DNA of 64,000 bases from Candidatus Melainabacteria bacterium (GTDB taxonomy: Bacteria; Cyanobacteriota; Vampirovibrionia; Obscuribacterales; Obscuribacteraceae), in contig RXJR01000018.1 of NCBI GenBank assembly GCA_003963305.1, positions 124,001-188,000 on the forward strand. Direction: 5' to 3'. A program made the position numbers and the translations under genes. Numbering within the stretch: position 1 is the stretch's first letter; each line of letters starts with the position of its first letter. The notes under the pieces were generated by a model, which searched no databases, was not told where the DNA came from, and saw only the letters and a list, made by a program, of their open reading frames with translations. This document shows positions 1 to 64,000 of this stretch, piece by piece.

Positions 1-482
1 CCGCCGAACAGTGATGCGGAGAGATTGTCAGCGTGACCTTCGTAGCGACAAGATTCGCGTAACAAGTCTGATTTGTCGACAGGTCGCTTGCTGAAGTAGT
101 GGGACGCATAGGCGGCGGCTAGAATGGCTGTAGAGCTGCTTCCCAGCCCTCGTCCAAGTGGAATGTCTGTAGTGATTTCCAGGCGCATGCGGTCGAATTT
201 TTCTTTTTCATCAGTCCAGAGTTCGCCTAGAATGCGATAGGCGAGATTGCTTTTGTCGGTCGTCAGTGCGCAACTGTTGTCGTTTCCGAACGTTATTAAA
301 GGCACGCTCGGATCATTTTTTTTAAGCAGCTTGAATTTGATTTTTGAATGCAGGGTGAGCGCCAGTCCAAGCGTGTCGAATCCGGGTCCGAGGTTGGCTG
401 TGCTGGCGGGCACGCTGACGACAATTTCTTTTTCGACGAGATCAGTCATTTCTGGTTTGAGATCAGACGCAACGAGGGTCAC
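1..482 (-). CDS. thrB: Homoserine kinase, N-terminal part (cut by window edge)
   Basis: Phosphorylates homoserine with ATP to O-phosphohomoserine, the substrate of the threonine synthase encoded just upstream. The visible part shows the GHMP-kinase N-terminal motif PASTANLGPGFD and the glycine/serine-rich ATP loop GRGLGSSSTA. The GTG start at 482 shares bases with the TGA stop of thrC (GTGA) and has a strong AAGGAGG about ten bases upstream. An in-frame ATG at 449 (MTDLVEKEIVV) is the alternative. It is the third gene of a hom-thrC-thrB operon and is probably translationally coupled to thrC. The C-terminal half lies outside the window. Confidence 0.93.
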   Translation of the reverse strand, partial: MTLVASDLKPEMTDLVEKEIVVSVPASTANLGPGFDTLGLALTLHSKIKFKLLKKNDPSVPLITFGNDNSCALTTDKSNLAYRILGELWTDEKEKFDRMRLEITTDIPLGRGLGSSSTAILAAAYASHYFSKRPVDKSDLLRESCRYEGHADNLSASLFG

Positions 483-1543
483 AATCTTAGAACCTCCTTC
501 AATGCCTGGAACGTAGCCGGTACAGGGGTTAAGTCGACTTTGCTCACTTTCAGCGGCGTGTCGGGGTCTTTCAGACCATTACCAGTTAAAACGCAGACAG
601 CGGTTCCCTCACCAGATATGGTGCCTTTTTTGAGGCTTTTGATCAGTCCGGCAAGGCTTGCCGCACTCGAGGGCTCACAGAAGATGCCTTCAGTACGAGC
701 AACTAACTGATAAGCATCGAGAATTTCGTCGTCGGTGACTTCGTCTATGAACCCTTCAGATTCAGACGCTGCTCGCTCAGCTTCTTTCCAGCTGGCAGGA
801 TTGCCTATGCGAATCGCTGTGGCAATTGTTTCCGGGTTCTCGAAAATTCTCTTGTGCACGATTGCCGCCGAGCCGGCCGCTTCGAATCCACACATTTTTG
901 GCAGTGTGTTCGAGCGTCCGCTTGATTTTCCGAGTTTGAAGCCTCGCCAGTACGCACTGATATTCCCGGCATTGCCTACTGGAATGCAGAGATAATCCGG
1001 CGCGCCTTCAAGTTGCTCGATAACCTCGAGACCTGCAGTCTTTTGACCTTCGAGTCTATATGGATTGATCGAGTTGACGATAGTGATGTTGCACTTTTCA
1101 CCGAGTTCTCTGACTAAATCGAGAGCCTGGTCGAAGTTGCCATCCAGGGGAACGACACGCGCGCCGTAAAGTATCGCCTGGGCGAGTTTGCCGAGTGCGA
1201 CTTTGCCGGCAGGCAGAAGCACGTAACACGGCAGTCCGGCCTTAGTCGCGAAAGCTGCAGCTGACGCACTTGTGTTGCCCGTGGAGGCGCAAATAACGGC
1301 GGTGGCTCCTTCTTCCACGGCCTTGGACATTGCCAGGGTCATACCTCTGTCTTTGAAGCTGCCGGTCGGATTGAGACCTTCCAGTTTGAAGTGGATCTGG
1401 AGCTCAGGAAAACCCAGATGTTTGGGAAGATTTACCGCTTTCACCAGCGGCGTATTACCTTCGCCCAGCGAGATGATGGGAGTTTCAGCCGTAATGGGAA
1501 GAAATTCGCGATATTTTTCAATCAGTGCAATTGGTTTAGCCAT
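479..1543 (-). CDS. thrC: Threonine synthase
   Basis: PLP-dependent enzyme converting O-phosphohomoserine to threonine and phosphate in the cytoplasm. The 354 residues match the short bacterial (class II-like fold) threonine synthases. The PLP Schiff-base lysine is in NPTGSFKDRG (about K64), and the phosphate-binding stretch VGNAGNISAYWRG lies near residue 190. The ATG overlaps the TAA stop of hom by one base (TAATG), and the end overlaps the thrB start. All three genes are on the minus strand, so expression is presumably coordinated by coupling. No regulatory leader is visible inside the operon. Confidence 0.97.
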   Translation of the reverse strand: MAKPIALIEKYREFLPITAETPIISLGEGNTPLVKAVNLPKHLGFPELQIHFKLEGLNPTGSFKDRGMTLAMSKAVEEGATAVICASTGNTSASAAAFATKAGLPCYVLLPAGKVALGKLAQAILYGARVVPLDGNFDQALDLVRELGEKCNITIVNSINPYRLEGQKTAGLEVIEQLEGAPDYLCIPVGNAGNISAYWRGFKLGKSSGRSNTLPKMCGFEAAGSAAIVHKRIFENPETIATAIRIGNPASWKEAERAASESEGFIDEVTDDEILDAYQLVARTEGIFCEPSSAASLAGLIKSLKKGTISGEGTAVCVLTGNGLKDPDTPLKVSKVDLTPVPATFQALKEVLRL

Positions 1544-2817
1544 TAGCGACCTGCCGGTTGAAAAATGCGAATCTTACTTTCCAGTTTGCGCAGGAAATCA
1601 CACTTAGCCAGCTCGGCAAGGGCGGTTTCCATTTGCGAGTTCTTCACTTCGTGGGTGAATATGACGATTCTTGCGCCTGATTCTTCTACGCCGCGTTGAA
1701 AAATACTCTGAATGCTGATTTTGTGTTCACCAAATATGGTGCCAATGCGACCGATGACGCCGGGCGTGTCGTTGACGTCGAAACGCAGGTAAAATGGGCA
1801 GCTCCAGTCACCTGGCGCGGCTGTGACGGCCCATTCCGGTTCTATTTCCGGTTGGAAGTAAGTGGCAAAGTCAGGCAGTTGCAATGCGCTGGCCAGATTG
1901 ATGGTGTCTCCCACGATGGCAGAAGCGGTCGGCATCTGACCGGCACCGGGACCGACCATGACGATTTCGCCGACGGCGTCGCCTGATACTACGATGCCGT
2001 TGTTCGAGCCCGATACGGACGCGAGAGCATGATTGAGCGGCACCAACATAGGATGTACGCGCACGTCAATTGCGCCTTTGTCGGCTCGGCGGGTGCTGCC
2101 CACCAGTTTGATGCGATATCCGAATTCTTGAGCCTGAGCCATATCTTCAGCCGAGACGGCGCGAATCCCTTCGCGATAGATTTCCGTGGGCTTTGCAAAT
2201 CGTTGGTAGGAAAGCGCTGACAGAATCGATAATTTGTATGCGACGTCGTGTCCGTCCACATCATTAGTCGGGTCGGCTTCGGCAAAGCCCAACGACTGGG
2301 CTTTCTCCAGTGCCGCCGCGTAACTTTCTTTGTCCTCTTCCATTTTGGAAAGAATGAAATTGGTCGTTCCGTTCAAAATGCCTGTAACGCATGAGAACTT
2401 GTTGGCTTCCAGCCCTTTGCTGATTGTGGAAATCAAGGGCACGCCGCCTGCGACTGAAGCTTCGAAAAATATAGCCACGCCTTTCTGTTTGGCTAACTGA
2501 AAGAGCTCCGGTCCGTGCTTTGCAAGTACTTCTTTGTTGGCTGTGACAATATGTTTGCGTTTGTCGATGGCGCGTTTGATGTAGTCGAGCGCTGGTTGTT
2601 CGCCGCCCATGACCTCAATGAGAATTTCGATCTCGGGGTCGTCAATAACTTCCGCGACGTCTGTGGTCACCGGGCAGGCAGGGCGAACCGTGCGTTCCTT
2701 TTGCAACTCTTTTACTGCGACTTTCTTCAAAGTCAAGTGGCGCTGCTGTTCAAGCAAACGCACTACGCCGGTACCTACGGTACCCAGACCAATCATTCCA
2801 ACTACAACTCTACCCAT
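1543..2817 (-). CDS. hom: Homoserine dehydrogenase with C-terminal ACT domain
   Basis: NAD(P)H-dependent reduction of aspartate semialdehyde to homoserine, the branch point to threonine and methionine. The 424 residues contain an N-terminal Rossmann motif (GLGTVGTG, residues 10-17), the catalytic domain with GILNGTTNFILS and ADPTNDVDG, and a C-terminal ACT domain from about residue 345 (DTPGVIGRIG) that in this family binds threonine for feedback inhibition. It is the first gene of the leftward hom-thrC-thrB operon. The 148-base gap upstream, before the polyketide synthase gene, is the likely place for the operon promoter. Confidence 0.97.
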   Translation of the reverse strand: MGRVVVGMIGLGTVGTGVVRLLEQQRHLTLKKVAVKELQKERTVRPACPVTTDVAEVIDDPEIEILIEVMGGEQPALDYIKRAIDKRKHIVTANKEVLAKHGPELFQLAKQKGVAIFFEASVAGGVPLISTISKGLEANKFSCVTGILNGTTNFILSKMEEDKESYAAALEKAQSLGFAEADPTNDVDGHDVAYKLSILSALSYQRFAKPTEIYREGIRAVSAEDMAQAQEFGYRIKLVGSTRRADKGAIDVRVHPMLVPLNHALASVSGSNNGIVVSGDAVGEIVMVGPGAGQMPTASAIVGDTINLASALQLPDFATYFQPEIEPEWAVTAAPGDWSCPFYLRFDVNDTPGVIGRIGTIFGEHKISIQSIFQRGVEESGARIVIFTHEVKNSQMETALAELAKCDFLRKLESKIRIFQPAGR

Positions 2818-2965
2818 GTGCTCCCCGCGGTCGATTCCGGGTGCCCATTATTCCATAGATTGAAGGACCTGAAAGGCAGCGCACGGCTGAAAAAGTACGA
2901 AACTACACATCTGTATCCGACCGCTGGAACGGCAGTAGTGCTTGTGGGGCTCGATCGCTCGATCC

Positions 2966-4066
2966 TCAGGCGATCAGTGCTGCCTCGATGGTCAGCCCGG
3001 GACCGAATCCCAGCACCACATAGGGAGGCTTTTGCCCGCTTCTTAGCAGGTGTTTGAGGATAAAGAGCACCGTTGGCGATGACATGTTGCCGCACTCCGA
3101 GAGGATTTGTCTTGATGCTTCAAGAGAATCAGCCGGCAAATTGAGTGCGTTTGCCACTGCTTCAAGGATACGTGGACCGCCGGGATGAACGGCCCAGCCG
3201 CTGATCTGGTCGATGCTGAGGTTGTTCTTTCTGAGCCATGTCTCCATGAATCTAGGCAGGTTGGTTTCGATAATCTCGGCGACAGTTTTGTCCAGACTCA
3301 TAACGAAACCGTTATTTCCAATTTTCCAGCTCATGATATTTTCTGTGTTTGGTATTACATATGATGCGGCGTCGGCATACATGCAGGGCGCCCTATTATC
3401 CCGATTTGCCATGGTGCGATTTCCGGTCAGCACCAGTGCAGCCGAACCATCTGCAAATAGTGCGTTTGAAACGACCAGATCTTTTGACCAGCCGTACTGG
3501 AAGTGCATCGAACAAATTTCTGTCGCACAAATAAGCACAATGTTATTCTCTGATTCTGAACAATAGCCATTGGCTGCGCGCAGAGCGTTAAGCGCTCCGT
3601 GGCAGCCCATGAAGCCAATATGCGTGCGCTGCACATCTGGGGTGAGGGACAGAGTTTTAACCAGTTGAATGTCAAAACCGGGAGCGAAGAAACCAGTGCA
3701 AGACACTGTGACTAGATGTGTGATTTCTTTCGCGTTCAGTCGAGCATCGTTTAGAGCTTCCATGCAGGCTCTTGTAGCCAGAGGTCCAGCTTTGGTTTCA
3801 TAGATTGCCATTCGCTCGGCCGTGGATGGACCAGTATCACATGCGGTGCTGAGTGGTTGAAAGAAATTCGCTTCAGGGTGTTGATCGAGTTGCGCTTGCA
3901 GTACTGTGGAGCGTTTCTGCACACCTGACTTTAGATATACTTCTTCCAGAACGCGCATTTGTCGTGGCGTCTGGCAGCACAGATCTTTTGCCAGCACAAG
4001 AGCATCTTCCTGACTGACTATTGCGTCTGGTAGTGCTGTTCCCAAACCGATTATTGTTGACGACAT
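2966..4066 (-). CDS. Type III polyketide synthase (chalcone/alkylresorcinol synthase family)
   Basis: Homodimeric ketosynthase that condenses a starter acyl-CoA with malonyl-CoA units and cyclises the chain. The full catalytic triad is visible: Cys123 in VSCTGFFAPGFD, His294 in AVHPGGPR and Asn327 in ECGNMSSPT. Its 366 residues are typical for bacterial type III PKS. The start overlaps the FAD oxidoreductase gene by 16 bases, and a methyltransferase precedes that, giving an MTase-oxidoreductase-PKS operon. The same three activities make methylated, hydroxylated alkylresorcinols and alkylquinones in Streptomyces (srs genes). The product here is therefore probably a phenolic lipid or alkylpyrone. 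Starter and chain length cannot be read from the sequence. Confidence 0.92.
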   Translation of the reverse strand: MSSTIIGLGTALPDAIVSQEDALVLAKDLCCQTPRQMRVLEEVYLKSGVQKRSTVLQAQLDQHPEANFFQPLSTACDTGPSTAERMAIYETKAGPLATRACMEALNDARLNAKEITHLVTVSCTGFFAPGFDIQLVKTLSLTPDVQRTHIGFMGCHGALNALRAANGYCSESENNIVLICATEICSMHFQYGWSKDLVVSNALFADGSAALVLTGNRTMANRDNRAPCMYADAASYVIPNTENIMSWKIGNNGFVMSLDKTVAEIIETNLPRFMETWLRKNNLSIDQISGWAVHPGGPRILEAVANALNLPADSLEASRQILSECGNMSSPTVLFILKHLLRSGQKPPYVVLGFGPGLTIEAALIA

Positions 4067-5259
4067 AGCTCTGCCCTTATTTCCCCATCAGCTGCAGGTA
4101 TGGTTACCTTGCGGCTTACGTCCTGAATAACTAGATTCGCCAGTGCCGGAAACGAGGCGATTAGCGGTAGTGCACAACGCCTGATTGCGTCTTTTCGCAA
4201 TGCGTGAGCGATGAGGCGGCTTCTCTTCTGTCGAAAAGACAACATCGTTTCATGCTTCTGTTGCCACTTGCGAATCAAGTAAGGCGACCAGCAGTTGATT
4301 GCTTCTGCCGCGAGATCGGCTACTCCAACCGCCGATGTGAGCGCCCATGCGATGCCTTCACCGGTGAAAGGTTCGGCATATCCACAAGCGTCGCCTATGA
4401 CGAATATACGTTCTGCTGCTATTTCTTTGCGCCTGCGGGTCAGTGACTCAGTGCCGTTCCACTGTGCGGTCATCAGAGCTTCGGGCACTGGCAAGCGGCT
4501 GCTTTTGATGATTTCGATGCAAGCCGCAGCCGGACCACCGTACTTTCTGGAATATTGTCTGTCAAGCGCCGCAGCCACATCTATACGCCCGTCTTCCAGT
4601 CTTACCAGTCCGACATAGCCATCGTGTGCGCAGACCATGTAGATGCATCCCGGCTCATAGAAATCTGGTCCTTCATCGATTATTGTTCCGCATCCGAATC
4701 GGGAAGTGGCTTCAGTGACGAAATCCAGCTCGTTAATCTGGTTAAGCGAGTGACCTCCCAGTCCATCGGCTACAAGTACTACTTTGGCGCTGAAGGTCTC
4801 TTTCGCGTAGCCGTTCTGTAATTGAACTATTCTTTCCGATGGTGTTGTCTGCAGGACGGTTGCCGTGGTTTCGGAAAGGAAAGTGACACCACTTCTTATT
4901 GCAGCGTTTGTAAGGGCGTTGTCGAATTGGCTTCTGGATAGAGAAAAGCCGCCCGGAAGTTGCACGTTGGCCTGTTGCTCTTTCTCGAATAATTTTAGTT
5001 TTGACAGTGAAACTGCATTTTGGTCTTGCAGGATATAACCGAGGGAACAGCTTTCGAGAATATTGACTGCGGCTAAATTGATGCAACAACCACATACTTT
5101 TGATCGTGGAAATTTTGCTTTATCGACAAGAAGAACTTTGTTGAATTTCTGTGCCAGGAGATAAGCTGCCAGCGCGCCGGATGGTCCTGCGCCAATGACA
5201 ATGGCGTCCCACTCTTTGCCGATGTCGAGCGGTGATCGTGCCGTATTGAAGTCAGGCAT
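4051..5259 (-). CDS. FAD-dependent oxidoreductase (geranylgeranyl reductase / aromatic hydroxylase-like)
   Basis: A 402-residue flavoprotein of the PHBH/geranylgeranyl-reductase fold. Visible motifs are the N-terminal dinucleotide site VIGAGPSGALAA (about 21-32), a Cys-rich KVCGCCINLAA stretch near residue 55, VADGLGG in the middle, and the second FAD motif VIGDACGYAEPFTGEGI near residue 290. It overlaps the methyltransferase upstream by 8 bases and the type III PKS downstream by 16 bases, so it almost certainly acts on the PKS product. Hydroxylation of a resorcinol ring or a saturation step are both possible. The family assignment is firm and the reaction is inferred from context. Confidence 0.88.
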   Translation of the reverse strand: MPDFNTARSPLDIGKEWDAIVIGAGPSGALAAYLLAQKFNKVLLVDKAKFPRSKVCGCCINLAAVNILESCSLGYILQDQNAVSLSKLKLFEKEQQANVQLPGGFSLSRSQFDNALTNAAIRSGVTFLSETTATVLQTTPSERIVQLQNGYAKETFSAKVVLVADGLGGHSLNQINELDFVTEATSRFGCGTIIDEGPDFYEPGCIYMVCAHDGYVGLVRLEDGRIDVAAALDRQYSRKYGGPAAACIEIIKSSRLPVPEALMTAQWNGTESLTRRRKEIAAERIFVIGDACGYAEPFTGEGIAWALTSAVGVADLAAEAINCWSPYLIRKWQQKHETMLSFRQKRSRLIAHALRKDAIRRCALPLIASFPALANLVIQDVSRKVTIPAADGEIRAELCRQQ

Positions 5260-5956
5260 GACGCTTCCAGGTGAGTGTTTGTCGACAGGGGGGACATTGA
5301 TTCACAACGCTTCCTTTGAGACCGGCTTGCTCTGCCATCTCGAGTAATTCGGAGCTTGTATATGAGCCACGCACAGAGACGGGACCGTCATAGTGCACAA
5401 TCGGTGATCGACTGAACAAGCGCGTTGCAAGCCAGACGAGCGCGTAAGATATCTCGCTGCGTACCAGATCGTTGACGAGCACCAATTGCTTTGCCGCAAC
5501 TGACATTTTTTTGAGCAAATCGGTTACGTCGGAAGGGTCCAGGTGGTGAGTAAACAAGTTTGTCATAACTACATCGAATCCTGGCGGAATCTGATCTTGA
5601 AGAGCGTTGAGCTGAATGAATTCAATTGCAGCACCTTTCTCTTTTGCGTACGAGCTGGCGTATTTTATCGATGATGGGCTGACGTCGGACCCTGTGATTG
5701 CCACATTTAGCTTTGCCGCAATTGCTGTTTTGTAGAGGGCAACCGGAATGTCACCGCCTCCAGTGGCGATGTCGAGGATGCGCAGAGGCGTGCCGTCAGC
5801 ATTTTGCTTTGCCAGAGGGCTTATTTGCTCCCACAGCGAAGCAGCACTTGTGCTGAAGAAATTGAGACGTTCGAGACCTTTTAGAGCTTCCGCATGGCTC
5901 GAATAATCGAGCGCAGGATCATCCATAAGTTCAGCCACGCGTTTGCGGGTTAGCAT
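5252..5956 (-). CDS. SAM-dependent methyltransferase of the type III PKS operon
   Basis: Class I methyltransferase with motif I LDIATGGGDIP and the conserved N-terminal RKRVAELMDDPALD, which is characteristic of methyltransferases next to bacterial type III PKS genes. The preferred start is the ATG at 5956, preceded by AAGG about nine bases away and placing the conserved motif at the extreme N-terminus as in homologs. The longer frame begins with TTG at 6058. First gene of the three-gene operon, overlapping the oxidoreductase by 8 bases. It probably O- or C-methylates the polyketide-derived ring. The operon is divergent from the secreted protein gene at 6159. Confidence 0.86.
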   Translation of the reverse strand: MLTRKRVAELMDDPALDYSSHAEALKGLERLNFFSTSAASLWEQISPLAKQNADGTPLRILDIATGGGDIPVALYKTAIAAKLNVAITGSDVSPSSIKYASSYAKEKGAAIEFIQLNALQDQIPPGFDVVMTNLFTHHLDPSDVTDLLKKMSVAAKQLVLVNDLVRSEISYALVWLATRLFSRSPIVHYDGPVSVRGSYTSSELLEMAEQAGLKGSVVNQCPPCRQTLTWKRHA

Positions 5957-6158
5957 CAGTGAGCACGCCTTATGAATGTGGTCGAGCTGCAAGCACTTCT
6001 GTGTGGACTGGCGCGTCGGTGCTTCGTCGACAATTGTACTACGGGCTGCTATTTGCAAGCTCTAAGAGGCTACCACCAGATTTGATTTTTTGTGCCGAAC
6101 TGGTGGACAATTGACTCTTCGGTTGGGCAACTTTCTGAGCGTTTTTTCAGGTTCGTTG

Positions 6159-7049
6159 ATGAAGTTCCGGCATCTGAAATTTTTTCTGGCATTGCTTTTG
6201 GCAGGACTGTCGACGCTGCAAGGCTGTCTGGCCGCCGATCTCTTTGACACGTTGTCACCGATGGCTAAAGAAGTTGCTAAGGACATCGGCCTGACTCAAC
6301 ACATCGTCAACATTCAGGATCTGCGCGCTAAGGCGGCTAATCCAGACGTAATCAAGCTCGATGTGCAATTTCTCTTCTTAAAACAAGAAATGACTGAAAT
6401 TCTCTTGACGACTTTTCTGGAAACCCGTGAAGTGGTTGCTGTTGTTGACGACGAAATGTCCCGCGCCGCTGAATTGAAAGATCTACTTGAATCAAGGCGT
6501 GATCGAGCTATTCGCTTGAACAACATTACCAACTTCACCAGTGGTGGTGCGTTGGCAATGATCGGTTCCGGTATTCAAATCGGCGGCGGCAATGCCATCA
6601 ACAACGCCGGTAATCTCATGGAAGTTGCTGCTGGTGGTCTTGCTACGGGCATATCTACGTACGCATTGAAGCAATCGAGCGGAGAAAAGCGGAGCGCCGG
6701 CGTCAACCCTAATATGCTTGCGAAACTGTTTGACCTGCCAACGTCAATAGACACTGAGATTCCGACGCCCATCTGGAATTATCTCAAGGAGCCGATACCC
6801 GGCGGTAAAGGTGAATCGAGGCGCGACCTTCTCATCGATCGCTGGGTGAAACTGGGTCGCATTCCGCCTCCGACCAGCAAAGCCGGGCAACGTCGAGTTG
6901 CTCTGTTGGCAGGTGCAGTCGCTCAGACTCACGAGGTGACAATTGATTTGCTTGACGACCGGGTTGCGATGCTCAATGATATGCGTGCCGTGGTTGGATC
7001 TATGACCCGAGAACTGCTCGAGATAATGCGAGTAATGCGAAAGCTCTAA
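6159..7049 (+). CDS. Exported protein of unknown function
   Basis: I do not recognise the family. From the ATG at 6159 the product has a basic start, a hydrophobic core (FFLALLLAGLSTLQG) and a Cys in LQGCLAAD, which could be a lipobox or simply precede a signal peptidase I site. The mature part is mostly helical and acidic in its first half, followed by a Gly-rich hydrophobic stretch (TSGGALAMIGSGIQIGGGNAINNAGN) that could insert in a membrane. The C-terminus is again helical and charged. An in-frame ATG at 6090 would add 23 residues but spoil the signal peptide. It lies opposite the PKS operon and just before the transporter gene. Confidence 0.75.
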   Translation: MKFRHLKFFLALLLAGLSTLQGCLAADLFDTLSPMAKEVAKDIGLTQHIVNIQDLRAKAANPDVIKLDVQFLFLKQEMTEILLTTFLETREVVAVVDDEMSRAAELKDLLESRRDRAIRLNNITNFTSGGALAMIGSGIQIGGGNAINNAGNLMEVAAGGLATGISTYALKQSSGEKRSAGVNPNMLAKLFDLPTSIDTEIPTPIWNYLKEPIPGGKGESRRDLLIDRWVKLGRIPPPTSKAGQRRVALLAGAVAQTHEVTIDLLDDRVAMLNDMRAVVGSMTRELLEIMRVMRKL

Positions 7050-7061
7050 TCTAAGAGGCTC

Positions 7062-8093
7062 GTGGGCGCCGTGAATCCCGTTTTGTTAGCTTTGCTGTCC
7101 GCTGCGCTCTTCGGCGCTTCAGCGCCTGCCGGGAAGGCTGTAATCGCATCATTCTCGCCTTTTCAGCTGGCCGGGCTCTTGTACCTGGGCGCTGCTCTGG
7201 GAGCACTCCCGGTCGTTTTGAAGCAGCATAAAGGGAAAAGGTTCGGGGTGCCTCAATCTGCTCGGGCTAAGCTTCTTGGTGCGCTCATCTGTGGCGGCTG
7301 CGCCGCTCCCGCTTATATGTTTTCTCTCACGCTCGCTCCCGCTTCGACTGTGGCTATGTATCTTTGCCTGGAATCACCATTTACAGCTTTGCTGGCGGCG
7401 CTCTTTTTCAAGGAGCACATTGGTAAGCTCGGATTACTGGGTGTTCTGGGCACCACCGCAGCGGCTGCTCTTCTCTCTTCAGGGCAGGGTGCCGCTGGTT
7501 TCTTTGCTGCACTGGCTGCTGCTGCGGCTTGTTTGCTCTGGTCTCTCGACAATAATTTGACAGCCATTATGGATGGTATCACGCCTGTTGAGTTTACCTT
7601 TTGGAAGGGACTGGTCGCCGGTAGCGTCAACTTCGCTCTGGGCTGTCTTGTTCAGCCTTTGACTGCTTCCGGTGCGGCTTTGTTTGGTGCCATTACCACT
7701 GGTGTTCTCTGTTATGGCTTGAGTATTACTTTCTATATCGCTGCCGCGCAAAAGTTGGGCGCGATGCGCTCACAGAGTATCTTTTCGAGTGCTCCCTTCT
7801 GGGGCGTCGGGATAGCTGCCGTTTTTCTAGGCGAGCGATTGACTGGAATTCAACTAGCCGCTGCGGGAATTTTGATCGCTTCGATTTTTGCGTTGTTGCG
7901 AGACCAGCACAGTCATAGTCATGTTCATGAAGCTGTGTCGCACGTTCACGAGCATAGCCATGACGACGGTCATCACAATCATGTCCACGAGGGAGAACCT
8001 ACTTCATTGCGCCATTCGCACATGCACGAGCATGAAGTCATGGAGCATAGTCATCCGCACCTTCCCGACTTGCATCATCGACATTCTCATTAG
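7062..8093 (+). CDS. EamA/DMT-family transporter with histidine-rich C-terminal tail
   Basis: Ten-helix drug/metabolite transporter with two EamA repeats (about residues 5-140 and 150-285). The GTG start at 7062 lies 12 bases after the previous stop; a second GTG occurs three codons later. After the last helix there is a soluble tail of about 60 residues with more than twenty histidines in HSH, HVH and HEH patterns, resembling the metal-binding loops of ZIP, CDF and NikA/CzcD-type proteins. Most DMT proteins lack such a tail. This suggests metal sensing or metal transport, which is inference; the transporter fold itself is clear. Confidence 0.9.
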   Translation: MGAVNPVLLALLSAALFGASAPAGKAVIASFSPFQLAGLLYLGAALGALPVVLKQHKGKRFGVPQSARAKLLGALICGGCAAPAYMFSLTLAPASTVAMYLCLESPFTALLAALFFKEHIGKLGLLGVLGTTAAAALLSSGQGAAGFFAALAAAAACLLWSLDNNLTAIMDGITPVEFTFWKGLVAGSVNFALGCLVQPLTASGAALFGAITTGVLCYGLSITFYIAAAQKLGAMRSQSIFSSAPFWGVGIAAVFLGERLTGIQLAAAGILIASIFALLRDQHSHSHVHEAVSHVHEHSHDDGHHNHVHEGEPTSLRHSHMHEHEVMEHSHPHLPDLHHRHSH

Positions 8094-8190
8094 GTGGGTT
8101 AAAAGAACCGGTTGCCAAGGGAGAACTCAAGGGTTGGAGAGGCTAAACTAATTGGTAGCTAACGCGAGGAAGCGTTGAAAAGGAGACATT

Positions 8191-8889
8191 ATGGCTGATC
8201 AACCGGTCGCCGGAGCCGAAAAAGAGACTCGTTTGCAGCGAATTTTTGCCGACAGCAAAAAGCGTCGCGGTGTTCCGCTTTCTGGTTACAACGGAGATGA
8301 AGCCATTCTCAACCGGGTTCGCGATATTGAAAAGAGCAGCGGAACCCAGCCACAAACGGCCACTATAAGTTCGGCGCGCGGCGAAGATATTGAACGGCTT
8401 GCTCTTCTCGATGGTTTGACTGAGCTTTATAACTACCGCACCTTTATCAAAGAGTTGAAAGCTGAATTGGGCAGATCGGCTCGTTACAAGCACTCTGTTG
8501 CCCTGATTTTGATGTCTATCGATGACTTTGATGCGGTCACGCAGCAATATGGCGTCCTCACAGGAGACGCTGTGCTCAAGGTCGTCGCGAACGTTCTGCG
8601 TGGTGCAGTTAGAGAAGTAGATATACCGGCGAAATATTCGGACAATCAGTTTTGCGTTATTCTTCCTCAAACCCATGCATCGGGTGCTGCCCTTCTCGCT
8701 GAACGTATACGTCAGCGCATCGGAAACCAGGCTGTCACTCATAACTGGCAGAGTTTTTCGGTCACTGCCAGTTTAGGAGTTGCTGCTTTTCCTGTGCACG
8801 CTGAAGAATATGATCACTTGATTGCTCGTGCTTCCGAAGCGCTTGAGTATGCCATTGCCCGCGGTGGCGACCGCGTTTTCTCTGTTTAG
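8191..8889 (+). CDS. GGDEF-domain protein with a degenerate signature motif
   Basis: A 232-residue cytoplasmic protein: about 65 residues of low-complexity N-terminus, then a GGDEF fold from LALLDGLTELYNYRTF to the end (VTASLGVAAFP, ASEALEYAIARGGDRV). The active-site GG[D/E]EF loop is replaced by SDNQF (in KYSDNQFCVILP), so diguanylate cyclase activity is unlikely. It may be a nucleotide-binding or effector domain. A strong AAGGAGA precedes the ATG by a few bases. It converges on rtcB, with a short tandem repeat between the two. Confidence 0.88.
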   Translation: MADQPVAGAEKETRLQRIFADSKKRRGVPLSGYNGDEAILNRVRDIEKSSGTQPQTATISSARGEDIERLALLDGLTELYNYRTFIKELKAELGRSARYKHSVALILMSIDDFDAVTQQYGVLTGDAVLKVVANVLRGAVREVDIPAKYSDNQFCVILPQTHASGAALLAERIRQRIGNQAVTHNWQSFSVTASLGVAAFPVHAEEYDHLIARASEALEYAIARGGDRVFSV

Positions 8890-8899
8890 TGCTGTATAG

Positions 8900-8966
8900 C
8901 CGCTGGTGCGATAATGCCGCTTATTCGATAAGCCGCTAGTTCGGTAATACCTTGCATTCGGTAATA
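8900..8966. repeat. Short degenerate 17-bp tandem repeat
   Basis: Four head-to-tail units of 16-17 bases with the pattern CCgcTxxTTCGgTAAtA lie between the convergent GGDEF and rtcB genes. The last two units share the identical string TTCGGTAATACCTT. More diverged copies seem to continue to about 8999. There is no coding frame of interest. A similar intergenic array with a different unit occurs at 49819-49909. Confidence 0.7.
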
Positions 8967-8990
8967 CCTTCTGGTCAGCAGGACCGCGGG

Positions 8991-10484
8991 TCAGTAATGC
9001 TGGCTTGTCTTCTTGGGCTTGTTGTTTTTGCGCGGACGGATTTCTTCAGTACCCTTCAGCGAAGCTAACGGCCACAATGTGTACTCGATCTCGGCCAGAC
9101 CAGCATTAACCACTGCCTTGACCACTTCGGTCGAAGATTTGTAGGCTGGCGCTGCTTCGTCGAGGGGTACGTGACCATCGGTGTTGACCACCACTCCTGC
9201 TTTTCGATAGGCTTCATCCATGGCGTGTTGGGATAATTGACGATTTGCTTCTCCTCTGGACAGTCGTCTGCCGGCACCGTGATTGACTGAAAATCCGCTT
9301 TTGACGGCACCTGATTTCGGACGCAGAATGTAACTCCAATCTTTGTTGCTGCCGGGAATCAGCACCGGATGTCCTGTTTCTTCCCATTGTGTGCCTTTCA
9401 GGGCCGGGTAACCAGCAGGAAATGCACGCGTCGCGCCCTTTCGGTGCACCCAGACATCACCGAAATCAGGATGCCATTCCTTTTGCACGAGGTTGTGGCT
9501 GATTTCGTAGAACAGATGCAGATCCTCATTGAAGACCTTTTTGAAAGCTTCCGCGACTTGCTCGAAGATTACCAGTCGATTCAGGATGGCGAAGTTGCCC
9601 CCAGCCGCGACAGCGTTCAAATAGGATTTGTAGTGATTGCTTTCTGGCGTGAAATAACCGAGATCGATGTCTTTTATTTCGTCGGGTCGTTCGTTTTTGG
9701 CGATTTCGAAATAATTGGTGGCCAGACCGTGTCCGAATCCGCGACTGCCTGTATGCACTTGTACAAACAATGTGCCTGTCTCTTTGGCATGTTGCAATTC
9801 GATGAAGTGATTGCCTGCACCAAGGCTTCCAATCTGGTTCATGCCCCGCTCCGGCCGACCGGCGCCACCGTACGGCACTTGCCAATCTTCGTCAACAGGA
9901 ATGCAGTGTCGTTCCGCCTGGGTGCGGTCGAAAGTGGCACCATATTTGTCGACGTAATATTCAGCACCGCCGCGAATCAGTTTTTCGAATTCTGTTTTGT
10001 TTACTGTTCCCAGTTTGTGACTGTGCCCACCGGCGCCCATGGATACGCCCTGCATGACCAACCGGTTGAATTCCAATCGCTTTTCGGGGGTTGCTTTTTC
10101 CACGGGCACATCTGACTTGGCGCTCATCATGCCGCATCCGATGTCGTAGCCGACAGGTCCCATGGCGATTGCGCCTTCGTGATGATCGGTGATCAAAACA
10201 CAGCCAACCGGCACGCCGTAGCCGTAGTGCGTGTCAGGTGTTATGACGACCATTTTAACACCGGGAAATCTGGTGGCATTTACGATCTGTCTGTAGATGA
10301 TGTCTTCAGTTTCTTGCAGTAGTGAATGTGTTAAAAACAGGCGTACCGGCACGTCACCAATGTCTTCGGTAGACAGCGCGAAGTAACCATCATCATTCCA
10401 CTTTGCCAGCTGTTTCCAGTTGTGACCATTTTTCAGCGCTTTGGCAAGTTTAAGCGCTTTAGCATCTGTATTTTGTTTTGACAT
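8991..10484 (-). CDS. rtcB: RNA-splicing ligase RtcB
   Basis: GTP- and Mn-dependent ligase joining RNA 2',3'-cyclic phosphate or 3'-phosphate ends to 5'-OH ends. The 497 residues carry the family signatures: VGYDIGCGM, GAGNHFIELQ, VQVHTGSRGFGH and the guanylylated-histidine motif NHGAGRRLSR. It lies nine bases downstream of the SDR gene on the same strand. No rtcA or archease gene is visible nearby. Family members serve in tRNA or stress RNA repair; the partner RNAs here are unknown. Confidence 0.96.
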   Translation of the reverse strand: MSKQNTDAKALKLAKALKNGHNWKQLAKWNDDGYFALSTEDIGDVPVRLFLTHSLLQETEDIIYRQIVNATRFPGVKMVVITPDTHYGYGVPVGCVLITDHHEGAIAMGPVGYDIGCGMMSAKSDVPVEKATPEKRLEFNRLVMQGVSMGAGGHSHKLGTVNKTEFEKLIRGGAEYYVDKYGATFDRTQAERHCIPVDEDWQVPYGGAGRPERGMNQIGSLGAGNHFIELQHAKETGTLFVQVHTGSRGFGHGLATNYFEIAKNERPDEIKDIDLGYFTPESNHYKSYLNAVAAGGNFAILNRLVIFEQVAEAFKKVFNEDLHLFYEISHNLVQKEWHPDFGDVWVHRKGATRAFPAGYPALKGTQWEETGHPVLIPGSNKDWSYILRPKSGAVKSGFSVNHGAGRRLSRGEANRQLSQHAMDEAYRKAGVVVNTDGHVPLDEAAPAYKSSTEVVKAVVNAGLAEIEYTLWPLASLKGTEEIRPRKNNKPKKTSQHY

Positions 10485-10493
10485 GATTTTGTC

Positions 10494-11285
10494 CTACACC
10501 ATTTGTGTGCCACCGTTCACGGGAAGGTAGGCACCTGTAATAAAACGTGCTTCTGTGGATGCGAGCAACAGTACTGCTCCGGCGATGTCTTCAGGCATCG
10601 CCACTCTACGGAGTGGTGCGGCTTGAGCAAAAGTGTCTTTCTGCTCTGAAGACATGAATGCGGTCGCATCTGTCTCCACCAAACCTGGTGCAATTACATT
10701 GACTCGTATGCCGTGCGGTCCTAATTCGAAGGCGAGACTGCGCACGAAAGCGTCAAGAGCCGCTTTGGCGCTGGAATGCGCAATGAATCCGGAGACGGGA
10801 TGACGCGATAGCCCCGTGCTGATTGCAATAATGTTGCCCTTTCGTTTCTGCACCATAGGCGGTACTACTTCTTTGCAGATGAAGAAAGCTGATTTCAATT
10901 CGCCAACCAGTTTCTTTTCGAAGTCAGTCCAGCTGTGATCGATGAACGATTTCATCGAGAAGCTTGGAGAAGCATTCAAGATAACGGTATCGATAAATGA
11001 GAACTGCTCTACTGCAGTCTCGATCATCTTTTTTACTTCCGCTTCGTTGTTGACGTCAGCTTTGATGGCTATTGCCGAACCGCCGTGCGACTTGATGTGG
11101 TCGACGACATTATTGGCTTCGCGAGCACTGCGATTGTAGTTGACAATGACTTTTGCGCCATGTGCCGCCAGCAGCTTTGCAGTTGCCGCGCCAATGCCTC
11201 GACTCGCGCCGGTCACGAGTATGACTCGATTGGCCAGCATAGGTTGGTCGATTGTGCCAATGGGCTTTGTGCTCAACTCAGCCAT
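10494..11285 (-). CDS. Short-chain dehydrogenase/reductase with atypical active site
   Basis: A 263-residue Rossmann protein of the FabG-like SDR type: cofactor motif TGASRGIGAATAK near residue 25, a structural NAS motif (LNASPS), and C-terminal VNGGTQMV. The usual YxxxK catalytic pair reads HSSAK here (IAHSSAKAALDAF), so tyrosine is replaced by histidine, while the lysine is kept. A Ser/Thr about 13 residues before it (ISTG) sits at the usual serine place. This might be a divergent reductase subfamily rather than a broken gene, as the rest is intact. It is probably co-transcribed with rtcB. Confidence 0.88.
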   Translation of the reverse strand: MAELSTKPIGTIDQPMLANRVILVTGASRGIGAATAKLLAAHGAKVIVNYNRSAREANNVVDHIKSHGGSAIAIKADVNNEAEVKKMIETAVEQFSFIDTVILNASPSFSMKSFIDHSWTDFEKKLVGELKSAFFICKEVVPPMVQKRKGNIIAISTGLSRHPVSGFIAHSSAKAALDAFVRSLAFELGPHGIRVNVIAPGLVETDATAFMSSEQKDTFAQAAPLRRVAMPEDIAGAVLLLASTEARFITGAYLPVNGGTQMV

Positions 11286-11411
11286 GATTCACCTCATATT
11301 CATATAGTTGGAATATTGTAAGGGATACAGAAGTCAACGGGCGACAGTACTAACTGCCCAGGATGCCCTTTCCGCAATTTTTTAGATTCGATTCGATTAA
11401 ATCTGAAGCCG

Positions 11412-12059
11412 CTATTTCTTCTTGAAAATGTTGAATCGATCGAAGAGATTTTCTTCCGGTGCATTGTAGCTTGAGGCCTGCGGCGCCTCAAGGGATGCTA
11501 ATCTGCACGCACTGAGCAGGTCAAGACTTTCCTGAAAAGCTTTGAAGCGGTTCTTCATCTGGGTGCGGTCGAAGACGCGACTCAGGTCGAACATGAAGAT
11601 GCTGCCAGTTTGAATGCCTGCTACTTTCATTGAACAGATCAGAAAGTCTTGCAGACCGTCCGAATTAATCAAGACCTCGCGTACTACTGGAAGTCCAATG
11701 AATTTGCGGGCGTTGATTGCATCGTTACTGGTTATCGAATACAAATACTCGATTTCCGCAAAGCCTGTGTTGGGTACTTCCGAGCACATCAACATCGGCG
11801 GAATGGCTGCGCCGAGGCTGTCTGTCCAGTCGAACTTTTTGCGTTTTATATTGAGTGTAAAACTCTCCAGCGGCACGTATGAAACCTTGCCTGTGATGGT
11901 GTGACCGGTGGTCTGGAACGATATCGTCCAGTTCTTATATTGCTTTTCGACTGACGCAGTGTGAATAGTCGACAGCGGAACGGTGCCTTCCGTGAAGCTT
12001 CCGTCGATCTCTGCTGCTAAAAGGCGCCAGGTATCGCAAGTTTTTTCCCACGCGTTCAT
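11412..12059 (-). CDS. Hypothetical protein, 215 aa
   Basis: No family recognised. It is a soluble protein without signal peptide or membrane helix. The N-terminal part is predicted beta-rich (TISFQTTGHTITGKVSYVPLESFTLNI) and the C-terminal part (FDRTQMKNRFKAFQESLDLLSACR) looks helical. It ends in a lysine-rich tail (FNIFKKK). An AGAGGTG motif lies a few bases before the ATG. It is on the same strand as, and about 105 bases downstream of, the 5-oxoprolinase gene, so co-transcription is possible. Confidence 0.7.
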   Translation of the reverse strand: MNAWEKTCDTWRLLAAEIDGSFTEGTVPLSTIHTASVEKQYKNWTISFQTTGHTITGKVSYVPLESFTLNIKRKKFDWTDSLGAAIPPMLMCSEVPNTGFAEIEYLYSITSNDAINARKFIGLPVVREVLINSDGLQDFLICSMKVAGIQTGSIFMFDLSRVFDRTQMKNRFKAFQESLDLLSACRLASLEAPQASSYNAPEENLFDRFNIFKKK

Positions 12060-12163
12060 GATTTCACCTCTTCTGGATAATGCTATATGCCCAGTTTCTG
12101 CGCGAGGCTTACTTGGTCGCTTGTGAGTTTTTACGTTCGTTAGCCATCTCGCTCATCTCTTTA

Positions 12164-15100
12164 TCAGTGCGGGGAGGCGCCAAAACCGCCGCCGCCTGGT
12201 GTTTCGATCACAAAGACATCGCCTTCTTCCAAATCAATTGTTGCTGTAGCGCCCAGGTCTATGCGCTTTCCGTCCCGCTTAATGGCATAGTTGAGTCCTT
12301 TTGCGCCGCATTCGCCGCCCTGCATGCCAAATGGCGCAACTGATCTGCGCAGGGAGAGAATTGAGGCGCTCATCGCCTGGCAAAATCGAATTCTTCGAAG
12401 AACACCGTCGCCGCCTTTGTGTCGACCCTTACCACCGCTGTTTTGGCGGATTGAGAATTCTTCCAGCACGACGGGGAAACGCATCTCCAGTATTTCTGGA
12501 TCGGTGAGTCTCGAGTTGGTCATGTTTGTTTGAACTGCGCTCGCGCCATCAAAGTCGGGTCCGGCGCCTGAGCCACCAGATATGGTTTCATAGTACTGAT
12601 GATTCTGGTTGCCGAAAGTAAAGTTGTTCATGGTTCCTTGCGAAGCCGCCATGACCCCAAGTGCGCCGTAGAGAGCATCGGTGATTTGCTGCGACGTCTC
12701 CACATTTCCTGCCACTATTGCCGCTGGATATTTGGGATTGAGCAAGCTGTGATCAGGAATTTTTATAGTTAGAGGCGCGAGAAATCCATCATTAAGCGGA
12801 ATGTCGTCGTCGATCAATGTGCGGAAAACGTACATTACGGCTGCGTTCGTGATCGCTTTCGGGGCGTTCATATTGCCTTTCAGTTGCGCTGAAGTGCCGC
12901 TAAAATCCAGTATGACCCCATTGCCGTCCGGGCTTATTTTTACTTCGACGCTTATGCTGGCACCGTTATCCATTTTGCAGACGAAGCTTCCATCGTGCAG
13001 CGATTTGATTGCATTGCGCACCGCCAGTTCGGCGTTTTCCTGAACAAAGCGCATATATGCTTGCACCACGTGCGCACTGTGAGATCTGCACAGCGCAGTA
13101 AGGGCTTGTTCGCCTCGCACATTTGCTGCAACCTGTGCTTTGAGATCAGCTACGTTCTGAGCGATGTTCCTGGCGGGGTAGGGCCCGGAACTGAGCAATC
13201 GTTTGATCTCGTCTTCTGCGAATAGTCCGTTTCTGAGGAGCTGAAAGTTGTCGATCACGATTCCTTCTTCAACAAGAGACTGGCTATTGGCTGGCATGGA
13301 GCCTGGCGTTATACCACCGATATCGGCGTGGTGCCCTCGGGACGCCAGGTAGAACGATGGCGCAGTAGCAGTAGCATTAGCATTAGTACTAGCAGCCGTA
13401 GCCGTGGCAGCCGTAGCGGTAGCAGTGGTAGCCGGAGCAGTAGCCGTTGCGGCCGTATCATCGTTACCATGATCGTCGTCAATAAAGACTGGCGATACAA
13501 CCGTAATATCAGGCAAGTGTGTACCACCCGCGTAAGGATTGTTTGAAACAAAAACATCGCCTTTAGTCATCTGATTGGCTCGACGCGTAATTATTTCTTG
13601 CACGCAGGCGCTCATCGAGCCAAGGTGTACGGGAATGTGAGGGGCGTTTGCTACCAATCTTCCGTGGCGATCAAAAATGGCACACGAAAAGTCCAGACGT
13701 TCTTTGATGTTGATCGACTGGCTCGTATTTTGCAGTGCAGCACCCATCTGTTCTGCTGTAGACATGAAGATGTGATTGAAGAGTTCGAGTTTTGTTGGAT
13801 CTGGCTTTTGTAGATCCATTTTGACGGTGCTTGCGGCGACGAGTTCGGATGTGCGCTCAATAACAATCGATCCATTGGTGTCCACAGCGGCGCGCCAATC
13901 CGTTTCAATCAGTGTTGTGCTCATCTTTTCGGCAATCAATGCTGGACCTTTTATTTGCGTTGAGACGCCCAGCTCTTCGCTGGTCCATAAAGGTACTTCC
14001 TGCCAGGCTTGGTTCAGATAGACGTTGCATTTTTGGCGCGCTTTCTGTTCCTTTTGGGGTGACGCTGCAGTATTTTTCTGCGGCGGCATCTTTGCTTCAG
14101 CTTCCACTGATGCCGATTCAATGATCAGGTTCTTTTCCGGAGAAGTGAAACCAAATCGATCCTTGTGGATTTTTTCAAATGCGGTTCTCAAGCTTTGTAG
14201 AGAGCCGAATGGCACTGAGATAGCCATGTCCGTTCCCTCATATCGAAGCGCCAGAGTTCTGGTTGCGCTGACCTGTTCATTGCCGATCAGTTGAGGCGCC
14301 AGTTCGAATTCGCAAGCTCTCGTCAGCTTGTCCAGAGTTTTTACCGCGACTTTTAGATTGCCTTCTGTCAAGGAAAGTTCTACTGATTCATTTTTGACCG
14401 TTGTGAGATTGGCAGTGCCTATGCCGTACGCAGAAAGTACTCCTGCCAGCGGGTGAATAATTATTCTTCGAATACCTAGCGCGTCTGCGATCTGGCAAGC
14501 ATGCTGTCCTCCCGCACCGCCGAAGGCAACAAGAGCATAGTTAGAAATGTCGTGCCCCTTTTCGATTGAAATCTGTTTTATCGCTGCAGCCATTTTTGCT
14601 ACAGCGATCGTGAGAAAACCTTGCGCCACTGCCTCTGGTGCTGGTGAATCGGGCATGGAGTGCGCCAACTTAGAGAAAAGTTGCTCCACTTTTGTTTTGT
14701 CTAAACCCTGATCGCCTGATGGACCAAACACTTTGGGAAAAAAATCTGGTTGGATCCTTCCCAGCAGCACATTGCAGTCGGTTATGGTCAATGGACCGTC
14801 GTTTCCGTAGGAGGCAGGTCCAGGCAAAGCACCAGCCGATGCTGGTCCTACGCGCATGCGGAATCCATCAAAAGTGCAGATAGAGCCTCCTCCGGCTGCG
14901 ACCGTGTTGATGGCGATCATCGGAGCTTTGACGCGAATACCTGCAAGGACTGCTTCGGTTGTGCGTTCATATCCTCCGCAAATATGGGAGACATCGGTCG
15001 ACGTTCCGCCCATGTCAAAAGCAATGATGTTGGCTGCCCCTGATGCGTTGCCTACTGCAGCAGCGCCAACCACGCCGCCGGCAGGACCAGATAGGAGGCT

Positions 15101-15886
15101 GTCTTTGCCTTTAAAATGAGCCGCGTCAGCCAATCCACCGTTCGACTGCATGAAAAGCAACCTTACGCCGTTTAGCTCCTCCTGAACCTGTGCCACGTAC
15201 CGGCGCAAAACCGGCGAAAGTGCCGCATCGGCCACCGATGTGTCGCCTCTACTAATGAGCTTCACAAGGGGGCTGGTTTCATGAGAAGTTGAGATCTGCG
15301 TGAAGCCTACCGATATGGCAATGTCTCGCAGGCGCTGCTCGTGCTCGGGATATTTGTAGCCATGCATAAGCGCGATGGCGCAGGATGTATAGCCGGTTTC
15401 GAATGCATCTTTCAATGCCCGACGGGCCGATGCCTCGTCTAGAGGAGTTAGCTCCTTTCCGGTAAAGTCATAGCGGCAGTCGATTTCAATAACGTGAGAG
15501 TAGAGTTGTTCGGGTAGGGTTATTTTGCGCGCGAAGATGTCAGGTCTGTTTTGATAGGCAATGCGCAGGCAGTCCCCAAAACCTTTGTTTGTTACGAAAA
15601 CTGTTGGTTCGCCTTTGCGTTCTAGAAGCGCGTTAGTGGCAACCGTAGTACCTATCTTGACGCAGTCGATTCGATCGGCCGGAATGGAGCTCTCAGGTGT
15701 TAATCCGAGAATTTTTCTGATTCCTGCTGTAGCGGCATCTTTATATTGGCGAGGATTTTCAGAAAGAAGTTTTTCTGTTACGAGATCGCCATTTGGCGAC
15801 AAACCGATCACGTCTGTAAAGGTTCCGCCGCGATCTATCCAGAACTGCCAACAAGCGGAGAAGGCTTTGTCCGTCTGGGTTTTCAA
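12164..15886 (-). CDS. ATP-dependent 5-oxoprolinase / hydantoinase HyuA-HyuB fusion
   Basis: A 1240-residue fusion of the A and B subunits of the hydantoinase/oxoprolinase family, as in eukaryotic-type OplA. It would hydrolyse 5-oxoproline (or a hydantoin) to glutamate using ATP. HyuA-type motifs: DRGGTFTDV at the N-terminus and the nucleotide site FDMGGTSTDVSH. The HyuB half begins near residue 690 and keeps ASRGHHADIGG and the glycine-rich end ETPGGGGFG. A run of alternating Ala/Thr (about residues 807-841) interrupts the B half just before that HHADIGG motif. Start is a TTG at 15886, fixed by the position of the first motif. 5-Oxoproline versus hydantoin as substrate cannot be decided here. 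Confidence 0.9.
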   Translation of the reverse strand: MKTQTDKAFSACWQFWIDRGGTFTDVIGLSPNGDLVTEKLLSENPRQYKDAATAGIRKILGLTPESSIPADRIDCVKIGTTVATNALLERKGEPTVFVTNKGFGDCLRIAYQNRPDIFARKITLPEQLYSHVIEIDCRYDFTGKELTPLDEASARRALKDAFETGYTSCAIALMHGYKYPEHEQRLRDIAISVGFTQISTSHETSPLVKLISRGDTSVADAALSPVLRRYVAQVQEELNGVRLLFMQSNGGLADAAHFKGKDSLLSGPAGGVVGAAAVGNASGAANIIAFDMGGTSTDVSHICGGYERTTEAVLAGIRVKAPMIAINTVAAGGGSICTFDGFRMRVGPASAGALPGPASYGNDGPLTITDCNVLLGRIQPDFFPKVFGPSGDQGLDKTKVEQLFSKLAHSMPDSPAPEAVAQGFLTIAVAKMAAAIKQISIEKGHDISNYALVAFGGAGGQHACQIADALGIRRIIIHPLAGVLSAYGIGTANLTTVKNESVELSLTEGNLKVAVKTLDKLTRACEFELAPQLIGNEQVSATRTLALRYEGTDMAISVPFGSLQSLRTAFEKIHKDRFGFTSPEKNLIIESASVEAEAKMPPQKNTAASPQKEQKARQKCNVYLNQAWQEVPLWTSEELGVSTQIKGPALIAEKMSTTLIETDWRAAVDTNGSIVIERTSELVAASTVKMDLQKPDPTKLELFNHIFMSTAEQMGAALQNTSQSINIKERLDFSCAIFDRHGRLVANAPHIPVHLGSMSACVQEIITRRANQMTKGDVFVSNNPYAGGTHLPDITVVSPVFIDDDHGNDDTAATATAPATTATATAATATAASTNANATATAPSFYLASRGHHADIGGITPGSMPANSQSLVEEGIVIDNFQLLRNGLFAEDEIKRLLSSGPYPARNIAQNVADLKAQVAANVRGEQALTALCRSHSAHVVQAYMRFVQENAELAVRNAIKSLHDGSFVCKMDNGASISVEVKISPDGNGVILDFSGTSAQLKGNMNAPKAITNAAVMYVFRTLIDDDIPLNDGFLAPLTIKIPDHSLLNPKYPAAIVAGNVETSQQITDALYGALGVMAASQGTMNNFTFGNQNHQYYETISGGSGAGPDFDGASAVQTNMTNSRLTDPEILEMRFPVVLEEFSIRQNSGGKGRHKGGDGVLRRIRFCQAMSASILSLRRSVAPFGMQGGECGAKGLNYAIKRDGKRIDLGATATIDLEEGDVFVIETPGGGGFGASPH
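13363..13466 (-). repeat. GCN/ACN low-complexity expansion inside the oxoprolinase gene
   Basis: About 100 bases made of short alternating Ala and Thr codons (ATA, TAT, with a few Asn, Ser and Pro) within the HyuB half. The frame remains open. It looks like a slippage expansion in a surface loop rather than conserved sequence. Confidence 0.75.
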
Positions 15887-15938
15887 TATTCAATCTCTAC
15901 GAGTCTGGTAAGTCGGGCGCTAGTTCCGAGTGGTCTCG

Positions 15939-16151
15939 CTATGATGAGCTAGCGGCGGCAGTGGAGAGATTGTCCAGGTTACCTCTGACAACAGAAAATG
16001 CTGCAGAGACACTTTTACTCAAGCTTCCACTGGCAAAACCAAACGTCAGGGAGACCATCAAAGCCACAAATGCCAAGATGGCACCGTATTCGGTTATGCC
16101 CTGCCCTTTCTTATTCCGACGTTTACGGATACGAGCTCTACTTAACGCCAT
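15939..16151 (-). CDS. Flp-type pilin (small prepilin)
   Basis: A 70-residue type IVb prepilin: basic leader RARIRKRRNKKG, then the processing site G|QGITEYG with glutamate five residues into the mature protein, and a hydrophobic helix (AILAFVALMVSLTFGFA). Such pilins are secreted and assembled by Tad-type machinery. None of the Tad export genes is in the window, so this is an orphan copy. A strong GGAGG lies eight bases before the ATG. It is on the same strand as, and 52 bases upstream of, the oxoprolinase gene, probably by chance. Confidence 0.85.
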   Translation of the reverse strand: MALSRARIRKRRNKKGQGITEYGAILAFVALMVSLTFGFASGSLSKSVSAAFSVVRGNLDNLSTAAASSS

Positions 16152-16335
16152 TGTGTGCCTCCGCTACAACGACAGGCCCGGAATGGTCCAGGCGGGAATA
16201 AAAATTTCAATTCGGCGGCAGGCAGTGTCGGGTTGTTGTTACCACTAATGTTCCACGCTCTTGACATCATTAACCACGTTTTAAACTAAATATTGGACAA
16301 TTACTTTCGCCTGCATGAGAGTTTAAGAATCAGCT

Positions 16336-16695
16336 ATGACAAAGTCAACGGACACAGAAACTATCACAATTAGCTTTGATGATTTTGCCAAAGTTCATAT
16401 GCGTGTTGGTCGGGTTATAAAGGTAGAGGAATTTCCGAAAGCGCGTAAGCCTGCATACAAACTCTGGATTGATTTTGGACCATACGGAGTTAAGTGCTCG
16501 TCTGCGCAGATTACAGTGCACTATAAGCCCGAGGATTTGATCGAGCGCCTCGTGGTGGGTGTTACCAACTTTCCGCGCAAACAAATCGCCGATTTTTTCT
16601 CCGAAGTTCTTGTACTGGGCTCGTCTCGAGAGGACGGCAGCATTGTTTTGTTATCGGTAGATCAAGAAGTGCCTCTGGGATCGCAGATTTCCTAG
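16336..16695 (+). CDS. csaA: CsaA-like tRNA-binding domain protein
   Basis: A 119-residue stand-alone OB-fold EMAP/tRNA-binding domain. Visible signatures: FAKVHMRVGRVIKVEEFPKARKPAYKLWIDFG, written here in parts as MRVGRVIKVEEFP and KARKPAYKLWIDFG, then CSSAQIT and VVGVTNFPRKQIADFFSEVLVLG. In Bacillus CsaA acts as a secretion-associated chaperone, and the same domain binds structured RNA. The length is slightly longer than usual (about 110). It converges on the lactonase gene. Confidence 0.88.
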   Translation: MTKSTDTETITISFDDFAKVHMRVGRVIKVEEFPKARKPAYKLWIDFGPYGVKCSSAQITVHYKPEDLIERLVVGVTNFPRKQIADFFSEVLVLGSSREDGSIVLLSVDQEVPLGSQIS

Positions 16696-16713
16696 TTTGC
16701 TTGGCTCCGAGAA

Positions 16714-17589
16714 TTAACCTTTGTACTCGAAGGCTTTGCAGCCTTCCGAATTGTTTATCGAGACTTTGAATAGCGCTCCCGCATTGGGTTCTGTTTCGAG
16801 TTGAGCATCCTTGCCCGATGATGTGATGTAAAGGTCGTTCATCCTGGGACCGCCAAAAGCGCAGGATGTAATATTGCGGCATCCGGGAACCTCAATTCGT
16901 TCGATTAATTTCCCGGTTCTGGGATTGAGTTTGACGACGGCTCCGCCTTCCCACAGTGCGATGTAGACATTGTCATCGCGGTCGATCGTCATTCCGTCGA
17001 AATAGCCGCCCCAGGAGTTTTGGACCACGCTTCGGCGGTTCGATATGCGTCCGTTTTCGATCTCATAGTCGAATGCATCCAGTCTTTGCAGAAGCGAGTC
17101 AATGTAATACATAGTCTTGCCGTCAGAGGTCCAGACAAGACCATTGGAAACGCCGATTTTGTCTAGTTTGTGGTGAAGACTGTGGTCGGTATCCAGCATC
17201 CATAGATTGCACGCTTCAGGCGTTAAATCGAAATTGAAGGAACCCCACCAGAATCTTCCGACCGGATCGCATTTGCCGTCATTGGAACGATTACGGGAAT
17301 GTTCGTGAACTTCGGAGAGTTTAGTCAGTTTGCCATTGTCATCGACATGGGCAATTGAATTGACCAGAGCGACGATGAACCCACCGCCACATTCTGGTGC
17401 TCGTCTCACTACCGTTCCCACATGTTCCCCGACATCAATCGAACTATTTTGACTGGTGGATGGATTGAAGGTCTGAATTTTGAAGCTGTCGATGTCGACC
17501 CAATGCAACACATGCTCGCGGAAATTCCAGATGGATCCTTCTCCCAGGAGTGCTCGGGCATGCAAGACTGGTTCAGCAATTAACGGCAT
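16714..17589 (-). CDS. SMP-30/gluconolactonase family protein
   Basis: Six-bladed beta-propeller lactonase, 291 residues, cytoplasmic. Metal-site residues of the family are visible: the glutamate in LGEGSIWNF, the asparagine in GVSNGLVWTSDGKTMYY, and the aspartate in DGMTIDRDDNVYIALW. The blade motif GRFWWGSFN also matches. The family hydrolyses sugar lactones such as gluconolactone. The substrate here is not known and neighbours give no clue. Its 3' end is 18 bases from that of csaA. Confidence 0.9.
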   Translation of the reverse strand: MPLIAEPVLHARALLGEGSIWNFREHVLHWVDIDSFKIQTFNPSTSQNSSIDVGEHVGTVVRRAPECGGGFIVALVNSIAHVDDNGKLTKLSEVHEHSRNRSNDGKCDPVGRFWWGSFNFDLTPEACNLWMLDTDHSLHHKLDKIGVSNGLVWTSDGKTMYYIDSLLQRLDAFDYEIENGRISNRRSVVQNSWGGYFDGMTIDRDDNVYIALWEGGAVVKLNPRTGKLIERIEVPGCRNITSCAFGGPRMNDLYITSSGKDAQLETEPNAGALFKVSINNSEGCKAFEYKG

Positions 17590-17681
17590 GGTATCTAGTC
17601 TCTCGTCCTAATTCGTACTGAGTTTAGCTGATCTTGATTCTGGTATTACATGTAGTAGCAATTGCGTCGTTGTTGAAAGTT

Positions 17682-17794
17682 GAATTTGTTTAGCATAAAA
17701 ACGAATTTCCTATAACGTTTCGGTCCTTCACGCGGCTTTACTGCTAAAACCAAAAGACTACAGACGGCCGCTGTCGTACGACGCAGTATCATAG
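17682..17794 (+). promoter_or_regulatory. Upstream element, copy 1 (paired with 18530-18640)
   Basis: About 112 bases immediately upstream of the secreted-protein gene at 17802, alignable almost without gaps to 18530-18640. The best-kept parts are TTCCTATAACGTTTC, which contains a -10-like TATAAC, a TAAAAC block, and GGCCGCTGT followed by GT-CGA and TCATA. A promoter plus shared 5' leader is the simplest reading. No known riboswitch pattern is recognised. Confidence 0.6.
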
Positions 17795-17801
17795 GAGTGC
17801 A

Positions 17802-18440
17802 ATGACGATGATAAAACAGCTGGGCAGAAAAATGGTTTCGAAGAATGGAGCGGCTTTGGCTGCCTTTGCAATGAGTGTGTTTGGTGCGTTTCCTGCTAGC
17901 GCAGAAACGTTTAACACCATGGCGGTGATCGCTGAGTGCGACGGTGCTAGAGACAGTGTTGTAAATACCTTTAGGGCAGGTGGTGGCATGGGCAACCACT
18001 TCAACATTTACGTTAGAGCCAACAATCCCGGTAATAACGGCAGAGCCGGGTATGTCGTGAACCGATTTGGAGGAAACGTAGATCTTATCAACGACGTTGT
18101 GGTCAATTTGTACAGCGCTGATATGGAGACGGCGAAGACATCAACTAGAGTACGATTTCTTTTTGCAGACGGTACGACAGTTGATAGGCTAATTTCGGAA
18201 TTCTCGGTCAACAGCATCAATGGATTTAACGGCTACTATGAATGTCGATATCCTGCAAACAAATTATTGCCGGAGGGTCAAGTTCCGCGTCTGAGTAAGA
18301 TTGCTATCTTCGTTGATAAGGGACCCGCTAATGTTGATCTCGGTTCGATCAAATTGAGTGTTTCAGAGGGCGAATGGAGAGTAATCTACCTGGACCTCAC
18401 TGGTAAGGATTGCAGCGTTTTTCCAGCTCCTCCGAAGTGA
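17802..18440 (+). CDS. Secreted protein of unknown function
   Basis: A 212-residue protein with a clear signal peptide (basic MTMIKQLGRKM, hydrophobic AALAAFAMSVFGAF, cleavage after ASA near residue 31). The mature part has two or three cysteines and a beta-rich, Asn/Gly-rich pattern (NNPGNNGRAGYVVNRFGGN). No family is recognised. AGGAG stands five bases before the ATG. Its upstream region is a near-duplicate of that of the next gene at 18660, implying shared control. Confidence 0.78.
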   Translation: MTMIKQLGRKMVSKNGAALAAFAMSVFGAFPASAETFNTMAVIAECDGARDSVVNTFRAGGGMGNHFNIYVRANNPGNNGRAGYVVNRFGGNVDLINDVVVNLYSADMETAKTSTRVRFLFADGTTVDRLISEFSVNSINGFNGYYECRYPANKLLPEGQVPRLSKIAIFVDKGPANVDLGSIKLSVSEGEWRVIYLDLTGKDCSVFPAPPK

Positions 18441-18512
18441 TCAAATTTCCAGAACTGTTGTAGATTTCGGCAGTCACTAAGCTGTTTGAAATAATTCATT
18501 GGTTTTCGAAGG

Positions 18513-18529
18513 CGGCGTTCTCAACGCCG
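18513..18529 (+). terminator. Possible terminator hairpin
   Basis: A 7-bp GC-rich stem CGGCGTT/AACGCCG with loop CTC lies about 75 bases after the secreted-protein gene and just before the second copy of the 110-bp element. No long T-run follows, so termination is uncertain. Confidence 0.35.
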
Positions 18530-18640
18530 GAGTTTGTGTCGGATAAATACGAAATTCCTATAACGTTTCGTCCTTATAGGCTGCTTGCCTGGTAAAACGG
18601 ACATATAACAGGGGCCGCTGTTGTGCGAGTCCGTGTCATA
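18530..18640 (+). promoter_or_regulatory. Upstream element, copy 2 (paired with 17682-17794)
   Basis: Second copy of the element, directly upstream of the coiled-coil membrane-protein gene. It retains TTCCTATAACGTTTC and GGCCGCTGT and differs mainly in the central 30 bases. The fixed distance to the following start codon in both copies (a few to 20 bases) argues for a promoter or leader role. Confidence 0.6.
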
Positions 18641-18659
18641 TAACCCCGGTCATTGAAAT

Positions 18660-19664
18660 ATGCTTCAGAGATTATCGATGGATCAGCGTTGTTCAGGGCG
18701 TAAACCTGTTTCAGGTTGGCGCTTCGCTCTGATCTTCGCAGTATCAGTAATAGTTTGCATTCCTGCAAATGCCGCAGATGCCGTCGAATTTCCTGGCTCG
18801 CGTCCTCCATCTCCGGTACAAAGCGCTGAGAGCAAAGCTACTAGCGATGCACATGCAACCGTTGTGCACCATTATCATCACTTCGATAAGACCGCCACGA
18901 AGAAGCCAGAACACGGGTTTCATCCGTTCCGGCGCACAATCAAGACTCTGGAAAATGTAGAACTGCAGATGGAAGATTTGACCGAGCCAATGGAAGATCT
19001 GCCCGTGCGTATCAGGCGATTACGCGAGCAGATGTCGGAGATTGCAAAACCGATGGCACTCCTTCAGAAAGAGATTGGCGAAATGAAGAAGCCAATGGAA
19101 GGGTTGAGCACAGGCGTAACTGAATTAAACAGCAATCTGCGCACCAATCTGCAAGATTTGCATCCTCGCTTGCGCGTCCTCAATTCGGGCATTGAGGGAG
19201 TTCAGACAACAGTTACTGCCGTTAACAGTGGTCTGCATTATCTCCGACCTCCTTTGAATACGCTGAATGCAGGGCTGCATGAGTTGCGAACCCCGCTTGC
19301 CGGGCTGAACACTGGACTCAGCGAAATGAAGCAACCTCTCGTTGGGCTGAATACAAGTGGTCAGCGACTGAGCAGCGAAATAGGCGACATCAAGCTGGAG
19401 ATAAGAGCTTGCGAAAAGCAACTTCCGGAAGTGCAATCGTCAGTGAAGAATCTATCAACCAACATAGGTGGATTGCTGACGCCCGTAGACAGTCTCAAGA
19501 ATCAGATCTCTGAACTGCGCACTGAACTGTCGCAACTAAAGTCAGTGGTGATCATCTTTTCCATAGCGATCGCTGCTATGTCTGTGGCTTTGATTGCTGC
19601 AGCGGTAATTGTTGCCATGGCGATCAAGAAATCGATGGACATAATCATCAAGCTAGCCAAGTAA
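18660..19664 (+). CDS. Membrane-anchored coiled-coil repeat protein
   Basis: A 334-residue protein of unknown family: N-terminal signal sequence (WRFALIFAVSVIVCIPANAADA), a His-containing linker (HATVVHHYHHFDK), about 200 residues of helical repeats with recurrent turns (LNSGIEG, VNSGLHYLRPPLN, LNAGLHELRTPLA, LNTGLSEMKQPLV), and a C-terminal transmembrane helix (VVIIFSIAIAAMSVALIAAAVIVAMAI). The repeats are about 17-21 residues and recall phage-tail or methyl-accepting coiled coils. The ATG at 18678 is a possible alternative start. The protein probably spans the envelope as an extended rod. Confidence 0.78.
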   Translation: MLQRLSMDQRCSGRKPVSGWRFALIFAVSVIVCIPANAADAVEFPGSRPPSPVQSAESKATSDAHATVVHHYHHFDKTATKKPEHGFHPFRRTIKTLENVELQMEDLTEPMEDLPVRIRRLREQMSEIAKPMALLQKEIGEMKKPMEGLSTGVTELNSNLRTNLQDLHPRLRVLNSGIEGVQTTVTAVNSGLHYLRPPLNTLNAGLHELRTPLAGLNTGLSEMKQPLVGLNTSGQRLSSEIGDIKLEIRACEKQLPEVQSSVKNLSTNIGGLLTPVDSLKNQISELRTELSQLKSVVIIFSIAIAAMSVALIAAAVIVAMAIKKSMDIIIKLAK

Positions 19665-19728
19665 AGACCTATTCTTGCGTCTAATTTGGCGAGGATTTTG
19701 AGCTGAAAATGGAAGCCGAGTCTAGGAG

Positions 19729-19760
19729 AAAGAGCATCACCTCCCCGTGATGCTCTTTTT
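19729..19760 (+). terminator. Rho-independent terminator
   Basis: Perfect 10- to 12-bp stem (AGAGCATCAC/GTGATGCTCT), loop CTCCCC, followed by a T-run. It ends transcription of the coiled-coil protein gene. Confidence 0.9.
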
Positions 19761-19772
19761 ATGGTTGGTTAC

Positions 19773-19796
19773 TTGTTGTTGTTGTTGTTGTTGTTG
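19773..19796. repeat. (TTG)8 microsatellite
   Basis: Eight consecutive TTG triplets between the terminator and the 3' end of the LysM protein gene. Non-coding; a slippage-prone tract. Confidence 0.9.
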
Positions 19797-19828
19797 TTCG
19801 TGTTGTTTAACTTTCAGAGTTCGCTGTG

Positions 19829-21229
19829 CTATTTATCTGCCTGGTTGTGCTCCTCCGGTGGACAGTCATGGTGTTTAGCTTGTTCGTCCCGTTTGGAATC
19901 CTGTGGTGGCGCAGGCGGTGCTGGCTGTTCATGATTCTGTTCCGGTTTTTCGCTTGAACATGGTTTTTCGGGTGGCTTCTGCTCCGGTGGTTTTTCAGGA
20001 CACGGTTCGGGTGGCTTCTGCTCCGGTGGTTTTTCAGGACACGGTTCGGGTGGCTTCTGCTCCGGTGGTTTTTCGGGACATGGTTCGGGTGGCTTCTGCT
20101 CCGGTGGTTTTTCGGGACATGGTTCGGGTGGCTTTTGCTCCGGTGGTTTTTCGGGACATGGTTCGGGTGGCTTCGGTTGATCCGATGGAGATGGCGGCTT
20201 GGGCTGCTCTGTTGGACATGGCGGCTTGGGCTGCTCTGTAGGACATGGCGGCTTGGGCTGCTCTGTTGGACATGGCGGCTTAGGCTGTTCCGTCGGACAT
20301 GGCGGCTTGGGCTGCTCTGTTGGACATGGCGGCTTAGGTTGTTCCGTCGGACATGGCGGCTTAGGCTGTTCTGTCGGACATGGCGGCTTGGGCTGTTCCG
20401 TCGGACATGGCGGCTTAGGCTGCTCTGTTGGACATGGCGGCTTAGGCTGTTCCGTCGGACATGGCGGCTTAGGCTGTTCTGTCGGACATGGCGGCTTAGG
20501 CTGCTCCGGTGGACACGGTGGGGGTGGCTGCTCAGGCGGACAAGGTGGAGGCGGCTGCTCAGGCGGACAAGGTGGCGGTGGCTGCTCCGGCGGACATGGT
20601 GGCGGTGGCTGCTCCGGCGGACATGGTGGCTTCGGCTGCTCAGGATGGCACGGTGGCTTCGGTTCCTCCGGGTGGCACTTTGGCGGCTTGTGCTCAGGTG
20701 GTTTGTGCTCGTGTGGTCGGCAATGCGGTTTCTCTGGTGGTTTGCAATCTATATCGTTGTCTTTGCAGTGGTCCGGCATCTTGAGCTTCCAGCCAGGAAG
20801 AATCAAATCCGGATTGCATTTCAGTGAAGGATGTTCCTTTTCATTCAATTTCACGATTTTATCGATTTCGTTTTTAATTGAGTGCGCATCAGTTTTCTCG
20901 CCATTCTTTTTAAGATCGCGTTCTGCAATTGTCCATAAGCAATCGCCATATTTGACCGTGTAAATATCGCATTTGGTCAGCTCGATTGGTTTTGTGCGAT
21001 TGATGTCCGATTGTCTCTGCCAGTCTCGCGCCGATTGTGATGAGAGCGAGTAGTCTGGGCGCCAGCTGCACATATCGAAGAAGGCTTTAGGAGTCGACGT
21101 TGAGCAAGTATCTTTTTCTTTTGGTTGGTATGCATCGCGGCATGCCTGGTCTAGTAGGGTATTTGAAGCAGGTATGTGTTCCTGTGGGCAATTCTGTTTG
21201 GAAACATCACGCTGAAAATCAACACTCAT
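19829..21229 (-). CDS. LysM protein with long Pro/Cys tandem repeats
   Basis: A 466-residue protein: about 85 N-terminal residues without a clear signal peptide, a LysM domain (YTVKYGDCLWTIAERD to ILPGWKLKMPD, about residues 85-150), then more than 280 residues of repeats. These comprise four or five CPPEQPPPP units, eleven CPTEQPKPP units and five EPCPEKPPEQKPP units, followed by a hydrophilic tail. LysM binds peptidoglycan. The Pro-rich part should form an extended polyproline rod, and each unit has one cysteine that could cross-link chains. A wall-spanning structural or export-tail role is inference. Both flanking non-coding regions are also repeat-prone. Confidence 0.85.
   Translation of the reverse strand: MSVDFQRDVSKQNCPQEHIPASNTLLDQACRDAYQPKEKDTCSTSTPKAFFDMCSWRPDYSLSSQSARDWQRQSDINRTKPIELTKCDIYTVKYGDCLWTIAERDLKKNGEKTDAHSIKNEIDKIVKLNEKEHPSLKCNPDLILPGWKLKMPDHCKDNDIDCKPPEKPHCRPHEHKPPEHKPPKCHPEEPKPPCHPEQPKPPCPPEQPPPPCPPEQPPPPCPPEQPPPPCPPEQPPPPCPPEQPKPPCPTEQPKPPCPTEQPKPPCPTEQPKPPCPTEQPKPPCPTEQPKPPCPTEQPKPPCPTEQPKPPCPTEQPKPPCPTEQPKPPCPTEQPKPPCPTEQPKPPSPSDQPKPPEPCPEKPPEQKPPEPCPEKPPEQKPPEPCPEKPPEQKPPEPCPEKPPEQKPPEPCPEKPPEQKPPEKPCSSEKPEQNHEQPAPPAPPQDSKRDEQAKHHDCPPEEHNQADK
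19978..20172 (-). repeat. 39-bp tandem repeat, about five units
   Basis: Nearly identical 39-base units encoding EPCPEKPPEQKPP in the LysM protein. Differences between units are single bases (ggacac/ggacat, cag/cgg), indicating recent expansion. Confidence 0.85.
20195..20640 (-). repeat. 27-bp tandem repeat, about sixteen units
   Basis: Units of 27 bases encoding the nonapeptide CP[TP]EQP[KP]PP; eleven consecutive copies are CPTEQPKPP. Synonymous differences alternate between units, a sign of block duplication. The array keeps other frames open, which creates false antisense Gly-rich reading frames. Confidence 0.88.
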
Positions 21230-21482
21230 GAGTTCTCACCTTCATGCAGATTTCAAAATGCGCGCTGCGGTGCGGCATTTGAAACGGGGATATTTATGGG
21301 CTCGAACATCGTAAGCAAATTGTGGTCGAATGGCTATGGTGGAATTCCCAATTATTCAGATTGGCTTTGCCACGATTTTGAGAACTTTAAATGTCACAAT
21401 CCGGTCACGGGCGTGTCACGAGAAAGTCCCAACCGGTCAGTTAAAGTGGAGGTGCTTTTATAACTCACCGCGAGGATTCTTC

Positions 21483-22073
21483 ATGGCTGGAGACAAGTCC
21501 GAAGGCGTACAAACAGCGCCACCCGCCCCTGAGTCTGAAGGACTGTTTGGACGCGTTATGGGACACATCAAGCACGGCGCGTCCGTCGTTCATGATACCG
21601 CCAGTGGTGTTGTGAAGAAGGGTGTGGAGAAGACGCAGGAAATCGCTCACAGCGAAACCACACATCGGATTACTGGACAGATTGCTGAAGCTGGCAAGGA
21701 CGCCTTTCATAAGGGCAAAGAGATTGCTCAGAGTCCCACCACGAAGAAAATTGCAGGAGAAGTAGCTGGGGCGGGGCACGAAGTCGCCAGGGATCACATG
21801 AACAAGGTGCAGGGTATTGTCGCCGCTGAGCAGCGTGGTGATTATGGCGGCATGGTTCGCAACGCCGTACCTCTGGCAACGGAAGTTCTGGCTCCACATG
21901 CGGCTGCACTTGCGATCGTAAAAGACAAAGGCGGCAAGATTGTTATGGACCATGTGCCTGCAGAACATCGTGACACCGCCAAGAAGATCAAAGACGCAAC
22001 TGATCTCGCAACGACAAAGCCAACCTTGCCGAATCTGATTCTGCATGGCGCAGACCAATCAGCGAAACGTTGA
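21483..22073 (+). CDS. Hypothetical helical protein, 196 aa
   Basis: A soluble, Ala/Lys/His-rich protein with no signal peptide. It contains repeated 11-residue-like helical segments (VHDTASGVVKKGVEKTQEIAH, given here as VHDTASGVVKKG and VEKTQEIAH), reminiscent of LEA/apolipoprotein-type amphipathic repeats, and a more hydrophobic middle (NAVPLATEVLAPHAAALAIV). The ATG at 21483 follows GAGGA by eight bases. The frame is open upstream to 21330 but without good initiation signals. It may be a stress or membrane-surface protein, which is a guess. Confidence 0.7.
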   Translation: MAGDKSEGVQTAPPAPESEGLFGRVMGHIKHGASVVHDTASGVVKKGVEKTQEIAHSETTHRITGQIAEAGKDAFHKGKEIAQSPTTKKIAGEVAGAGHEVARDHMNKVQGIVAAEQRGDYGGMVRNAVPLATEVLAPHAAALAIVKDKGGKIVMDHVPAEHRDTAKKIKDATDLATTKPTLPNLILHGADQSAKR

Positions 22074-22093
22074 GCAACTGATCATCTGGCTTG

Positions 22094-22114
22094 AATTCCC
22101 TGCACGTGGGAATT
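22094..22114. terminator. Hairpin between convergent genes
   Basis: Stem AATTCCC/GGGAATT with a 7-base loop, located between the convergent genes ending at 22073 and 22154. There is no strong T-run on either side, so it is a weak candidate bidirectional terminator. Confidence 0.4.
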
Positions 22115-22153
22115 TAATGCCGGTTTGATTTAACCACTGGAACAGAGATTCGA

Positions 22154-24085
22154 CTAATTCGGATTCTCATCTACCGGCAGCGCCAGCTGAGATAGACAGT
22201 CCGCGCCTGTGAGAACTTCGATTCGATTTGCGATTCTCGTGAAATTTGGAGCCTTGAAATGGTCGTGGTCCAGTCCGCCGATCGCTAAACGGATGCGATG
22301 TCCTTTCTTAAACATAAAAGAACAAGGCTGGAGCGATAATTTTACTGGAGTTGTCTCGAAGGGCTCCAACGCCTTGTAGTCGGCTCTGAGAAACGACGGC
22401 ACGGGATTTACAGTTTTGTAGAGCGGGGCGCGTTCAGGGTTGATACGATTTCCGCAGAGCAACTGCCCTTCAGTCACGTAGCGCACAAGCCCGTTCGGTG
22501 CGACATCCTCAAGGTAGGTGAATACTGCAGCGTCGGGCGCATCTGGTTTAACGTAGAGTTTGACTGACGGATGACCCGTAATTTTGATGTCTTCAGTAAG
22601 CGGTGGTGAATCATAGACGAGCAGCTTCTTGTCCGCCTTTTTTCTGTTCGGATGCGGCGTCCATAAGATTTGTCCGAGCAAACAATCCCAACGCGTTCTG
22701 CGTCCGGTGCCAGATGTGATATCAACTCTGTATGGGGTTTTACCGTCTTCCGCGGGCTTCTCAAAGTTTAGTTTGTGGTCGTTGTCTAGATAGACGATCT
22801 GCTCTTCGCTTTTGGGCGGCCAGACATCGCTGCCATGCCATTTTTCTTCACCGAGAGTGTAATAGTTGACTGCTTTATCTGAGGACAGCGGTTCGGTCTT
22901 TCCTTTTAGATAACTGTCGAAGAATTTCAGCATCTCTTGATCGATTCTAAACCGGCTCGGACCGCCATGAGTAAAGGGACTGATATTCATGTAATTGTGC
23001 TCCCATGGACCAAGCAACAGTTTGGTGCCGGGGGCTGTGTAGTTTAAAAAGCGTTTTACAGCGGCATCGGCATTGGTGCCTTCTTCCCATCCTGACGCTG
23101 CATAAATGGGTACTTGCGCTTTGTCGACATCTTTGTAATATCCGCTTGGGCTGGCGATATCGAGCCCTGCTTCCAGGTAGTCGTCTCCATATTTTACTTT
23201 GATCAAGTCGATACACTTGTCGAAGGTATCGGTCCGTTTGATTTTGTCTTTCGCGGCCAGCAGTGAGTCGTCGCGGAAATTCACCTGGTCGACAGCGCTT
23301 ACATCGGTATTTAGTTTGTGCTGGGCTAATGCATCTCTTAGCAGGGAGCCGTCTAGATCTTCATCGACTGGTTTAGAGCCGTGCACAAACTTGCGATATT
23401 TTTGCAATCGTACAGGTAGTTGATTGCTGTCGAAACGTTTTGACAGATCGCCCCAATCGTGAATGAAAGGCATATTTGGCAGTCCGCCCGGTCGCATTAC
23501 GTCTGTGTAGATGTCGAATGGGCTGGAAAGTATGGCGCAGGCTTTCACTTCAGGGGTTCGATTAATCAAAGCAAGCTCAGCAAGGTTGCCCGAAAACGAA
23601 TGTCCTATGGTGCCTATTTTTCCGTTGAACCAGGACTGTTTAGTCAACCAGTCTGTCACTTCCTTAGCATCGGACTGATCGACTGGAGAAAGATCCCAGG
23701 GACGATCCCCGAACGAGGAACCGGCGCCGCGAGAGTCGACGACTACCCATGCATATCCATGGGTGATGAATTCGAGCCGATAAGGGCTGAGTGGCTTTGG
23801 ATAGATTTTGTTGTACGGAAACTTTGGCTCGATGACGCGCCAGTAGCGCGTTAGTTCGAGAATAGTGGGAAGCTTCTCGCCCTTTTTGAGCTTGTCCGGC
23901 AGGTATATTTCTACAGCTAAACGCGTCCCATCTTTTAAGGTAATGTACCGAGAGGTTTGCGTGTAGCTTTTGTTGGTCGGCTTTGTTTTGTATGGCGCCG
24001 GAACGCCTTTGCTCTGATCGCTCTTCATAGGCAAGAACAATCTATAGTTGAGGCTTTCAGCAGTCAGTGCATTGTTTAAAATCAA
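22154..24085 (-). CDS. CocE/NonD family hydrolase (X-Pro dipeptidyl-peptidase-like)
   Basis: Serine hydrolase of the CocE / PepX family, about 640 residues: alpha/beta-hydrolase core with DSRGAGSSFG and the nucleophile elbow GTIGHSFSGN, a histidine in GPWEHNYM, and a C-terminal jelly-roll domain ending in HRIRLAIGGLDHDHF. Family members cleave X-Pro peptides, cocaine-type esters or beta-lactam esters. The start is unclear. A hydrophobic signal-like stretch (RFAAALSLSAALILNNALTAES) runs upstream of the TTG at 24085 in frame, but no ATG, GTG or TTG precedes it before the next gene. The ATG at 24028 would give a cytoplasmic protein. Confidence 0.9.
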   Translation of the reverse strand: MILNNALTAESLNYRLFLPMKSDQSKGVPAPYKTKPTNKSYTQTSRYITLKDGTRLAVEIYLPDKLKKGEKLPTILELTRYWRVIEPKFPYNKIYPKPLSPYRLEFITHGYAWVVVDSRGAGSSFGDRPWDLSPVDQSDAKEVTDWLTKQSWFNGKIGTIGHSFSGNLAELALINRTPEVKACAILSSPFDIYTDVMRPGGLPNMPFIHDWGDLSKRFDSNQLPVRLQKYRKFVHGSKPVDEDLDGSLLRDALAQHKLNTDVSAVDQVNFRDDSLLAAKDKIKRTDTFDKCIDLIKVKYGDDYLEAGLDIASPSGYYKDVDKAQVPIYAASGWEEGTNADAAVKRFLNYTAPGTKLLLGPWEHNYMNISPFTHGGPSRFRIDQEMLKFFDSYLKGKTEPLSSDKAVNYYTLGEEKWHGSDVWPPKSEEQIVYLDNDHKLNFEKPAEDGKTPYRVDITSGTGRRTRWDCLLGQILWTPHPNRKKADKKLLVYDSPPLTEDIKITGHPSVKLYVKPDAPDAAVFTYLEDVAPNGLVRYVTEGQLLCGNRINPERAPLYKTVNPVPSFLRADYKALEPFETTPVKLSLQPCSFMFKKGHRIRLAIGGLDHDHFKAPNFTRIANRIEVLTGADCLSQLALPVDENPN

Positions 24086-24113
24086 CGCTGCAGACAGAGA
24101 GAGAGCCGCGGCA

Positions 24114-24161
24114 AAACGTTTGAGGCACCGTGACGGGACGAAGCGTTTAAGGCACCGTGAC
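24114..24161. repeat. 27-bp imperfect direct duplication
   Basis: Two adjacent copies of a 27-base stretch sharing GGCACCGTGAC and AA(a/g)CGTTT sit in the 5' region of the CocE-type gene, between it and the radical SAM gene. In the hydrolase frame both copies read SRCLKRF. The duplication may have displaced the original start codon. Confidence 0.7.
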
Positions 24162-24171
24162 TGGTGCGCAA

Positions 24172-25248
24172 TTACATGAATGGGAGTTTGAGCTGGGTTG
24201 CCGATGATGCTACTAACTTCTTTTGAGGTTTTTTGACTGCCGGATTATGCGGTTTTAGCGCTGCGGCTTTTTGCGGCGTACGTGGTATGGATTCCACCTG
24301 AGCAGCAAGATCTATTATCGAATCTTTTTGCAAATCTTGCTCAGACAGATTGGCATTTGTATCGATGACGTCGAGGTAGTCGCCGGCTGGATCAAAGGCA
24401 CCTATGACCGTGTGCGATTCGGACTGGGGCAAAATCGTGCCATGTAAAATTTCTGCGGCTTCCTCTGTGACTGGGCTGAGCGGTGGCTCTGACGTGCGGC
24501 GGCGTGGGAAGCGCGACGCAATGTAATTTACCGTTGCTTCATAGTTTTGCTGTCTAAAGAAGTCTTTGTACTTTTCAAGCAGCTCTGGATGGGTGTTTAC
24601 TTCTGTCCATCGCATTGTGTCTATCCAGACCTTAGAAACATACGGCGCGACTATGGATATCAAACGATCCGGATCACAGGGCAGGAGCGGTGACATGGAT
24701 ACGTAGACTTCCACACCTGCTTCTCGCAGCTTTCTTATTAGTTGCAATCGGCGCCCTATGCTCGGTGCATGTGGTTCAAACTCGGCACGCACGTCTTCGT
24801 CGTCGGTGGTAAGACTGACTCCAACACTGAGACTCTTTCCAAATTGCTTGAGCAGTGCCAGATCCTGCAAAATCAGGTGCGACCGCGTGTGCATGGTCAC
24901 TTTTTCAGGTTGATAAGTAAGCAATTGTTGCAAACAGCGCCTGCTCAGCCGGTATTTTAATTCCAGATATTGATAAGGATCTGTTGCGGAGCTGAAGAAG
25001 ATTTTGCTGCCGAAGATTCGCGTTCTTTCCTTCTGCAAAAGCTCGGGTGCATTTATTTTGACTTCCACCCATTTGCCCCACTCGTTGAATTCATGGCGGG
25101 CGTTGGGAAATTTCGGCACATAGCAGTAGGAGCAGCTGAAAGCGCAACCGGCGTATGGATTCAGCGAAAAGTCGTATGCTGACGCCAGAGAGCCGACCTT
25201 CTGGGGCGTCAGAATCGATGAGGCTGTAATCTCAGTGATTTTGGTCAT
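24172..25248 (-). CDS. Radical SAM protein of the SPL/Rv2578c type
   Basis: Radical SAM enzyme with the 4Fe-4S triad in GCAFSCSYCYVPKF (CxxxCxxC) near residue 30 and a TIM-barrel region with SLTTDDEDVRAEFEPHAPS and SMSPLLPCDPD. This resembles the spore photoproduct lyase-like SplB/Rv2578c family; most members have unknown substrates. The C-terminal extension of about 100 residues is Lys/Ala-rich and not part of the core. The ATG at 25248 starts two dozen residues before the cluster motif; ATGs at 25266 and 25287 are alternatives with poor ribosome sites. No sporulation genes are in the window. Confidence 0.87.
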   Translation of the reverse strand: MTKITEITASSILTPQKVGSLASAYDFSLNPYAGCAFSCSYCYVPKFPNARHEFNEWGKWVEVKINAPELLQKERTRIFGSKIFFSSATDPYQYLELKYRLSRRCLQQLLTYQPEKVTMHTRSHLILQDLALLKQFGKSLSVGVSLTTDDEDVRAEFEPHAPSIGRRLQLIRKLREAGVEVYVSMSPLLPCDPDRLISIVAPYVSKVWIDTMRWTEVNTHPELLEKYKDFFRQQNYEATVNYIASRFPRRRTSEPPLSPVTEEAAEILHGTILPQSESHTVIGAFDPAGDYLDVIDTNANLSEQDLQKDSIIDLAAQVESIPRTPQKAAALKPHNPAVKKPQKKLVASSATQLKLPFM

Positions 25249-25355
25249 ACATATATATGGTAGCATGACAAGGTCTATACCGAGCACGGTTCTTCGTTGT
25301 ACTCTTTAAACCCTGTCTAATAGCCATGCTTGCTCTGCAGGCAGAAGGAATTTGC

Positions 25356-25955
25356 ATGACCGAACAGCAGACTGAAGACCATATTGCCGAATGGCAGCGC
25401 ATAGTGCAAGAGGGAAATGACGCGTATGCGCGGCGACGTTATACAGAAGCCGAGCTTGCCTTCATAGCGGCTTTGCGTATCGTTGAAAAAGCGGGATCGT
25501 CTGAGGAGTTAAGCAAACTCAGCGAGGAAGAACAGGTGGCTGCCAAAACGCGCCTGGCGAAGAGTCTGAACAATATGGCTGCCCTGTATCATACGCAAGG
25601 CAAATACAACATGGCGGAAGACCTTTATAAACGCTGTCTCGAGTTGAAGAAAGAAACTCACGGCGATGAGCACTTAGAAGTGGCAATCAGTTTGCATAAT
25701 CTCGCTGTGCTGCATTCTGCCAAGCGCCGTTTTGCTGATGCAGAGCCCCTCTACAAGACAGCTCTTGAGTTGAAGGAAAGACTGCTCGGTGTTGACCATC
25801 CGGAACTCGTCACGCTGCTGACCAATTATGCGCTTTGTTTGAAGCGCATGGATAGAGCGGAAGAAGCGAAGAATATGGAAGCGCGCGCTGAAAAACTTGC
25901 TCCCAAAAAATCAGATCCGTTGAAGATCATCGCTGTACAGTATTCCGCAGAGTGA
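25356..25955 (+). CDS. TPR protein (kinesin-light-chain-like repeats)
   Basis: About 200 residues with four tetratricopeptide repeats of the TPR_12 type: an N-terminal helix pair, then LNNMAALYHTQGKYNMAEDLYKR (as NNMAALYHTQGKY), ISLHNLAVLHSAKRRFADAE and VTLLTNYALCLKRMDRAEEA. It is cytoplasmic, with no signal peptide. The ATG at 25356 has AAGGA seven bases upstream; an in-frame ATG at 25326 lacks one. It converges tightly on the kinase-like gene. Probable protein-binding scaffold. Confidence 0.85.
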   Translation: MTEQQTEDHIAEWQRIVQEGNDAYARRRYTEAELAFIAALRIVEKAGSSEELSKLSEEEQVAAKTRLAKSLNNMAALYHTQGKYNMAEDLYKRCLELKKETHGDEHLEVAISLHNLAVLHSAKRRFADAEPLYKTALELKERLLGVDHPELVTLLTNYALCLKRMDRAEEAKNMEARAEKLAPKKSDPLKIIAVQYSAE

Positions 25956-25962
25956 GCCTTTC

Positions 25963-28371
25963 CTACTGCATTGGCAGAGTGAAGATGATCGCGGTGCCGC
26001 GTCCGGCCTCGGATTCAGCCCAGATTTTGCCGCCCAATCTTTCCAGATTGTTGCGTGCCAAATACATCGATAGTCTGCTGCTGTAAGTCGACTCGGCGTG
26101 TTTACCTTCTATGAACCCGGCGAACATGTCGATGATTTCAACTTCAGGAAGTGAAGGTCCTGAGCTGGATACGACTATGCGCATGTCCGTTCCGCGGGCG
26201 GAACTTTCAACACGTGTGCGACCGCCCGGCGATGTGACGCTGATCATTTTTTCCAGTACTTGAACGAGAATGTCTTTCACTGCTTCGCGATTGCCGACTA
26301 TGTTCGGCAGACCGGTGACGCTCTTGTAGTCCAGCGCCAGCTGTCGCTCTCGAGCCAATGGCGCCACTTGTTCGAGGCATTCGGATACCAGTCGGGTGAC
26401 AACGATCTGCTCGCGTGGTGCGGTCACTTGTGGAACGTATCCGCCGTACATCATAAGTAAACTATCGACTACAGCGCAAAGCTGTTCGTAATGCGCGTGC
26501 AGCTCTGCAAGCGGCTGTCCGACCGAAGGGTGCATTGTTCTGGCGGCATTGCTGAGAATGTATTGCCACTTCATTTCGGCCGCACCGAGTGGTTGGCGAA
26601 TCGATTCTGAAAGCATGGCGACAATCTCGCTCTTTAAATGCGAGATTTCGCTGCGCAATGACTTGTCGCGCAGCACCATAATATAGCCCTGTATGGAATT
26701 TTCTTCACTCAAGACTGGCTGCAGATGAGCGATCACTTCAACTGCTTTGTTCTGGTGGCGATGATAAATAACACCTTCCGGATAGAACTGATTGATAAGT
26801 TCGCCCGGTGTGCCACCGTGTCGCGCAAAAGCCTTGCCGTCTCGATCACCATTTGGCGATTCTCCAGGGCGTTTGATCAGGTCGAAACAGAGTCGTCCTG
26901 CGATTTCTCCCTCGGTGCAACCGAGCCAGTTCAGGAAAACTGGATTGGCAGAAAGTATATTTCCGAATTGATCGAGTACTAAAAAGCCTTCCGTCGACAC
27001 TTGCAATACGGAATCGAGCTTGTGCTGCAACATTACCGATTGTCTGTTGGCATTGTTGATTTGCTTCGACACTTCGGTCAGTTGTTTTGCTTGATGCGAA
27101 AACTGTCGACTCAGGTTCTCCAGCTGCAGTGCTTTGTCTTCGACTGCTTTAGAATTCTCCTGACCTTCCTCTTGTTGCTTGGCTAACTGTGTGCGCAGGC
27201 TCTGTACCGAACTGCGCATGGAAGATAGGGCCGTATCAATCAATTCGCCTAATTCGAGCCAATCTCCGGAGAGCCCTTCAAGGGGTGGAGGTGTTGTTTG
27301 TTGAGTGGCCAGTTCGCTTGTGCGATCGATAAGCAAATTCAGAGGCTCATTTACCCCTTTGCTGATTCCAGCCGTGAATATCAACGCAAACAGAAGCGCA
27401 ACGGCTCCGCAAGTGCCGGCAAGCAAGAGCACAACTGCCAGTCTTGATCCAAACTCGGGAACTGGTGTGCTTAACAAGAGAAGCGCGACGAGAGTTTTAT
27501 CGTCGAGCTTGGTGTTTGCATCTTGCGGACCGGAATCGACAATATTGATCTGGTTCCACCAGCGCTGACCTTTTTCAAATCCCCCCTCGGGCAGATGCAG
27601 GTATTGCGCGATCGGCTTGGGAAAGGCAGGCGGCACGTTTGTTGCAGCCACTCCGCGTTTTTCCAGGTCTGTAATGAAAGATTTCATTTCAAACGATTTG
27701 TCATTGAGCAAATTAGGTGTGATGGCGACCAGCTTGTTTTCTCTTGTCGAAACCAGACAGAGATCAACACCTGTCAGATGATCTGAATCCAGTGCAAACT
27801 TTGTTACGAGACCTGTAAGGAATTCCGTGTCAAGCGGCTGACTGACAATGACGCAACCACCGACCTTCTGCCCGTTGTTCTGCAAGATGGGCAGGATACT
27901 GGACAGAGTCAGCATGTTGGTAGGACTGAAACAGGCTGGACCAAGGTACATGGCTTTTTTGCCCATGCAATAGTCAACACCGGCGCTCAACTTTCGGGCT
28001 GAGTAGCCGAACTTTGTCGGTGTATCCGTGCTGTAGAAAACGTTTCCACTGGCATCAACGATAGTTATGTATCCAATCAAGGAAGTCTTGTTGATGACGT
28101 TTTTGAGTGCCGCAGCCATCGCTCCGCGATCTTTGGCTGCCAGCGCCTGCATGACAGCCGGGTCCTGACAGACGGCAGCGGCAATGCCGCGGTTCATCAT
28201 CTTGACTGATTCAAAGTCAGCGCCCAGCTTTTGGGTGGCTGTATACAGCCGCTTTGCCGCCGCTTCATGACTGCCCTGATAGTCGAGAAACAGACCGTAG
28301 CCAGCATTCCCCAATACAGCGACGAGGATTACGGTGAAAAATGCGAACGTTAATTTAGCGCCGATGCCCAA
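25963..28371 (-). CDS. Cache-PAS sensor protein with degenerate histidine-kinase module
   Basis: An 802-residue membrane sensor: TM helix near residue 10, an extracytoplasmic Cache-like sensor domain (about 35-300), a second TM near 315-335, a coiled coil with Gln-rich helices, a PAS domain (about 450-570), then a HisKA/HATPase-like C-terminus. The phospho-acceptor box reads LSESIRQPLG instead of S-H-E-x-R-T-P-L, so histidine is absent. The N-box asparagine is missing in VLEKMISVTSPGG, G1 aspartate is Ser (SSSGPSLPE), and GTGLGL is not found. It is thus a pseudo-kinase by motif. The intact frame argues for a retained signalling role, perhaps by protein contacts. Confidence 0.87.
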   Translation of the reverse strand: MGIGAKLTFAFFTVILVAVLGNAGYGLFLDYQGSHEAAAKRLYTATQKLGADFESVKMMNRGIAAAVCQDPAVMQALAAKDRGAMAAALKNVINKTSLIGYITIVDASGNVFYSTDTPTKFGYSARKLSAGVDYCMGKKAMYLGPACFSPTNMLTLSSILPILQNNGQKVGGCVIVSQPLDTEFLTGLVTKFALDSDHLTGVDLCLVSTRENKLVAITPNLLNDKSFEMKSFITDLEKRGVAATNVPPAFPKPIAQYLHLPEGGFEKGQRWWNQINIVDSGPQDANTKLDDKTLVALLLLSTPVPEFGSRLAVVLLLAGTCGAVALLFALIFTAGISKGVNEPLNLLIDRTSELATQQTTPPPLEGLSGDWLELGELIDTALSSMRSSVQSLRTQLAKQQEEGQENSKAVEDKALQLENLSRQFSHQAKQLTEVSKQINNANRQSVMLQHKLDSVLQVSTEGFLVLDQFGNILSANPVFLNWLGCTEGEIAGRLCFDLIKRPGESPNGDRDGKAFARHGGTPGELINQFYPEGVIYHRHQNKAVEVIAHLQPVLSEENSIQGYIMVLRDKSLRSEISHLKSEIVAMLSESIRQPLGAAEMKWQYILSNAARTMHPSVGQPLAELHAHYEQLCAVVDSLLMMYGGYVPQVTAPREQIVVTRLVSECLEQVAPLARERQLALDYKSVTGLPNIVGNREAVKDILVQVLEKMISVTSPGGRTRVESSARGTDMRIVVSSSGPSLPEVEIIDMFAGFIEGKHAESTYSSRLSMYLARNNLERLGGKIWAESEAGRGTAIIFTLPMQ

Positions 28372-28569
28372 TTGCTTTTACGTTTCGTGCTGAAGAGTCC
28401 ACTAGAAGTTTAACGTACCCATCGCGTTCTCCACGATGTTAAACCGATGTGTTGTGCACGAATATAGGGTTTTCAAGGGATTGCGAGAGAAATAATTACT
28501 TCCACCCTGCTTCTGACTCGCCGATCAGTCGCCGGGGTGGGCATTCAGAGTAATGCAGAGACAGTAGAG

Positions 28570-28851
28570 TTATTCGTCGTCTTTGGCTGCCGCTGCCTGG
28601 GCGCGTCGATAATCGACCTGCACCTGAATGGCACGAATCAGTTGGTTGGGGCCGCAATAGCCGAGTTCAAGCAGAATTTGACCCAGTGGCTTTTGCTCTT
28701 TGCCACCTTCAGCGTCCTGGCGTTGGATATGAAGGGCTTCGTCGAGCTGGTAAATGGTGATATAGCCCAGTTCAACCAGGATTTGACCCAACAGAGTTTT
28801 ATTTTGCTCTTGTTTAGGGTCTTTGGGCGACTTTGATGACCGTGTCTTCAT
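28570..28851 (-). CDS. Small MshEN-like (GspE/PilB N-terminal) domain protein
   Basis: A 93-residue protein consisting of two copies of the helix pair LGQILxELGYxxxxQLxxAxxxQ (about residues 23-47 and 58-82). This is the MshEN / T2SSE N-terminal pattern, which in MshE and relatives binds c-di-GMP. No ATPase follows. N- and C-termini are Lys- and Ala-rich. It lies directly downstream of the SRP RNA on the same strand. A stand-alone c-di-GMP effector is possible but not shown; the ligand-binding Arg of the first repeat is not obvious. Confidence 0.75.
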   Translation of the reverse strand: MKTRSSKSPKDPKQEQNKTLLGQILVELGYITIYQLDEALHIQRQDAEGGKEQKPLGQILLELGYCGPNQLIRAIQVQVDYRRAQAAAAKDDE

Positions 28852-28884
28852 TTTGCTGCGTCCTATTTACGCTTGCGGCCTAAC

Positions 28885-28995
28885 GGTACTAACCATGAAA
28901 AGGTGACCGCTGGGCACACCCGAAGCTTACAACTTATGGCTGCTGGGTTTCCCCCCTGACCAGGTTCGTTGGTCTCCGCCGTACCCAACGATCTA
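28885..28995 (-). ncRNA. ffs: Signal recognition particle RNA (small bacterial 4.5S type)
   Basis: On the minus strand the SRP core is clear: AACCTGGTCAGG, a GGG-GAAA-CCC tetraloop stem, then AGCAGCCATAAG, matching the universal GGUCAGG...AGCAGCC domain IV internal loop. Flanking strands (GGTAC upstream, GTACC downstream; GGAGACC and GGTCACC) pair to extend the rod. The ends are estimated from a -10 TATAAT at 29002-29007 and from the closing stem, so they are accurate to about ten bases. It binds Ffh for co-translational targeting. Confidence 0.85.
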
Positions 28996-29001
28996 GCTGC
29001 A

Positions 29002-29007
29002 ATTATA
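29002..29007 (-). promoter_or_regulatory. Probable -10 box of the SRP RNA gene
   Basis: Perfect TATAAT on the minus strand, about seven bases before the presumed RNA start. No good -35 match is seen 16-18 bases further upstream. Confidence 0.55.
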
Positions 29008-29170
29008 GACTATTGTAGGCTGCATAGGTTCAGTCGTATAGCGGCTAACTTGGCAACCGACGAGATTTTATGATTCGAGGACACTTTTCTCAGGAATAAA
29101 GGAATTGTGTTTGCCCTCAGTCTTTTGCCCCTGGCACCGTATTTAGTATCACAAGTTCGGGAGGAATGTT

Positions 29171-30187
29171 ATGACGGTTCTTGAACATAAAGTGCCCGCA
29201 CCTCCTGAGCAAATAATGATGGTGCAGAGTGCGCCACGAGCTTACAACGTGTTGAAAGCGGCTATGGAGCTCAATGTGTTTGAGACTATGGAGCATGCGC
29301 CGCGATCAGCTGAAGAGATTTCCCGTGAGTTGCATTTGGATAAACGTGGCACTGAATGTTTGCTGAACGCTCTAGTGGGGCTGAAATTTTTGGCTCACGC
29401 TGAAAATGACAAATTCGAATTGATTGAAGTGTCTCGAACGTATTTACTGCAATCGAGCGATTTGTACATGGGTCTCTATCTCAAACACGCTGAGCAACTC
29501 GATAAGGGCTGGTCTCAGCTTGGTCAAGCGATTCGCAGTGGAAAGCCTGTAAAAGAGGTAAATACGCAGCAAACAGCAGAGGAATTTTTCCCCGCTCTTG
29601 CCGAGGGTATCTTTCCAATGAGCTATGCTACCGCCCAGATTGTTGCTCGGGATCTGAGCGACGTCAATCACGGCAAGGCACGCATTCTTGATATAGCTGC
29701 CGGCAGTGCGGTTTGGAGCATACCCTTTGCGGAAGCGAATCCCAGTGCGACTGTAGATGCTTTAGATTTTCCCGCTGTTTTGGAAGTGGCGAAAAAGATC
29801 ACGACGAAACGTGGGCTTGTCGATCGCTTCAATTTCATTGCAGGCGATTGGCGAAAACTCGACTGGAAGTCACATCAGTACGACATCATTATTCTCGGTC
29901 ACATTTTGCATTCTGAAGGACGAGAGGCGAGCATACAGTTGCTCAAGAATTGTGCGGATTCTTTGCGCCCCGACGGAGTTGTCGTAGTTGCGGAATTTTT
30001 GTGCAATCGTGAGCGCAGCGGTCCTCCAGCGGCGTTGATTTTCGAATTGAATATGTTCCTGCATACAACCGAAGGGTGCGTATTTTCTGTTGATGAATTG
30101 AAGAAAATCATGCACGATTGCGGTTTTAAACATGTGGACTATTCGGCGGACATCGGCGAGCAACCAGTTTTGGTCGGCTCGAAATAG
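29171..30187 (+). CDS. O-methyltransferase (winged-helix dimerisation domain plus class I MTase)
   Basis: A 338-residue SAM-dependent enzyme of the acetylserotonin/caffeate/polyketide O-methyltransferase type. An N-terminal winged-helix dimerisation domain (about 20-100, MELNVFETMEHAPRSAEEIS, given in part) is followed by a Rossmann MTase with ILDIAAGSAVWSIPFAE, DALDFPAVLEVAK and GHILHSEGR, where the catalytic His would be expected. GGAGGAATGTT precedes the ATG. It is monocistronic as far as visible and might serve secondary metabolism such as the type III PKS product 23 kb away, but there is no direct link. Confidence 0.88.
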   Translation: MTVLEHKVPAPPEQIMMVQSAPRAYNVLKAAMELNVFETMEHAPRSAEEISRELHLDKRGTECLLNALVGLKFLAHAENDKFELIEVSRTYLLQSSDLYMGLYLKHAEQLDKGWSQLGQAIRSGKPVKEVNTQQTAEEFFPALAEGIFPMSYATAQIVARDLSDVNHGKARILDIAAGSAVWSIPFAEANPSATVDALDFPAVLEVAKKITTKRGLVDRFNFIAGDWRKLDWKSHQYDIIILGHILHSEGREASIQLLKNCADSLRPDGVVVVAEFLCNRERSGPPAALIFELNMFLHTTEGCVFSVDELKKIMHDCGFKHVDYSADIGEQPVLVGSK

Positions 30188-30244
30188 ATCACTTGCAAGA
30201 CCCGCGTTTAAATCCCGGGAAGTTCTGATCACTCACGCTCCTGT

Positions 30245-30274
30245 CTTCGCACCACTTATAGTGGCGCGGCGAAG
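30245..30274. terminator. Bulged hairpin between convergent genes
   Basis: CTTCGC/GCGAAG outer stem and CCACT/AGTGG inner stem around a TAT loop, in the gap between the O-methyltransferase gene and the convergent hypothetical gene. No T-run is seen, so it is a candidate bidirectional terminator only. Confidence 0.38.
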
Positions 30275-30302
30275 CATAGGCCGACGTTGCAGTATTGCAG
30301 AC

Positions 30303-30770
30303 CTAGTCTTGTGCACCGCTCGCGAAGTCTGGACCGTTGTCTGACATATTCCAGCGCAATAATTCACGGCGCCATTCAAGATCGGCCTGCGCTTCCTTGA
30401 TCAAGCTCGCCAGCCCTTGAAAGTCAGCGAACGACAGATCGATCGCCATACCCAGATCGAATGTCAGTTTGACTCGCTCGCAGTTCGGTGTGCATGCCAT
30501 GCACACGATGTGCTCAGGTCCACAAACTTCGAAAACCTGATTTTCGTCACACTGCATTGGATCTTTCTGCCAGTTGAGATAGTCGAGAAATTCATCGACT
30601 TCCAGGCTCTGTTGAATCAGCAGAACAAGCGCCTGATACTGCACATTGTTCAAGTATATGGTCACTTCTTGCCGACGGAAATCTAGTGCGAACTCACCGT
30701 TTTCTTTGTCGAGATATAGATCTGCAAATGCGTTCGCAAAACTAATCTGGTAGGCCGTGCTTGTTTTCAT
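30303..30770 (-). CDS. Hypothetical protein, 155 aa
   Basis: Unrecognised soluble protein. It has a mixed alpha/beta pattern with four cysteines in the middle (MQCDENQVFEVCGPEHIVCMACTPNC), of which CMAC-x4-C could bind a metal, and an acidic overall composition. GAGGGG lies ten bases before the ATG. It starts 38 bases after hemB on the same strand and may be co-transcribed with it. No function can be assigned. Confidence 0.72.
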   Translation of the reverse strand: MKTSTAYQISFANAFADLYLDKENGEFALDFRRQEVTIYLNNVQYQALVLLIQQSLEVDEFLDYLNWQKDPMQCDENQVFEVCGPEHIVCMACTPNCERVKLTFDLGMAIDLSFADFQGLASLIKEAQADLEWRRELLRWNMSDNGPDFASGAQD

Positions 30771-30808
30771 TTACCAGTGTCCCCTCAGGACCTCCGTGCC
30801 GGACAGTT

Positions 30809-31831
30809 TTAACCTTTGAGCCATCTTGCAACGTCGCGTGCATGATATGTGATGATCAAGTCAGCTCCTGCGCGCGCGATGCCAGTCAGGGACTCGAGTA
30901 CAACTTTTCTCTCATCGATCCAGCCGTTAGCTGCGGCGGCTTTGACCATTGAGTACTCACCAGAAACATTATAGGCCGCGATCGGCAGTTTGGTCATTTC
31001 TCGGGCTTTGGAGATGATGTCGAGATAAGGAAGCGCTGGTTTTACCATGACAATGTCGGCGCCTTCTTGAATATCTAATTCGATTTCTCTGAGCGCCTCG
31101 CGACCGTTGGCTGGGTCCATCTGGTACGACATGCGGTCGCCGAATTGTGGCGCCGATTCAGCTGCTTCGCGGAATGGACTGTAAAGTGCCGACGCAAATT
31201 TGGCGCTGTAGGCCATGATTGGTGTGTGCTCGAAGCCGGCTTCGTCAAGCGCATTTCGAATCGCTGCTATTCGTCCATCCATCATGTCTGATGGGGCGAT
31301 CACATCTGCTCCCGCTTCCGCTTGAGCGACCGCAGACTTCGCCAGAATTTGCAACGAAGGGTCGTTAAGTATGCGACCGTCAGCGACAGTGCCGCAGTGA
31401 CCGTGATCCATGTACTCGCATAAGCAAGTATCAGCAACTACAACAATCTCAGGGAAGCGTTTTTTGATTTCGCGAATCGCCTTGTTGACTATGCCGTCGC
31501 GTTTCCAGGCTCCAGATGCTTCGCTGTCTTTCTTGTCTGGAATGCCAAAGAGTAAAATCGACGTGATTCCGGCGTTCGCGGCCAGTTCGATTTCATTCAG
31601 TGTTTCGTCGATGCTCTGTTGATAGATGCCAGGCATAGAGCTGATCGGCAGTTTTTTCTTTGTGCCTTCGACGATAAAAAATGGATAGATCAGTTTTTCA
31701 AGATGCAGATGAGTTTCTCTTACCATCAAGCGAGTAGCAGGAGTGGCGCGTAATCTGCGCATTCTCATGTTTGGATAGTTTTGCGAACTCTGGGCAATAC
31801 GATCTTTGGTCAGCGTTTTCAAATCAGTCAT
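30809..31831 (-). CDS. hemB: Delta-aminolevulinic acid dehydratase (porphobilinogen synthase)
   Basis: Condenses two 5-aminolevulinate molecules to porphobilinogen. The 340-residue TIM barrel shows the active-site lysines in MAYSAKFAS and [10 protein letters not shown] and the catalytic-zinc cysteines in [14 protein letters not shown], so a zinc-dependent enzyme is expected. It lies downstream of the hemA-hemC-hemD genes on the same strand after a 180-base gap, which probably holds its own promoter. The uroporphyrinogen branch from glutamyl-tRNA is therefore complete in this window. Confidence 0.97.
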
Positions 31832-32011
31832 TTGGAATCCTGAATAAAAAGGTTATCGACGCGCGCTGTGCGGGAGTTTGCGGCAGGCTGTCGTTAGATA
31901 ACTACTAAATATATCCTTTTAGCGACGGCTACCGTGTCATTTTGAGGCTTGTGTGGCAGAGAATTAATGCTGCCAAGAACGGTTGAAAACGGTTCGGTCG
32001 TTCGTTGCGCC

Positions 32012-32848
32012 TTATTCGCTGGCATTTGTTTCGACGAAGTAAAGTACGGCATTTATCAGTCCATCGAGATTGAATTCTTCCGCTTGCCCTTCACACTTGC
32101 CGAGGCACTCAACTGCAGTCGCGGTAGTTTGTGGACCGATTGAGATGATCGCTGTTCGTCTGAGGATTTGTCGAAGACTGGAGGCATCACTGTTGTCGAA
32201 AATGGAAAAAGCATTGCGCAAGATTTGAGCGAGATTGCGCACTGATTGGGAACTGGCGACGGTTATGATGTCGACCTGTCCTCTGACCAACATTTCAGTG
32301 AGGCTGGCTACGGTTTGATTGGAGGTGCTGGCAGGCACAGTCTGGTAAGCCTGTACTACATCCACTTCGGCACCGGCTGCTTGAAATTTTTCAACGATCA
32401 GGTCGCGACCGATGTTCGTTCTGGGCCAGAGAATTTTCAGCCCAGTCAGGTTTGGATAACCGGGAAATTGATCGACAAAATCTTCACTGACAAAAGAACC
32501 GCTGGGCTGAAAGGAGGGGTTGAGGTTATTTCGGCGCAGAGTTTCAGTGGTTGACGGTCCGATCGTCGCGTATTTGCCTGTGAACATTCTGCCACTCGGG
32601 CGCTCAGCCCATCGAGATATGAAGTACTGAACGGCATTCGTGGACGCAAACATAATCCAGTCATACTCATCGATTCGAGCAATGGCAGTGTCTACACTCT
32701 GCCAATTCAGTGGAGGAACGATTTCGATTGTCGGTAGCTCGATTACTGACGCACCCAGTGCCGTCAACCTTGATGTCAGCTCGCTTGCCTGATGCCCGGC
32801 GCGAGTCACGACTATGCTGATGCCAGTCAGAGGATGCGTTTTTTTCAT
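32012..32848 (-). CDS. hemD: Uroporphyrinogen-III synthase
   Basis: Closes hydroxymethylbilane with inversion of ring D to uroporphyrinogen III. This family is poorly conserved; support comes from the two-domain pattern (GISIVVTRAGHQASELTSRL at the N-terminus given in part, then DWIMFASTNAVQYF, YATIGPSTTETLRR, DIITVASSQSVRNL and AIISIGPQTTATA), the 278-residue length, and position directly after hemC with a 36-base gap. The FASTNAV and VASSQSV motifs at matched places are typical. Confidence 0.93.
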   Translation of the reverse strand: MKKTHPLTGISIVVTRAGHQASELTSRLTALGASVIELPTIEIVPPLNWQSVDTAIARIDEYDWIMFASTNAVQYFISRWAERPSGRMFTGKYATIGPSTTETLRRNNLNPSFQPSGSFVSEDFVDQFPGYPNLTGLKILWPRTNIGRDLIVEKFQAAGAEVDVVQAYQTVPASTSNQTVASLTEMLVRGQVDIITVASSQSVRNLAQILRNAFSIFDNSDASSLRQILRRTAIISIGPQTTATAVECLGKCEGQAEEFNLDGLINAVLYFVETNASE

Positions 32849-32884
32849 CGCCTTTAGTTCCTTGCCGGGGATGACACAGAAGTA

Positions 32885-33865
32885 CTAAGGAGGTGATATC
32901 GCCGATGGTGTCGATTGTTTGAGTTCGCGAAGAATTCTCTCTGCTCCGAGTTCTTCCACTCGCTCTGCCAGATTGCTTCCCAACTCGGTCGCTTTGTCGA
33001 TTGCAGATTCGAGAGATACCCTGATTACTTCCGAGCCGTCTAAAGCTGCTACGCAACCAGTCAATCGCAGTCTGCCGTCTCTCAGTGTCTGACCCAGGGC
33101 GCCGACCGGAACCGAGCAGCCTCCGCCGAGTTTATCGAGAAAAGCGCGTTCAGCATCAATTTCTGCTCTGACGTTGATGTTTTCGATCACGGTCAAATAA
33201 TCCAGAATAGCTTTGTCGCCCGCACGGCATTCCACTGCCAGCGCACCTTGCCCGACGGCAGGCGTACAAACTGCCATGTCTAGATATTCGTTTATCTTGT
33301 TGCTCAGACCAAGACGAATCAGTCCGGCCGCAGCAAGCACCATCGCATCGCATTGTCCATCTGTATGTTTACGCAGCCGCGTTGGTATGTTGCCGCGAAT
33401 GTCGCAGAACTCCAGATCGGTTCGCAACGACCGTATCTGTGCGGTGCGTCTGCGACTGGATGTTGCCACTCGTGTTCCCGGTGGCAACGTTTTTAGTTCC
33501 AGATCATCATTTGCAACCAGAACATCACGAGGATCTTCTCGGTCTAAAACACAAGCCAGAACAAGGTCTCTGGGCAATTCGGTGGGCAGATCTTTCAAGC
33601 TGTGCACGACGAAGTCGACACGATCTGAGTAGAGGGCGTCTTCGAGCTCTTTAACAAATACGCCTCGACCGCCTAACTCGGCAATCGGCTTGGTTTGCAC
33701 CTTGTCACCGCCTGTGGTGATAGGTACAATTTCGAATTTCAAGTCAGGAAATCTGCCGGTCAGCTCTTTGATGACGATGTCTGTCTGCAATCGAGCTAGC
33801 TGGCTCTCTCGCGTTCCAACGCGCACGCACTTTTGCTTGCTTGATTTGGTGGTCTTCTTTGTCAC
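32885..33865 (-). CDS. hemC: Porphobilinogen deaminase (hydroxymethylbilane synthase)
   Basis: Polymerises four porphobilinogens on a dipyrromethane cofactor. Visible motifs: RVGTRESQLARLQTD, HSLKDLPTELP, the Arg-rich SSRRRTAQIRSLR and the cofactor-attachment cysteine in GGGCSVPVGAL. Its 326 residues are close to the usual 310, with a short Lys-rich N-terminal extension. The ATG overlaps the stop of hemA (ATGA), implying translational coupling. Confidence 0.97.
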   Translation of the reverse strand: MTKKTTKSSKQKCVRVGTRESQLARLQTDIVIKELTGRFPDLKFEIVPITTGGDKVQTKPIAELGGRGVFVKELEDALYSDRVDFVVHSLKDLPTELPRDLVLACVLDREDPRDVLVANDDLELKTLPPGTRVATSSRRRTAQIRSLRTDLEFCDIRGNIPTRLRKHTDGQCDAMVLAAAGLIRLGLSNKINEYLDMAVCTPAVGQGALAVECRAGDKAILDYLTVIENINVRAEIDAERAFLDKLGGGCSVPVGALGQTLRDGRLRLTGCVAALDGSEVIRVSLESAIDKATELGSNLAERVEELGAERILRELKQSTPSAISPP

Positions 33866-35220
33866 TTTTCTCTACAGGCGGTGTCTGGTCCGCTCAATCG
33901 GCTGCGAGAAGTCTTCTTGGAGTTCAGGGCTCCAAGCGGATCGAGGCTGAACAAAGTGCGCAGAGCTTCTGCTTGCTGTCGCAAGATTTCGTAGTCTCTG
34001 GTCGCTTTCAGTTGCACTGTCGGGTGATGCAAAATTTGATTGACGATGGCCCGACTGATTTCTTCGATTTGGGCCGGGTCTGTTTCGCTGTCGCTCAGAC
34101 TGGCACCTCGTGTTTTCGCCATCTGTTCAAGGCGAATCGATTCGATTTTTTCACGCAGACCGGCAATGGTTGGTACCACCAGTAGTGAGCGTTGCCAGGC
34201 GTGAAACTCGTCTAGAGTTTGAAATACAATGTCTTCAGCTTCTGCGACTAGAGCTTCTCTCTCGGCCAGGTTCTTCGTTACTACTTCAGTCAGATCATCG
34301 GACTGGAAAAGTTTGACGCCTGGAAGATTAGCAATTGTGGGCTCTACATTGCGTGGCACTGAAATATCAACGATACAGAGCGGTTTTTGTTCTTTCGAAC
34401 GGCTTGCCGCGAGTAGCTCACGTTCGAGCAAGAACCTTTGTGCGCTTGTCGAGACTACGACCAGATCAGCCGTTGCTGCCAGTTTGTGGCGATCTTCGAA
34501 ATCGAACTCGGTTTCTAAACGATGTACGTTTGGCAGAGAGTTTTTCAAAAACTGTTGAACGCGTTCTTTGCTGCGATTCAGCAAAAATACGGTTCCGCTT
34601 CCCTGATCGGAAAGCAGTAGTTTGACGCATATCTGAGACATCTTGCCGGCACCGATGACGGCGATGCGCTTGTCTTTCAGGTCGCCCAGGGTTGTTCGAG
34701 CCAGTTCCAGTGCTGCTGAGCTCACTGATACGGCCCTTTTGCCCATCGATGTTTCGGAGCGAACACGTTTACCGCATTGCAGGGCAATTTTGAACAGATG
34801 GTCGAGCACAGGTCCGGCAGTCTTGGCTTCCAACGCCGACTGATAAGCGGCTTTGACCTGGGACATGATCTGTCCTTCGCCCAGAACCATACTGTCGAGC
34901 CCGGAAGCAACCCGGAAGAGGTGCAAAGCGACATCTTCTCTCAGCAGTCTGAAATTCGGTTTGAGGGCGCCGTGGTCGCTGACTGCCTGAGCTGAATTGA
35001 AAAATTGTTCGATTTCCTGCCAACCTGCTTGAACGTTCGAGACAACGGCATAGACTTCGGTGCGGTTGCAGGTCGATAAGATCGCCGCTTCTTTGACGTG
35101 CGGCAGGTGGGATAGAGCCATCAGTGCGTGGCTGACGCATGATTGAGGAATCGTGAAGCGCTCACGAATGGCAATCGGAGTGTTGTGATAATTCAGGCCA
35201 CAGACTACGAGGTGAGTCAT
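33862..35220 (-). CDS. hemA: Glutamyl-tRNA reductase
   Basis: First committed step of the C5 route: NADPH reduction of glutamyl-tRNA to glutamate-1-semialdehyde. The 452 residues show the N-terminal GLNYHNTPIAIRE, catalytic Cys51 in LSTCNRTEVYAV, GLDSMVLGEGQIMSQVK, and the NADPH site VIGAGKMSQ. It begins the hemA-hemC-hemD operon. The 320-base gap upstream must hold the promoter; a TATAAT on the minus strand at 35326-35331 is the best -10 candidate. hemL is not in the window. Confidence 0.97.
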   Translation of the reverse strand: MTHLVVCGLNYHNTPIAIRERFTIPQSCVSHALMALSHLPHVKEAAILSTCNRTEVYAVVSNVQAGWQEIEQFFNSAQAVSDHGALKPNFRLLREDVALHLFRVASGLDSMVLGEGQIMSQVKAAYQSALEAKTAGPVLDHLFKIALQCGKRVRSETSMGKRAVSVSSAALELARTTLGDLKDKRIAVIGAGKMSQICVKLLLSDQGSGTVFLLNRSKERVQQFLKNSLPNVHRLETEFDFEDRHKLAATADLVVVSTSAQRFLLERELLAASRSKEQKPLCIVDISVPRNVEPTIANLPGVKLFQSDDLTEVVTKNLAEREALVAEAEDIVFQTLDEFHAWQRSLLVVPTIAGLREKIESIRLEQMAKTRGASLSDSETDPAQIEEISRAIVNQILHHPTVQLKATRDYEILRQQAEALRTLFSLDPLGALNSKKTSRSRLSGPDTACREK

Positions 35221-35541
35221 TCTGATGGGGTTTCCAGGTCGACCAGTAAGCCGTTGAATCGGTCCGTTTTTTTCATCCCAATCGACCTCAAAGCCTCTGA
35301 TGATCGGAGCAGGTGATGATTGCCAATTATATCCACGCCGCGAAGCTCTTTTTCTGAACTAGATGTCAGCGTAAAGAATCTACAAATATGCTTCTAGCTT
35401 ACTCGTAAGGGGGCAAGACGCGCTAGTGGCGGCATATACTGGCATTGCCGCTTGACTATAGGGGCTTTCGACCCGCTGGTCGTTTTGATTAGAAGATCTT
35501 CGATTGAGATGTTGATGGAGGGCATTTGTCTTTCCATCAAG
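35221..35541 (-). other. Intergenic stretch upstream of hemA
   Basis: About 320 bases without a gene. Besides the -10-like TATAAT (minus strand, 35326-35331; no good -35), it holds a hairpin GCGGCA/TGCCGC at 35429-35451 and the hairpin after btuF at 35512-35540. No riboswitch core is recognised. Confidence 0.5.
35512..35540 (-). terminator. Hairpin directly after the btuF-like gene
   Basis: Stem TTGATGGA/TCCATCAA (8 bp) with a 13-base loop starts just after the stop codon at 35542. No clean T-run follows, so it is a possible terminator or 3'-end stabiliser. Confidence 0.42.
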
Positions 35542-36519
35542 TCAATTCGCCGGGGGCATGAACGGGGCCAGAGTCGATTGGGTGCGAGCCGACCAACTGT
35601 CGAGCTGGGTTGAAAGCTCGGGATGGACCTTTTTAGCCAGCCAGTACAGCCCAGTTGTAAGGCGCAGTGTTGGACGGGCCAGACCGTCGTGGGGCGGGTC
35701 TGGCAGGAAATAAACTCGCTTGTTTTTGACGGCTTTCAGCGACGACCATGGATGCTTTTCTAAAAATGAATGGTCTTTGCATTCGTAAGGCATGACTATC
35801 ACGTCAGGATTTGCCAGAACTAATTTTTCCATGGAAAAGTGAGGATAGCCCGACTCGAGATTCTTGGAAATGCTGTCGCCACCACATACGGTGATGACTT
35901 CCGTCAGGTAACTAGCCTTTCCAAGTGTGAGAAGCGGTTGCGGCCAGACGCAATAGAAAACCGCAGGCTTTACGCTTGCTTTGCTTGTGATCTCTTTTAG
36001 CTCAGTAATGCAAGTGTTGAATTTAGCTGCTGCCTGGTCACCACGTGCGGTGCTGTTGGAGAGTGCGGCCAGGTCTTTCAGATTTTTGGAAATGTCTGAT
36101 AAATGGTCGTTTTTTAGAACCAGGACCTTGTAGCCGTTATGCGAGAGTTGCCCGGCAAGAGCTTCCTGACCACTTACACAGACGATTTTGTCAGGTTTGA
36201 CCGTTGCTAACCTTTCCAGATTGGCAGCAATGAAATTTCCGACTACCGTTTTCTTCTTCACTGCATCCGGATAATCGCAATAAGAGCAAACTCCAAAAAG
36301 CTTGTCTCCTGCGCCGACTGCATACAGAAGTTCTGTGTTGGAAGGAGCAAAGGAAACAAGATGTGTGCCGGCTGCTTGCTTGGGCTCATTGCCGCTTGCT
36401 GCATTGGCTGCGCCTGCGAAATTTGTTGCTGTTGCGCTGATTGTCAAAGCTGCTGTTATCGCAGCAACAGATTTAAGAGCTGCTGTCTTTACGGCAATTG
36501 ATGCTGCTTGCTTAGCCAA
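35542..36519 (-). CDS. BtuF-like periplasmic cobalamin/metal-chelate binding protein
   Basis: A 325-residue class III solute-binding protein: signal peptide with Ala-rich core ending near AANAASG (about residue 42), then two lobes joined by a rigid helix. Typical BtuF motifs are visible: LVSFAPSNTELLYAVGAGDKLFGVC, DYPDAVKKK, VVGNF, LVLANPDVIVMP and RPTLRLTTGLYWLAKK. It starts with TTG and overlaps the 3' end of the ATPase gene by 31 bases. Substrate may be cobalamin or a siderophore. The ABC permease and ATPase are not nearby. It is the third gene of a flotillin-ATPase-BtuF operon, an unusual grouping. Confidence 0.88.
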   Translation of the reverse strand: MAKQAASIAVKTAALKSVAAITAALTISATATNFAGAANAASGNEPKQAAGTHLVSFAPSNTELLYAVGAGDKLFGVCSYCDYPDAVKKKTVVGNFIAANLERLATVKPDKIVCVSGQEALAGQLSHNGYKVLVLKNDHLSDISKNLKDLAALSNSTARGDQAAAKFNTCITELKEITSKASVKPAVFYCVWPQPLLTLGKASYLTEVITVCGGDSISKNLESGYPHFSMEKLVLANPDVIVMPYECKDHSFLEKHPWSSLKAVKNKRVYFLPDPPHDGLARPTLRLTTGLYWLAKKVHPELSTQLDSWSARTQSTLAPFMPPAN

Positions 36520-37052
36520 CTTTTGACTTCTTCCAGCCGGGATTCATTGTCCAATGATTGAACCACATAAGTTGCATGTGACAACTCCCATTCAAAAATC
36601 GTCATGCGAATAATTCGATCGATTTGCTTCTGGTAATCGGGTTCGGTCCATCTGAATCCGTCTTCTACTGGAGGAAACATTGGTGGAATATAGATGATGT
36701 GCGTATAACGCTCAGCTTGTCGACGCGATTGCTGGTAGTAAGCCTCTGTGTCATAGGTCATTGCCTGACAAATATTCCAGCGTTGCCAGAGCACCCAGCA
36801 GTCAACCGTGGAGCGGTCGGATATAAACGACCCGGCGGCATCTTCAGCGTCAATTTGCGCTTTCAGCACTTTCCTTTTGAAATCTTCTTGATCGGGAATG
36901 TCGCCGATTCTCTTATATCCAAGTTCCTGGCAAAGCTTTCTGCCAAGTTCAGGAATGACCGATAAAGAGAGCAGCGGGGCTAGCATCTCCACCAAAGTGG
37001 TTTTGCCGACCCCGCTTGCACCTGTAACGATAATCCTTTGCTGTGTGCTCAA
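36489..37052 (-). CDS. NadR-like P-loop ATPase/kinase
   Basis: A 187-residue AAA_28/NadR-type P-loop protein: Walker A GASGVGKTT (residues 11-19), the NadR-like VIPELGRKLCQELGY, ISDRSTVDCWVLW as the Walker B/DR motif region, and YIPPMFPPVEDGFRW. Family members include nicotinamide riboside kinases and uncharacterised nucleotide or cofactor kinases. The TTG start follows the TAA of flotillin without a gap (TAATTG), so it is probably coupled. Role unknown. Confidence 0.83.
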   Translation of the reverse strand: MSTQQRIIVTGASGVGKTTLVEMLAPLLSLSVIPELGRKLCQELGYKRIGDIPDQEDFKRKVLKAQIDAEDAAGSFISDRSTVDCWVLWQRWNICQAMTYDTEAYYQQSRRQAERYTHIIYIPPMFPPVEDGFRWTEPDYQKQIDRIIRMTIFEWELSHATYVVQSLDNESRLEEVKSWLSKQHQLP

Positions 37053-38612
37053 TTAGCTGAGTGATTTGGTTGGATCTACCGCTTGACTGCGGGCTGTACC
37101 ACCATCGATTACTTTGCGGTCGCGCTTCAGGGCGTCGGCGATATCGATACCGGTCAGTCCTTTGATCATCATCATGCTCTGTGTTGCAACGTTGAGAACA
37201 TCGTTGGTGACTTTGCTGGCACCGCCGTCGCTTCCAGTTGAAAGTACAGTCATGTTGCCAATCTTCGAGAGCGGTGAAGCAGCAGCGGCAATCATTTCAG
37301 GCAGTTTCTCGATGATCATGCTTGTCATAGCAGCGTCATTATAGAGCTTGTAGGCTTCCGCTTTCTTAGCCATGGCTTCGGCTTCTGCTTGACCTTTGGC
37401 TGCTGTAACGGTAGCTTCGGCAAGACCTTGAGCTCTGGTTGCTTCTGCATGGGCAAGACCCAGGGCTTTGGTGGCTTCGGAGTCTGCCATCGCTTTCAAA
37501 CGAGTGGCATCCGCTTGACCTTGTGCTTGCAGTTTCATCGCTTGAGCGTCTGCTTCGGCAAGTAATCTGCGTTTTTCCTGTTCGGCTTGCGCCATCAAGC
37601 GAATTCTCTGTTGTTCTGCTTCGGCAGGCTTGGTGACTTCGCTTTCGAGAGATACCTGGCGTTTCTGCACTTCAACCTGTTGCAGTTCAACTTCTTTCTG
37701 TGCTTCAACGATTCTGATCTTCTGAGTTTCTTCAACAAGTTTCTGTTGTGTCTGCGCTTTGACGATGTCGTATGCCATGTCTGATGCAGCTTTCTTGTTG
37801 GCGACTTCGCTCTGGAACTGCGCCTGGTTGACCTGGAAGTTTTTGGAAGCTTCGGCAACTCTAGTGTCGGCTAACAGCTTGGCTTTGGCGCCTTCTTCTG
37901 CGGCTTGCGCTTGTGCAATCTGCGCGTCGCGTTGAGCTTGTGCTTGTTGGATTTGAGTTTCTTTGGCTGCGTGGGCAACACCGATGTCGGCGTTTCTTTT
38001 TGCTTCGGCTGTTTGTTGACGACCGAGTGATTCCAAATAACCAACTGTATCTTTGATTTCTTTGATGGTGAACGATACAACGGTCAAACCCATCTTGGCC
38101 AGGTCAGCAAGCGATACTTCTTGAACACGTTGGGCGAATGAGTCGTTGTTTTGTACCAACTCTTCGACTGCCATCGTACCGAGAATGGCTCTCAAGTGAC
38201 CGACCAGTGATTCGTGAGCAATGTTCTTTATTTCTTCTTCCGTCTTGCCGAGGAATTGCTCAGCGGCTGTCGAGATTGAGATTTCGTCGCCTTTGACTTT
38301 TACTTGAGCAACGCCTTCTACGAATATTGGAACACCGTTTTTAGTGATCATCGGCGCTTGTGAGTGGACGTCTATCGTCATCACTTCAAGGCTCAACGTC
38401 GCTTTTTGTTGCACCATCGGCAGCATGACCGCGCCACCACCGACGATGATTTTATAACTTCTTCCGTCCCGCCCAGCGTACATACCGGAGATGATCATCG
38501 CTTCGTTGGGGCTGCACTTTTGGTAGAGGTTAACCATCAGATAGACCATGATGAAAGCTAGCATGACTCCGACGCCTACGGCTATTAGTGAACCGATCTC
38601 TAAACCAAACAT
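37053..38612 (-). CDS. floT: Flotillin (SPFH/band 7 protein)
   Basis: A 519-residue membrane-microdomain scaffold: N-terminal membrane segment (GSLIAVGVGVMLAFIMVYLMV), SPFH domain (about 30-190, SLEVMTIDVHSQAPMITKNGVPIFVEGVAQVKV seen in parts such as VHSQAPMITKNGVPI), then the long Ala/Glu/Gln coiled coil with EA-rich repeats (VAEASKNFQVNQAQF, EATRAQGLAEATVTAAKGQAEAEAM in parts), and a C-terminal part MTVLSTGSDGG. Upstream on the same strand lie two NfeD/OB-fold genes, the usual partners of flotillins. Flotillins organise lipid domains enriched in polyisoprenoid lipids. Confidence 0.95.
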   Translation of the reverse strand: MFGLEIGSLIAVGVGVMLAFIMVYLMVNLYQKCSPNEAMIISGMYAGRDGRSYKIIVGGGAVMLPMVQQKATLSLEVMTIDVHSQAPMITKNGVPIFVEGVAQVKVKGDEISISTAAEQFLGKTEEEIKNIAHESLVGHLRAILGTMAVEELVQNNDSFAQRVQEVSLADLAKMGLTVVSFTIKEIKDTVGYLESLGRQQTAEAKRNADIGVAHAAKETQIQQAQAQRDAQIAQAQAAEEGAKAKLLADTRVAEASKNFQVNQAQFQSEVANKKAASDMAYDIVKAQTQQKLVEETQKIRIVEAQKEVELQQVEVQKRQVSLESEVTKPAEAEQQRIRLMAQAEQEKRRLLAEADAQAMKLQAQGQADATRLKAMADSEATKALGLAHAEATRAQGLAEATVTAAKGQAEAEAMAKKAEAYKLYNDAAMTSMIIEKLPEMIAAAASPLSKIGNMTVLSTGSDGGASKVTNDVLNVATQSMMMIKGLTGIDIADALKRDRKVIDGGTARSQAVDPTKSLS

Positions 38613-39025
38613 ATTGTGTCCCTCCAGTGGGAAAGCGAGAATCGTCTCTTTCCCTTATCATTCCCTAAAATCAGTTCTCTTTAGACAGTTTGCAATTTGA
38701 TATTTGTCATTGATTTACTGCGTGAGAACATCATATATGCACTCTTGATTTCCTCTTGACAGCATCATCAATTCATTATTATTTGGCGTTCTTCGTCATT
38801 TTTTCTACACAATTTTTCAGCCAGCCGACGGCTGTAGTTTCCGATAAAGTTACTCGTGGGCATCTTAAAATTTTGCCGCAGTTCGGCACGGGGGCGAGCA
38901 AGCGGGCGTTGCAATTTGTTCAAAGGAAGTTTTATTTTTTCCCTACTGAGTGCAATTTGCGCGATACATTGCGTGCACAATTGTGCCCTTTTAGTACTTT
39001 CGCAGCAACGCTTATCGGTGCTGCC
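38613..39025 (-). other. Gap between NfeD paralogs and flotillin
   Basis: About 410 AT-rich bases. It should contain the promoter of the flotillin operon, but no convincing -35/-10 pair is visible on the minus strand. A plus-strand frame from 38756 has no ribosome site, no recognisable domain and overlaps the NfeD gene; I do not count it as a gene. Confidence 0.5.
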
Positions 39026-39964
39026 TTATTGAAGTGATTGCGAGCGCATCTTTGCTAGTTTTTCTTGCGGCGTAAGAGTGTCATCTTCGAAGGCGGGATC
39101 AATAAAGGTGTCGGTCCAAAGATCGACGAGAACATAATCAGGTTGATGTTCGCAGATATAAACTTTGGTTCCTCGTTTGATCTCTTGATCTGGCGATTTC
39201 GCTTTCGCAGGAGAGGCATAGCGTTTTGAAGAGACTATGTATGTCACTTCGCCGGTCCTGCCCGGTGGGATGGGCACGGTCACCTCGGCCATATGCCCGA
39301 TCAGATCGTGCTCGGTGGCTGCCGATGAGGAGTACATTCTTGCGAAGACTGTATTCATGACGTTAGTGACTATTTTGACCGCGACAAAGCCGCCAAAGAG
39401 TGCAGGAGCGAGGGTTATGTAGCCAAGCACAGGGAAGCTGGAAATGAAAAAGAGCCCCGTCAATCCGAAGAATGCTAAAAAGGTTGTGATGATGGTTGGG
39501 TTCAACGCGCTGAGAATTGCTTCCACCGGACCGCCCTTCTCTTCTTCTCTCGTGGGCGCGTGGAAGGGACCTGTGCTGGCTTGCAGCGCTGCCCCTTGAA
39601 TTATTACTTCGTTTGCACCGCTGGCGGTGCTTTGACCTGCTCCTGTATGGGTGCCACTGCCTGCGCCACCATGTGCCGAGCCGCTGGCTGCGCCATGTCC
39701 AGCGGCGGTGCCCCCTTGACCGATAGCAGTGTGTCCACCGCTTCCGCCATGACCAATTGCAGTGTGTCCTCCGGCGCCCGTATGACCAACGCCGGTGTGA
39801 CCGCCGACACCACCGTGCCCGATGCCGGTGTGCCCACCGCCAACGTGCCCTCCGTGACCTCCGCCTGCATGGTGAGCTCCCATAAATGCGCAGGCGACCA
39901 GAAATAGCGAACCAATCGCGGCGCATACAATATAGATTTGATTTATCAACGGCAACGGTATCAT
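39026..39964 (-). CDS. NfeD/YqiJ-like OB-fold membrane protein with His/Gly-rich loop
   Basis: A 312-residue protein: TM helix (QIYIVCAAIGSLFLVACAFMG), an 85-residue Gly/His-rich linker (GGHTGVGHTGAGGHTAIGHGG-like repeats), further TM helices (TIITTFLAFFGLTGLFFIS and TLAPALFGGFVAVKIVTNVM), then a C-terminal OB-fold (IGHMAEVTVPIPPGRTGEVTYIV, in parts, with RGTKVYIC). This is the architecture of flotillin-associated YqiJ/YuaF. It is a paralog of the next gene upstream (15-base gap). AAAGGTGACAGC precedes the ATG. The linker could bind metal ions. Confidence 0.87.
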   Translation of the reverse strand: MIPLPLINQIYIVCAAIGSLFLVACAFMGAHHAGGGHGGHVGGGHTGIGHGGVGGHTGVGHTGAGGHTAIGHGGSGGHTAIGQGGTAAGHGAASGSAHGGAGSGTHTGAGQSTASGANEVIIQGAALQASTGPFHAPTREEEKGGPVEAILSALNPTIITTFLAFFGLTGLFFISSFPVLGYITLAPALFGGFVAVKIVTNVMNTVFARMYSSSAATEHDLIGHMAEVTVPIPPGRTGEVTYIVSSKRYASPAKAKSPDQEIKRGTKVYICEHQPDYVLVDLWTDTFIDPAFEDDTLTPQEKLAKMRSQSLQ

Positions 39965-39979
39965 GCTGTCACCTTTCTC

Positions 39980-40789
39980 TTAACTGATGAAACGTTGTTC
40001 CAACTCGTCATGTTCGGGATCATAGGGTTCGATCAAAACAATGTGTTCTTTCGAACCGACTATCAAAACCTTTGAGCCTTTCTTGAAATCGAGTCCTGGT
40101 TTGGCGGGCTGTGCAGTGGCGGTCATGCGTTTAGCATTGAGCACGTATGTAACTTCACCCATGCGCCCGTCATGGATGGGGACGTTGACTTCTGCCATCT
40201 GCCCGAGCAGGTCTGATTCGCGCTGATGAGTGGACGTGAACATGTTTTTGATCATCCACTGCGTCATGCCCTTAAATGCCGCTGAAACTCCGATGCTGAC
40301 TGCAATTGCCGGAATTAGCGTGAAGTATCCCAGCCAGGGAGCGTTGAATGCGAGCACCAGACCCGTTAGTCCGAAGAAGGCCAGGTAGATGCAGACCGTC
40401 ATCGGGCTCAGTAAGGTCAGGATTATGCCGAAAATCCCTGTTGTAACAGTGCTGGTCGCTGTTCGGTGGGTGAGAACTGGTCGCCCGGAGATGGGTACGA
40501 CTCGATGGTTTGAGTTGCCGCCGGCGTTGAAATCAGTGCCGGCACCGCCATCGTCGCCGGCGTTGAAGTCGGTTCCGCCGCCGCCGTCATCACCGGCATT
40601 GAAGTCTGTTCCGCCCCCGCCATCGTCACCAGCATTGAAGTCACTGCCACCGCCGTCATCATGTCCTGCTCCGTCATGCCCTCCGCCTTCGTCGCCGAGG
40701 TGACCCATGAGGAAGCTGCCGATCACGAAAATGGAACCGATGCCCGCGCAGACGGCGTAAACTTGACCTAGCATTCCGAGCGGAATCAT
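39980..40789 (-). CDS. NfeD/YqiJ-like OB-fold membrane protein with Asp/Gly-rich loop
   Basis: A 269-residue paralog of the preceding protein: N-terminus MIPLGMLGQVYAVCAGIGS against MIPLPLINQIYIVCAAIGS, TM helices at the same places and a C-terminal OB-fold (LLGQMAEVNVPIHDGRMGEVTYVL in parts, FKKGSKVLIVG). Its linker (about residues 33-95) contains four 12-residue GDDGGGGTDFNA-type repeats in place of the His/Gly tract. Asp/Gly repeats of this kind often bind calcium. First gene of the NfeD pair; together with flotillin it suggests a membrane-microdomain complex. Confidence 0.86.
   Translation of the reverse strand: MIPLGMLGQVYAVCAGIGSIFVIGSFLMGHLGDEGGGHDGAGHDDGGGSDFNAGDDGGGGTDFNAGDDGGGGTDFNAGDDGGAGTDFNAGGNSNHRVVPISGRPVLTHRTATSTVTTGIFGIILTLLSPMTVCIYLAFFGLTGLVLAFNAPWLGYFTLIPAIAVSIGVSAAFKGMTQWMIKNMFTSTHQRESDLLGQMAEVNVPIHDGRMGEVTYVLNAKRMTATAQPAKPGLDFKKGSKVLIVGSKEHIVLIEPYDPEHDELEQRFIS
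40525..40665 (-). repeat. 36-bp tandem repeat in the NfeD-like gene
   Basis: Four imperfect 36-base units encoding GDDGG[GA]GTDFNA within the Asp/Gly-rich loop. Unit boundaries are the recurring TTCAATGC on the coding strand. Confidence 0.75.
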
Positions 40790-40904
40790 TGTTCTGATTG
40801 CCTGATTTTGGTTCTTGAAAAAGTCGGGTTTCCTAGCAATTCAGTACCCTGAGCAGGCATCCGGTAAACGCTGAAAGCCTTATGAAATGACTAAGCCGGG
40901 CACT

Positions 40905-41456
40905 TCAGTGGTGTTCTAAGCGACGCGCCTCGGAGCGATCTGCCTCGGCTCTTTTGTAGTCACCAAGCGCATCGTAAGCAAGCGCGCGCTTCTTGTAGTA
41001 CTCAGGTCGGGGTCTCAGTTCAATTGCTAAGTTGTAATCTGCCAGAGCTGCTTTCGAGTTGAGAATTTGCTGATAGGAATCACCTCGCCTGATCAAAGCC
41101 TCGACGTCGCGAGGATATTTCTCGAGGAGCCTCGTTTCCTTTTCGATGCGCCTAGTTTCCCTCTTTTCTCCGCTGCTAAGAACATCGGAAACCGTGTCAC
41201 CAAGTATGTTCTCGGGATTTCGGTGGGTGACGGCAAAGTACAGTCCGCCGAAAACTACCAGTGCGAGCAACACTTGAACTGGGTCACGCAGGAAGGCACC
41301 GAATTCCGCGGATTTGTTGTCGGGTGCCCGCCACTGGTTCACGTCCGAGTATTTGTGACCACAGTGGCGGCAGGTAGAAAACTCGGTCTCGTCGACCTGG
41401 CGGCAGCGGGGATTAGTGCATGTTTTCTTGATGGGATGACTATCGCCGGCGGTCAT
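40905..41456 (-). CDS. Zinc-ribbon, single-pass membrane TPR protein
   Basis: A 183-residue protein: N-terminal zinc ribbon (CTNPRC-x9-CRHCG, residues about 12-33), a hydrophobic helix (VQVLLALVVFGGLYFAV, about 58-75), and C-terminal TPRs (VEALIRRGDSYQQILNSKAALADYNLAIEL in parts, then PEYYKKRALAYDALGDYKRAEADRSEA). The topology would place TPRs on one side and the ribbon on the other. Function unknown. No operon partner; it lies after the NfeD pair's start with a 115-base gap. Confidence 0.8.
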   Translation of the reverse strand: MTAGDSHPIKKTCTNPRCRQVDETEFSTCRHCGHKYSDVNQWRAPDNKSAEFGAFLRDPVQVLLALVVFGGLYFAVTHRNPENILGDTVSDVLSSGEKRETRRIEKETRLLEKYPRDVEALIRRGDSYQQILNSKAALADYNLAIELRPRPEYYKKRALAYDALGDYKRAEADRSEARRLEHH

Positions 41457-41624
41457 GGGGCTCTCATGATTGGATATGGTGAATCCTAACAGCTGAGGTC
41501 AGTTGTACCGTGGTTTATTGTAGTAACTATCGGACTGCTTCGAGTTGAGCTTCGAGTTGAGGGAAGATATAGATAGGTCGCGACAGTTCCACTGTCTGAT
41601 AATCGCGCCAGCCGGGAGCGTTTC

Positions 41625-44396
41625 GTGGAAATAATTCTCACTCACAACAATATGGACTTCGACTCACTGGCTGCTCAGTTTGCAGTTTCGAAGCTCTATC
41701 CTTCCGCGCGAATGATTTTGGGCTATCCGCTGGTCGGCAACGTGCGCAATTTTGTGGCACTTTATCGCAGCTCGATGCCGGTGACTCAAATGAAGTACGT
41801 CGATGTTGAAAATGTTCGGCGCATTTTCATCGTGGACTGTCAGAACGTCGAGCGCCTTGATGAGATAGCAAGGAAAATGATCACGGAGCAGAAAATTCCG
41901 CACGTCGTTTTCGATCATCATCAGTTCGACCCGAACGGATTGGGTCCCACTGCTCAGGAAGATTCAGTGATAGAGCGGGTCGGCTCGGCAACAACAATTG
42001 TTGTCGATAAGATCATGAGTCGGAATATTCATTTGACCCCATTTGAAGCGACTCTTATGGCTATTGGCATTTACGAGGACACTGGTTGTCTTACTTATAG
42101 CGGTACGACCGATAAAGACGCTGCCTGTGTAGCCTATTTGCTCAAGCAAGGTGCCGATCTGGCTATTATCAACGATTACATACGTCCCAAAATGAACGAC
42201 GATCAAATCGGATTGCTTGAAGATTTGATCAAAGATGCTCGTGTGATCACCGTGGGTGGTGCGCGTGTGATTGTCGCAGTCGGATCGCGTGACAAATATT
42301 TTGACGGCGTGGCTTCTTTGACGCGCAAGCTCACCGAAGTGGAATCGGCTGACGCTGCCTTCTCCGTCGTTCATATGCGTGATCGTGTTCACATTGTCGG
42401 TAGAAGCGATTCACACCTCATCGATGTTCGCCTGGTAGTGCGAAAATTTGGCGGTGACGGTCACCATGGTGCGGGCTCGGCTGTTACTCGTAATGGCACG
42501 GTTGAATCCATCGCTGCTGAAATCGAAAAGTTGTTGCGCAAGCAAGTCAAACCGGAAGTGGTGGCTGAGGAGATTATGATCTCTCCAGTGCGCACCATTC
42601 GCTCCAATATCACAATGGACGAAGCCAGTCGTATCATGCTGCGCTACGGTTTGGACGGTGTACTCGTTGCCGATGAAGACAGTCTTGTTGGCGTAGTTAG
42701 TCGCCGCGATATCGATCAGGCTAAACATCATAAGCTAGGTCATGCGCCTGTGCGCGGATTTATGAGTAAACCTGTTATTTCGATTGACCGGAAAACACCG
42801 CTCAGCAAGATTCAACAAATTATGGTTACTGAAGACATCGGAAGATTGCCTGTTCTTGACGAGGAGAAGCAGCTCGTCGGGTTAGTCTCGCGCGGCGATG
42901 TTCTAAAGACGTTGTATGGAGACAACGGTTCGAAACCGTTCCTCGTGCCTGAGTGGGCAACACTTCTCAAAAATGATTTTGCCGCCTCTGGAAGCACCGT
43001 GCACCTTGAGCCCCGGTCTGTCAATTTGCAGAAGCAGATGAGTACCCTGGATACGCCAACATCGTGGCTGTGCGTGCAGACCGGAAAAGTTGCTGCGCAA
43101 CTGAATATGGTGGCTTATGCTGTTGGTGGTTCGGTTCGTGATTTGATTCTGAAAGTGCCAAACTACGATCTCGATTTTGTCATCGAGGGGGCCGCCATTG
43201 ATCTTGCAAATGCTATGGAGTCCGCATATCCAGCTCGTCTTGAAGTGGTGGCTCGGCACGAGCGATTCCAGACCGCTAAATTGTGGTTTTATGCAGACAC
43301 GAGAAGGGATATAGATTTTTCCACAGCGCGAACTGAATTCTACGAATTTCCCGCAGCTCTCCCTACTGTTGAAGCATCTCAGTTGGAGCAGGACTTGTTG
43401 CGCCGCGACTTTACCATAAACGCCCTTGCCATTTGTTTGAATCCGGGTCGCTATGGCATGCTTGTCGATCACTTCGGCGGGCTGGAGGATATCAAAAAGA
43501 AGACGATTCGTGTTTTGCATGCATTTAGCTTCATTGAAGATCCGACACGAATTATTCGGGCAGTGCGATTTGCCAGCCGACTGGAATTCAACATCGAGCC
43601 GAAAACAAAAGAACTTGCTAAACGCGCCGTAGCCATGGGCATCTTTGACAATCTTGGCGGCAGTCGCATGCGTGATGAGTTGCGTTCGATTCTGGAGTCA
43701 CCGCGACGCATTCGTGCGCTTGATTTGTTAGCGGAGCTGGGAGCCAAGTTGCGTTATCTCGATGCCGAGTTGGAGTATCAGCAATCGATACGCACGCTGT
43801 TGCGGCGCGCTGAAGGCTTAATGAAGCGCTATACGCTGGGGCAGCCATGGGTCGTTTATCTGGCCCTTTTGCTGTCGCAATTGGACGAACATCGCATCGA
43901 TGTAGTACTCGATCGGCTGCATCTAACTAACGAACAGAAGGCAATCGTTCGAAAAGGGCTGGCAATCCCGAGGCAGTTGCCCGAGGTTGTTGAAACGTTG
44001 AACAAACAGGGTGTCAAAAACAGCCAGATCTATTACCTGCTGAAAGGAAAGCCGGAAGAATCGCTTGCCATTGCGGCATGTCTTGCGAGCCCGGGGGCGC
44101 CTCTGCGTCGTATGATTCGTTTGTATCTCGAACACCTGGAGAAGGTGCAAATCGAGTTGACCGGTGCAGACCTGGTTGAACTCGGCGTTGCGCCTGGACC
44201 TGAAATCGGTCGGGCTCTTGATGCGATTCTCGAACGGAAGCTGGACGGTTTGATTTTCACCCGTCAGGACGAACTGGAATTCGTAAAAGAGCGGTTTCAG
44301 TCCAAATTTGCTATCAAGGAATCTTCTACCAGTGCTAAACAAGGCCCGTCCACGGAGAAGAAGCTGACAAAATCGACTCGTAAGACTGCGAAATAG
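41625..44396 (+). CDS. DHH/DHHA1 phosphoesterase - CBS pair - tRNA nucleotidyltransferase fusion
   Basis: A 923-residue fusion. N-terminal DHH domain (THNNMDFDSLAAQF, CQNVER, DHH in VFDHHQF near residue 95), DHHA1 with FGGDGHHGAGSAV (about 275), two CBS domains (about 312-430, ISPVRTIRSN and DIGRLPVLDEEKQLVGLVSR in parts), and a class II poly(A)-polymerase/CCA-enzyme module (GGSVRDLILKVPNYDLDFVIEG, in parts, near 500; RRDFTINALA; DPTRIIRAVRFASRLEF). In cyanobacteria and Aquifex, related enzymes add A or CC to tRNA 3' ends. The tRNA-Ser in this window lacks an encoded CCA, consistent with need for such activity. Start is GTG at 41625. Confidence 0.93.
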   Translation: MEIILTHNNMDFDSLAAQFAVSKLYPSARMILGYPLVGNVRNFVALYRSSMPVTQMKYVDVENVRRIFIVDCQNVERLDEIARKMITEQKIPHVVFDHHQFDPNGLGPTAQEDSVIERVGSATTIVVDKIMSRNIHLTPFEATLMAIGIYEDTGCLTYSGTTDKDAACVAYLLKQGADLAIINDYIRPKMNDDQIGLLEDLIKDARVITVGGARVIVAVGSRDKYFDGVASLTRKLTEVESADAAFSVVHMRDRVHIVGRSDSHLIDVRLVVRKFGGDGHHGAGSAVTRNGTVESIAAEIEKLLRKQVKPEVVAEEIMISPVRTIRSNITMDEASRIMLRYGLDGVLVADEDSLVGVVSRRDIDQAKHHKLGHAPVRGFMSKPVISIDRKTPLSKIQQIMVTEDIGRLPVLDEEKQLVGLVSRGDVLKTLYGDNGSKPFLVPEWATLLKNDFAASGSTVHLEPRSVNLQKQMSTLDTPTSWLCVQTGKVAAQLNMVAYAVGGSVRDLILKVPNYDLDFVIEGAAIDLANAMESAYPARLEVVARHERFQTAKLWFYADTRRDIDFSTARTEFYEFPAALPTVEASQLEQDLLRRDFTINALAICLNPGRYGMLVDHFGGLEDIKKKTIRVLHAFSFIEDPTRIIRAVRFASRLEFNIEPKTKELAKRAVAMGIFDNLGGSRMRDELRSILESPRRIRALDLLAELGAKLRYLDAELEYQQSIRTLLRRAEGLMKRYTLGQPWVVYLALLLSQLDEHRIDVVLDRLHLTNEQKAIVRKGLAIPRQLPEVVETLNKQGVKNSQIYYLLKGKPEESLAIAACLASPGAPLRRMIRLYLEHLEKVQIELTGADLVELGVAPGPEIGRALDAILERKLDGLIFTRQDELEFVKERFQSKFAIKESSTSAKQGPSTEKKLTKSTRKTAK

Positions 44397-44406
44397 TCTT
44401 CAGTGG

Positions 44407-44880
44407 CTATCTTTGAGTGATGCCAGTTCTTTTTTTTATTTCGACTGAGAAGGTTTGAGACACCTCGTAAATGCCTTCCGGAACCCTTTTTTCAAATCCG
44501 GAAGTTTTTCGCAGTGCCTCAATACATGCTAAATCGTTCAATTTATCTCCAGAACTACGTGCAATTGAAAAGTCGGAGAAGGTGCCATCGGAATGGATGA
44601 AAAAATGGACATCGGTACTTTTCGTTTTCTCTGAAGGGGGGGTCCATTTGTTATATGTTAGACGCACCATCGTCGATACGTATTTTTCCAGCCATGTCGG
44701 TTGTGTAGTCTTGGTAGGAGCTAACTCAGAGTGCAATTTGATTGTACGGACTCCTGCTACTACCGGAGTTGGGAAAGGCTCCTCCGGAGGATATGCTTTG
44801 CGACCCTCTGCCGACTCACTGAACAGAGAAACAATGCAAAATGCGTACAGAAAACATTTTTGAAGGCGTGAGGCGTGCAC
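44407..44880 (-). CDS. Exported protein with TonB C-terminal-like domain
   Basis: A 157-residue protein with signal peptide (KCFLYAFCIVSLFSESAEG) and a C-terminal domain with the TonB_C pattern: YNKWTPPSEKTKSTDVHFFIHSDGTFSDFSIARSSG (seen in parts), then DLACIEALRKTSGFEKRVPEG. It has no TM anchor beyond the signal and no Pro-rich spacer, so it is not a classical TonB; the same domain occurs in periplasmic proteins of unknown function. It converges closely on the fusion gene. Confidence 0.75.
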   Translation of the reverse strand: MHASRLQKCFLYAFCIVSLFSESAEGRKAYPPEEPFPTPVVAGVRTIKLHSELAPTKTTQPTWLEKYVSTMVRLTYNKWTPPSEKTKSTDVHFFIHSDGTFSDFSIARSSGDKLNDLACIEALRKTSGFEKRVPEGIYEVSQTFSVEIKKRTGITQR

Positions 44881-45050
44881 GTTTGCGGTTCCAAATAAGA
44901 TAGTTAATTCAATTGATGTTCAATCCATCTTAAAGCATTACGTCTGGTATCAGTTGAGTCTCTGGCACATGTTTTTTTGCCGCACATAAGCTGCAGATAT
45001 ACCGGAAAGGTGTGACTAGGACCGGTATGTTTCAGGTTCAGATTTATTGC

Positions 45051-46868
45051 TCAGCTGATGTAAAACACTTTGCCTTTTGGACTGAAAGGCAAGTGATTCT
45101 GAGCGGGAAGCAAGTAAGCATGCTCGCGTCGAACGAGTAAGTTCTTTTCGCAGTAACCATCCGTGATGATGAGTATTGGACCTGTTTTGGGAAAGTCTTT
45201 GGCGTTTTGAAGCAGATCGATGCCAGGCTGTAACACTGTGCCACCACGACCACGCACTCTGACACGACCTGCGATCGCATCGATTGACATATAACCCTGA
45301 TCGTAGGCGATTGCATCGCAAAATATTACGCGCGCGAATGGCACCTCTCGCGAGGCGCTGTAGCTCGCGATGGCTCCAAGTGCTCGAGCGAGCAGATGCC
45401 GATCCATCGAGCCAGACGTGTCAAGAATAACGCCAAAGGTGCGCGCATCATCGAATTCTCCGGGAACATAGCGAGGGCGCGGAATGTCCGGCGTGCTCGA
45501 TTGACGGCGACTTTGCCGAGCGTAAGATCGAACTTTTTCCAGGGGCGGAAAATAATAGTCGAACCACTGCGCCAGTTCAACGTCCCATGGTATAGGCGGC
45601 TGAAGCAGCGCATTGATTTCTTCAACCAGATCGGCTGGCAGCAAGCCGCGATTGATCTGGTTGTGGCAATCTAGCCCTTGTGCCAGAGCGCGTCTATAGA
45701 AGTCATCGAGAGTTACGCCGTCAGCTAGTCTCCACCACTCTGGTATGTGTCCACTCAACATGTCACCATCTTCGCAGTTGCCACGCAGAGTTCGCAGTTT
45801 GCGGGCGCGACGCAGATCGCTTGCGATTCGGTCGTAAATTGTTTCAGCGGAAAGCCCTTTCAATTCAGGATCGTGCAGCAACCCTTGTGGGGGTATCTCG
45901 CCAACTTCCATCTCAACTAACCAGCCATTGATGACATAGTCGCAGGCAACATTCCAGAGGAATGCATCTCGCCCGCGGCGCCGTTGTTCATGTTGTAAGC
46001 CGACATGCAGAAACTCGTGAGCCATGACGAACCGGCATTGCGATTCAGTCAGCCCAGCAGCAGGATTCATGTATATTTCTTGTTGCTCTGCATGCACAGC
46101 AGCAATCGAGACGCTCATGCGAGTGCAAATGTGCGGGTCTTCGATCAGCTCAAAAGCGGCTGCCAGCGCACCAAGAAGTGGATAACTGCTGATGAACCAG
46201 GAGCGCGCTCGCTGTGCTGGTGTGCGTTTCATCAACGAATCATTGGCACCGACGAATGGTTCGAGCCCTGCTGCTACATTGACTGCGCTGCTTGCGGCTG
46301 ATGCCAGACCGCCGGCAAAGAGTTCTTGCCAATCAACTGGCTTACCGTAGAAATTTCTGCTTTCGCCAGTGTTCATCATGTCGCATGCAAATGGACCTGC
46401 CATGCCACGGTCTTTCAAATCATCGCTGGCGCCATTACGGCAAATCTTTTCATAGAGCCGTTCTTCGTCCTGCGCACCGATAGCGAAGTCTCCCCTTATT
46501 TCCTCTGGTGCTTGTCCGAATTTTATGTCGGTCAGAAACTTGGCTACAAAGGCATCGCATGCGATATTCCATTCCATCTGATTTTCTTTCGTACGGAAGT
46601 GATCGAAGGCGTAATGCAGCAGACAGTGAGCGAGAACGTAAGCCCATTCTCGTGGTTCGGCAACTCTTTTGTGGTGCACGTAAATTGAGCCGGAACTCTG
46701 CGCAACAGCCCATCCGTCCGCAGGACAGACTTTGTTGTCTCCTCTGTAGATCGTCACATAATCCAGTAATCGCCCAAAGATAGGGTGTTGAGAAACGAGC
46801 GCACGGCCTTCGAAATAGTTTTTCGTAGCCGTATCGCACTGCTTTGCGGCTCGCGATTTCTTGCCCAT
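45051..46868 (-). CDS. DUF2201-type putative metallopeptidase with VWA-like domain
   Basis: A 605-residue protein. The N-terminal half has the zinc-peptidase-like helix HEFLHVGLQHEQ (HExxH near residue 285) and preceding Cys/His-rich region; the C-terminal half is a von Willebrand A-like domain with a MIDAS DTSGSMD near residue 480 and ILIITDGYCEKNL. This is the DUF2201 plus VWA-like pattern that pairs with MoxR ATPases. It starts 24 bases after the moxR-type gene. By analogy with MoxR/VWA chaperones it may mature metalloproteins; peptidase activity is unproven. Confidence 0.9.
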   Translation of the reverse strand: MGKKSRAAKQCDTATKNYFEGRALVSQHPIFGRLLDYVTIYRGDNKVCPADGWAVAQSSGSIYVHHKRVAEPREWAYVLAHCLLHYAFDHFRTKENQMEWNIACDAFVAKFLTDIKFGQAPEEIRGDFAIGAQDEERLYEKICRNGASDDLKDRGMAGPFACDMMNTGESRNFYGKPVDWQELFAGGLASAASSAVNVAAGLEPFVGANDSLMKRTPAQRARSWFISSYPLLGALAAAFELIEDPHICTRMSVSIAAVHAEQQEIYMNPAAGLTESQCRFVMAHEFLHVGLQHEQRRRGRDAFLWNVACDYVINGWLVEMEVGEIPPQGLLHDPELKGLSAETIYDRIASDLRRARKLRTLRGNCEDGDMLSGHIPEWWRLADGVTLDDFYRRALAQGLDCHNQINRGLLPADLVEEINALLQPPIPWDVELAQWFDYYFPPLEKVRSYARQSRRQSSTPDIPRPRYVPGEFDDARTFGVILDTSGSMDRHLLARALGAIASYSASREVPFARVIFCDAIAYDQGYMSIDAIAGRVRVRGRGGTVLQPGIDLLQNAKDFPKTGPILIITDGYCEKNLLVRREHAYLLPAQNHLPFSPKGKVFYIS

Positions 46869-46892
46869 TTCTCAACAACTCCTTTCCCTTAA

Positions 46893-47954
46893 TCACGTTG
46901 TTTTCTTGTCGACTAGCCGGGGCAAGTCGCGAACAATGTCGACCATGAACCAGCTTGGTAGCACATCTCCACTCTTCTCTTCTTGCACTACCATTTGTGC
47001 CATCTCCAGGCTGATCAGCGAGAGGTCCTTCAGCAGACCTTTTGCTACGTGCGCCAACTCACGAGCGCTGCCGCTCATATCGTTTTTGTGTTGAGGTAAT
47101 TCTTTGAGCAGTTGAGCACGGAAAGATTGCGCAAGAAAATACAGCACATCACGATCTTTGGGATCAGTTGGCCATTTTTCATCTCCTTTCAAGATTGCGC
47201 TCAATGCGTATTTGCTGCGCAATTGTTTGACGAAGCCTTTGAATTGGGTGGCGTGTTGTGGCGACAAGCAGCCGTATGCCACTACTTCCAGTGCCTGGTC
47301 ATTAATGCCGTTGCCGTATTCATGCAGGGCATCGCTCAGCATGTGCCAGGATCTAGGTGTGGAGAATGGCTCTTCGTGCTTTGGCGCTTCTGCTGCGAGC
47401 TGATCTGGTCGGTTTTGAATGTAGCGGATCACTAACTCGTGAATGTCGTTTTGATACGCCCATTCCAGCCAATCGCGGTGCGATACGCGCAGATGCACGT
47501 GCACCAATCGATTCAACAGCGCCGACGACATTGGTTTGACGATGGCACTATCTTGAGCACGGTTGCCTGCTCCGATGACAATGGAACCTTTCGGTAATAG
47601 ATATTCGCCGATTCGCCGCTCGTGAATCAGGCTGTAGAATGCCTTTTGCACTTCGTGCGAGCATGCATTAAGTTCGTCGAGGAACAGGCAATATGGCTCA
47701 GATCTTGCAATCATTGCAGGCGGACAAAAGCGGCTGACACCATGTTCGATTTGTGGAACACCGATAATGTCTTCAGGTGCGAGCTGACTTCCAAGTAACG
47801 AGACGCATGGCATTCCCAGCGATTCGGCAAAGTTTTGCACAATCGAAGATTTGCCGGTGCCGGGCGGACCCCATATGAATACGGGGCGCACCAGAGCGAC
47901 GTTTAAGAGAAAGTCGGACAGCTCTCTTTGTGAGAGTGTGACAACTGGATTCAT
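46893..47954 (-). CDS. MoxR-family AAA+ ATPase
   Basis: A 353-residue AAA+ ATPase: Walker A GPPGTGKSSIV (about 30-40), Walker B and sensor region YCLFLDELNACSHEVQKAFY, and IVIGAGNRAQDSA. The C-terminal part is helical, ending in RDLPRLVDKKTT. It is the first gene of a two-gene operon with the VWA/DUF2201 protein. MoxR proteins act with VWA partners as chaperones in metal-centre insertion or complex assembly. The client here is unknown. Confidence 0.93.
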   Translation of the reverse strand: MNPVVTLSQRELSDFLLNVALVRPVFIWGPPGTGKSSIVQNFAESLGMPCVSLLGSQLAPEDIIGVPQIEHGVSRFCPPAMIARSEPYCLFLDELNACSHEVQKAFYSLIHERRIGEYLLPKGSIVIGAGNRAQDSAIVKPMSSALLNRLVHVHLRVSHRDWLEWAYQNDIHELVIRYIQNRPDQLAAEAPKHEEPFSTPRSWHMLSDALHEYGNGINDQALEVVAYGCLSPQHATQFKGFVKQLRSKYALSAILKGDEKWPTDPKDRDVLYFLAQSFRAQLLKELPQHKNDMSGSARELAHVAKGLLKDLSLISLEMAQMVVQEEKSGDVLPSWFMVDIVRDLPRLVDKKTT

Positions 47955-48341
47955 ATGGTTGTTTTCCGTTCTGATGAGTGCAGGAGATTTCGTGATTCCC
48001 CGACATGCTTAGTGTGTCCGGCAGACGGAACACAGCCAGCGTGCTAAGGAATCTACTTGCGAGCTCTGAAAATTAGAGTTCGTGGAATTCTTGATGCGTT
48101 CGATAGTTTGCGTTTACGGCGCGAGAAATTTACGGGTAGCGTTGCCAGCCGACAATCATGTTGTCGATTCTGAGCTGCTTCTCGTGCCGAATGCAAATAC
48201 CGGTCGCGTTTTGCGACTGGTTGAATTTCATCCTTTAGTGCACGGGAGCATTGCTTTATCCTCAAAAAAAGTTGTCCGCCATCTGCGGAGTTTTTTCATT
48301 CTAGCAGGCGCATGCCGACTGTCAAGTGGAAAATGAATGAT
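47955..48341. other. Intergenic stretch with bidirectional terminator
   Basis: About 390 bases. It contains the moxR-type gene's promoter region (nothing convincing seen) and a terminator hairpin (48264-48296). A plus-strand frame (48082-48336) has no ribosome site and runs through that terminator; not counted as a gene. Confidence 0.5.
48264..48296 (-). terminator. Terminator hairpin with T/A runs on both sides
   Basis: TCCGC/GCGGA stem, loop CATCT, flanked by seven A on the left and six T on the right; it can serve as a rho-independent terminator for the minus-strand gene ending at 48342 and in the other direction too. Confidence 0.65.
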
Positions 48342-48890
48342 CTATTTGCCGTTGCGAACATAGTCGAGAGCTTCATGAACGGCTTGTGTATCCGAGTTGA
48401 AGCTTGTGCCAAAAGTTTCTCTAATCGCTTCAGCGCCTCCTCGTGCGAGGTACTCCGCTCTCATTTCTTTCGTCACTTCAGGCGACGCGAAGACCTGTTC
48501 GAATTCCTGGAGATTGCCATGGTAAAGAGCCGTGGAAGCTCTCTCGTTCAGTCTTTGATTGGCTCTGAAGTATTCGTGAGACTTTTGGTTTTCCTGGAAT
48601 GTCACCAGATTTCTCGCCGCTTCTCTTTCGAGAAGTTCTCGGTCGCCGCAGGTGTTCGATTGATTTATTTGATGATTGGTACGGTAATCGCGATTTCCCG
48701 TGTATGTTGCAGCGAGGTCATAGAGCCCGCGGGTGTCGAAAACTGTCTCTCCTTCGGCTAATCTACCGCCCGATTGTTTCAACGCAGATAGCCTGTAATC
48801 TGGTCTATCGAAGTTGCAGTCGGCTAGCAGAATCTGACCTACTTGTTCGGAGTTGTTGTCAGATTCATTGCGGTAATTTGCTCTGTCCAT
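48342..48890 (-). CDS. Hypothetical protein, 182 aa
   Basis: Unrecognised soluble, charged protein, rich in Asn, Arg and Glu, with a helical C-terminal half (LEREAARNLVTFQENQK, LQEFEQVFASPEVTKEMR). There are two cysteines and no signal peptide or TM helix. AGAGG lies ten bases before the ATG, and a terminator follows the stop. It may be a monocistronic gene. Confidence 0.7.
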   Translation of the reverse strand: MDRANYRNESDNNSEQVGQILLADCNFDRPDYRLSALKQSGGRLAEGETVFDTRGLYDLAATYTGNRDYRTNHQINQSNTCGDRELLEREAARNLVTFQENQKSHEYFRANQRLNERASTALYHGNLQEFEQVFASPEVTKEMRAEYLARGGAEAIRETFGTSFNSDTQAVHEALDYVRNGK

Positions 48891-49075
48891 TCAATTAACC
48901 TCTAGCGAATGCAATGACAATATGGCGACGGAGGTAAAAATGAAGTAAAGCTCGAAACTGCTAGTCAGTGACCTGTTCCAGGCTTTCTTTCGGCACCGAT
49001 CCGCTAATGTTGACCAGATCTGTTTACCGCCTGTCCAAACGCGTAAAATAGTGCAGCACGTCTGGAAAATTTAAA

Positions 49076-49753
49076 TTGAGTAAGATTCTGCTTGTCGATG
49101 ACGATGTTCTTTTGGGCGAAACGCTCCAAGAATTGTTTCTTGCGCGCGACTTGAATCTGGAAATCGCACACACGGCTGAAGATGGTTTGCAGTTGCTGAA
49201 CGCATTCGAGTACGAACTGATTTTGCTCGATTGGAATCTTCCAGGCATGAGCGGAGTCGCGTTGTGCGAGCAGTATCGTAAGAATGGCGGATTAAGTCAC
49301 ATTATCTTTCTCACCTCTGAAAGTGACGTCAGCAAGAAAGAAGAGGCTCTTGATTCCGGGGGGGATGACTATTTGGTGAAGCCCTTTGACGAGAGGGAGC
49401 TGTTTGCTCGTATTCGAAGTGTAATGAGGCGCTCTCTTAATTCCTTCAGTGAAGAAATGAAAATCGGCGAACTGCATTTTAAAATTGACTCTCGTGTAAT
49501 CGCTTGCAATAACAAGACAGTTCAATTGACGCCAAAGGAATCTCAGCTGCTGCAATTTCTGCTGCGTCACAGGGATCGTCCATATACTGGTCAGCGTCTG
49601 TTCGATGCAATTTGGCCATCAGATGCAGATGTATCAGCGCAGACCGTGAAAGTGCTGATCAATAATTTGCGTGACAAGCTGAGTAAGGTCGGGCAGCGTG
49701 ATTTGATTAAGACTGTGGTCGGCAGTGGCTATGTGATTGAAAATCGTGATTGA
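49076..49753 (+). CDS. OmpR-family response regulator
   Basis: A 225-residue two-component regulator: receiver domain with the acidic pocket ILLVDDDVLL and phospho-acceptor Asp in LILLDWNLPGMSG, Lys in DYLVKPFDER; C-terminal winged helix with LTPKESQLLQFLLRH and the recognition region SAQTVKVLINNLRDKL. Start is TTG at 49076, chosen because the receiver begins there; there is no strong ribosome site. It converges on a complete histidine kinase gene, an unusual arrangement for a cognate pair. Confidence 0.93.
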   Translation: MSKILLVDDDVLLGETLQELFLARDLNLEIAHTAEDGLQLLNAFEYELILLDWNLPGMSGVALCEQYRKNGGLSHIIFLTSESDVSKKEEALDSGGDDYLVKPFDERELFARIRSVMRRSLNSFSEEMKIGELHFKIDSRVIACNNKTVQLTPKESQLLQFLLRHRDRPYTGQRLFDAIWPSDADVSAQTVKVLINNLRDKLSKVGQRDLIKTVVGSGYVIENRD

Positions 49754-49818
49754 CGCAGTTGGCAATTGAAAGCTCTGGTGTGTGGAATGCGTTTTGAAGC
49801 AATCCGCAATTGGATGCA

Positions 49819-49909
49819 TTGGTAATTCGGATTGGTAATTCTGATTGATAGTTCGGATTGGTAATTCGGATTAGTAATCCGGATTAGTAATCCGGATTCA
49901 TAATTCGGA
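49819..49909. repeat. 13-bp tandem repeat, seven units
   Basis: Seven contiguous 13-base units of consensus TTGGTAATTCGGA, with one to three changes each, fill the gap between the converging regulator and kinase genes. It is non-coding. Confidence 0.9.
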
Positions 49910-49919
49910 CGGCAATCAG

Positions 49920-51434
49920 TTATTCAGTCGGTTCGTTTGTCATCGGAATCGTGAACCAGAATTGGCAGCCGTGACCGGGTTCACTATCTACTCCGATTTT
50001 GCCGCCATGAGCTTCGACTATTAGCTTTGCCAACGCCAATCCCAGTCCTGTTCCGCCCGCTTTTTTTCCATCTTCAGTCTGTTTAAACTTTTGGAATAGC
50101 CTGGAGGCATCTTCTTTGCTTAAGCCTCGTCCCTGATCGATGACTGCAACGCGCACGCACGTTGGATTTTGTTCAGCGGTAACTGTAACATCCGAGTTGG
50201 TCGGAGCAAATTTGATTGCGTTTGACACAAGGTTGGTTAGAACCTGGAGAATGCGGTTTCGATCAACCGCAATGTAACAGCGTTCTGCTTCGTTGAGCAG
50301 GCGTACTGATTTTGATTGTGCAATCGGCTGCAATATATTTATTGTCGCGTCAATCAATTCACGAACACTCTCAGGTTCGGGAGTCAGCACCAGGTGTCCG
50401 GTTTCAAGACTCTCGAGAAGGAGTAGATCGTTGATTAGAGTAACTAGTGTACCTAAGTTAGAGCGGATGCGATTGATTTGCCTTTCTTGTTTCTCATTCA
50501 AAGAGCCTGGATTGGCTGCGCCGATAGTTTCCAGTGAAATCAGACAGGAACTGAGAGGACTTTTTAAATCGTGAGCCATCATTTGTGTCAGGGCGCGTCG
50601 GTATTCCGCCGCTTCTGCAAGTTGGACGGATGCGGCATGGATAGCTGTGTCCAGTTCGCTCAATTCGTCGTTGCCTCCGACATGAGCAGTTAGCGGCAGA
50701 TGTTTGGGCAAGAGTTGCGCGTTCGCGACGAGCATCTTGAGTCTGCCTTTTATGTCTTTGACCAGCAGTAAGACGAGAATGAGCGCCAGAATGAGATTGC
50801 AACCCAGCCCTGCAGCAACTAGATTGCGCACGTTTCGATCTGCTTCCTCCGCTTCCACATTCAGACTTTGCAGTCGGGACTCATTCTCTTTCACTATATC
50901 AACCAGAATGCGGTTCTTTTTTCCGATCTGTTTAATAAGTTGGCGAAGCCTTTTGACACGGGGCATGAGGTCTTCGTTCGATTGTGCTGACTTGTCAATT
51001 GAGGAGAGCACCTGCGAGTCCTGGTCGAGCGTGCCCAGCAACTGGTTCAGCAGCGGCTCGATCTGGTTGCCTTCTCGAGCCGTCAACTGTTTAAGCTTGT
51101 CGAATTCCACCTCGATTTCAGCGTTCAATAGGGAGGTCTTCGTCTTGTGCAGTTCATCGCCGCTCGAGGCATATGAAACGAGTTCTCCAAATGATCCTGT
51201 AAGAAGTACGGTGATGCGATTGAGATGACTGAGTATCTCCGCCTGGGTCTGTTCTTGTTGCAACAGTCCATGACTGTGAGCCAGCGCGGAAGACAGCAGA
51301 AAAATCCATACAGCGTTTACGAAGAGCGGAATGAGCGCCAGCGCAAGCCCTTTATGAATGATGCGCAGTCTGAACAGTGGGTGTTTGCTCAGGTGTTCTA
51401 TTTCGATAACTGGAAGGCTCTTTGAAGTTGGCAT
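49920..51434 (-). CDS. Membrane sensor histidine kinase
   Basis: A 504-residue kinase: TM1 (LALALIPLFVNAVWIFLLSSALA, about 30-52), a helical extracytoplasmic region (about 55-205), TM2 (LGCNLILALILVLLLV), HAMP-like linker, HisKA with MMAHDLKSPLSS, then HATPase with NLVSNAIKF, DQGRGLSKEDA and GGTGLGLALAK. All motifs for activity are present. Its ATG overlaps the stop of the lipid kinase gene by one base (TGATG), implying co-translation. The regulator at 49076, transcribed toward it, is the best partner candidate. Confidence 0.93.
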   Translation of the reverse strand: MPTSKSLPVIEIEHLSKHPLFRLRIIHKGLALALIPLFVNAVWIFLLSSALAHSHGLLQQEQTQAEILSHLNRITVLLTGSFGELVSYASSGDELHKTKTSLLNAEIEVEFDKLKQLTAREGNQIEPLLNQLLGTLDQDSQVLSSIDKSAQSNEDLMPRVKRLRQLIKQIGKKNRILVDIVKENESRLQSLNVEAEEADRNVRNLVAAGLGCNLILALILVLLLVKDIKGRLKMLVANAQLLPKHLPLTAHVGGNDELSELDTAIHAASVQLAEAAEYRRALTQMMAHDLKSPLSSCLISLETIGAANPGSLNEKQERQINRIRSNLGTLVTLINDLLLLESLETGHLVLTPEPESVRELIDATINILQPIAQSKSVRLLNEAERCYIAVDRNRILQVLTNLVSNAIKFAPTNSDVTVTAEQNPTCVRVAVIDQGRGLSKEDASRLFQKFKQTEDGKKAGGTGLGLALAKLIVEAHGGKIGVDSEPGHGCQFWFTIPMTNEPTE

Positions 51435-52639
51435 CAGAGCGTTGTTTCATCTGCTCCCGATTCTGCTGCTTCTGCCCTGTCGCTCGAAATCGTTTTCGCT
51501 TTCCGCTCAACCTCAAGCCTTTCCGCTTCGGCGTCTGCTTCTGCTTCAAGCTTTTCCGCTTCCGCTTTTGCCTCAAGCCGCTCCGCTTCCGCCTCAAGCC
51601 GCTCCGCTTCCGCCTCACCGCTGCTTCTCAGTCTTGTGGCAAACTGTCGCGGTACCAGCACGTTCACCGCATGCGGTACTACTTTGATGTGCATCGGGGT
51701 TTCACCGAACGCATCGCCGTCAATCATAGCTATGACTTGTTGAGCGACTGGTGGACGGGTCTCATTGTTGCCGGAGAAAAAGCTGCGAATGCGATGCCCT
51801 ATATGTTGGAAACGCGAGAGTTTCGCTCTAGATGGCACGACTTCCACTGTGAGCGACCTTACTTTGCGAATGTAGTAGGGTGCCTCTCCTCCGACGAATC
51901 CACCTGCAAAACGGAATCCCATGTGTAAGTAATCCCCGAATTCACTGGGATTGAGAATGCACAGGTCTAGTAGTCCATCATTCAATTCTGCGGTTTCGGA
52001 CAGTGTTCCCAGTCCGAGGTCCGCAATGTTGCTCACGAACAATCCTGACGCTGCTACCTGGAATGTTTCGTTCTCCTCGTCGAGCGTCACCTTGAACATC
52101 ACAGGCGGCATGGCAAAGTTCTGAATGACTGAGCTTGCATAAGCCAGCATCTTCCAGTTCACTTTGTCCTTTTGCTCGGGCATCAAAATAGCGTCTGAGA
52201 GTGGTCCAGCACCCGCGCAGATGCAAAAATACTGACCGTTCATGATGCCGAGGTCCATTCTCATCGTAACGCCATCCAGAATGATGCTGAGCGCTTCATC
52301 GAGTGGGTCGCTGAGAATGTTCTCCTCGTAAATCATCAGATTTCGAGCTAACTGGTTCCCTGTTCCCAGTGGAATAATGCCCACCGGAATGTCGCTTTTG
52401 GCTTCTGCAACGGCGCCAAGTGCGTAACGCAGTGTGCCGTCTCCCCCTGCGGCGACCAGCAAGTCAATTGGTTTTCCGATGGCATGCAGAATATCGGACG
52501 GATTCATGTCGGGCACCGTTGGCAGTACCGTCACGGTGTACCGAGAGGCGAGCCTGTGTACGACCGGTCCCAGCCACAGGTCAGCGCCGCTCGCTGAACC
52601 GGCGGTGGGATTGTAAACAACTAGTGCATGTCTTGACAT
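51434..52639 (-). CDS. Diacylglycerol/lipid kinase family protein with charged helical tail
   Basis: YegS/LCB5-type lipid kinase: VVYNPTAGSASG at the start, AAGGDGTLRYALGAV as the nucleotide loop (GGDGT), and GIIPLGTGNQLARNL. The C-terminal half shows the usual beta-sandwich. After about residue 340 an extension of alternating Glu/Ala/Lys/Arg repeats (EAERLEAEAERLEAKAEAEK-type) forms a likely single alpha-helix. The ATG at 52639 fits family N-termini; in-frame upstream codons to 52732 are less likely. It is coupled to the histidine kinase downstream. Confidence 0.88.
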   Translation of the reverse strand: MSRHALVVYNPTAGSASGADLWLGPVVHRLASRYTVTVLPTVPDMNPSDILHAIGKPIDLLVAAGGDGTLRYALGAVAEAKSDIPVGIIPLGTGNQLARNLMIYEENILSDPLDEALSIILDGVTMRMDLGIMNGQYFCICAGAGPLSDAILMPEQKDKVNWKMLAYASSVIQNFAMPPVMFKVTLDEENETFQVAASGLFVSNIADLGLGTLSETAELNDGLLDLCILNPSEFGDYLHMGFRFAGGFVGGEAPYYIRKVRSLTVEVVPSRAKLSRFQHIGHRIRSFFSGNNETRPPVAQQVIAMIDGDAFGETPMHIKVVPHAVNVLVPRQFATRLRSSGEAEAERLEAEAERLEAKAEAEKLEAEADAEAERLEVERKAKTISSDRAEAAESGADETTL

Positions 52640-52854
52640 CTCTTGCTGGGCTTTGGTTTCGGGGTTGTGGGGAGTGTGTGAATTTTGACCAGATTTTACC
52701 GTTAGAACAATATTGCTTGAGCAGGAAGTCAATAGGCGGTAGAATCTTCGCCGTGTTTAAGGACCCCCAGCTAATAAGAGCTAGAAGGTAGAAGCACGGC
52801 TGATATACGCAAATAAGCGGTCATTTATATCGGCTCTTCAAGGAGACACTTGGT

Positions 52855-52882
52855 TGACAATTAAACTGATTTCAGTATTGTA
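52855..52882 (+). promoter_or_regulatory. Possible sigma-70 promoter
   Basis: TTGACA followed, after 16 bases, by TATTGT, about 65 bases upstream of the preferred GTG start of the START-like protein. The same TTG could instead be a start codon, since AAGGAGA lies seven bases before it; the two readings compete. Confidence 0.4.
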
Positions 52883-52946
52883 TTCGACACCACACCTATT
52901 CAAGAAAAGTATCAGTCACTTTTCTCGTCAGAAAGGACGAATTCCA

Positions 52947-53564
52947 GTGAAACTTATCCCCCAGGCGGCGAGAAGAGCGCTTCTCGGCCGACTTCTCTGT
53001 GCCACGCTGTTAGTTCAACCGTTGGCAGTGTCCGCTCCTGTGTTCGCTAAATCTGTGGATTCAGGTGCGCAGAAGGTTACAGAAGAAGTGATCAACGGTA
53101 AGACATTCTGCGTCATCAAAGAATCTATCAAGGCGAAACCCGAGGCGGTCTGGCAAATTCTGACCGACTACAACAATGCCTCAAGAGTGTTTCCGCAGTT
53201 GAAGAAGTGCCACGTGGTCGCTGATCACGGGACTACAAAGGTTTTGAAGCACACGGTCGCCCCAAGTGGAATGCCTGGAACTTATGAGTACATAATTGAA
53301 CTGAAGGAAATTGCACCGAGAGCCCTGGAGTGGCATCGCATGAGCGGCGCCTTCAAGGAAGTGGATGGTTTCTGGAAACTCGAACCCCTGGAAGGTGGCC
53401 ACAGCACTCTCGTGACCTATTCTGCCTACGTCAATGGCGGGTTCTTTTTGCCTCAGCCCTTGGTTCGCCGGCAGTGCAAGGTCGACATGCCTCAAATCAT
53501 GTCTACGTTGCGGAATGAGGCTGAGTCGATTCAGATCGCCAATCGCCCCACTCACGTGCAGTAG
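52947..53564 (+). CDS. Secreted SRPBCC/START-like protein (polyketide cyclase-like fold)
   Basis: About 205 residues: signal peptide (basic KLIPQAARRALLGR, hydrophobic LLCATLLVQPLAVSA, cleavage after VFA) and an SRPBCC helix-grip domain (ESIKAKPEAVWQILTDYNNASRVFPQL in parts, ALEWHRMSGAFKEVDGFWKLEPL in parts). The fold binds hydrophobic ligands. The GTG at 52947 has AAAGGA nine bases upstream and gives a clean signal peptide; a TTG at 52854 with a good ribosome site would add 31 residues. Confidence 0.85.
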   Translation: MKLIPQAARRALLGRLLCATLLVQPLAVSAPVFAKSVDSGAQKVTEEVINGKTFCVIKESIKAKPEAVWQILTDYNNASRVFPQLKKCHVVADHGTTKVLKHTVAPSGMPGTYEYIIELKEIAPRALEWHRMSGAFKEVDGFWKLEPLEGGHSTLVTYSAYVNGGFFLPQPLVRRQCKVDMPQIMSTLRNEAESIQIANRPTHVQ

Positions 53565-53633
53565 CCCTGATAAGGTCGCGACCGCGTTCGGCTCGGCTTG
53601 ACGCGCACAGCCCGACCAATGTGTTCTCAATTT

Positions 53634-53670
53634 GAAAGCCGGTTTTCCTCTGGAGACCGGCTTTCTTCTT
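53634..53670 (+). terminator. Rho-independent terminator
   Basis: GAAAGCCGGT/ACCGGCTTTC stem (10 bp), 12-base loop, then TTCTT, 70 bases after the START-like gene. Confidence 0.82.
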
Positions 53671-53794
53671 CAGAGAAAAGCTTTTGGGGACGATGTTCAT
53701 TAGTTACTGACACGACGATGACTCTCGTCAAGAGGCGCTCAATGTGGCTTTTAGTGAAGGATTGATTCGGCTGAGCGCAATCTCCACTTGCGTT

Positions 53795-53803
53795 TGCTAG
53801 AAT
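53795..53803 (+). promoter_or_regulatory. Extended -10 promoter of tRNA-Ser
   Basis: TGcTAGAAT, an extended -10 pattern, ends 13 bases before the mature tRNA 5' end. No clear -35 is seen. Confidence 0.42.
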
Positions 53804-53816
53804 GTCTGGCTATTGA

Positions 53817-53900
53817 GGAGAGGTACCGAAGCGGTCATAACGGCGCCGCCTCGAAAGCGGATGGGTGCAAGCCACGCGGGTTCGAATCCCGCCCTCTCCG
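53817..53900 (+). tRNA. tRNA-Ser (anticodon CGA)
   Basis: 84-nt class II tRNA. Acceptor GGAGAGG pairs with CCTCTCC, discriminator G; anticodon loop CTCGAAA with stem CCGC/GCGG; long variable arm; T-loop TTCGAAT. CCA is not encoded. It would read UCG serine codons. Confidence 0.95.
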
Positions 53901-54065
53901 AGCTTTATTTCTTGAAACTTCACAGGCAGGCTAGAACAGTTGGTTTAGCTGCTGGTCTCCCACTTGAACAGCTGCTCTAGCAATAGCAAAGATGAAAAAC
54001 TGATAAAATTCGGCTTTTGCCGCTAGTGAATCGCCGCTTGCTAAATTTACTGGCGATCTGAGTGA

Positions 54066-56411
54066 TCAGTCGCTGTAGTGCGTTTCAAAAGTTCCGCCTG
54101 GATGGCTTTTGTAATAACTGCGTATTCCGTGCAGCGAGATGTTGTAGCAATGGCTGGCATCAACTGTCTTCAGCCCGGGTAAGGCAGCCAGATATTCTAT
54201 GCCTCGGTCGCTTACGAGTGTGCCGCTCATATACAGACTTTGCAGATTCTTCAATCGGCTCAGATATTTCATGCCTGCGTCTCCAATGTTTGTCGATTCA
54301 ATCCACAAGCTGGAGAGGTTTTGAAGATTCTGGATGCGAGCCGGAGTTTGATCGGTTATGTCAGTTTTATTGAGGCACAGACCTGTAAGCTGGGGCATTT
54401 TTGCGATGTAAGGTGCCGCCCCATCGCCGATGAGCGGACAGTCTTCCAAATAAAGCCTGGTCAGCGACTTGATGCCTGTGAGGTAATTCAAGTCATCGTT
54501 TTTCAAATTTGGAATGTGATAAAGCTCAATTACTTGAAGATTCTTGAAACCTGCCAGTGCTTGCAAGTCATCGTTCGATAATTTCATTCGACTGATGCGC
54601 AGCTCCGTGATTGATTTACAGTCCTTGAGGGCTCTGATACCACCGGCAGTAGCATTTGTGTCCCAGAGATCCAGGCGGTAAAGTCTCAATTTGGATATAG
54701 AATTCAGTCCTTCATTCGACACCCTGGTTCCGCTTAGCGACAAAGCAGTCAGATTTTTGCAATTCCCTAAGTGACCTAATCCCCTGTCGGTGATGTTTGC
54801 ATTGCGAACCATCAATGTGGAGAGAGATTTGAGCTGGCTGAGCGCGGTCAAGGCATCATCATCCGTTCTGGTATCATCCAGATTCAGTTCACGAAGGTTT
54901 TGCAATGTATTCAATTTTGCAATAGCAGCCGGGCTGAGATGCGTTCCTTCCAGAACCAGGGCTGACAATGAATTTAGCTTCCTGAGCGGTTCTATGGCGC
55001 TGTCAGAGATGCTGGTATGGGATAAATCAAGTCGCTCGAGGTTCGGCAAATACGTCAGCGCGAGTAATGCTCCATCCGTGACTTTCGACTCACTCAAATT
55101 AAGTGAGTGACATTCGGGTCCCAACCCTTTCAAATTTTCATAGCTTGGGTCGTCCTTTATGTTTGCAGCGGTCGGCTTTGCAATCGGCGCGACGGGCTGC
55201 ATCTTTCTCTCGTTGCGGGGCGGTGCTTTAGCAATTTCACTTTCAGCTTCGGTTTTGAGTTTGTCTGCTGCCTGGAGAGTGTTCTCTGCCTTGATCAATG
55301 CGATCAGCCCGGCAGTTGTGAGAAGGACTCCGATCGTAGCTAAAATGGTGGATTTGCTGACAGAGAATTTGTTCTGTTGAGCCGACTTTGGTGTCGGCAG
55401 TGTTCGCTGCAGTGACCCAGCCTGAATCGCTTCAAGTCGTTCTTTCACTTCTGAGATTGTTTGGATGCGATCATTTGCCTGCGTTGCCAAAAGGCTTGCG
55501 ACGAGCTCTTCGAACGCTTCCGGGAAATTTATGTCTGGTCTGACTACATGAAGTGGATCTGCTTCCTCATGTAAGTGTTTAAAAATGGTCTCGATCATCG
55601 TGTCGCCACGATGTGGCGGAACTCCTGCCACCGCCTCATATAAAATGCATCCAAGTGAGTAGATGTCTGATCTTTGATCCAGTCTCTTTCCCATGCACTG
55701 CTCAGGGCTCATATAGAGCGGGCTACCCATAACTTCCCCAGACTGGGTCAGTTGCTGGGCTACGCCACCAGCCTCGGTGTCAATAACCTTGGCGATGCCG
55801 AAGTCTACGAGGAAGACATCGTACCCATCTTCTTTGGACCTCAGCATTATGTTGCTTGGTTTCAGGTCGCGATGCAGCAAATTATGCTGATGTGCGTGTT
55901 CAAGTGCGGACGAGACTGCTATGAAAATGTCCATGGCTTCAGGCAAAGGCAGTGCGCCGCGTTCTTTGATCACCTCGGCAAGAGTTTTGCCGTCGATGAA
56001 ATCCATCACCATATACGGCTGCCCAAGTCTGGAAATACCGAAGTCGTGCACTGCGATAACATTCGGATGTTTCAAACTGCTCGCGGCTTTTGCTTCTTGT
56101 TGGAACCGCATGATTGAAAGTTCGCTCAACAGATGAGAGTGCAGCATTTTTATTGCGACTGGTTTGTCCAGCAGAAGCTGCTTCGCTTTATAAATCACGC
56201 TCATGCCGCCTGAGCCAATCGTTCCCAAAAATTCGTAGTTCGATGAAAGGACGTCCTCCAGCTGCTTTTGGGCATCCTGGGGGGTGCCGTCCTGTGGGCA
56301 TATGGTGGCTGTCACCGGCACAGACAGGTTGCAGGTTGGACAGGTCCATGTTGCAAGTGACCTGATAGATTCGGACACCGATGATTCAATAGTGGAATCT
56401 TGTTCGTTCAA
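54066..56411 (-). CDS. Transmembrane Ser/Thr kinase with zinc ribbon and leucine-rich repeats
   Basis: A 781-residue protein: zinc-ribbon-like N-terminus (CPTCNLSVPVTATICPQDG), kinase domain (about 53-310) with glycine loop GTIGSGGMSVIYKA, VAIKMLHSH, catalytic HRDLKPSNIML and DFGIAKV; a single TM (ILATIGVLLTTAGLIALI, about 350-370); then about twelve leucine-rich repeats (LPNLERLDLSHTSISDSAIEPL-type, about 425-760). All kinase catalytic residues are present. The LRRs would face outside. It resembles PASTA-type kinases in layout but with an LRR sensor. The substrate is unknown. Confidence 0.93.
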   Translation of the reverse strand: MNEQDSTIESSVSESIRSLATWTCPTCNLSVPVTATICPQDGTPQDAQKQLEDVLSSNYEFLGTIGSGGMSVIYKAKQLLLDKPVAIKMLHSHLLSELSIMRFQQEAKAASSLKHPNVIAVHDFGISRLGQPYMVMDFIDGKTLAEVIKERGALPLPEAMDIFIAVSSALEHAHQHNLLHRDLKPSNIMLRSKEDGYDVFLVDFGIAKVIDTEAGGVAQQLTQSGEVMGSPLYMSPEQCMGKRLDQRSDIYSLGCILYEAVAGVPPHRGDTMIETIFKHLHEEADPLHVVRPDINFPEAFEELVASLLATQANDRIQTISEVKERLEAIQAGSLQRTLPTPKSAQQNKFSVSKSTILATIGVLLTTAGLIALIKAENTLQAADKLKTEAESEIAKAPPRNERKMQPVAPIAKPTAANIKDDPSYENLKGLGPECHSLNLSESKVTDGALLALTYLPNLERLDLSHTSISDSAIEPLRKLNSLSALVLEGTHLSPAAIAKLNTLQNLRELNLDDTRTDDDALTALSQLKSLSTLMVRNANITDRGLGHLGNCKNLTALSLSGTRVSNEGLNSISKLRLYRLDLWDTNATAGGIRALKDCKSITELRISRMKLSNDDLQALAGFKNLQVIELYHIPNLKNDDLNYLTGIKSLTRLYLEDCPLIGDGAAPYIAKMPQLTGLCLNKTDITDQTPARIQNLQNLSSLWIESTNIGDAGMKYLSRLKNLQSLYMSGTLVSDRGIEYLAALPGLKTVDASHCYNISLHGIRSYYKSHPGGTFETHYSD

Positions 56412-56449
56412 ATCGGCACCCTGAATTATTTGGTGATGCGCCTGGGTAA

Positions 56450-56911
56450 CTACAGACCTAGCTGAGAAAGCGACGGGTGATCGTCTGGGCGCCGTCCCAG
56501 AGTCCAGTGAAACTTGCGATCTGATTCGAGAATAGGTAAATCATTGATGCTGGCGTGCCTTGCGATCATCAGTCCTTCTTTGTCGAATTCCCAATTCTCG
56601 TTGCCGTAAGAGCGGAACCAATTGCCTGCATCATTATGCCATTCATAAGCGAAGCGCACGGCGATGCGGTTTTCTGTGTAGGCCCATAATTCCTTAATCA
56701 GGCGATAGTCCAGCTCCGCAGCCCATTTCCGGGTAAGAAAAGCGATGATCTCGTCTCTGCCATTGATGAATTCGGAACGGTTTCGCCATTTCGAGTCGAT
56801 CGAATAACCTTTGCTGACCCGTTCCGGTGTACGTGAATTCCAGTTGTCCTCTGCCAGGCGCACTTTAAGTACCGCGGATTCTTCGGTGAACGCAGGCACG
56901 GGTGGGTTCAT
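56450..56911 (-). CDS. DUF1348 / SnoaL-like protein
   Basis: A 153-residue NTF2-fold protein of the DUF1348 family: [29 protein letters not shown] in parts, [22 protein letters not shown] in parts, then WHDNAG-like [19 protein letters not shown] and ASINDLPI. No known enzyme activity for this family is firmly established. GAGGAATGCCGAA precedes the ATG. It follows the kinase gene's start region on the same strand with a 38-base gap. Confidence 0.9.
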
Positions 56912-57035
56912 TTCGGCATTCCTCTGGTGGTCCAGTGCGCCTTCCGGTGTTTAGAAAAGCTCGTATTGTTGTGCCCAGATTTTGCCAAAATTGAAACGCA
57001 TAATGACTTCGTTAGCTGAAACGAGGGACTGAGAA

Positions 57036-57503
57036 ATGAGTAAGCAAGGCGCTGATCACGTTGAAAACCAAATTACTAAAGGTGACTCTCATCATGGCGC
57101 TCATACCCATAACCTCCAGCAAGAGGCTCAGTCGCTCCTTGGTAGTCTGACAAACAACGTTAAACACGCCGCTCAGGAAGTGCAGCATATTGATTTCACA
57201 GATCCTTTCAAGAAAGCTGGGGCAGCTATTTCACACACCGCTGAAAAGACCTGGAGCGATCTCGACAAGGACAAAAATGGTCACTTCTTCAAGCATGACA
57301 TTTGCGGTGATAGTCCAGTCTTGGCTGGTGTTGCGGGAACGGCAGTGGTCGGAACGGCGGTGGTTGGAGCGATGATTGCTGCACCAGAGGCATTAGCAGC
57401 AGCCGGTATAGGTGAAACTGCAGCTGCAATATCCGCTTACAGCGGCGTGTTTGCTGCGGGCGCCTTGAAGTTTGATTATGAGCGTCGTCATCCTAATCAA
57501 TAA
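57036..57503 (+). CDS. Hypothetical protein with hydrophobic C-terminal segment
   Basis: A 155-residue protein of unknown family: a His-rich polar N-terminus (GDSHHGAHTHNLQQE), a helical middle (NNVKHAAQEVQHIDFTDPFKKAG in parts), and a hydrophobic stretch (AGVAGTAVVGTAVVGAMIAAPEALAAAGIG in parts) that could span or enter a membrane. GAGGG lies eight bases before the ATG. It is somewhat similar in composition to the protein at 21483 (helical, His/Lys-rich), but no clear homology is seen. Confidence 0.72.
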   Translation: MSKQGADHVENQITKGDSHHGAHTHNLQQEAQSLLGSLTNNVKHAAQEVQHIDFTDPFKKAGAAISHTAEKTWSDLDKDKNGHFFKHDICGDSPVLAGVAGTAVVGTAVVGAMIAAPEALAAAGIGETAAAISAYSGVFAAGALKFDYERRHPNQ

Positions 57504-57525
57504 ATTAAGCAGGTTTGGGGAAGTC

Positions 57526-57559
57526 GGATTCGTGGCACCGTAGGTGGTGCTGCGAATCC
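57526..57559. terminator. Long hairpin between convergent genes
   Basis: GGATTCG/CGAATCC outer stem and GGCACC/GGTGGTGC inner pairing around GTA, between two convergent genes. No T-run; a candidate bidirectional terminator. Confidence 0.45.
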
Positions 57560-57591
57560 TGCGTTATTGGCGCTTCTAGCTATTCGTCTGA

Positions 57592-58203
57592 TTATTCGTC
57601 TGATGTTTTAAAGAACAACTTCTTCAAGCTGCCCTTGCCCAGCTTGGCGTCCAAATCTCTGTAGACAAAGAGCACTATGAAAACAAAGAATAACGATAAT
57701 GAGTTAGCCACGACTCCCGCCAGTGGGAAGACGGCATTGGGATCCTCTTTCGCATGCACCAATTTGTCTTCTATTCTGTGTGCGGCCATCGTTATTATCG
57801 TGAAGAGAACCGCCTTGTACACGCAAGCCCAGAACAGAGGTCTTTGTCTGAATTTGTTGACAATCGGCAACGCCTGCGCAAGAACGATAACTTTTGAGAG
57901 CGCGAGTGCTGTGATCCAGGCAACCAGGTAGGCATTTTTGAATTCGTTTAGACCGTACTGCAACAAAACAAGGCATCTCATCGTTGCGAATACTGATAGC
58001 CAGCAGCCCAGGTAAACGATAATCGCGAAAATTTCGCGCAGCTCGTGTTGAACTTTTTCTTTGATGGTCTTTTTCTGAGCACCTTCGGGATCGCCTGAGG
58101 CTTTGGCGGCGGCACCCGAACCAGTGTCATTGCCCGTCAACTTTGCGGCTTGTTGAACAATTCGCTGGATTTCGGCGGTTTGTTCGTCTGTTTGCTCGTT
58201 CAT
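57592..58203 (-). CDS. Four-helix membrane protein of unknown function
   Basis: A 203-residue protein: about 55 polar residues (Gln/Ala/Gly-rich), then four TM helices (IFAIIVYLGCWLSVFATMRC, LVAWITALALSKVIVLAQALP, FWACVYKAVLFTIITMAAHR, GVVANSLSLFFVFIVLFVYR with polar breaks) and a basic C-terminus. No family recognised. AAGGTGATCA stands before the ATG. Confidence 0.82.
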   Translation of the reverse strand: MNEQTDEQTAEIQRIVQQAAKLTGNDTGSGAAAKASGDPEGAQKKTIKEKVQHELREIFAIIVYLGCWLSVFATMRCLVLLQYGLNEFKNAYLVAWITALALSKVIVLAQALPIVNKFRQRPLFWACVYKAVLFTIITMAAHRIEDKLVHAKEDPNAVFPLAGVVANSLSLFFVFIVLFVYRDLDAKLGKGSLKKLFFKTSDE

Positions 58204-58270
58204 TGATCACCTTTCGAAGAATTTCCTGACAACTGAGTGTCCGTTACAACTCTGGTTGACAGTAGGCGCG

Positions 58271-58300
58271 TTGAATTCTAGCTGCGCACGCTGTTATAGT
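58271..58300 (+). promoter_or_regulatory. Candidate sigma-70 promoter
   Basis: TTGAAT and TATAGT separated by 18 bases, about 86 bases upstream of the TPR protein start at 58386. Confidence 0.42.
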
Positions 58301-58385
58301 ACCCTACCGGCCCGGGCGCCACGTAGCTATGCAACGGGTGATTGCATAAAAGTATGATTCAGGTCTTTAGTTTTCTGGAGGAAAC

Positions 58386-58898
58386 ATGATCTCGGCAGAA
58401 GAGCAGAAAGCAAATCAGATGATTATTGCCGGAGATCTTGCGGGCGCTAGACCCATTCTGGTGCAGTTGTGCGTAGATAATCCGGATAACGCGACTTATC
58501 AGTATCGTGCAGCTTGCGTGCATGATGGACTTGGTCTGGAGAAGGAGGCGCTGCCTTATTACCAGGAAGCTTTTAAGCTGGGCGGGCTCTCTAATGAAGA
58601 TCTTGAAGGCGCTTATGTTGGGCTCGGCAGCACGTACAGGGTGCTTGGATATTTTGCGAAATCGGCAGAAGTGCTTATCGAGGGAAGCAAGAGATTTCCC
58701 AATAGCCAGTGTATGAAAATTTTCGAAGCAATGACCTTGCATGAAAGTGGTCGTCACAATCTCGCCGTGGCGATGCTTTTGCATTGCGTCGCAGATAAAC
58801 CCGGTGATGCGTCTGTGGCGCTATACAGGCGAGCGATACAGCAGTATGCGTCCGAGTACGGTCAAATCGACAAAGAATGCATCGGTCTGAAACCTTGA
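58386..58898 (+). CDS. TPR protein, 170 aa
   Basis: Cytoplasmic tetratricopeptide-repeat protein with about four helix pairs (ATYQYRAACVHDGLGLEKEALPYYQEAF in parts, DLEGAYVGLGSTYRVLGYFAKSAEVL in parts, CMKIFEAMTLHESGRHNLAV). GGAGG lies six bases before the ATG. It probably acts as a small adaptor; partner unknown. It converges on the methyltransferase pair. Confidence 0.85.
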   Translation: MISAEEQKANQMIIAGDLAGARPILVQLCVDNPDNATYQYRAACVHDGLGLEKEALPYYQEAFKLGGLSNEDLEGAYVGLGSTYRVLGYFAKSAEVLIEGSKRFPNSQCMKIFEAMTLHESGRHNLAVAMLLHCVADKPGDASVALYRRAIQQYASEYGQIDKECIGLKP

Positions 58899-58925
58899 AT
58901 CGTCGGCACTTTGCGTGCAATTCCG

Positions 58926-60044
58926 TTACCTGGAATAGATGGCGATGATATCAGCACCCGTATTATTAAGCGTGCACTGATGCATGCAATCAACGCCAAG
59001 AAGTCCTTTGAATATGTGTGATGTTGTTTCGAGGTAAACGCGTTTTAGACCGCACAGTTGAGCTAGTTCGTCCAGTGAGCGCGGCGAGTAGTATTTGATG
59101 TGATCGAGTTTAAAACTGTAATAGTAATCGCCGAGAATTTCATACTCAAGCGACACCAGATTCGGTGTGCGAATGGCAATCACTCCATTGGCGGTGAGAA
59201 ATTGTTTGAGAATATTGAGCGTCAGCAGCCCATCATCAAGGTGCTCGATGACGTCCCACAGTGTTATCAATTCGATCTTGCCGAGCAGTTCCGGAGCCAT
59301 TGCCGGCAGATCTTCGATTTCACCAAGCAAGCTGGAAAAACCGAACTTTTCGGCGCATATTTCGACTGCATCAGTGGACTGTTCGAGCCCATAATGTTCT
59401 ATTTCAGATTCGTCCAGTGCTTTTCTAAAATATCCGACTGCTGAACCCACATCCAGTGCTGTCTTTACGGGTGGTTTGAGATTGCTTTTGGTGAGCACGA
59501 TACGCAACTGCCGGCGCGCTTTTTCCAGACGCCATTCTTGATCGGCAACATAATTGCGCATCCCCAGGTGCGACTCAGGGGGATCTTGAAAGTATAATTT
59601 GTCGTACTCGACGGAATCTGCCAGCACTTGTTTTTGAGTAGATGCGTCAATGAGCCAGGCAAACTGAAGCTCTGCGTTTCCGACAATGTTGTAAGATTCG
59701 TTGCCGCTGATTGATTCGGCGTACAAAGTGTCTGCCATTGTTCCGTCAAATGCCATTCCGCTGACAGAAAAGTTCGGAGTTTTGTTGTATTCGGTGGGGT
59801 ATTTCAAGCGAAACGCTTCTTTGATGAGGTTGATTTTGTCGCTCGTGTTCAAGGTGTTGAATTTTTCGCCATGAGCATCAACGCAGCTTTCAATCACGGT
59901 TCTGGCGGTGGTTTCATGTATTTCGAGCAGTCTGCAAAAGCCATTATGCCAGTGGTCCCAGTCATCATAGAAAACGACCGTTTCGTTGTGCGTGTAGTAA
60001 ATTCCGGCAGAAGTCTCGTGCCAGACACCTTGTTTGACGAGCAT
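58926..60044 (-). CDS. SAM-dependent methyltransferase with N-terminal extra domain
   Basis: A 372-residue protein: an unrecognised N-terminal region of about 180 residues, then a class I methyltransferase (ALDVGSAVGYFRKALDE as motif I, then LITLWDVIEHLDDG and VIAIRTPN). The WDVIEHL and PN motifs match the Methyltransf_23 group common in glycan and lipid modification clusters. Its ATG overlaps the stop of the next methyltransferase (TAATG), so the two are co-translated and likely act on one pathway. Confidence 0.87.
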   Translation of the reverse strand: MLVKQGVWHETSAGIYYTHNETVVFYDDWDHWHNGFCRLLEIHETTARTVIESCVDAHGEKFNTLNTSDKINLIKEAFRLKYPTEYNKTPNFSVSGMAFDGTMADTLYAESISGNESYNIVGNAELQFAWLIDASTQKQVLADSVEYDKLYFQDPPESHLGMRNYVADQEWRLEKARRQLRIVLTKSNLKPPVKTALDVGSAVGYFRKALDESEIEHYGLEQSTDAVEICAEKFGFSSLLGEIEDLPAMAPELLGKIELITLWDVIEHLDDGLLTLNILKQFLTANGVIAIRTPNLVSLEYEILGDYYYSFKLDHIKYYSPRSLDELAQLCGLKRVYLETTSHIFKGLLGVDCMHQCTLNNTGADIIAIYSR

Positions 60045-61045
60045 TATCGACCTCGGTCTGGTTTATGAAAAGCAACGCCCATGTTTGATGTTTGACCGGT
60101 GGTTGCCTTGATCAAAGTATCTAAGCCGGCAAAGGAGGCATTGCGAACCAGGTTCGGCATGTTTGTTCTGGCCCAGTCAATGGGCGGGAAAAGCGTGTCT
60201 GCATATTTGGAAAGCAATGGATTTTCTTTCAGCATTGAATGGAAAGTCCAGACCCAGAAGATAGCATTTGGTTCGTATACTATTTTTACCAGTTCGAAGC
60301 CGGTGATTTGCGCCAGTTTTTCGACGGAGCGCCGGTCGTAAAAGACCCAGTGCCGTGGAAAGTGGTAAGCGCCCCAGTGTTTGTTTCGAAAGATCCTGGC
60401 GTCTAGTGACTCTATATTTGGTGTCCAGAACCAGAAAATGCCGCCTGGTTTTAACAGTCGAAAGACTTTTTCAGTGAAGGCTCTCGGGTCTGGAACGTGC
60501 TCGATGACGTGACTGGCCCAGACGAAGTCGAAATGTCCTTCCGGAATATCTATGTCTTCGAATCTTCCGGCATAAACTGTGTGCCCCTGTGCTCGTGCCT
60601 TGCTGACAGCCTCTTCGTTCAGGTCCACACCAAATGTTTCTACGTCGTGCGTTCTGACTTTGCGGAACCAGTTGAGGATGTGACCGTCGGCGCATCCTAT
60701 GTCGAGCACCCGTAGTTTGTCTCCTTTGCAGAAGCTCAAGACATATTCCAGCCCTGCCAGAATTTTTGAATATCTGTATTTGTAGTAAAAATTTTGTTTC
60801 TGTGAATCGTCGTAATTTTCTTCAATTGCGTAAGCGTAGTAGTTGGGCGGATAGATTGTGCCCAACTCGCTTACATCAGGTCTTGGGTTCAGGTAAACCA
60901 GTCCACAGTCTGTGCATCGAACCACATTGAAGGTATCGTCTGTGGTGTTATCGTACTCATGCTCGCGCCCTACGGTAACAAGCTCGTGCTTATTCGAGCC
61001 GCAGTTATTGCAAGTGGTGTCGACCTTTCGTATTCCAGACTTCAT
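60044..61045 (-). CDS. SAM-dependent methyltransferase with N-terminal zinc-finger-like motif
   Basis: A 333-residue protein: N-terminal Cys pairs (CNNC ... CTDCG, residues about 12-46) as in C-methyltransferases of sugar pathways, then motif I VLDIGCADGHILNWF, VWASHVIEHVPDP and GGIFWFWTPN. The Cys4 motif plus Methyltransf_23-like core suggests a nucleotide-sugar or lipid-linked sugar substrate. First gene of a coupled methyltransferase pair; no glycosyltransferases are adjacent. Confidence 0.87.
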   Translation of the reverse strand: MKSGIRKVDTTCNNCGSNKHELVTVGREHEYDNTTDDTFNVVRCTDCGLVYLNPRPDVSELGTIYPPNYYAYAIEENYDDSQKQNFYYKYRYSKILAGLEYVLSFCKGDKLRVLDIGCADGHILNWFRKVRTHDVETFGVDLNEEAVSKARAQGHTVYAGRFEDIDIPEGHFDFVWASHVIEHVPDPRAFTEKVFRLLKPGGIFWFWTPNIESLDARIFRNKHWGAYHFPRHWVFYDRRSVEKLAQITGFELVKIVYEPNAIFWVWTFHSMLKENPLLSKYADTLFPPIDWARTNMPNLVRNASFAGLDTLIKATTGQTSNMGVAFHKPDRGR

Positions 61046-61091
61046 TACTAATCCGCTGATGCTGAGTCTTAGTAATGTTAGCAGAACCGAT

Positions 61092-62597
61092 TTAACCTAT
61101 GTCCGGCAGTGGGGAAAACTCAAGCCCGTTGGCTTTATCGTCGTCGCACCGAGCGTCTCTCATCTTGCCGAGCTCTCTATATGCTCTAGCTCTCAAGTGG
61201 CTCGCTTCGGCGTTTTTAAGGCCAAGCTCGATGCACTTTGTGGTGTTTAAGACTGCCAGGTCGGGCTTGTGCTGTTCCAGATGCACTTCTGCCAGTCCAT
61301 TGTACGCGGACTCCAGATCGTCGTTGTCTGGCTGAGCGGCGATTGCCTTGGAAAAATAATCAATAGCCTGATCGTACTTGCCGAGCTTCGTATACATCTT
61401 GGCGCAGTTGTTATATCTAGTTGCATCGGGCTTTACGGAGACTGCAATCATGTAGTCGCTAAGTGCCTTCGACCATTGTTCTTCCGTTTCATAATAGCTG
61501 GCGCGGAAGTCATAGGCATCAGCTTTACTATTGGCGTCTTGACTGTTTGGAAGTTGGTTAATGTCGCGATTGACGCGGTCCATCGCTATTTTTCTGTCGG
61601 CAGCGGCGGCGTCATGTCTGCCAATCGTGTCTAAAATTTTGGCTCTGAAAGCCCTGCGATGCGGGCATTCGTTGTCGTAAGTTACGAGAGCATCGGCGTC
61701 GGCAAGCGCCTTTTCAAAGTTGCCGAGCTTAAGAAGTAGGTTTGCCCTTCTGAAATGTGCGGAGTCAGTATCGAAGTGCGGGGCATCTGAATTCTTGTCG
61801 GCTGTTTCAATTAGCTTGTTGTAAACTGCGATAGCCTGAGAGGGGCGATTTGAATTCTCGTAGAGCCGTGCCAGTTTAAGGTAGAGTTCTCCCTCGAGCG
61901 GGTCTTTCTTCAGCGCATCTTCATAGTCTTGAATCGCTTCGTCGGTTCTTCCAACCAGGACAAATTGCTCCGCTCGAGCGTCAAAATCTACGTCGGATTG
62001 CTTGGCAGTACTGCTGTAATCAAGGCCGGATCGTGATGCTTGTTCGATTAGAGTGAGTCTGTCCATGCGCTCGAATAAGAGCTCTCCGACTATGTAATAG
62101 GCTTCGGCGCGCTGTGCGTAATACGAGCTCAGATACGGAGATTGGTCTATGGCTTTGCTGCAGTCAGCAATTTCCTTTTGATAGTTGTGTGAGGCATGGT
62201 CTATTTGCACGTTTGTCCAGGTGAACTCGTAGTCGTCGGGGTTGAACTTTAGTGCATGTTCGATGTCACTGCGAGCCTCTGAAAAGTCGGCTCTCGGACC
62301 CTTCTCCTGCTCCAGTTCGAGACGCAACTGAGCCCGCTTTCCATATGCCCGGGCCAGTGAAGGATTGACAGATAGAGCCCAGTCTAGATACTTCAGGGCT
62401 CGCGATTTGTGCTCATAGTCGTTCAGTTCTCGCTCAGCAAGAAGCATCTGAATAGCGCCGCTGAAGTAGATGCATAGCATAATTACTCCCAGCACCACCA
62501 GTGGTGCCACGGCAAGCAAGGTGCCAACAGAGAAAGGCAGCGTAATTTCGCCGTCGGCGCTAGCCGTCGGTTGTGTATTTGGATCGATTTTGCTCAT
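61092..62597 (-). CDS. Membrane-anchored TPR protein
   Basis: A 501-residue protein: short polar N-terminus, one TM helix (VGTLLAVAPLVVLGVIMLCIYFSG, about 24-47), then eight or nine TPRs across the remainder (ALKYLDWALSVNPSLARAYGKRAQL in parts, AIQDYEDALKKDPLEGELYLKLARLYENS in parts, AIDYFSKAIAAQPDNDDLESAYNGLAEVH in parts). Probably a scaffold on one face of the inner membrane. No operon partner; 46 bases separate it from the methyltransferase gene downstream. Confidence 0.88.
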   Translation of the reverse strand: MSKIDPNTQPTASADGEITLPFSVGTLLAVAPLVVLGVIMLCIYFSGAIQMLLAERELNDYEHKSRALKYLDWALSVNPSLARAYGKRAQLRLELEQEKGPRADFSEARSDIEHALKFNPDDYEFTWTNVQIDHASHNYQKEIADCSKAIDQSPYLSSYYAQRAEAYYIVGELLFERMDRLTLIEQASRSGLDYSSTAKQSDVDFDARAEQFVLVGRTDEAIQDYEDALKKDPLEGELYLKLARLYENSNRPSQAIAVYNKLIETADKNSDAPHFDTDSAHFRRANLLLKLGNFEKALADADALVTYDNECPHRRAFRAKILDTIGRHDAAAADRKIAMDRVNRDINQLPNSQDANSKADAYDFRASYYETEEQWSKALSDYMIAVSVKPDATRYNNCAKMYTKLGKYDQAIDYFSKAIAAQPDNDDLESAYNGLAEVHLEQHKPDLAVLNTTKCIELGLKNAEASHLRARAYRELGKMRDARCDDDKANGLEFSPLPDIG

Positions 62598-62724
62598 GGT
62601 AAAGCTCGTACTAAAGGAATATTCCTAGCATATGTGGAAACTTGACAAGTTGTCAAAACTACAGCAAGCCTTAATAAAGGCCGGTTCGCGGGAGAGCGGG
62701 TGGGGGCGGAGCCAATTTACCGCA

Positions 62725-63435
62725 TCATAAAAGAGTCCACTCTGAGACGATTTGCTTGAGCCGTTTAAATGATGTGGGAATATCCAGTTTGTTTATGTTT
62801 CTGTTGCCGCATCGGTTGCTGATCACTCGAAGTTCAGCAAAGGGAATTTCTAAACGCTGGCAAACTTGCGCAATGGCGGCGCCTTCCATCGCTTCGGCCA
62901 ATGCTCCTGTTCTTTGTCTGTACTGAGCAGCAATTTCATCTGTGCCTGATATTGTCGAGACGGTTGCTATGGTCCCGACATGGTCCGCGTTGGCGGACAG
63001 ATGCTGGCTCCAGTCACAGTCACTTGTATGAAAGGAAGTTTGCGCCCAACCCGACTGTTCGAGCGAAGTCCAGTCTTGACCGGCTATGAAAGGAGTACCT
63101 TCATCGGCAAACACGACCGTTGAACCGAAGACGGAAGATCCAATCTCAACGTGACTTTGCAGACTTCCTGCAATTCCAAATGAAAGCACGACTGCGTAGT
63201 TACGTCGGGACGCATTGCCGGACATCAGCTCATGTGTGACTGCACCTGCTGCATTTGCTTTGCCGACGCCTGTTTGAAGCAGTGAGAAGGACTCAAAATG
63301 CTGCGCCCGCCAATCACCTGCCGCGTCGTCGATTTTATGCTGCAAGGCTTCGATTATCGCCCTGTATTCACCGCCTGAAGCGACTGCTACAAGAAGGCGT
63401 TTTTCGCTACTGAAAAATTCGGAAAAGGTGCTCAT
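62725..63435 (-). CDS. mqnB: Futalosine hydrolase / nucleosidase (MqnB-like)
   Basis: A 236-residue PNP/MTA-SAH nucleosidase-fold protein: VLSFGIAGSLQSHVEIGSSVF in parts, the ribose-binding EAMEGAAIAQVCQR, and the catalytic Asn/Asp region in VISNRCGNRN. Position after mqnD (ATGA overlap) identifies it as the futalosine-cleaving step of menaquinone synthesis. An MTA/SAH nucleosidase role is less likely from context. Confidence 0.85.
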   Translation of the reverse strand: MSTFSEFFSSEKRLLVAVASGGEYRAIIEALQHKIDDAAGDWRAQHFESFSLLQTGVGKANAAGAVTHELMSGNASRRNYAVVLSFGIAGSLQSHVEIGSSVFGSTVVFADEGTPFIAGQDWTSLEQSGWAQTSFHTSDCDWSQHLSANADHVGTIATVSTISGTDEIAAQYRQRTGALAEAMEGAAIAQVCQRLEIPFAELRVISNRCGNRNINKLDIPTSFKRLKQIVSEWTLL

Positions 63436-64000
63436 CTGGCTGCGGACTTTGTTTCGACCTGATCGAGGAAGAATTTCACGGCTGACTCTCCGGCAGAACC
63501 GAGTTCCAGGGAAAATTCGTTCACATAAAGCTTGATGTGAGCTTCGATTACATCTGGCGACATGTCCGACGCGTACTGGCTGCAGAGCTTCAGTGCTTCT
63601 TCTCGATTTTGATAAGCCCAGGTAAGGCTTTGTTTGATGGTTTCGTTGAGGGCGACGGCATCAAGATGTTTTTTTGCGATTACACAACCGAGTGGTATCG
63701 GGCATCCTGTCTTCTCTTCCCAGTAAGCACCAAGATCTTGAATTAGTGTCAGCCCATCCGCTGCGTAGGTGAATCGTTTTTCGTGGATGACTACGCCCTG
63801 TGCTTCTTTTTTCTCTCTCAAAGCGTCGTAGAGAACATTGAAAGCGATGAATTTCTTCGTTAATCTGCGCTTTGCCCAGAAGTCGAGCAAAAAGTTTGCA
63901 GTGGTATACAAGCCCGGCACCATAACTTCTTTGTCTGGGTTCCAGGAATCGCCACCGGTGAGAAGTAGGGGACCGACTCCGCGCCCGAGTGCGCCGCCGC
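63432..64000 (-). CDS. mqnD: 1,4-dihydroxy-6-naphthoate synthase MqnD, C-terminal part (cut by window edge)
   Basis: Converts cyclic dehypoxanthine futalosine to 1,4-dihydroxy-6-naphthoate in the futalosine menaquinone route. The visible part has LGRGVGPLLL, PGLYTTANFLLDFW, GVVIHEKRFTYAADGLTLIQDLGAYWEEKTGCPIPLGC in parts, and YASDMSPDVIEAHIKLYVNEFS in parts, all typical of MqnD. The frame continues open to the window edge beyond the ATG at 63923, so that ATG is internal. Its stop overlaps the mqnB start. Confidence 0.93.
   Translation of the reverse strand, partial: GGALGRGVGPLLLTGGDSWNPDKEVMVPGLYTTANFLLDFWAKRRLTKKFIAFNVLYDALREKKEAQGVVIHEKRFTYAADGLTLIQDLGAYWEEKTGCPIPLGCVIAKKHLDAVALNETIKQSLTWAYQNREEALKLCSQYASDMSPDVIEAHIKLYVNEFSLELGSAGESAVKFFLDQVETKSAAR

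What the first reader, a model, noticed from the sequence alone, without database searches (positions are those of the whole stretch)
2966..5956. Compact type III PKS operon: methyltransferase, FAD oxidoreductase, polyketide synthase
Three genes overlap by 8 and 16 bases and encode the same set of activities as the Streptomyces srs phenolic-lipid genes. The PKS triad Cys123/His294/Asn327 is intact. In a lineage with futalosine menaquinone, an alkylresorcinol- or alkylquinone-type membrane lipid would be notable, and a flotillin locus lies on the same chromosome segment. The product is not predictable from sequence.
Basis: partly seen in the sequence, partly recalled or inferred. Interest (0 to 1): 0.65.

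Follow-up and report, generated by a model that had tools for sequence, protein, structure and literature searches.

The report
Hierridin-type alkylresorcinol operon in Obscuribacterales
Three overlapping genes in a non-photosynthetic relative of the cyanobacteria form the same methyltransferase, flavoenzyme and polyketide-synthase operon that makes hierridin-type phenolic lipids in ocean cyanobacteria and planctomycetes; it is a new host for a known pathway rather than a new kind of system.

Summary
On the minus strand, a class I methyltransferase (5252-5956), an FAD oxidoreductase (4051-5259) and a type III PKS (2966-4066) overlap by 8 and 16 bases, and the PKS triad C123/H294/N327 is intact. 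The closest known system is not Streptomyces srs, whose methyltransferase SrsB is of the unrelated ICMT type. It is the hidABC (hierridin) operon of picocyanobacteria and its planctomycete counterpart, with the same gene order and all three proteins homologous. The genome belongs to Candidatus Obscuribacterales ('Melainabacteria'), where 18 of 53 genomes carry both the methyltransferase and the hid-type PKS. Planctomycete members of this PKS clade make 5-pentadecyl- and 5-heptadecylresorcinol when expressed heterologously (PMC10896814), so the core product is predictable: a C15/C17 5-alkylresorcinol, then methylated and probably ring-oxidised. Methylation site, flavoenzyme reaction and biological role are not shown. 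Obscuribacterales operons form one clade inside a planctomycete-rich tree and picocyanobacterial operons another, so shared inheritance within Cyanobacteriota is not favoured (AU p = 0.0003 on a careful 38-row tree, but 0.11 on a 61-row quick tree). It is a new member of a known kind, in a lineage for which I found no report.

The parts
5252..5956 (-). HidA-type class I SAM-dependent methyltransferase (234 aa), first gene of the operon; NCBIfam NF004851/PRK06202-like
   Evidence: Pfam PF13649 43.8 bits; NF004851 216.8 bits against a cut-off of 243; start codon supported by homologue N-termini R..ELMDDP
4051..5259 (-). HidB-type FAD-dependent oxidoreductase (402 aa), second gene, overlaps the first by 8 bases
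   Evidence: PF01494 50.7 bits; TIGR02032 GG-reductase superfamily 116 bits, below its cut-off of 158.8; conserved FPRxKxCGxC, GYxG and GDAxGYxEPxTGEG motifs; model pLDDT 91, fold of flavin monooxygenases, halogenases and GG reductases
2966..4066 (-). HidC-type type III polyketide synthase (366 aa), last gene, overlaps the second by 16 bases; catalytic Cys123, His294, Asn327
   Evidence: PF00195 91.1 and PF02797 88.1 bits; triad invariant; model pLDDT 91, TM 0.84-0.89 to type III PKSs; in the hid clade

Best explanation
A hidABC-type (hierridin-type) phenolic-lipid operon resident in Candidatus Obscuribacterales. The PKS loads a long-chain acyl thioester (about C16-C18), adds three malonyl units and closes the ring by C2-C7 aldol condensation to a 5-alkylresorcinol. 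The class I methyltransferase then methylates the ring, on carbon or oxygen, and the FAD enzyme most likely hydroxylates it. The result would be a methylated alkyl-hydroquinone or methoxyphenol lipid. Shown: gene set, order, catalytic residues, folds, homology and phylogenetic placement. Inferred from characterised relatives: the alkylresorcinol core. Inferred more weakly: order of tailoring, methylation site, hydroxylation, and membrane location.
For: Same order and strand (MT>FAD>PKS) in 80 of 130 fetched loci, including 59 of the 80 named loci from Planctomycetota, Synechococcus, Acidobacteria, Hydrogenedentota and Obscuribacterales. The methyltransferase and hid-type PKS co-occur in 18 of 53 genomes of the order, with one of each found alone apart from a fragment (Fisher p about 5e-11). 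The oxidoreductase is present in all 8 genomes tested that have the PKS and in none of the 5 without the hid-type PKS. The PKS lies in a 98% SH-aLRT clade with the picocyanobacterial PKSs and with those of Rhodopirellula baltica, Gimesia and Stieleria. Published: PKSs of R. baltica, G. maris and S. maiorica give 5-pentadecyl/heptadecylresorcinols in C. glutamicum, and the hidABC order is identical (PMC10896814). hidA/B/C = methyltransferase/oxidoreductase/PKS, with product hierridin B (PMC8086630; PMC10896814).
Against: No product is known from any Obscuribacterales organism. Identity to the planctomycete PKSs of the expressed genera is only about 44-49%. Two other planctomycete type III PKSs that are not in such operons gave no product in the same study. 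The G. maris methyltransferase seemed to C-methylate whereas HidA O-methylates, so decoration cannot be transferred. The oxidoreductase of G. maris had no detected effect in C. glutamicum.
Confidence: 0.88

Rival explanations
1. A true srsABC-type phenolic-lipid operon: alkylresorcylic acid made by an SrsA-like PKS, decarboxylative methylation by SrsB, hydroxylation by SrsC.
For: Same three classes of activity and a compact operon; alkylresorcinol-type product expected in both.
Against: SrsB is ICMT-type (PMC6669644); the window methyltransferase is class I with no ICMT match. In the published tree SrsA is in clade 2.22 and HidC in clade 3.222 (PMC8086630).
Confidence: 0.04
2. Same operon, but the PKS makes alkylpyrones by lactonisation, and the partner enzymes tailor the pyrone.
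For: Best solved-sequence matches include pyrone synthases PKS18 and PKS11; type III PKSs often make both.
Against: It groups with picocyanobacterial and planctomycete PKSs known to give resorcinols (PMC10896814).
Confidence: 0.06
3. The FAD enzyme is a C=C reductase (geranylgeranyl-reductase-like) or a halogenase, so the product is a reduced or halogenated phenolic lipid and not a hydroxylated one. (This is a variant of the best explanation, differing only in the flavoenzyme step.)
For: Best curated family is the GG-reductase superfamily (TIGR02032, below its cut-off). Best profile match to solved sequences is a digeranylgeranylglycerophospholipid reductase. Halogenases are among the top fold matches. 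Hierridin C is chlorinated by an unknown enzyme (PMC8086630).
Against: The halogenase WxWxIP stretch seen in CmlS (WVWMIP) is YVGLVR here and GYxG in all 29 relatives aligned. Monooxygenases are similarly close by fold. Hierridin B, the product of the only hid operon with a known compound, carries an added ring hydroxyl (PMC10896814).
Confidence: 0.2

Closest known systems
hidABC hierridin operon of Cyanobium sp. LEGE 06113 and other picocyanobacteria
   Same: Identical gene order methyltransferase>oxidoreductase>type III PKS; all three proteins homologous to Synechococcus/Cyanobiaceae-like operons (PKS about 41-46%, FAD 35-40%, MT 39-53% by tblastn); same PKS superclade.
   Different: Obscuribacterales operons form their own clade, not sister to the picocyanobacterial one. 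The host is non-photosynthetic. The product and the O- versus C-methylation are unknown.
Planctomycetota MT-oxidoreductase-type III PKS operon (Gimesia maris, Rhodopirellula baltica; Milke et al. 2024)
   Same: Same order, all three homologous (R. baltica locus L076: PKS 45%, MT 41%, FAD 34%; Gimesia loci similar), often overlapping start/stop; nearest relatives of the Obscuribacterales clade are planctomycetes or unassigned bins.
   Different: Different phylum. In planctomycetes the PKS products were shown by heterologous expression; here nothing is shown.
Streptomyces griseus srsABC
   Same: Type III PKS, methyltransferase and flavin monooxygenase making methylated, oxidised alkylresorcinols.
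   Different: Methyltransferase of an unrelated family (ICMT) and, in the published tree, a different PKS clade.
Rearranged cyanobacterial hidC>hidA>hidB-like clusters (described by Larsen et al. 2021; here L035, L038, L041) and the Deinococcus radiodurans plasmid set (L133)
   Same: The same three kinds of gene.
   Different: Different order and only distant PKSs (33-37%), outside the 98% hid clade.

Membership tests
hidABC (hierridin-type) operon | Order methyltransferase > FAD oxidoreductase > type III PKS on one strand | tested here: met
hidABC (hierridin-type) operon | Each of the three proteins homologous to its counterpart in picocyanobacterial and planctomycete operons | tested here: met
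hidABC (hierridin-type) operon | PKS falls in the clade of HidC-type enzymes | tested here: met
   98% SH-aLRT clade of 96 rows with Synechococcus and Planctomycetota PKSs. The HidC sequence of Cyanobium LEGE 06113 itself was not in hand; Synechococcus and related operons stood in for it.
hidABC (hierridin-type) operon | Catalytic Cys-His-Asn triad | tested here: met
   C123, H294, N327
hidABC (hierridin-type) operon | Product is a methylated, ring-hydroxylated 5-alkylresorcinol | not testable with these tools
   needs expression and mass spectrometry
srsABC operon | Methyltransferase of the SrsB (isoprenylcysteine carboxyl methyltransferase) family | tested here: not met
   only class I methyltransferase families match; SrsB family from PMC6669644
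srsABC operon | PKS of the SrsA clade | tested here: inconclusive
   SrsA itself was not in the tree; the published tree separates SrsA and HidC
Flavin-dependent halogenase (FAD protein) | WxWxIP motif | tested here: not met
   YVGLVR at that position; GYxG in 29 relatives
Geranylgeranyl reductase family (FAD protein) | TIGR02032 score above the curated cut-off | tested here: not met
   116.3 against 158.8 bits; related but not a confident member
DpgA (3,5-dihydroxyphenylacetyl-CoA synthase) | NF042429 score above cut-off | tested here: not met
   163.6 against 425 bits

The most novel reading that the evidence does not exclude
The operon makes an alkylated benzoquinone/hydroquinone that works as a second membrane redox carrier beside futalosine-pathway menaquinone in Obscuribacterales. 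It reached this non-photosynthetic sister lineage of the cyanobacteria from planctomycete-like donors, separately from the picocyanobacterial transfer.
Probability: 0.1. Interest if true: 0.6.

Novelty: new member of a known kind. Interest (0 to 1): 0.32.

Why it matters
It extends the hierridin-type pathway to a third major lineage and shows that the three genes are kept as one unit there. It gives a concrete, testable product prediction for organisms that are little cultured. The tree suggests that the two lineages of Cyanobacteriota that carry this form of the pathway did not inherit it from a common cyanobacterial ancestor, which bears on earlier arguments about cyanobacterial origin and transfer of type III PKSs.

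Tried and rejected
The srs assignment was rejected on the methyltransferase family. A halogenase reading of the flavoenzyme was rejected on the missing WxWxIP. Recent acquisition by this genome was considered: GC of the operon (0.507) equals that of the window (0.503), neighbours hyp319/EamA are kept next to the operon in L051, and threonine synthase/homoserine dehydrogenase lie within a few kb of it in L056 and L092, so the locus looks long resident; no sign of recent transfer. Promoter and terminator scans gave no more sites than shuffles, so transcript limits are not determined. A Streptomyces plasmid locus (L131) brought in as a possible srs reference turned out to have an MMPL transporter next door and no partner genes homologous to those here, so it was no use as a reference. 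No paper linking Melainabacteria or Obscuribacter to this operon was found; subscription journals are largely missing from the library, so absence of a report is not proven.

Full report
What is there. Three genes on the minus strand read in the order methyltransferase (5252-5956), FAD oxidoreductase (4051-5259), type III polyketide synthase (2966-4066), with overlaps of 8 and 16 bases. Pfam gives PF13649, PF01494 and PF00195+PF02797. No curated NCBIfam model is reached above its cut-off. Nearest are NF004851 for the methyltransferase (216.8 of 243 bits), the geranylgeranyl reductase superfamily for the FAD protein (116 of 158.8) and DpgA for the PKS (163.6 of 425). The PKS triad C123/H294/N327 is invariant in homologues. 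AlphaFold models of the PKS and the FAD protein are confident (mean pLDDT 91) and match type III PKSs (TM 0.84-0.89) and the flavin monooxygenase/halogenase/reductase fold (TM about 0.65-0.78).

Which organism. The window is part of a 7.48 Mb, 44-contig genome. The nearest named relatives of the PKS (up to 65-66% identity) are Candidatus Melainabacteria and Candidatus Obscuribacter records, so the host is taken to be in Candidatus Obscuribacterales. Two MqnA/MqnD-family genes support the futalosine remark, and a flotillin gene lies at 37053-38612; neither is linked to the operon by any evidence.

Conservation of the unit. In 130 fetched loci the three genes keep the order MT>FAD>PKS on one strand in 80, mostly with gaps from -20 to +60 bases. 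Among the 80 named loci of the genome collection it is 59; some of the rest are cut by contig ends, some have the PKS alone, one has PKS>MT>FAD and three have a split strand. In the order, 53 genomes were searched: the methyltransferase is found in 19 and a full hid-type PKS in 19, with 18 in common (Fisher p about 5e-11). One genome has the PKS without the methyltransferase (G345), one only a PKS fragment (G333), and one has the methyltransferase plus two distant PKSs (G009). The oxidoreductase is present in all eight genomes tested that have the PKS and absent in the five without the hid-type PKS. The operon is patchy: a same-genus genome, 87% complete, lacks it (G001). Presence leans to large genomes.

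Comparison with known systems. Larsen et al. [quoted passage not shown] Milke et al. 2024 (PMC10896814) found the same operon for 58 of 96 planctomycete type III PKS genes. They showed that PKSs of G. maris, R. baltica and S. maiorica make 5-pentadecyl- and/or 5-heptadecylresorcinol in C. glutamicum, and that adding the G. maris methyltransferase and oxidoreductase gave a singly, probably carbon-methylated product. Hierridin B is hydroxylated at C4 and O-methylated at C1 and C3 of a 5-alkylresorcinol. The window operon is a member of this kind by order, homology and PKS clade. It is not an srs operon: SrsB is an isoprenylcysteine carboxyl methyltransferase type protein (PMC6669644), and the window methyltransferase is class I.

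Phylogeny. In a 117-row PKS tree the Obscuribacterales enzymes form one clade (SH-aLRT 98) inside a 96-row hid clade (98) made up mainly of Planctomycetota; the picocyanobacterial enzymes form another group inside it. Concatenation of the three proteins gives the same: Obscuribacterales 98, picocyanobacteria 99 and nested with planctomycetes. A careful 38-row tree gives 100/100 for Obscuribacterales, 100/100 for their union with three planctomycete or unassigned rows, and 95/97 for picocyanobacteria with planctomycetes and an unassigned bin. Holding Obscuribacterales and picocyanobacteria together is rejected on that tree (p 0.0003) but not on the 61-row quick tree with more long branches (p 0.11). 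The group was tested after the first tree had been seen, and rows were dropped for the second tree. I therefore call separate acquisition favoured, not shown. A hid-type operon also occurs on a plasmid of Paludisphaera borealis, which gives a plausible vehicle. In the window itself the operon has ordinary GC and its neighbours are partly shared with relatives, so it is not a recent arrival.

Mechanism. Long-chain acyl thioester plus three malonyl-CoA, C2-C7 aldol ring closure to a 5-alkylresorcinol (inferred from characterised relatives); methyl transfer from SAM (inferred, site unknown); oxidation by the FAD protein, most likely ring hydroxylation (inferred from hierridin B and the fold; halogenation unlikely because the WxWxIP stretch is missing; double-bond reduction not excluded). 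Function in the cell is unknown. In S. maiorica, deletion of the PKS gave no growth or ampicillin phenotype.

Verdict. It is a new taxonomic occurrence of a known pathway, with a modest evolutionary point attached.

Noticed in passing
[quoted passage not shown]
   Followed up: partly
L133 (Deinococcus radiodurans plasmid) and L135 (Psychrobacter urativorans plasmid): Distant type III PKSs (36-37%) stand next to class I methyltransferase and oxidoreductase genes in other orders (PKS>MT>FAD; PKS opposite to MT>FAD), so the gene trio has been reshuffled more than once.
   Followed up: no
G015:C75:147475-148314 and G009:C170, C275: Some Obscuribacterales genomes carry further, distant type III PKSs (32-35% identity) that are not hid-type; the PKS of L011 (G009) has no hid partner genes in the stretch fetched.
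   Followed up: no
L101, L106, L107, L114: A planctomycete subgroup has about 2.5 kb of extra sequence between the oxidoreductase and PKS genes; its content was not examined.
   Followed up: no
L056 and L092 versus window 479-2817: Threonine synthase and homoserine dehydrogenase genes lie within a few kb of the operon in other Obscuribacterales-type genomes too, but inverted, which suggests a long-resident locus with local rearrangement.
   Followed up: partly
window 58926-61045: Two adjacent, overlapping class I methyltransferase genes next to a TPR protein; unrelated to the finding.
   Followed up: no
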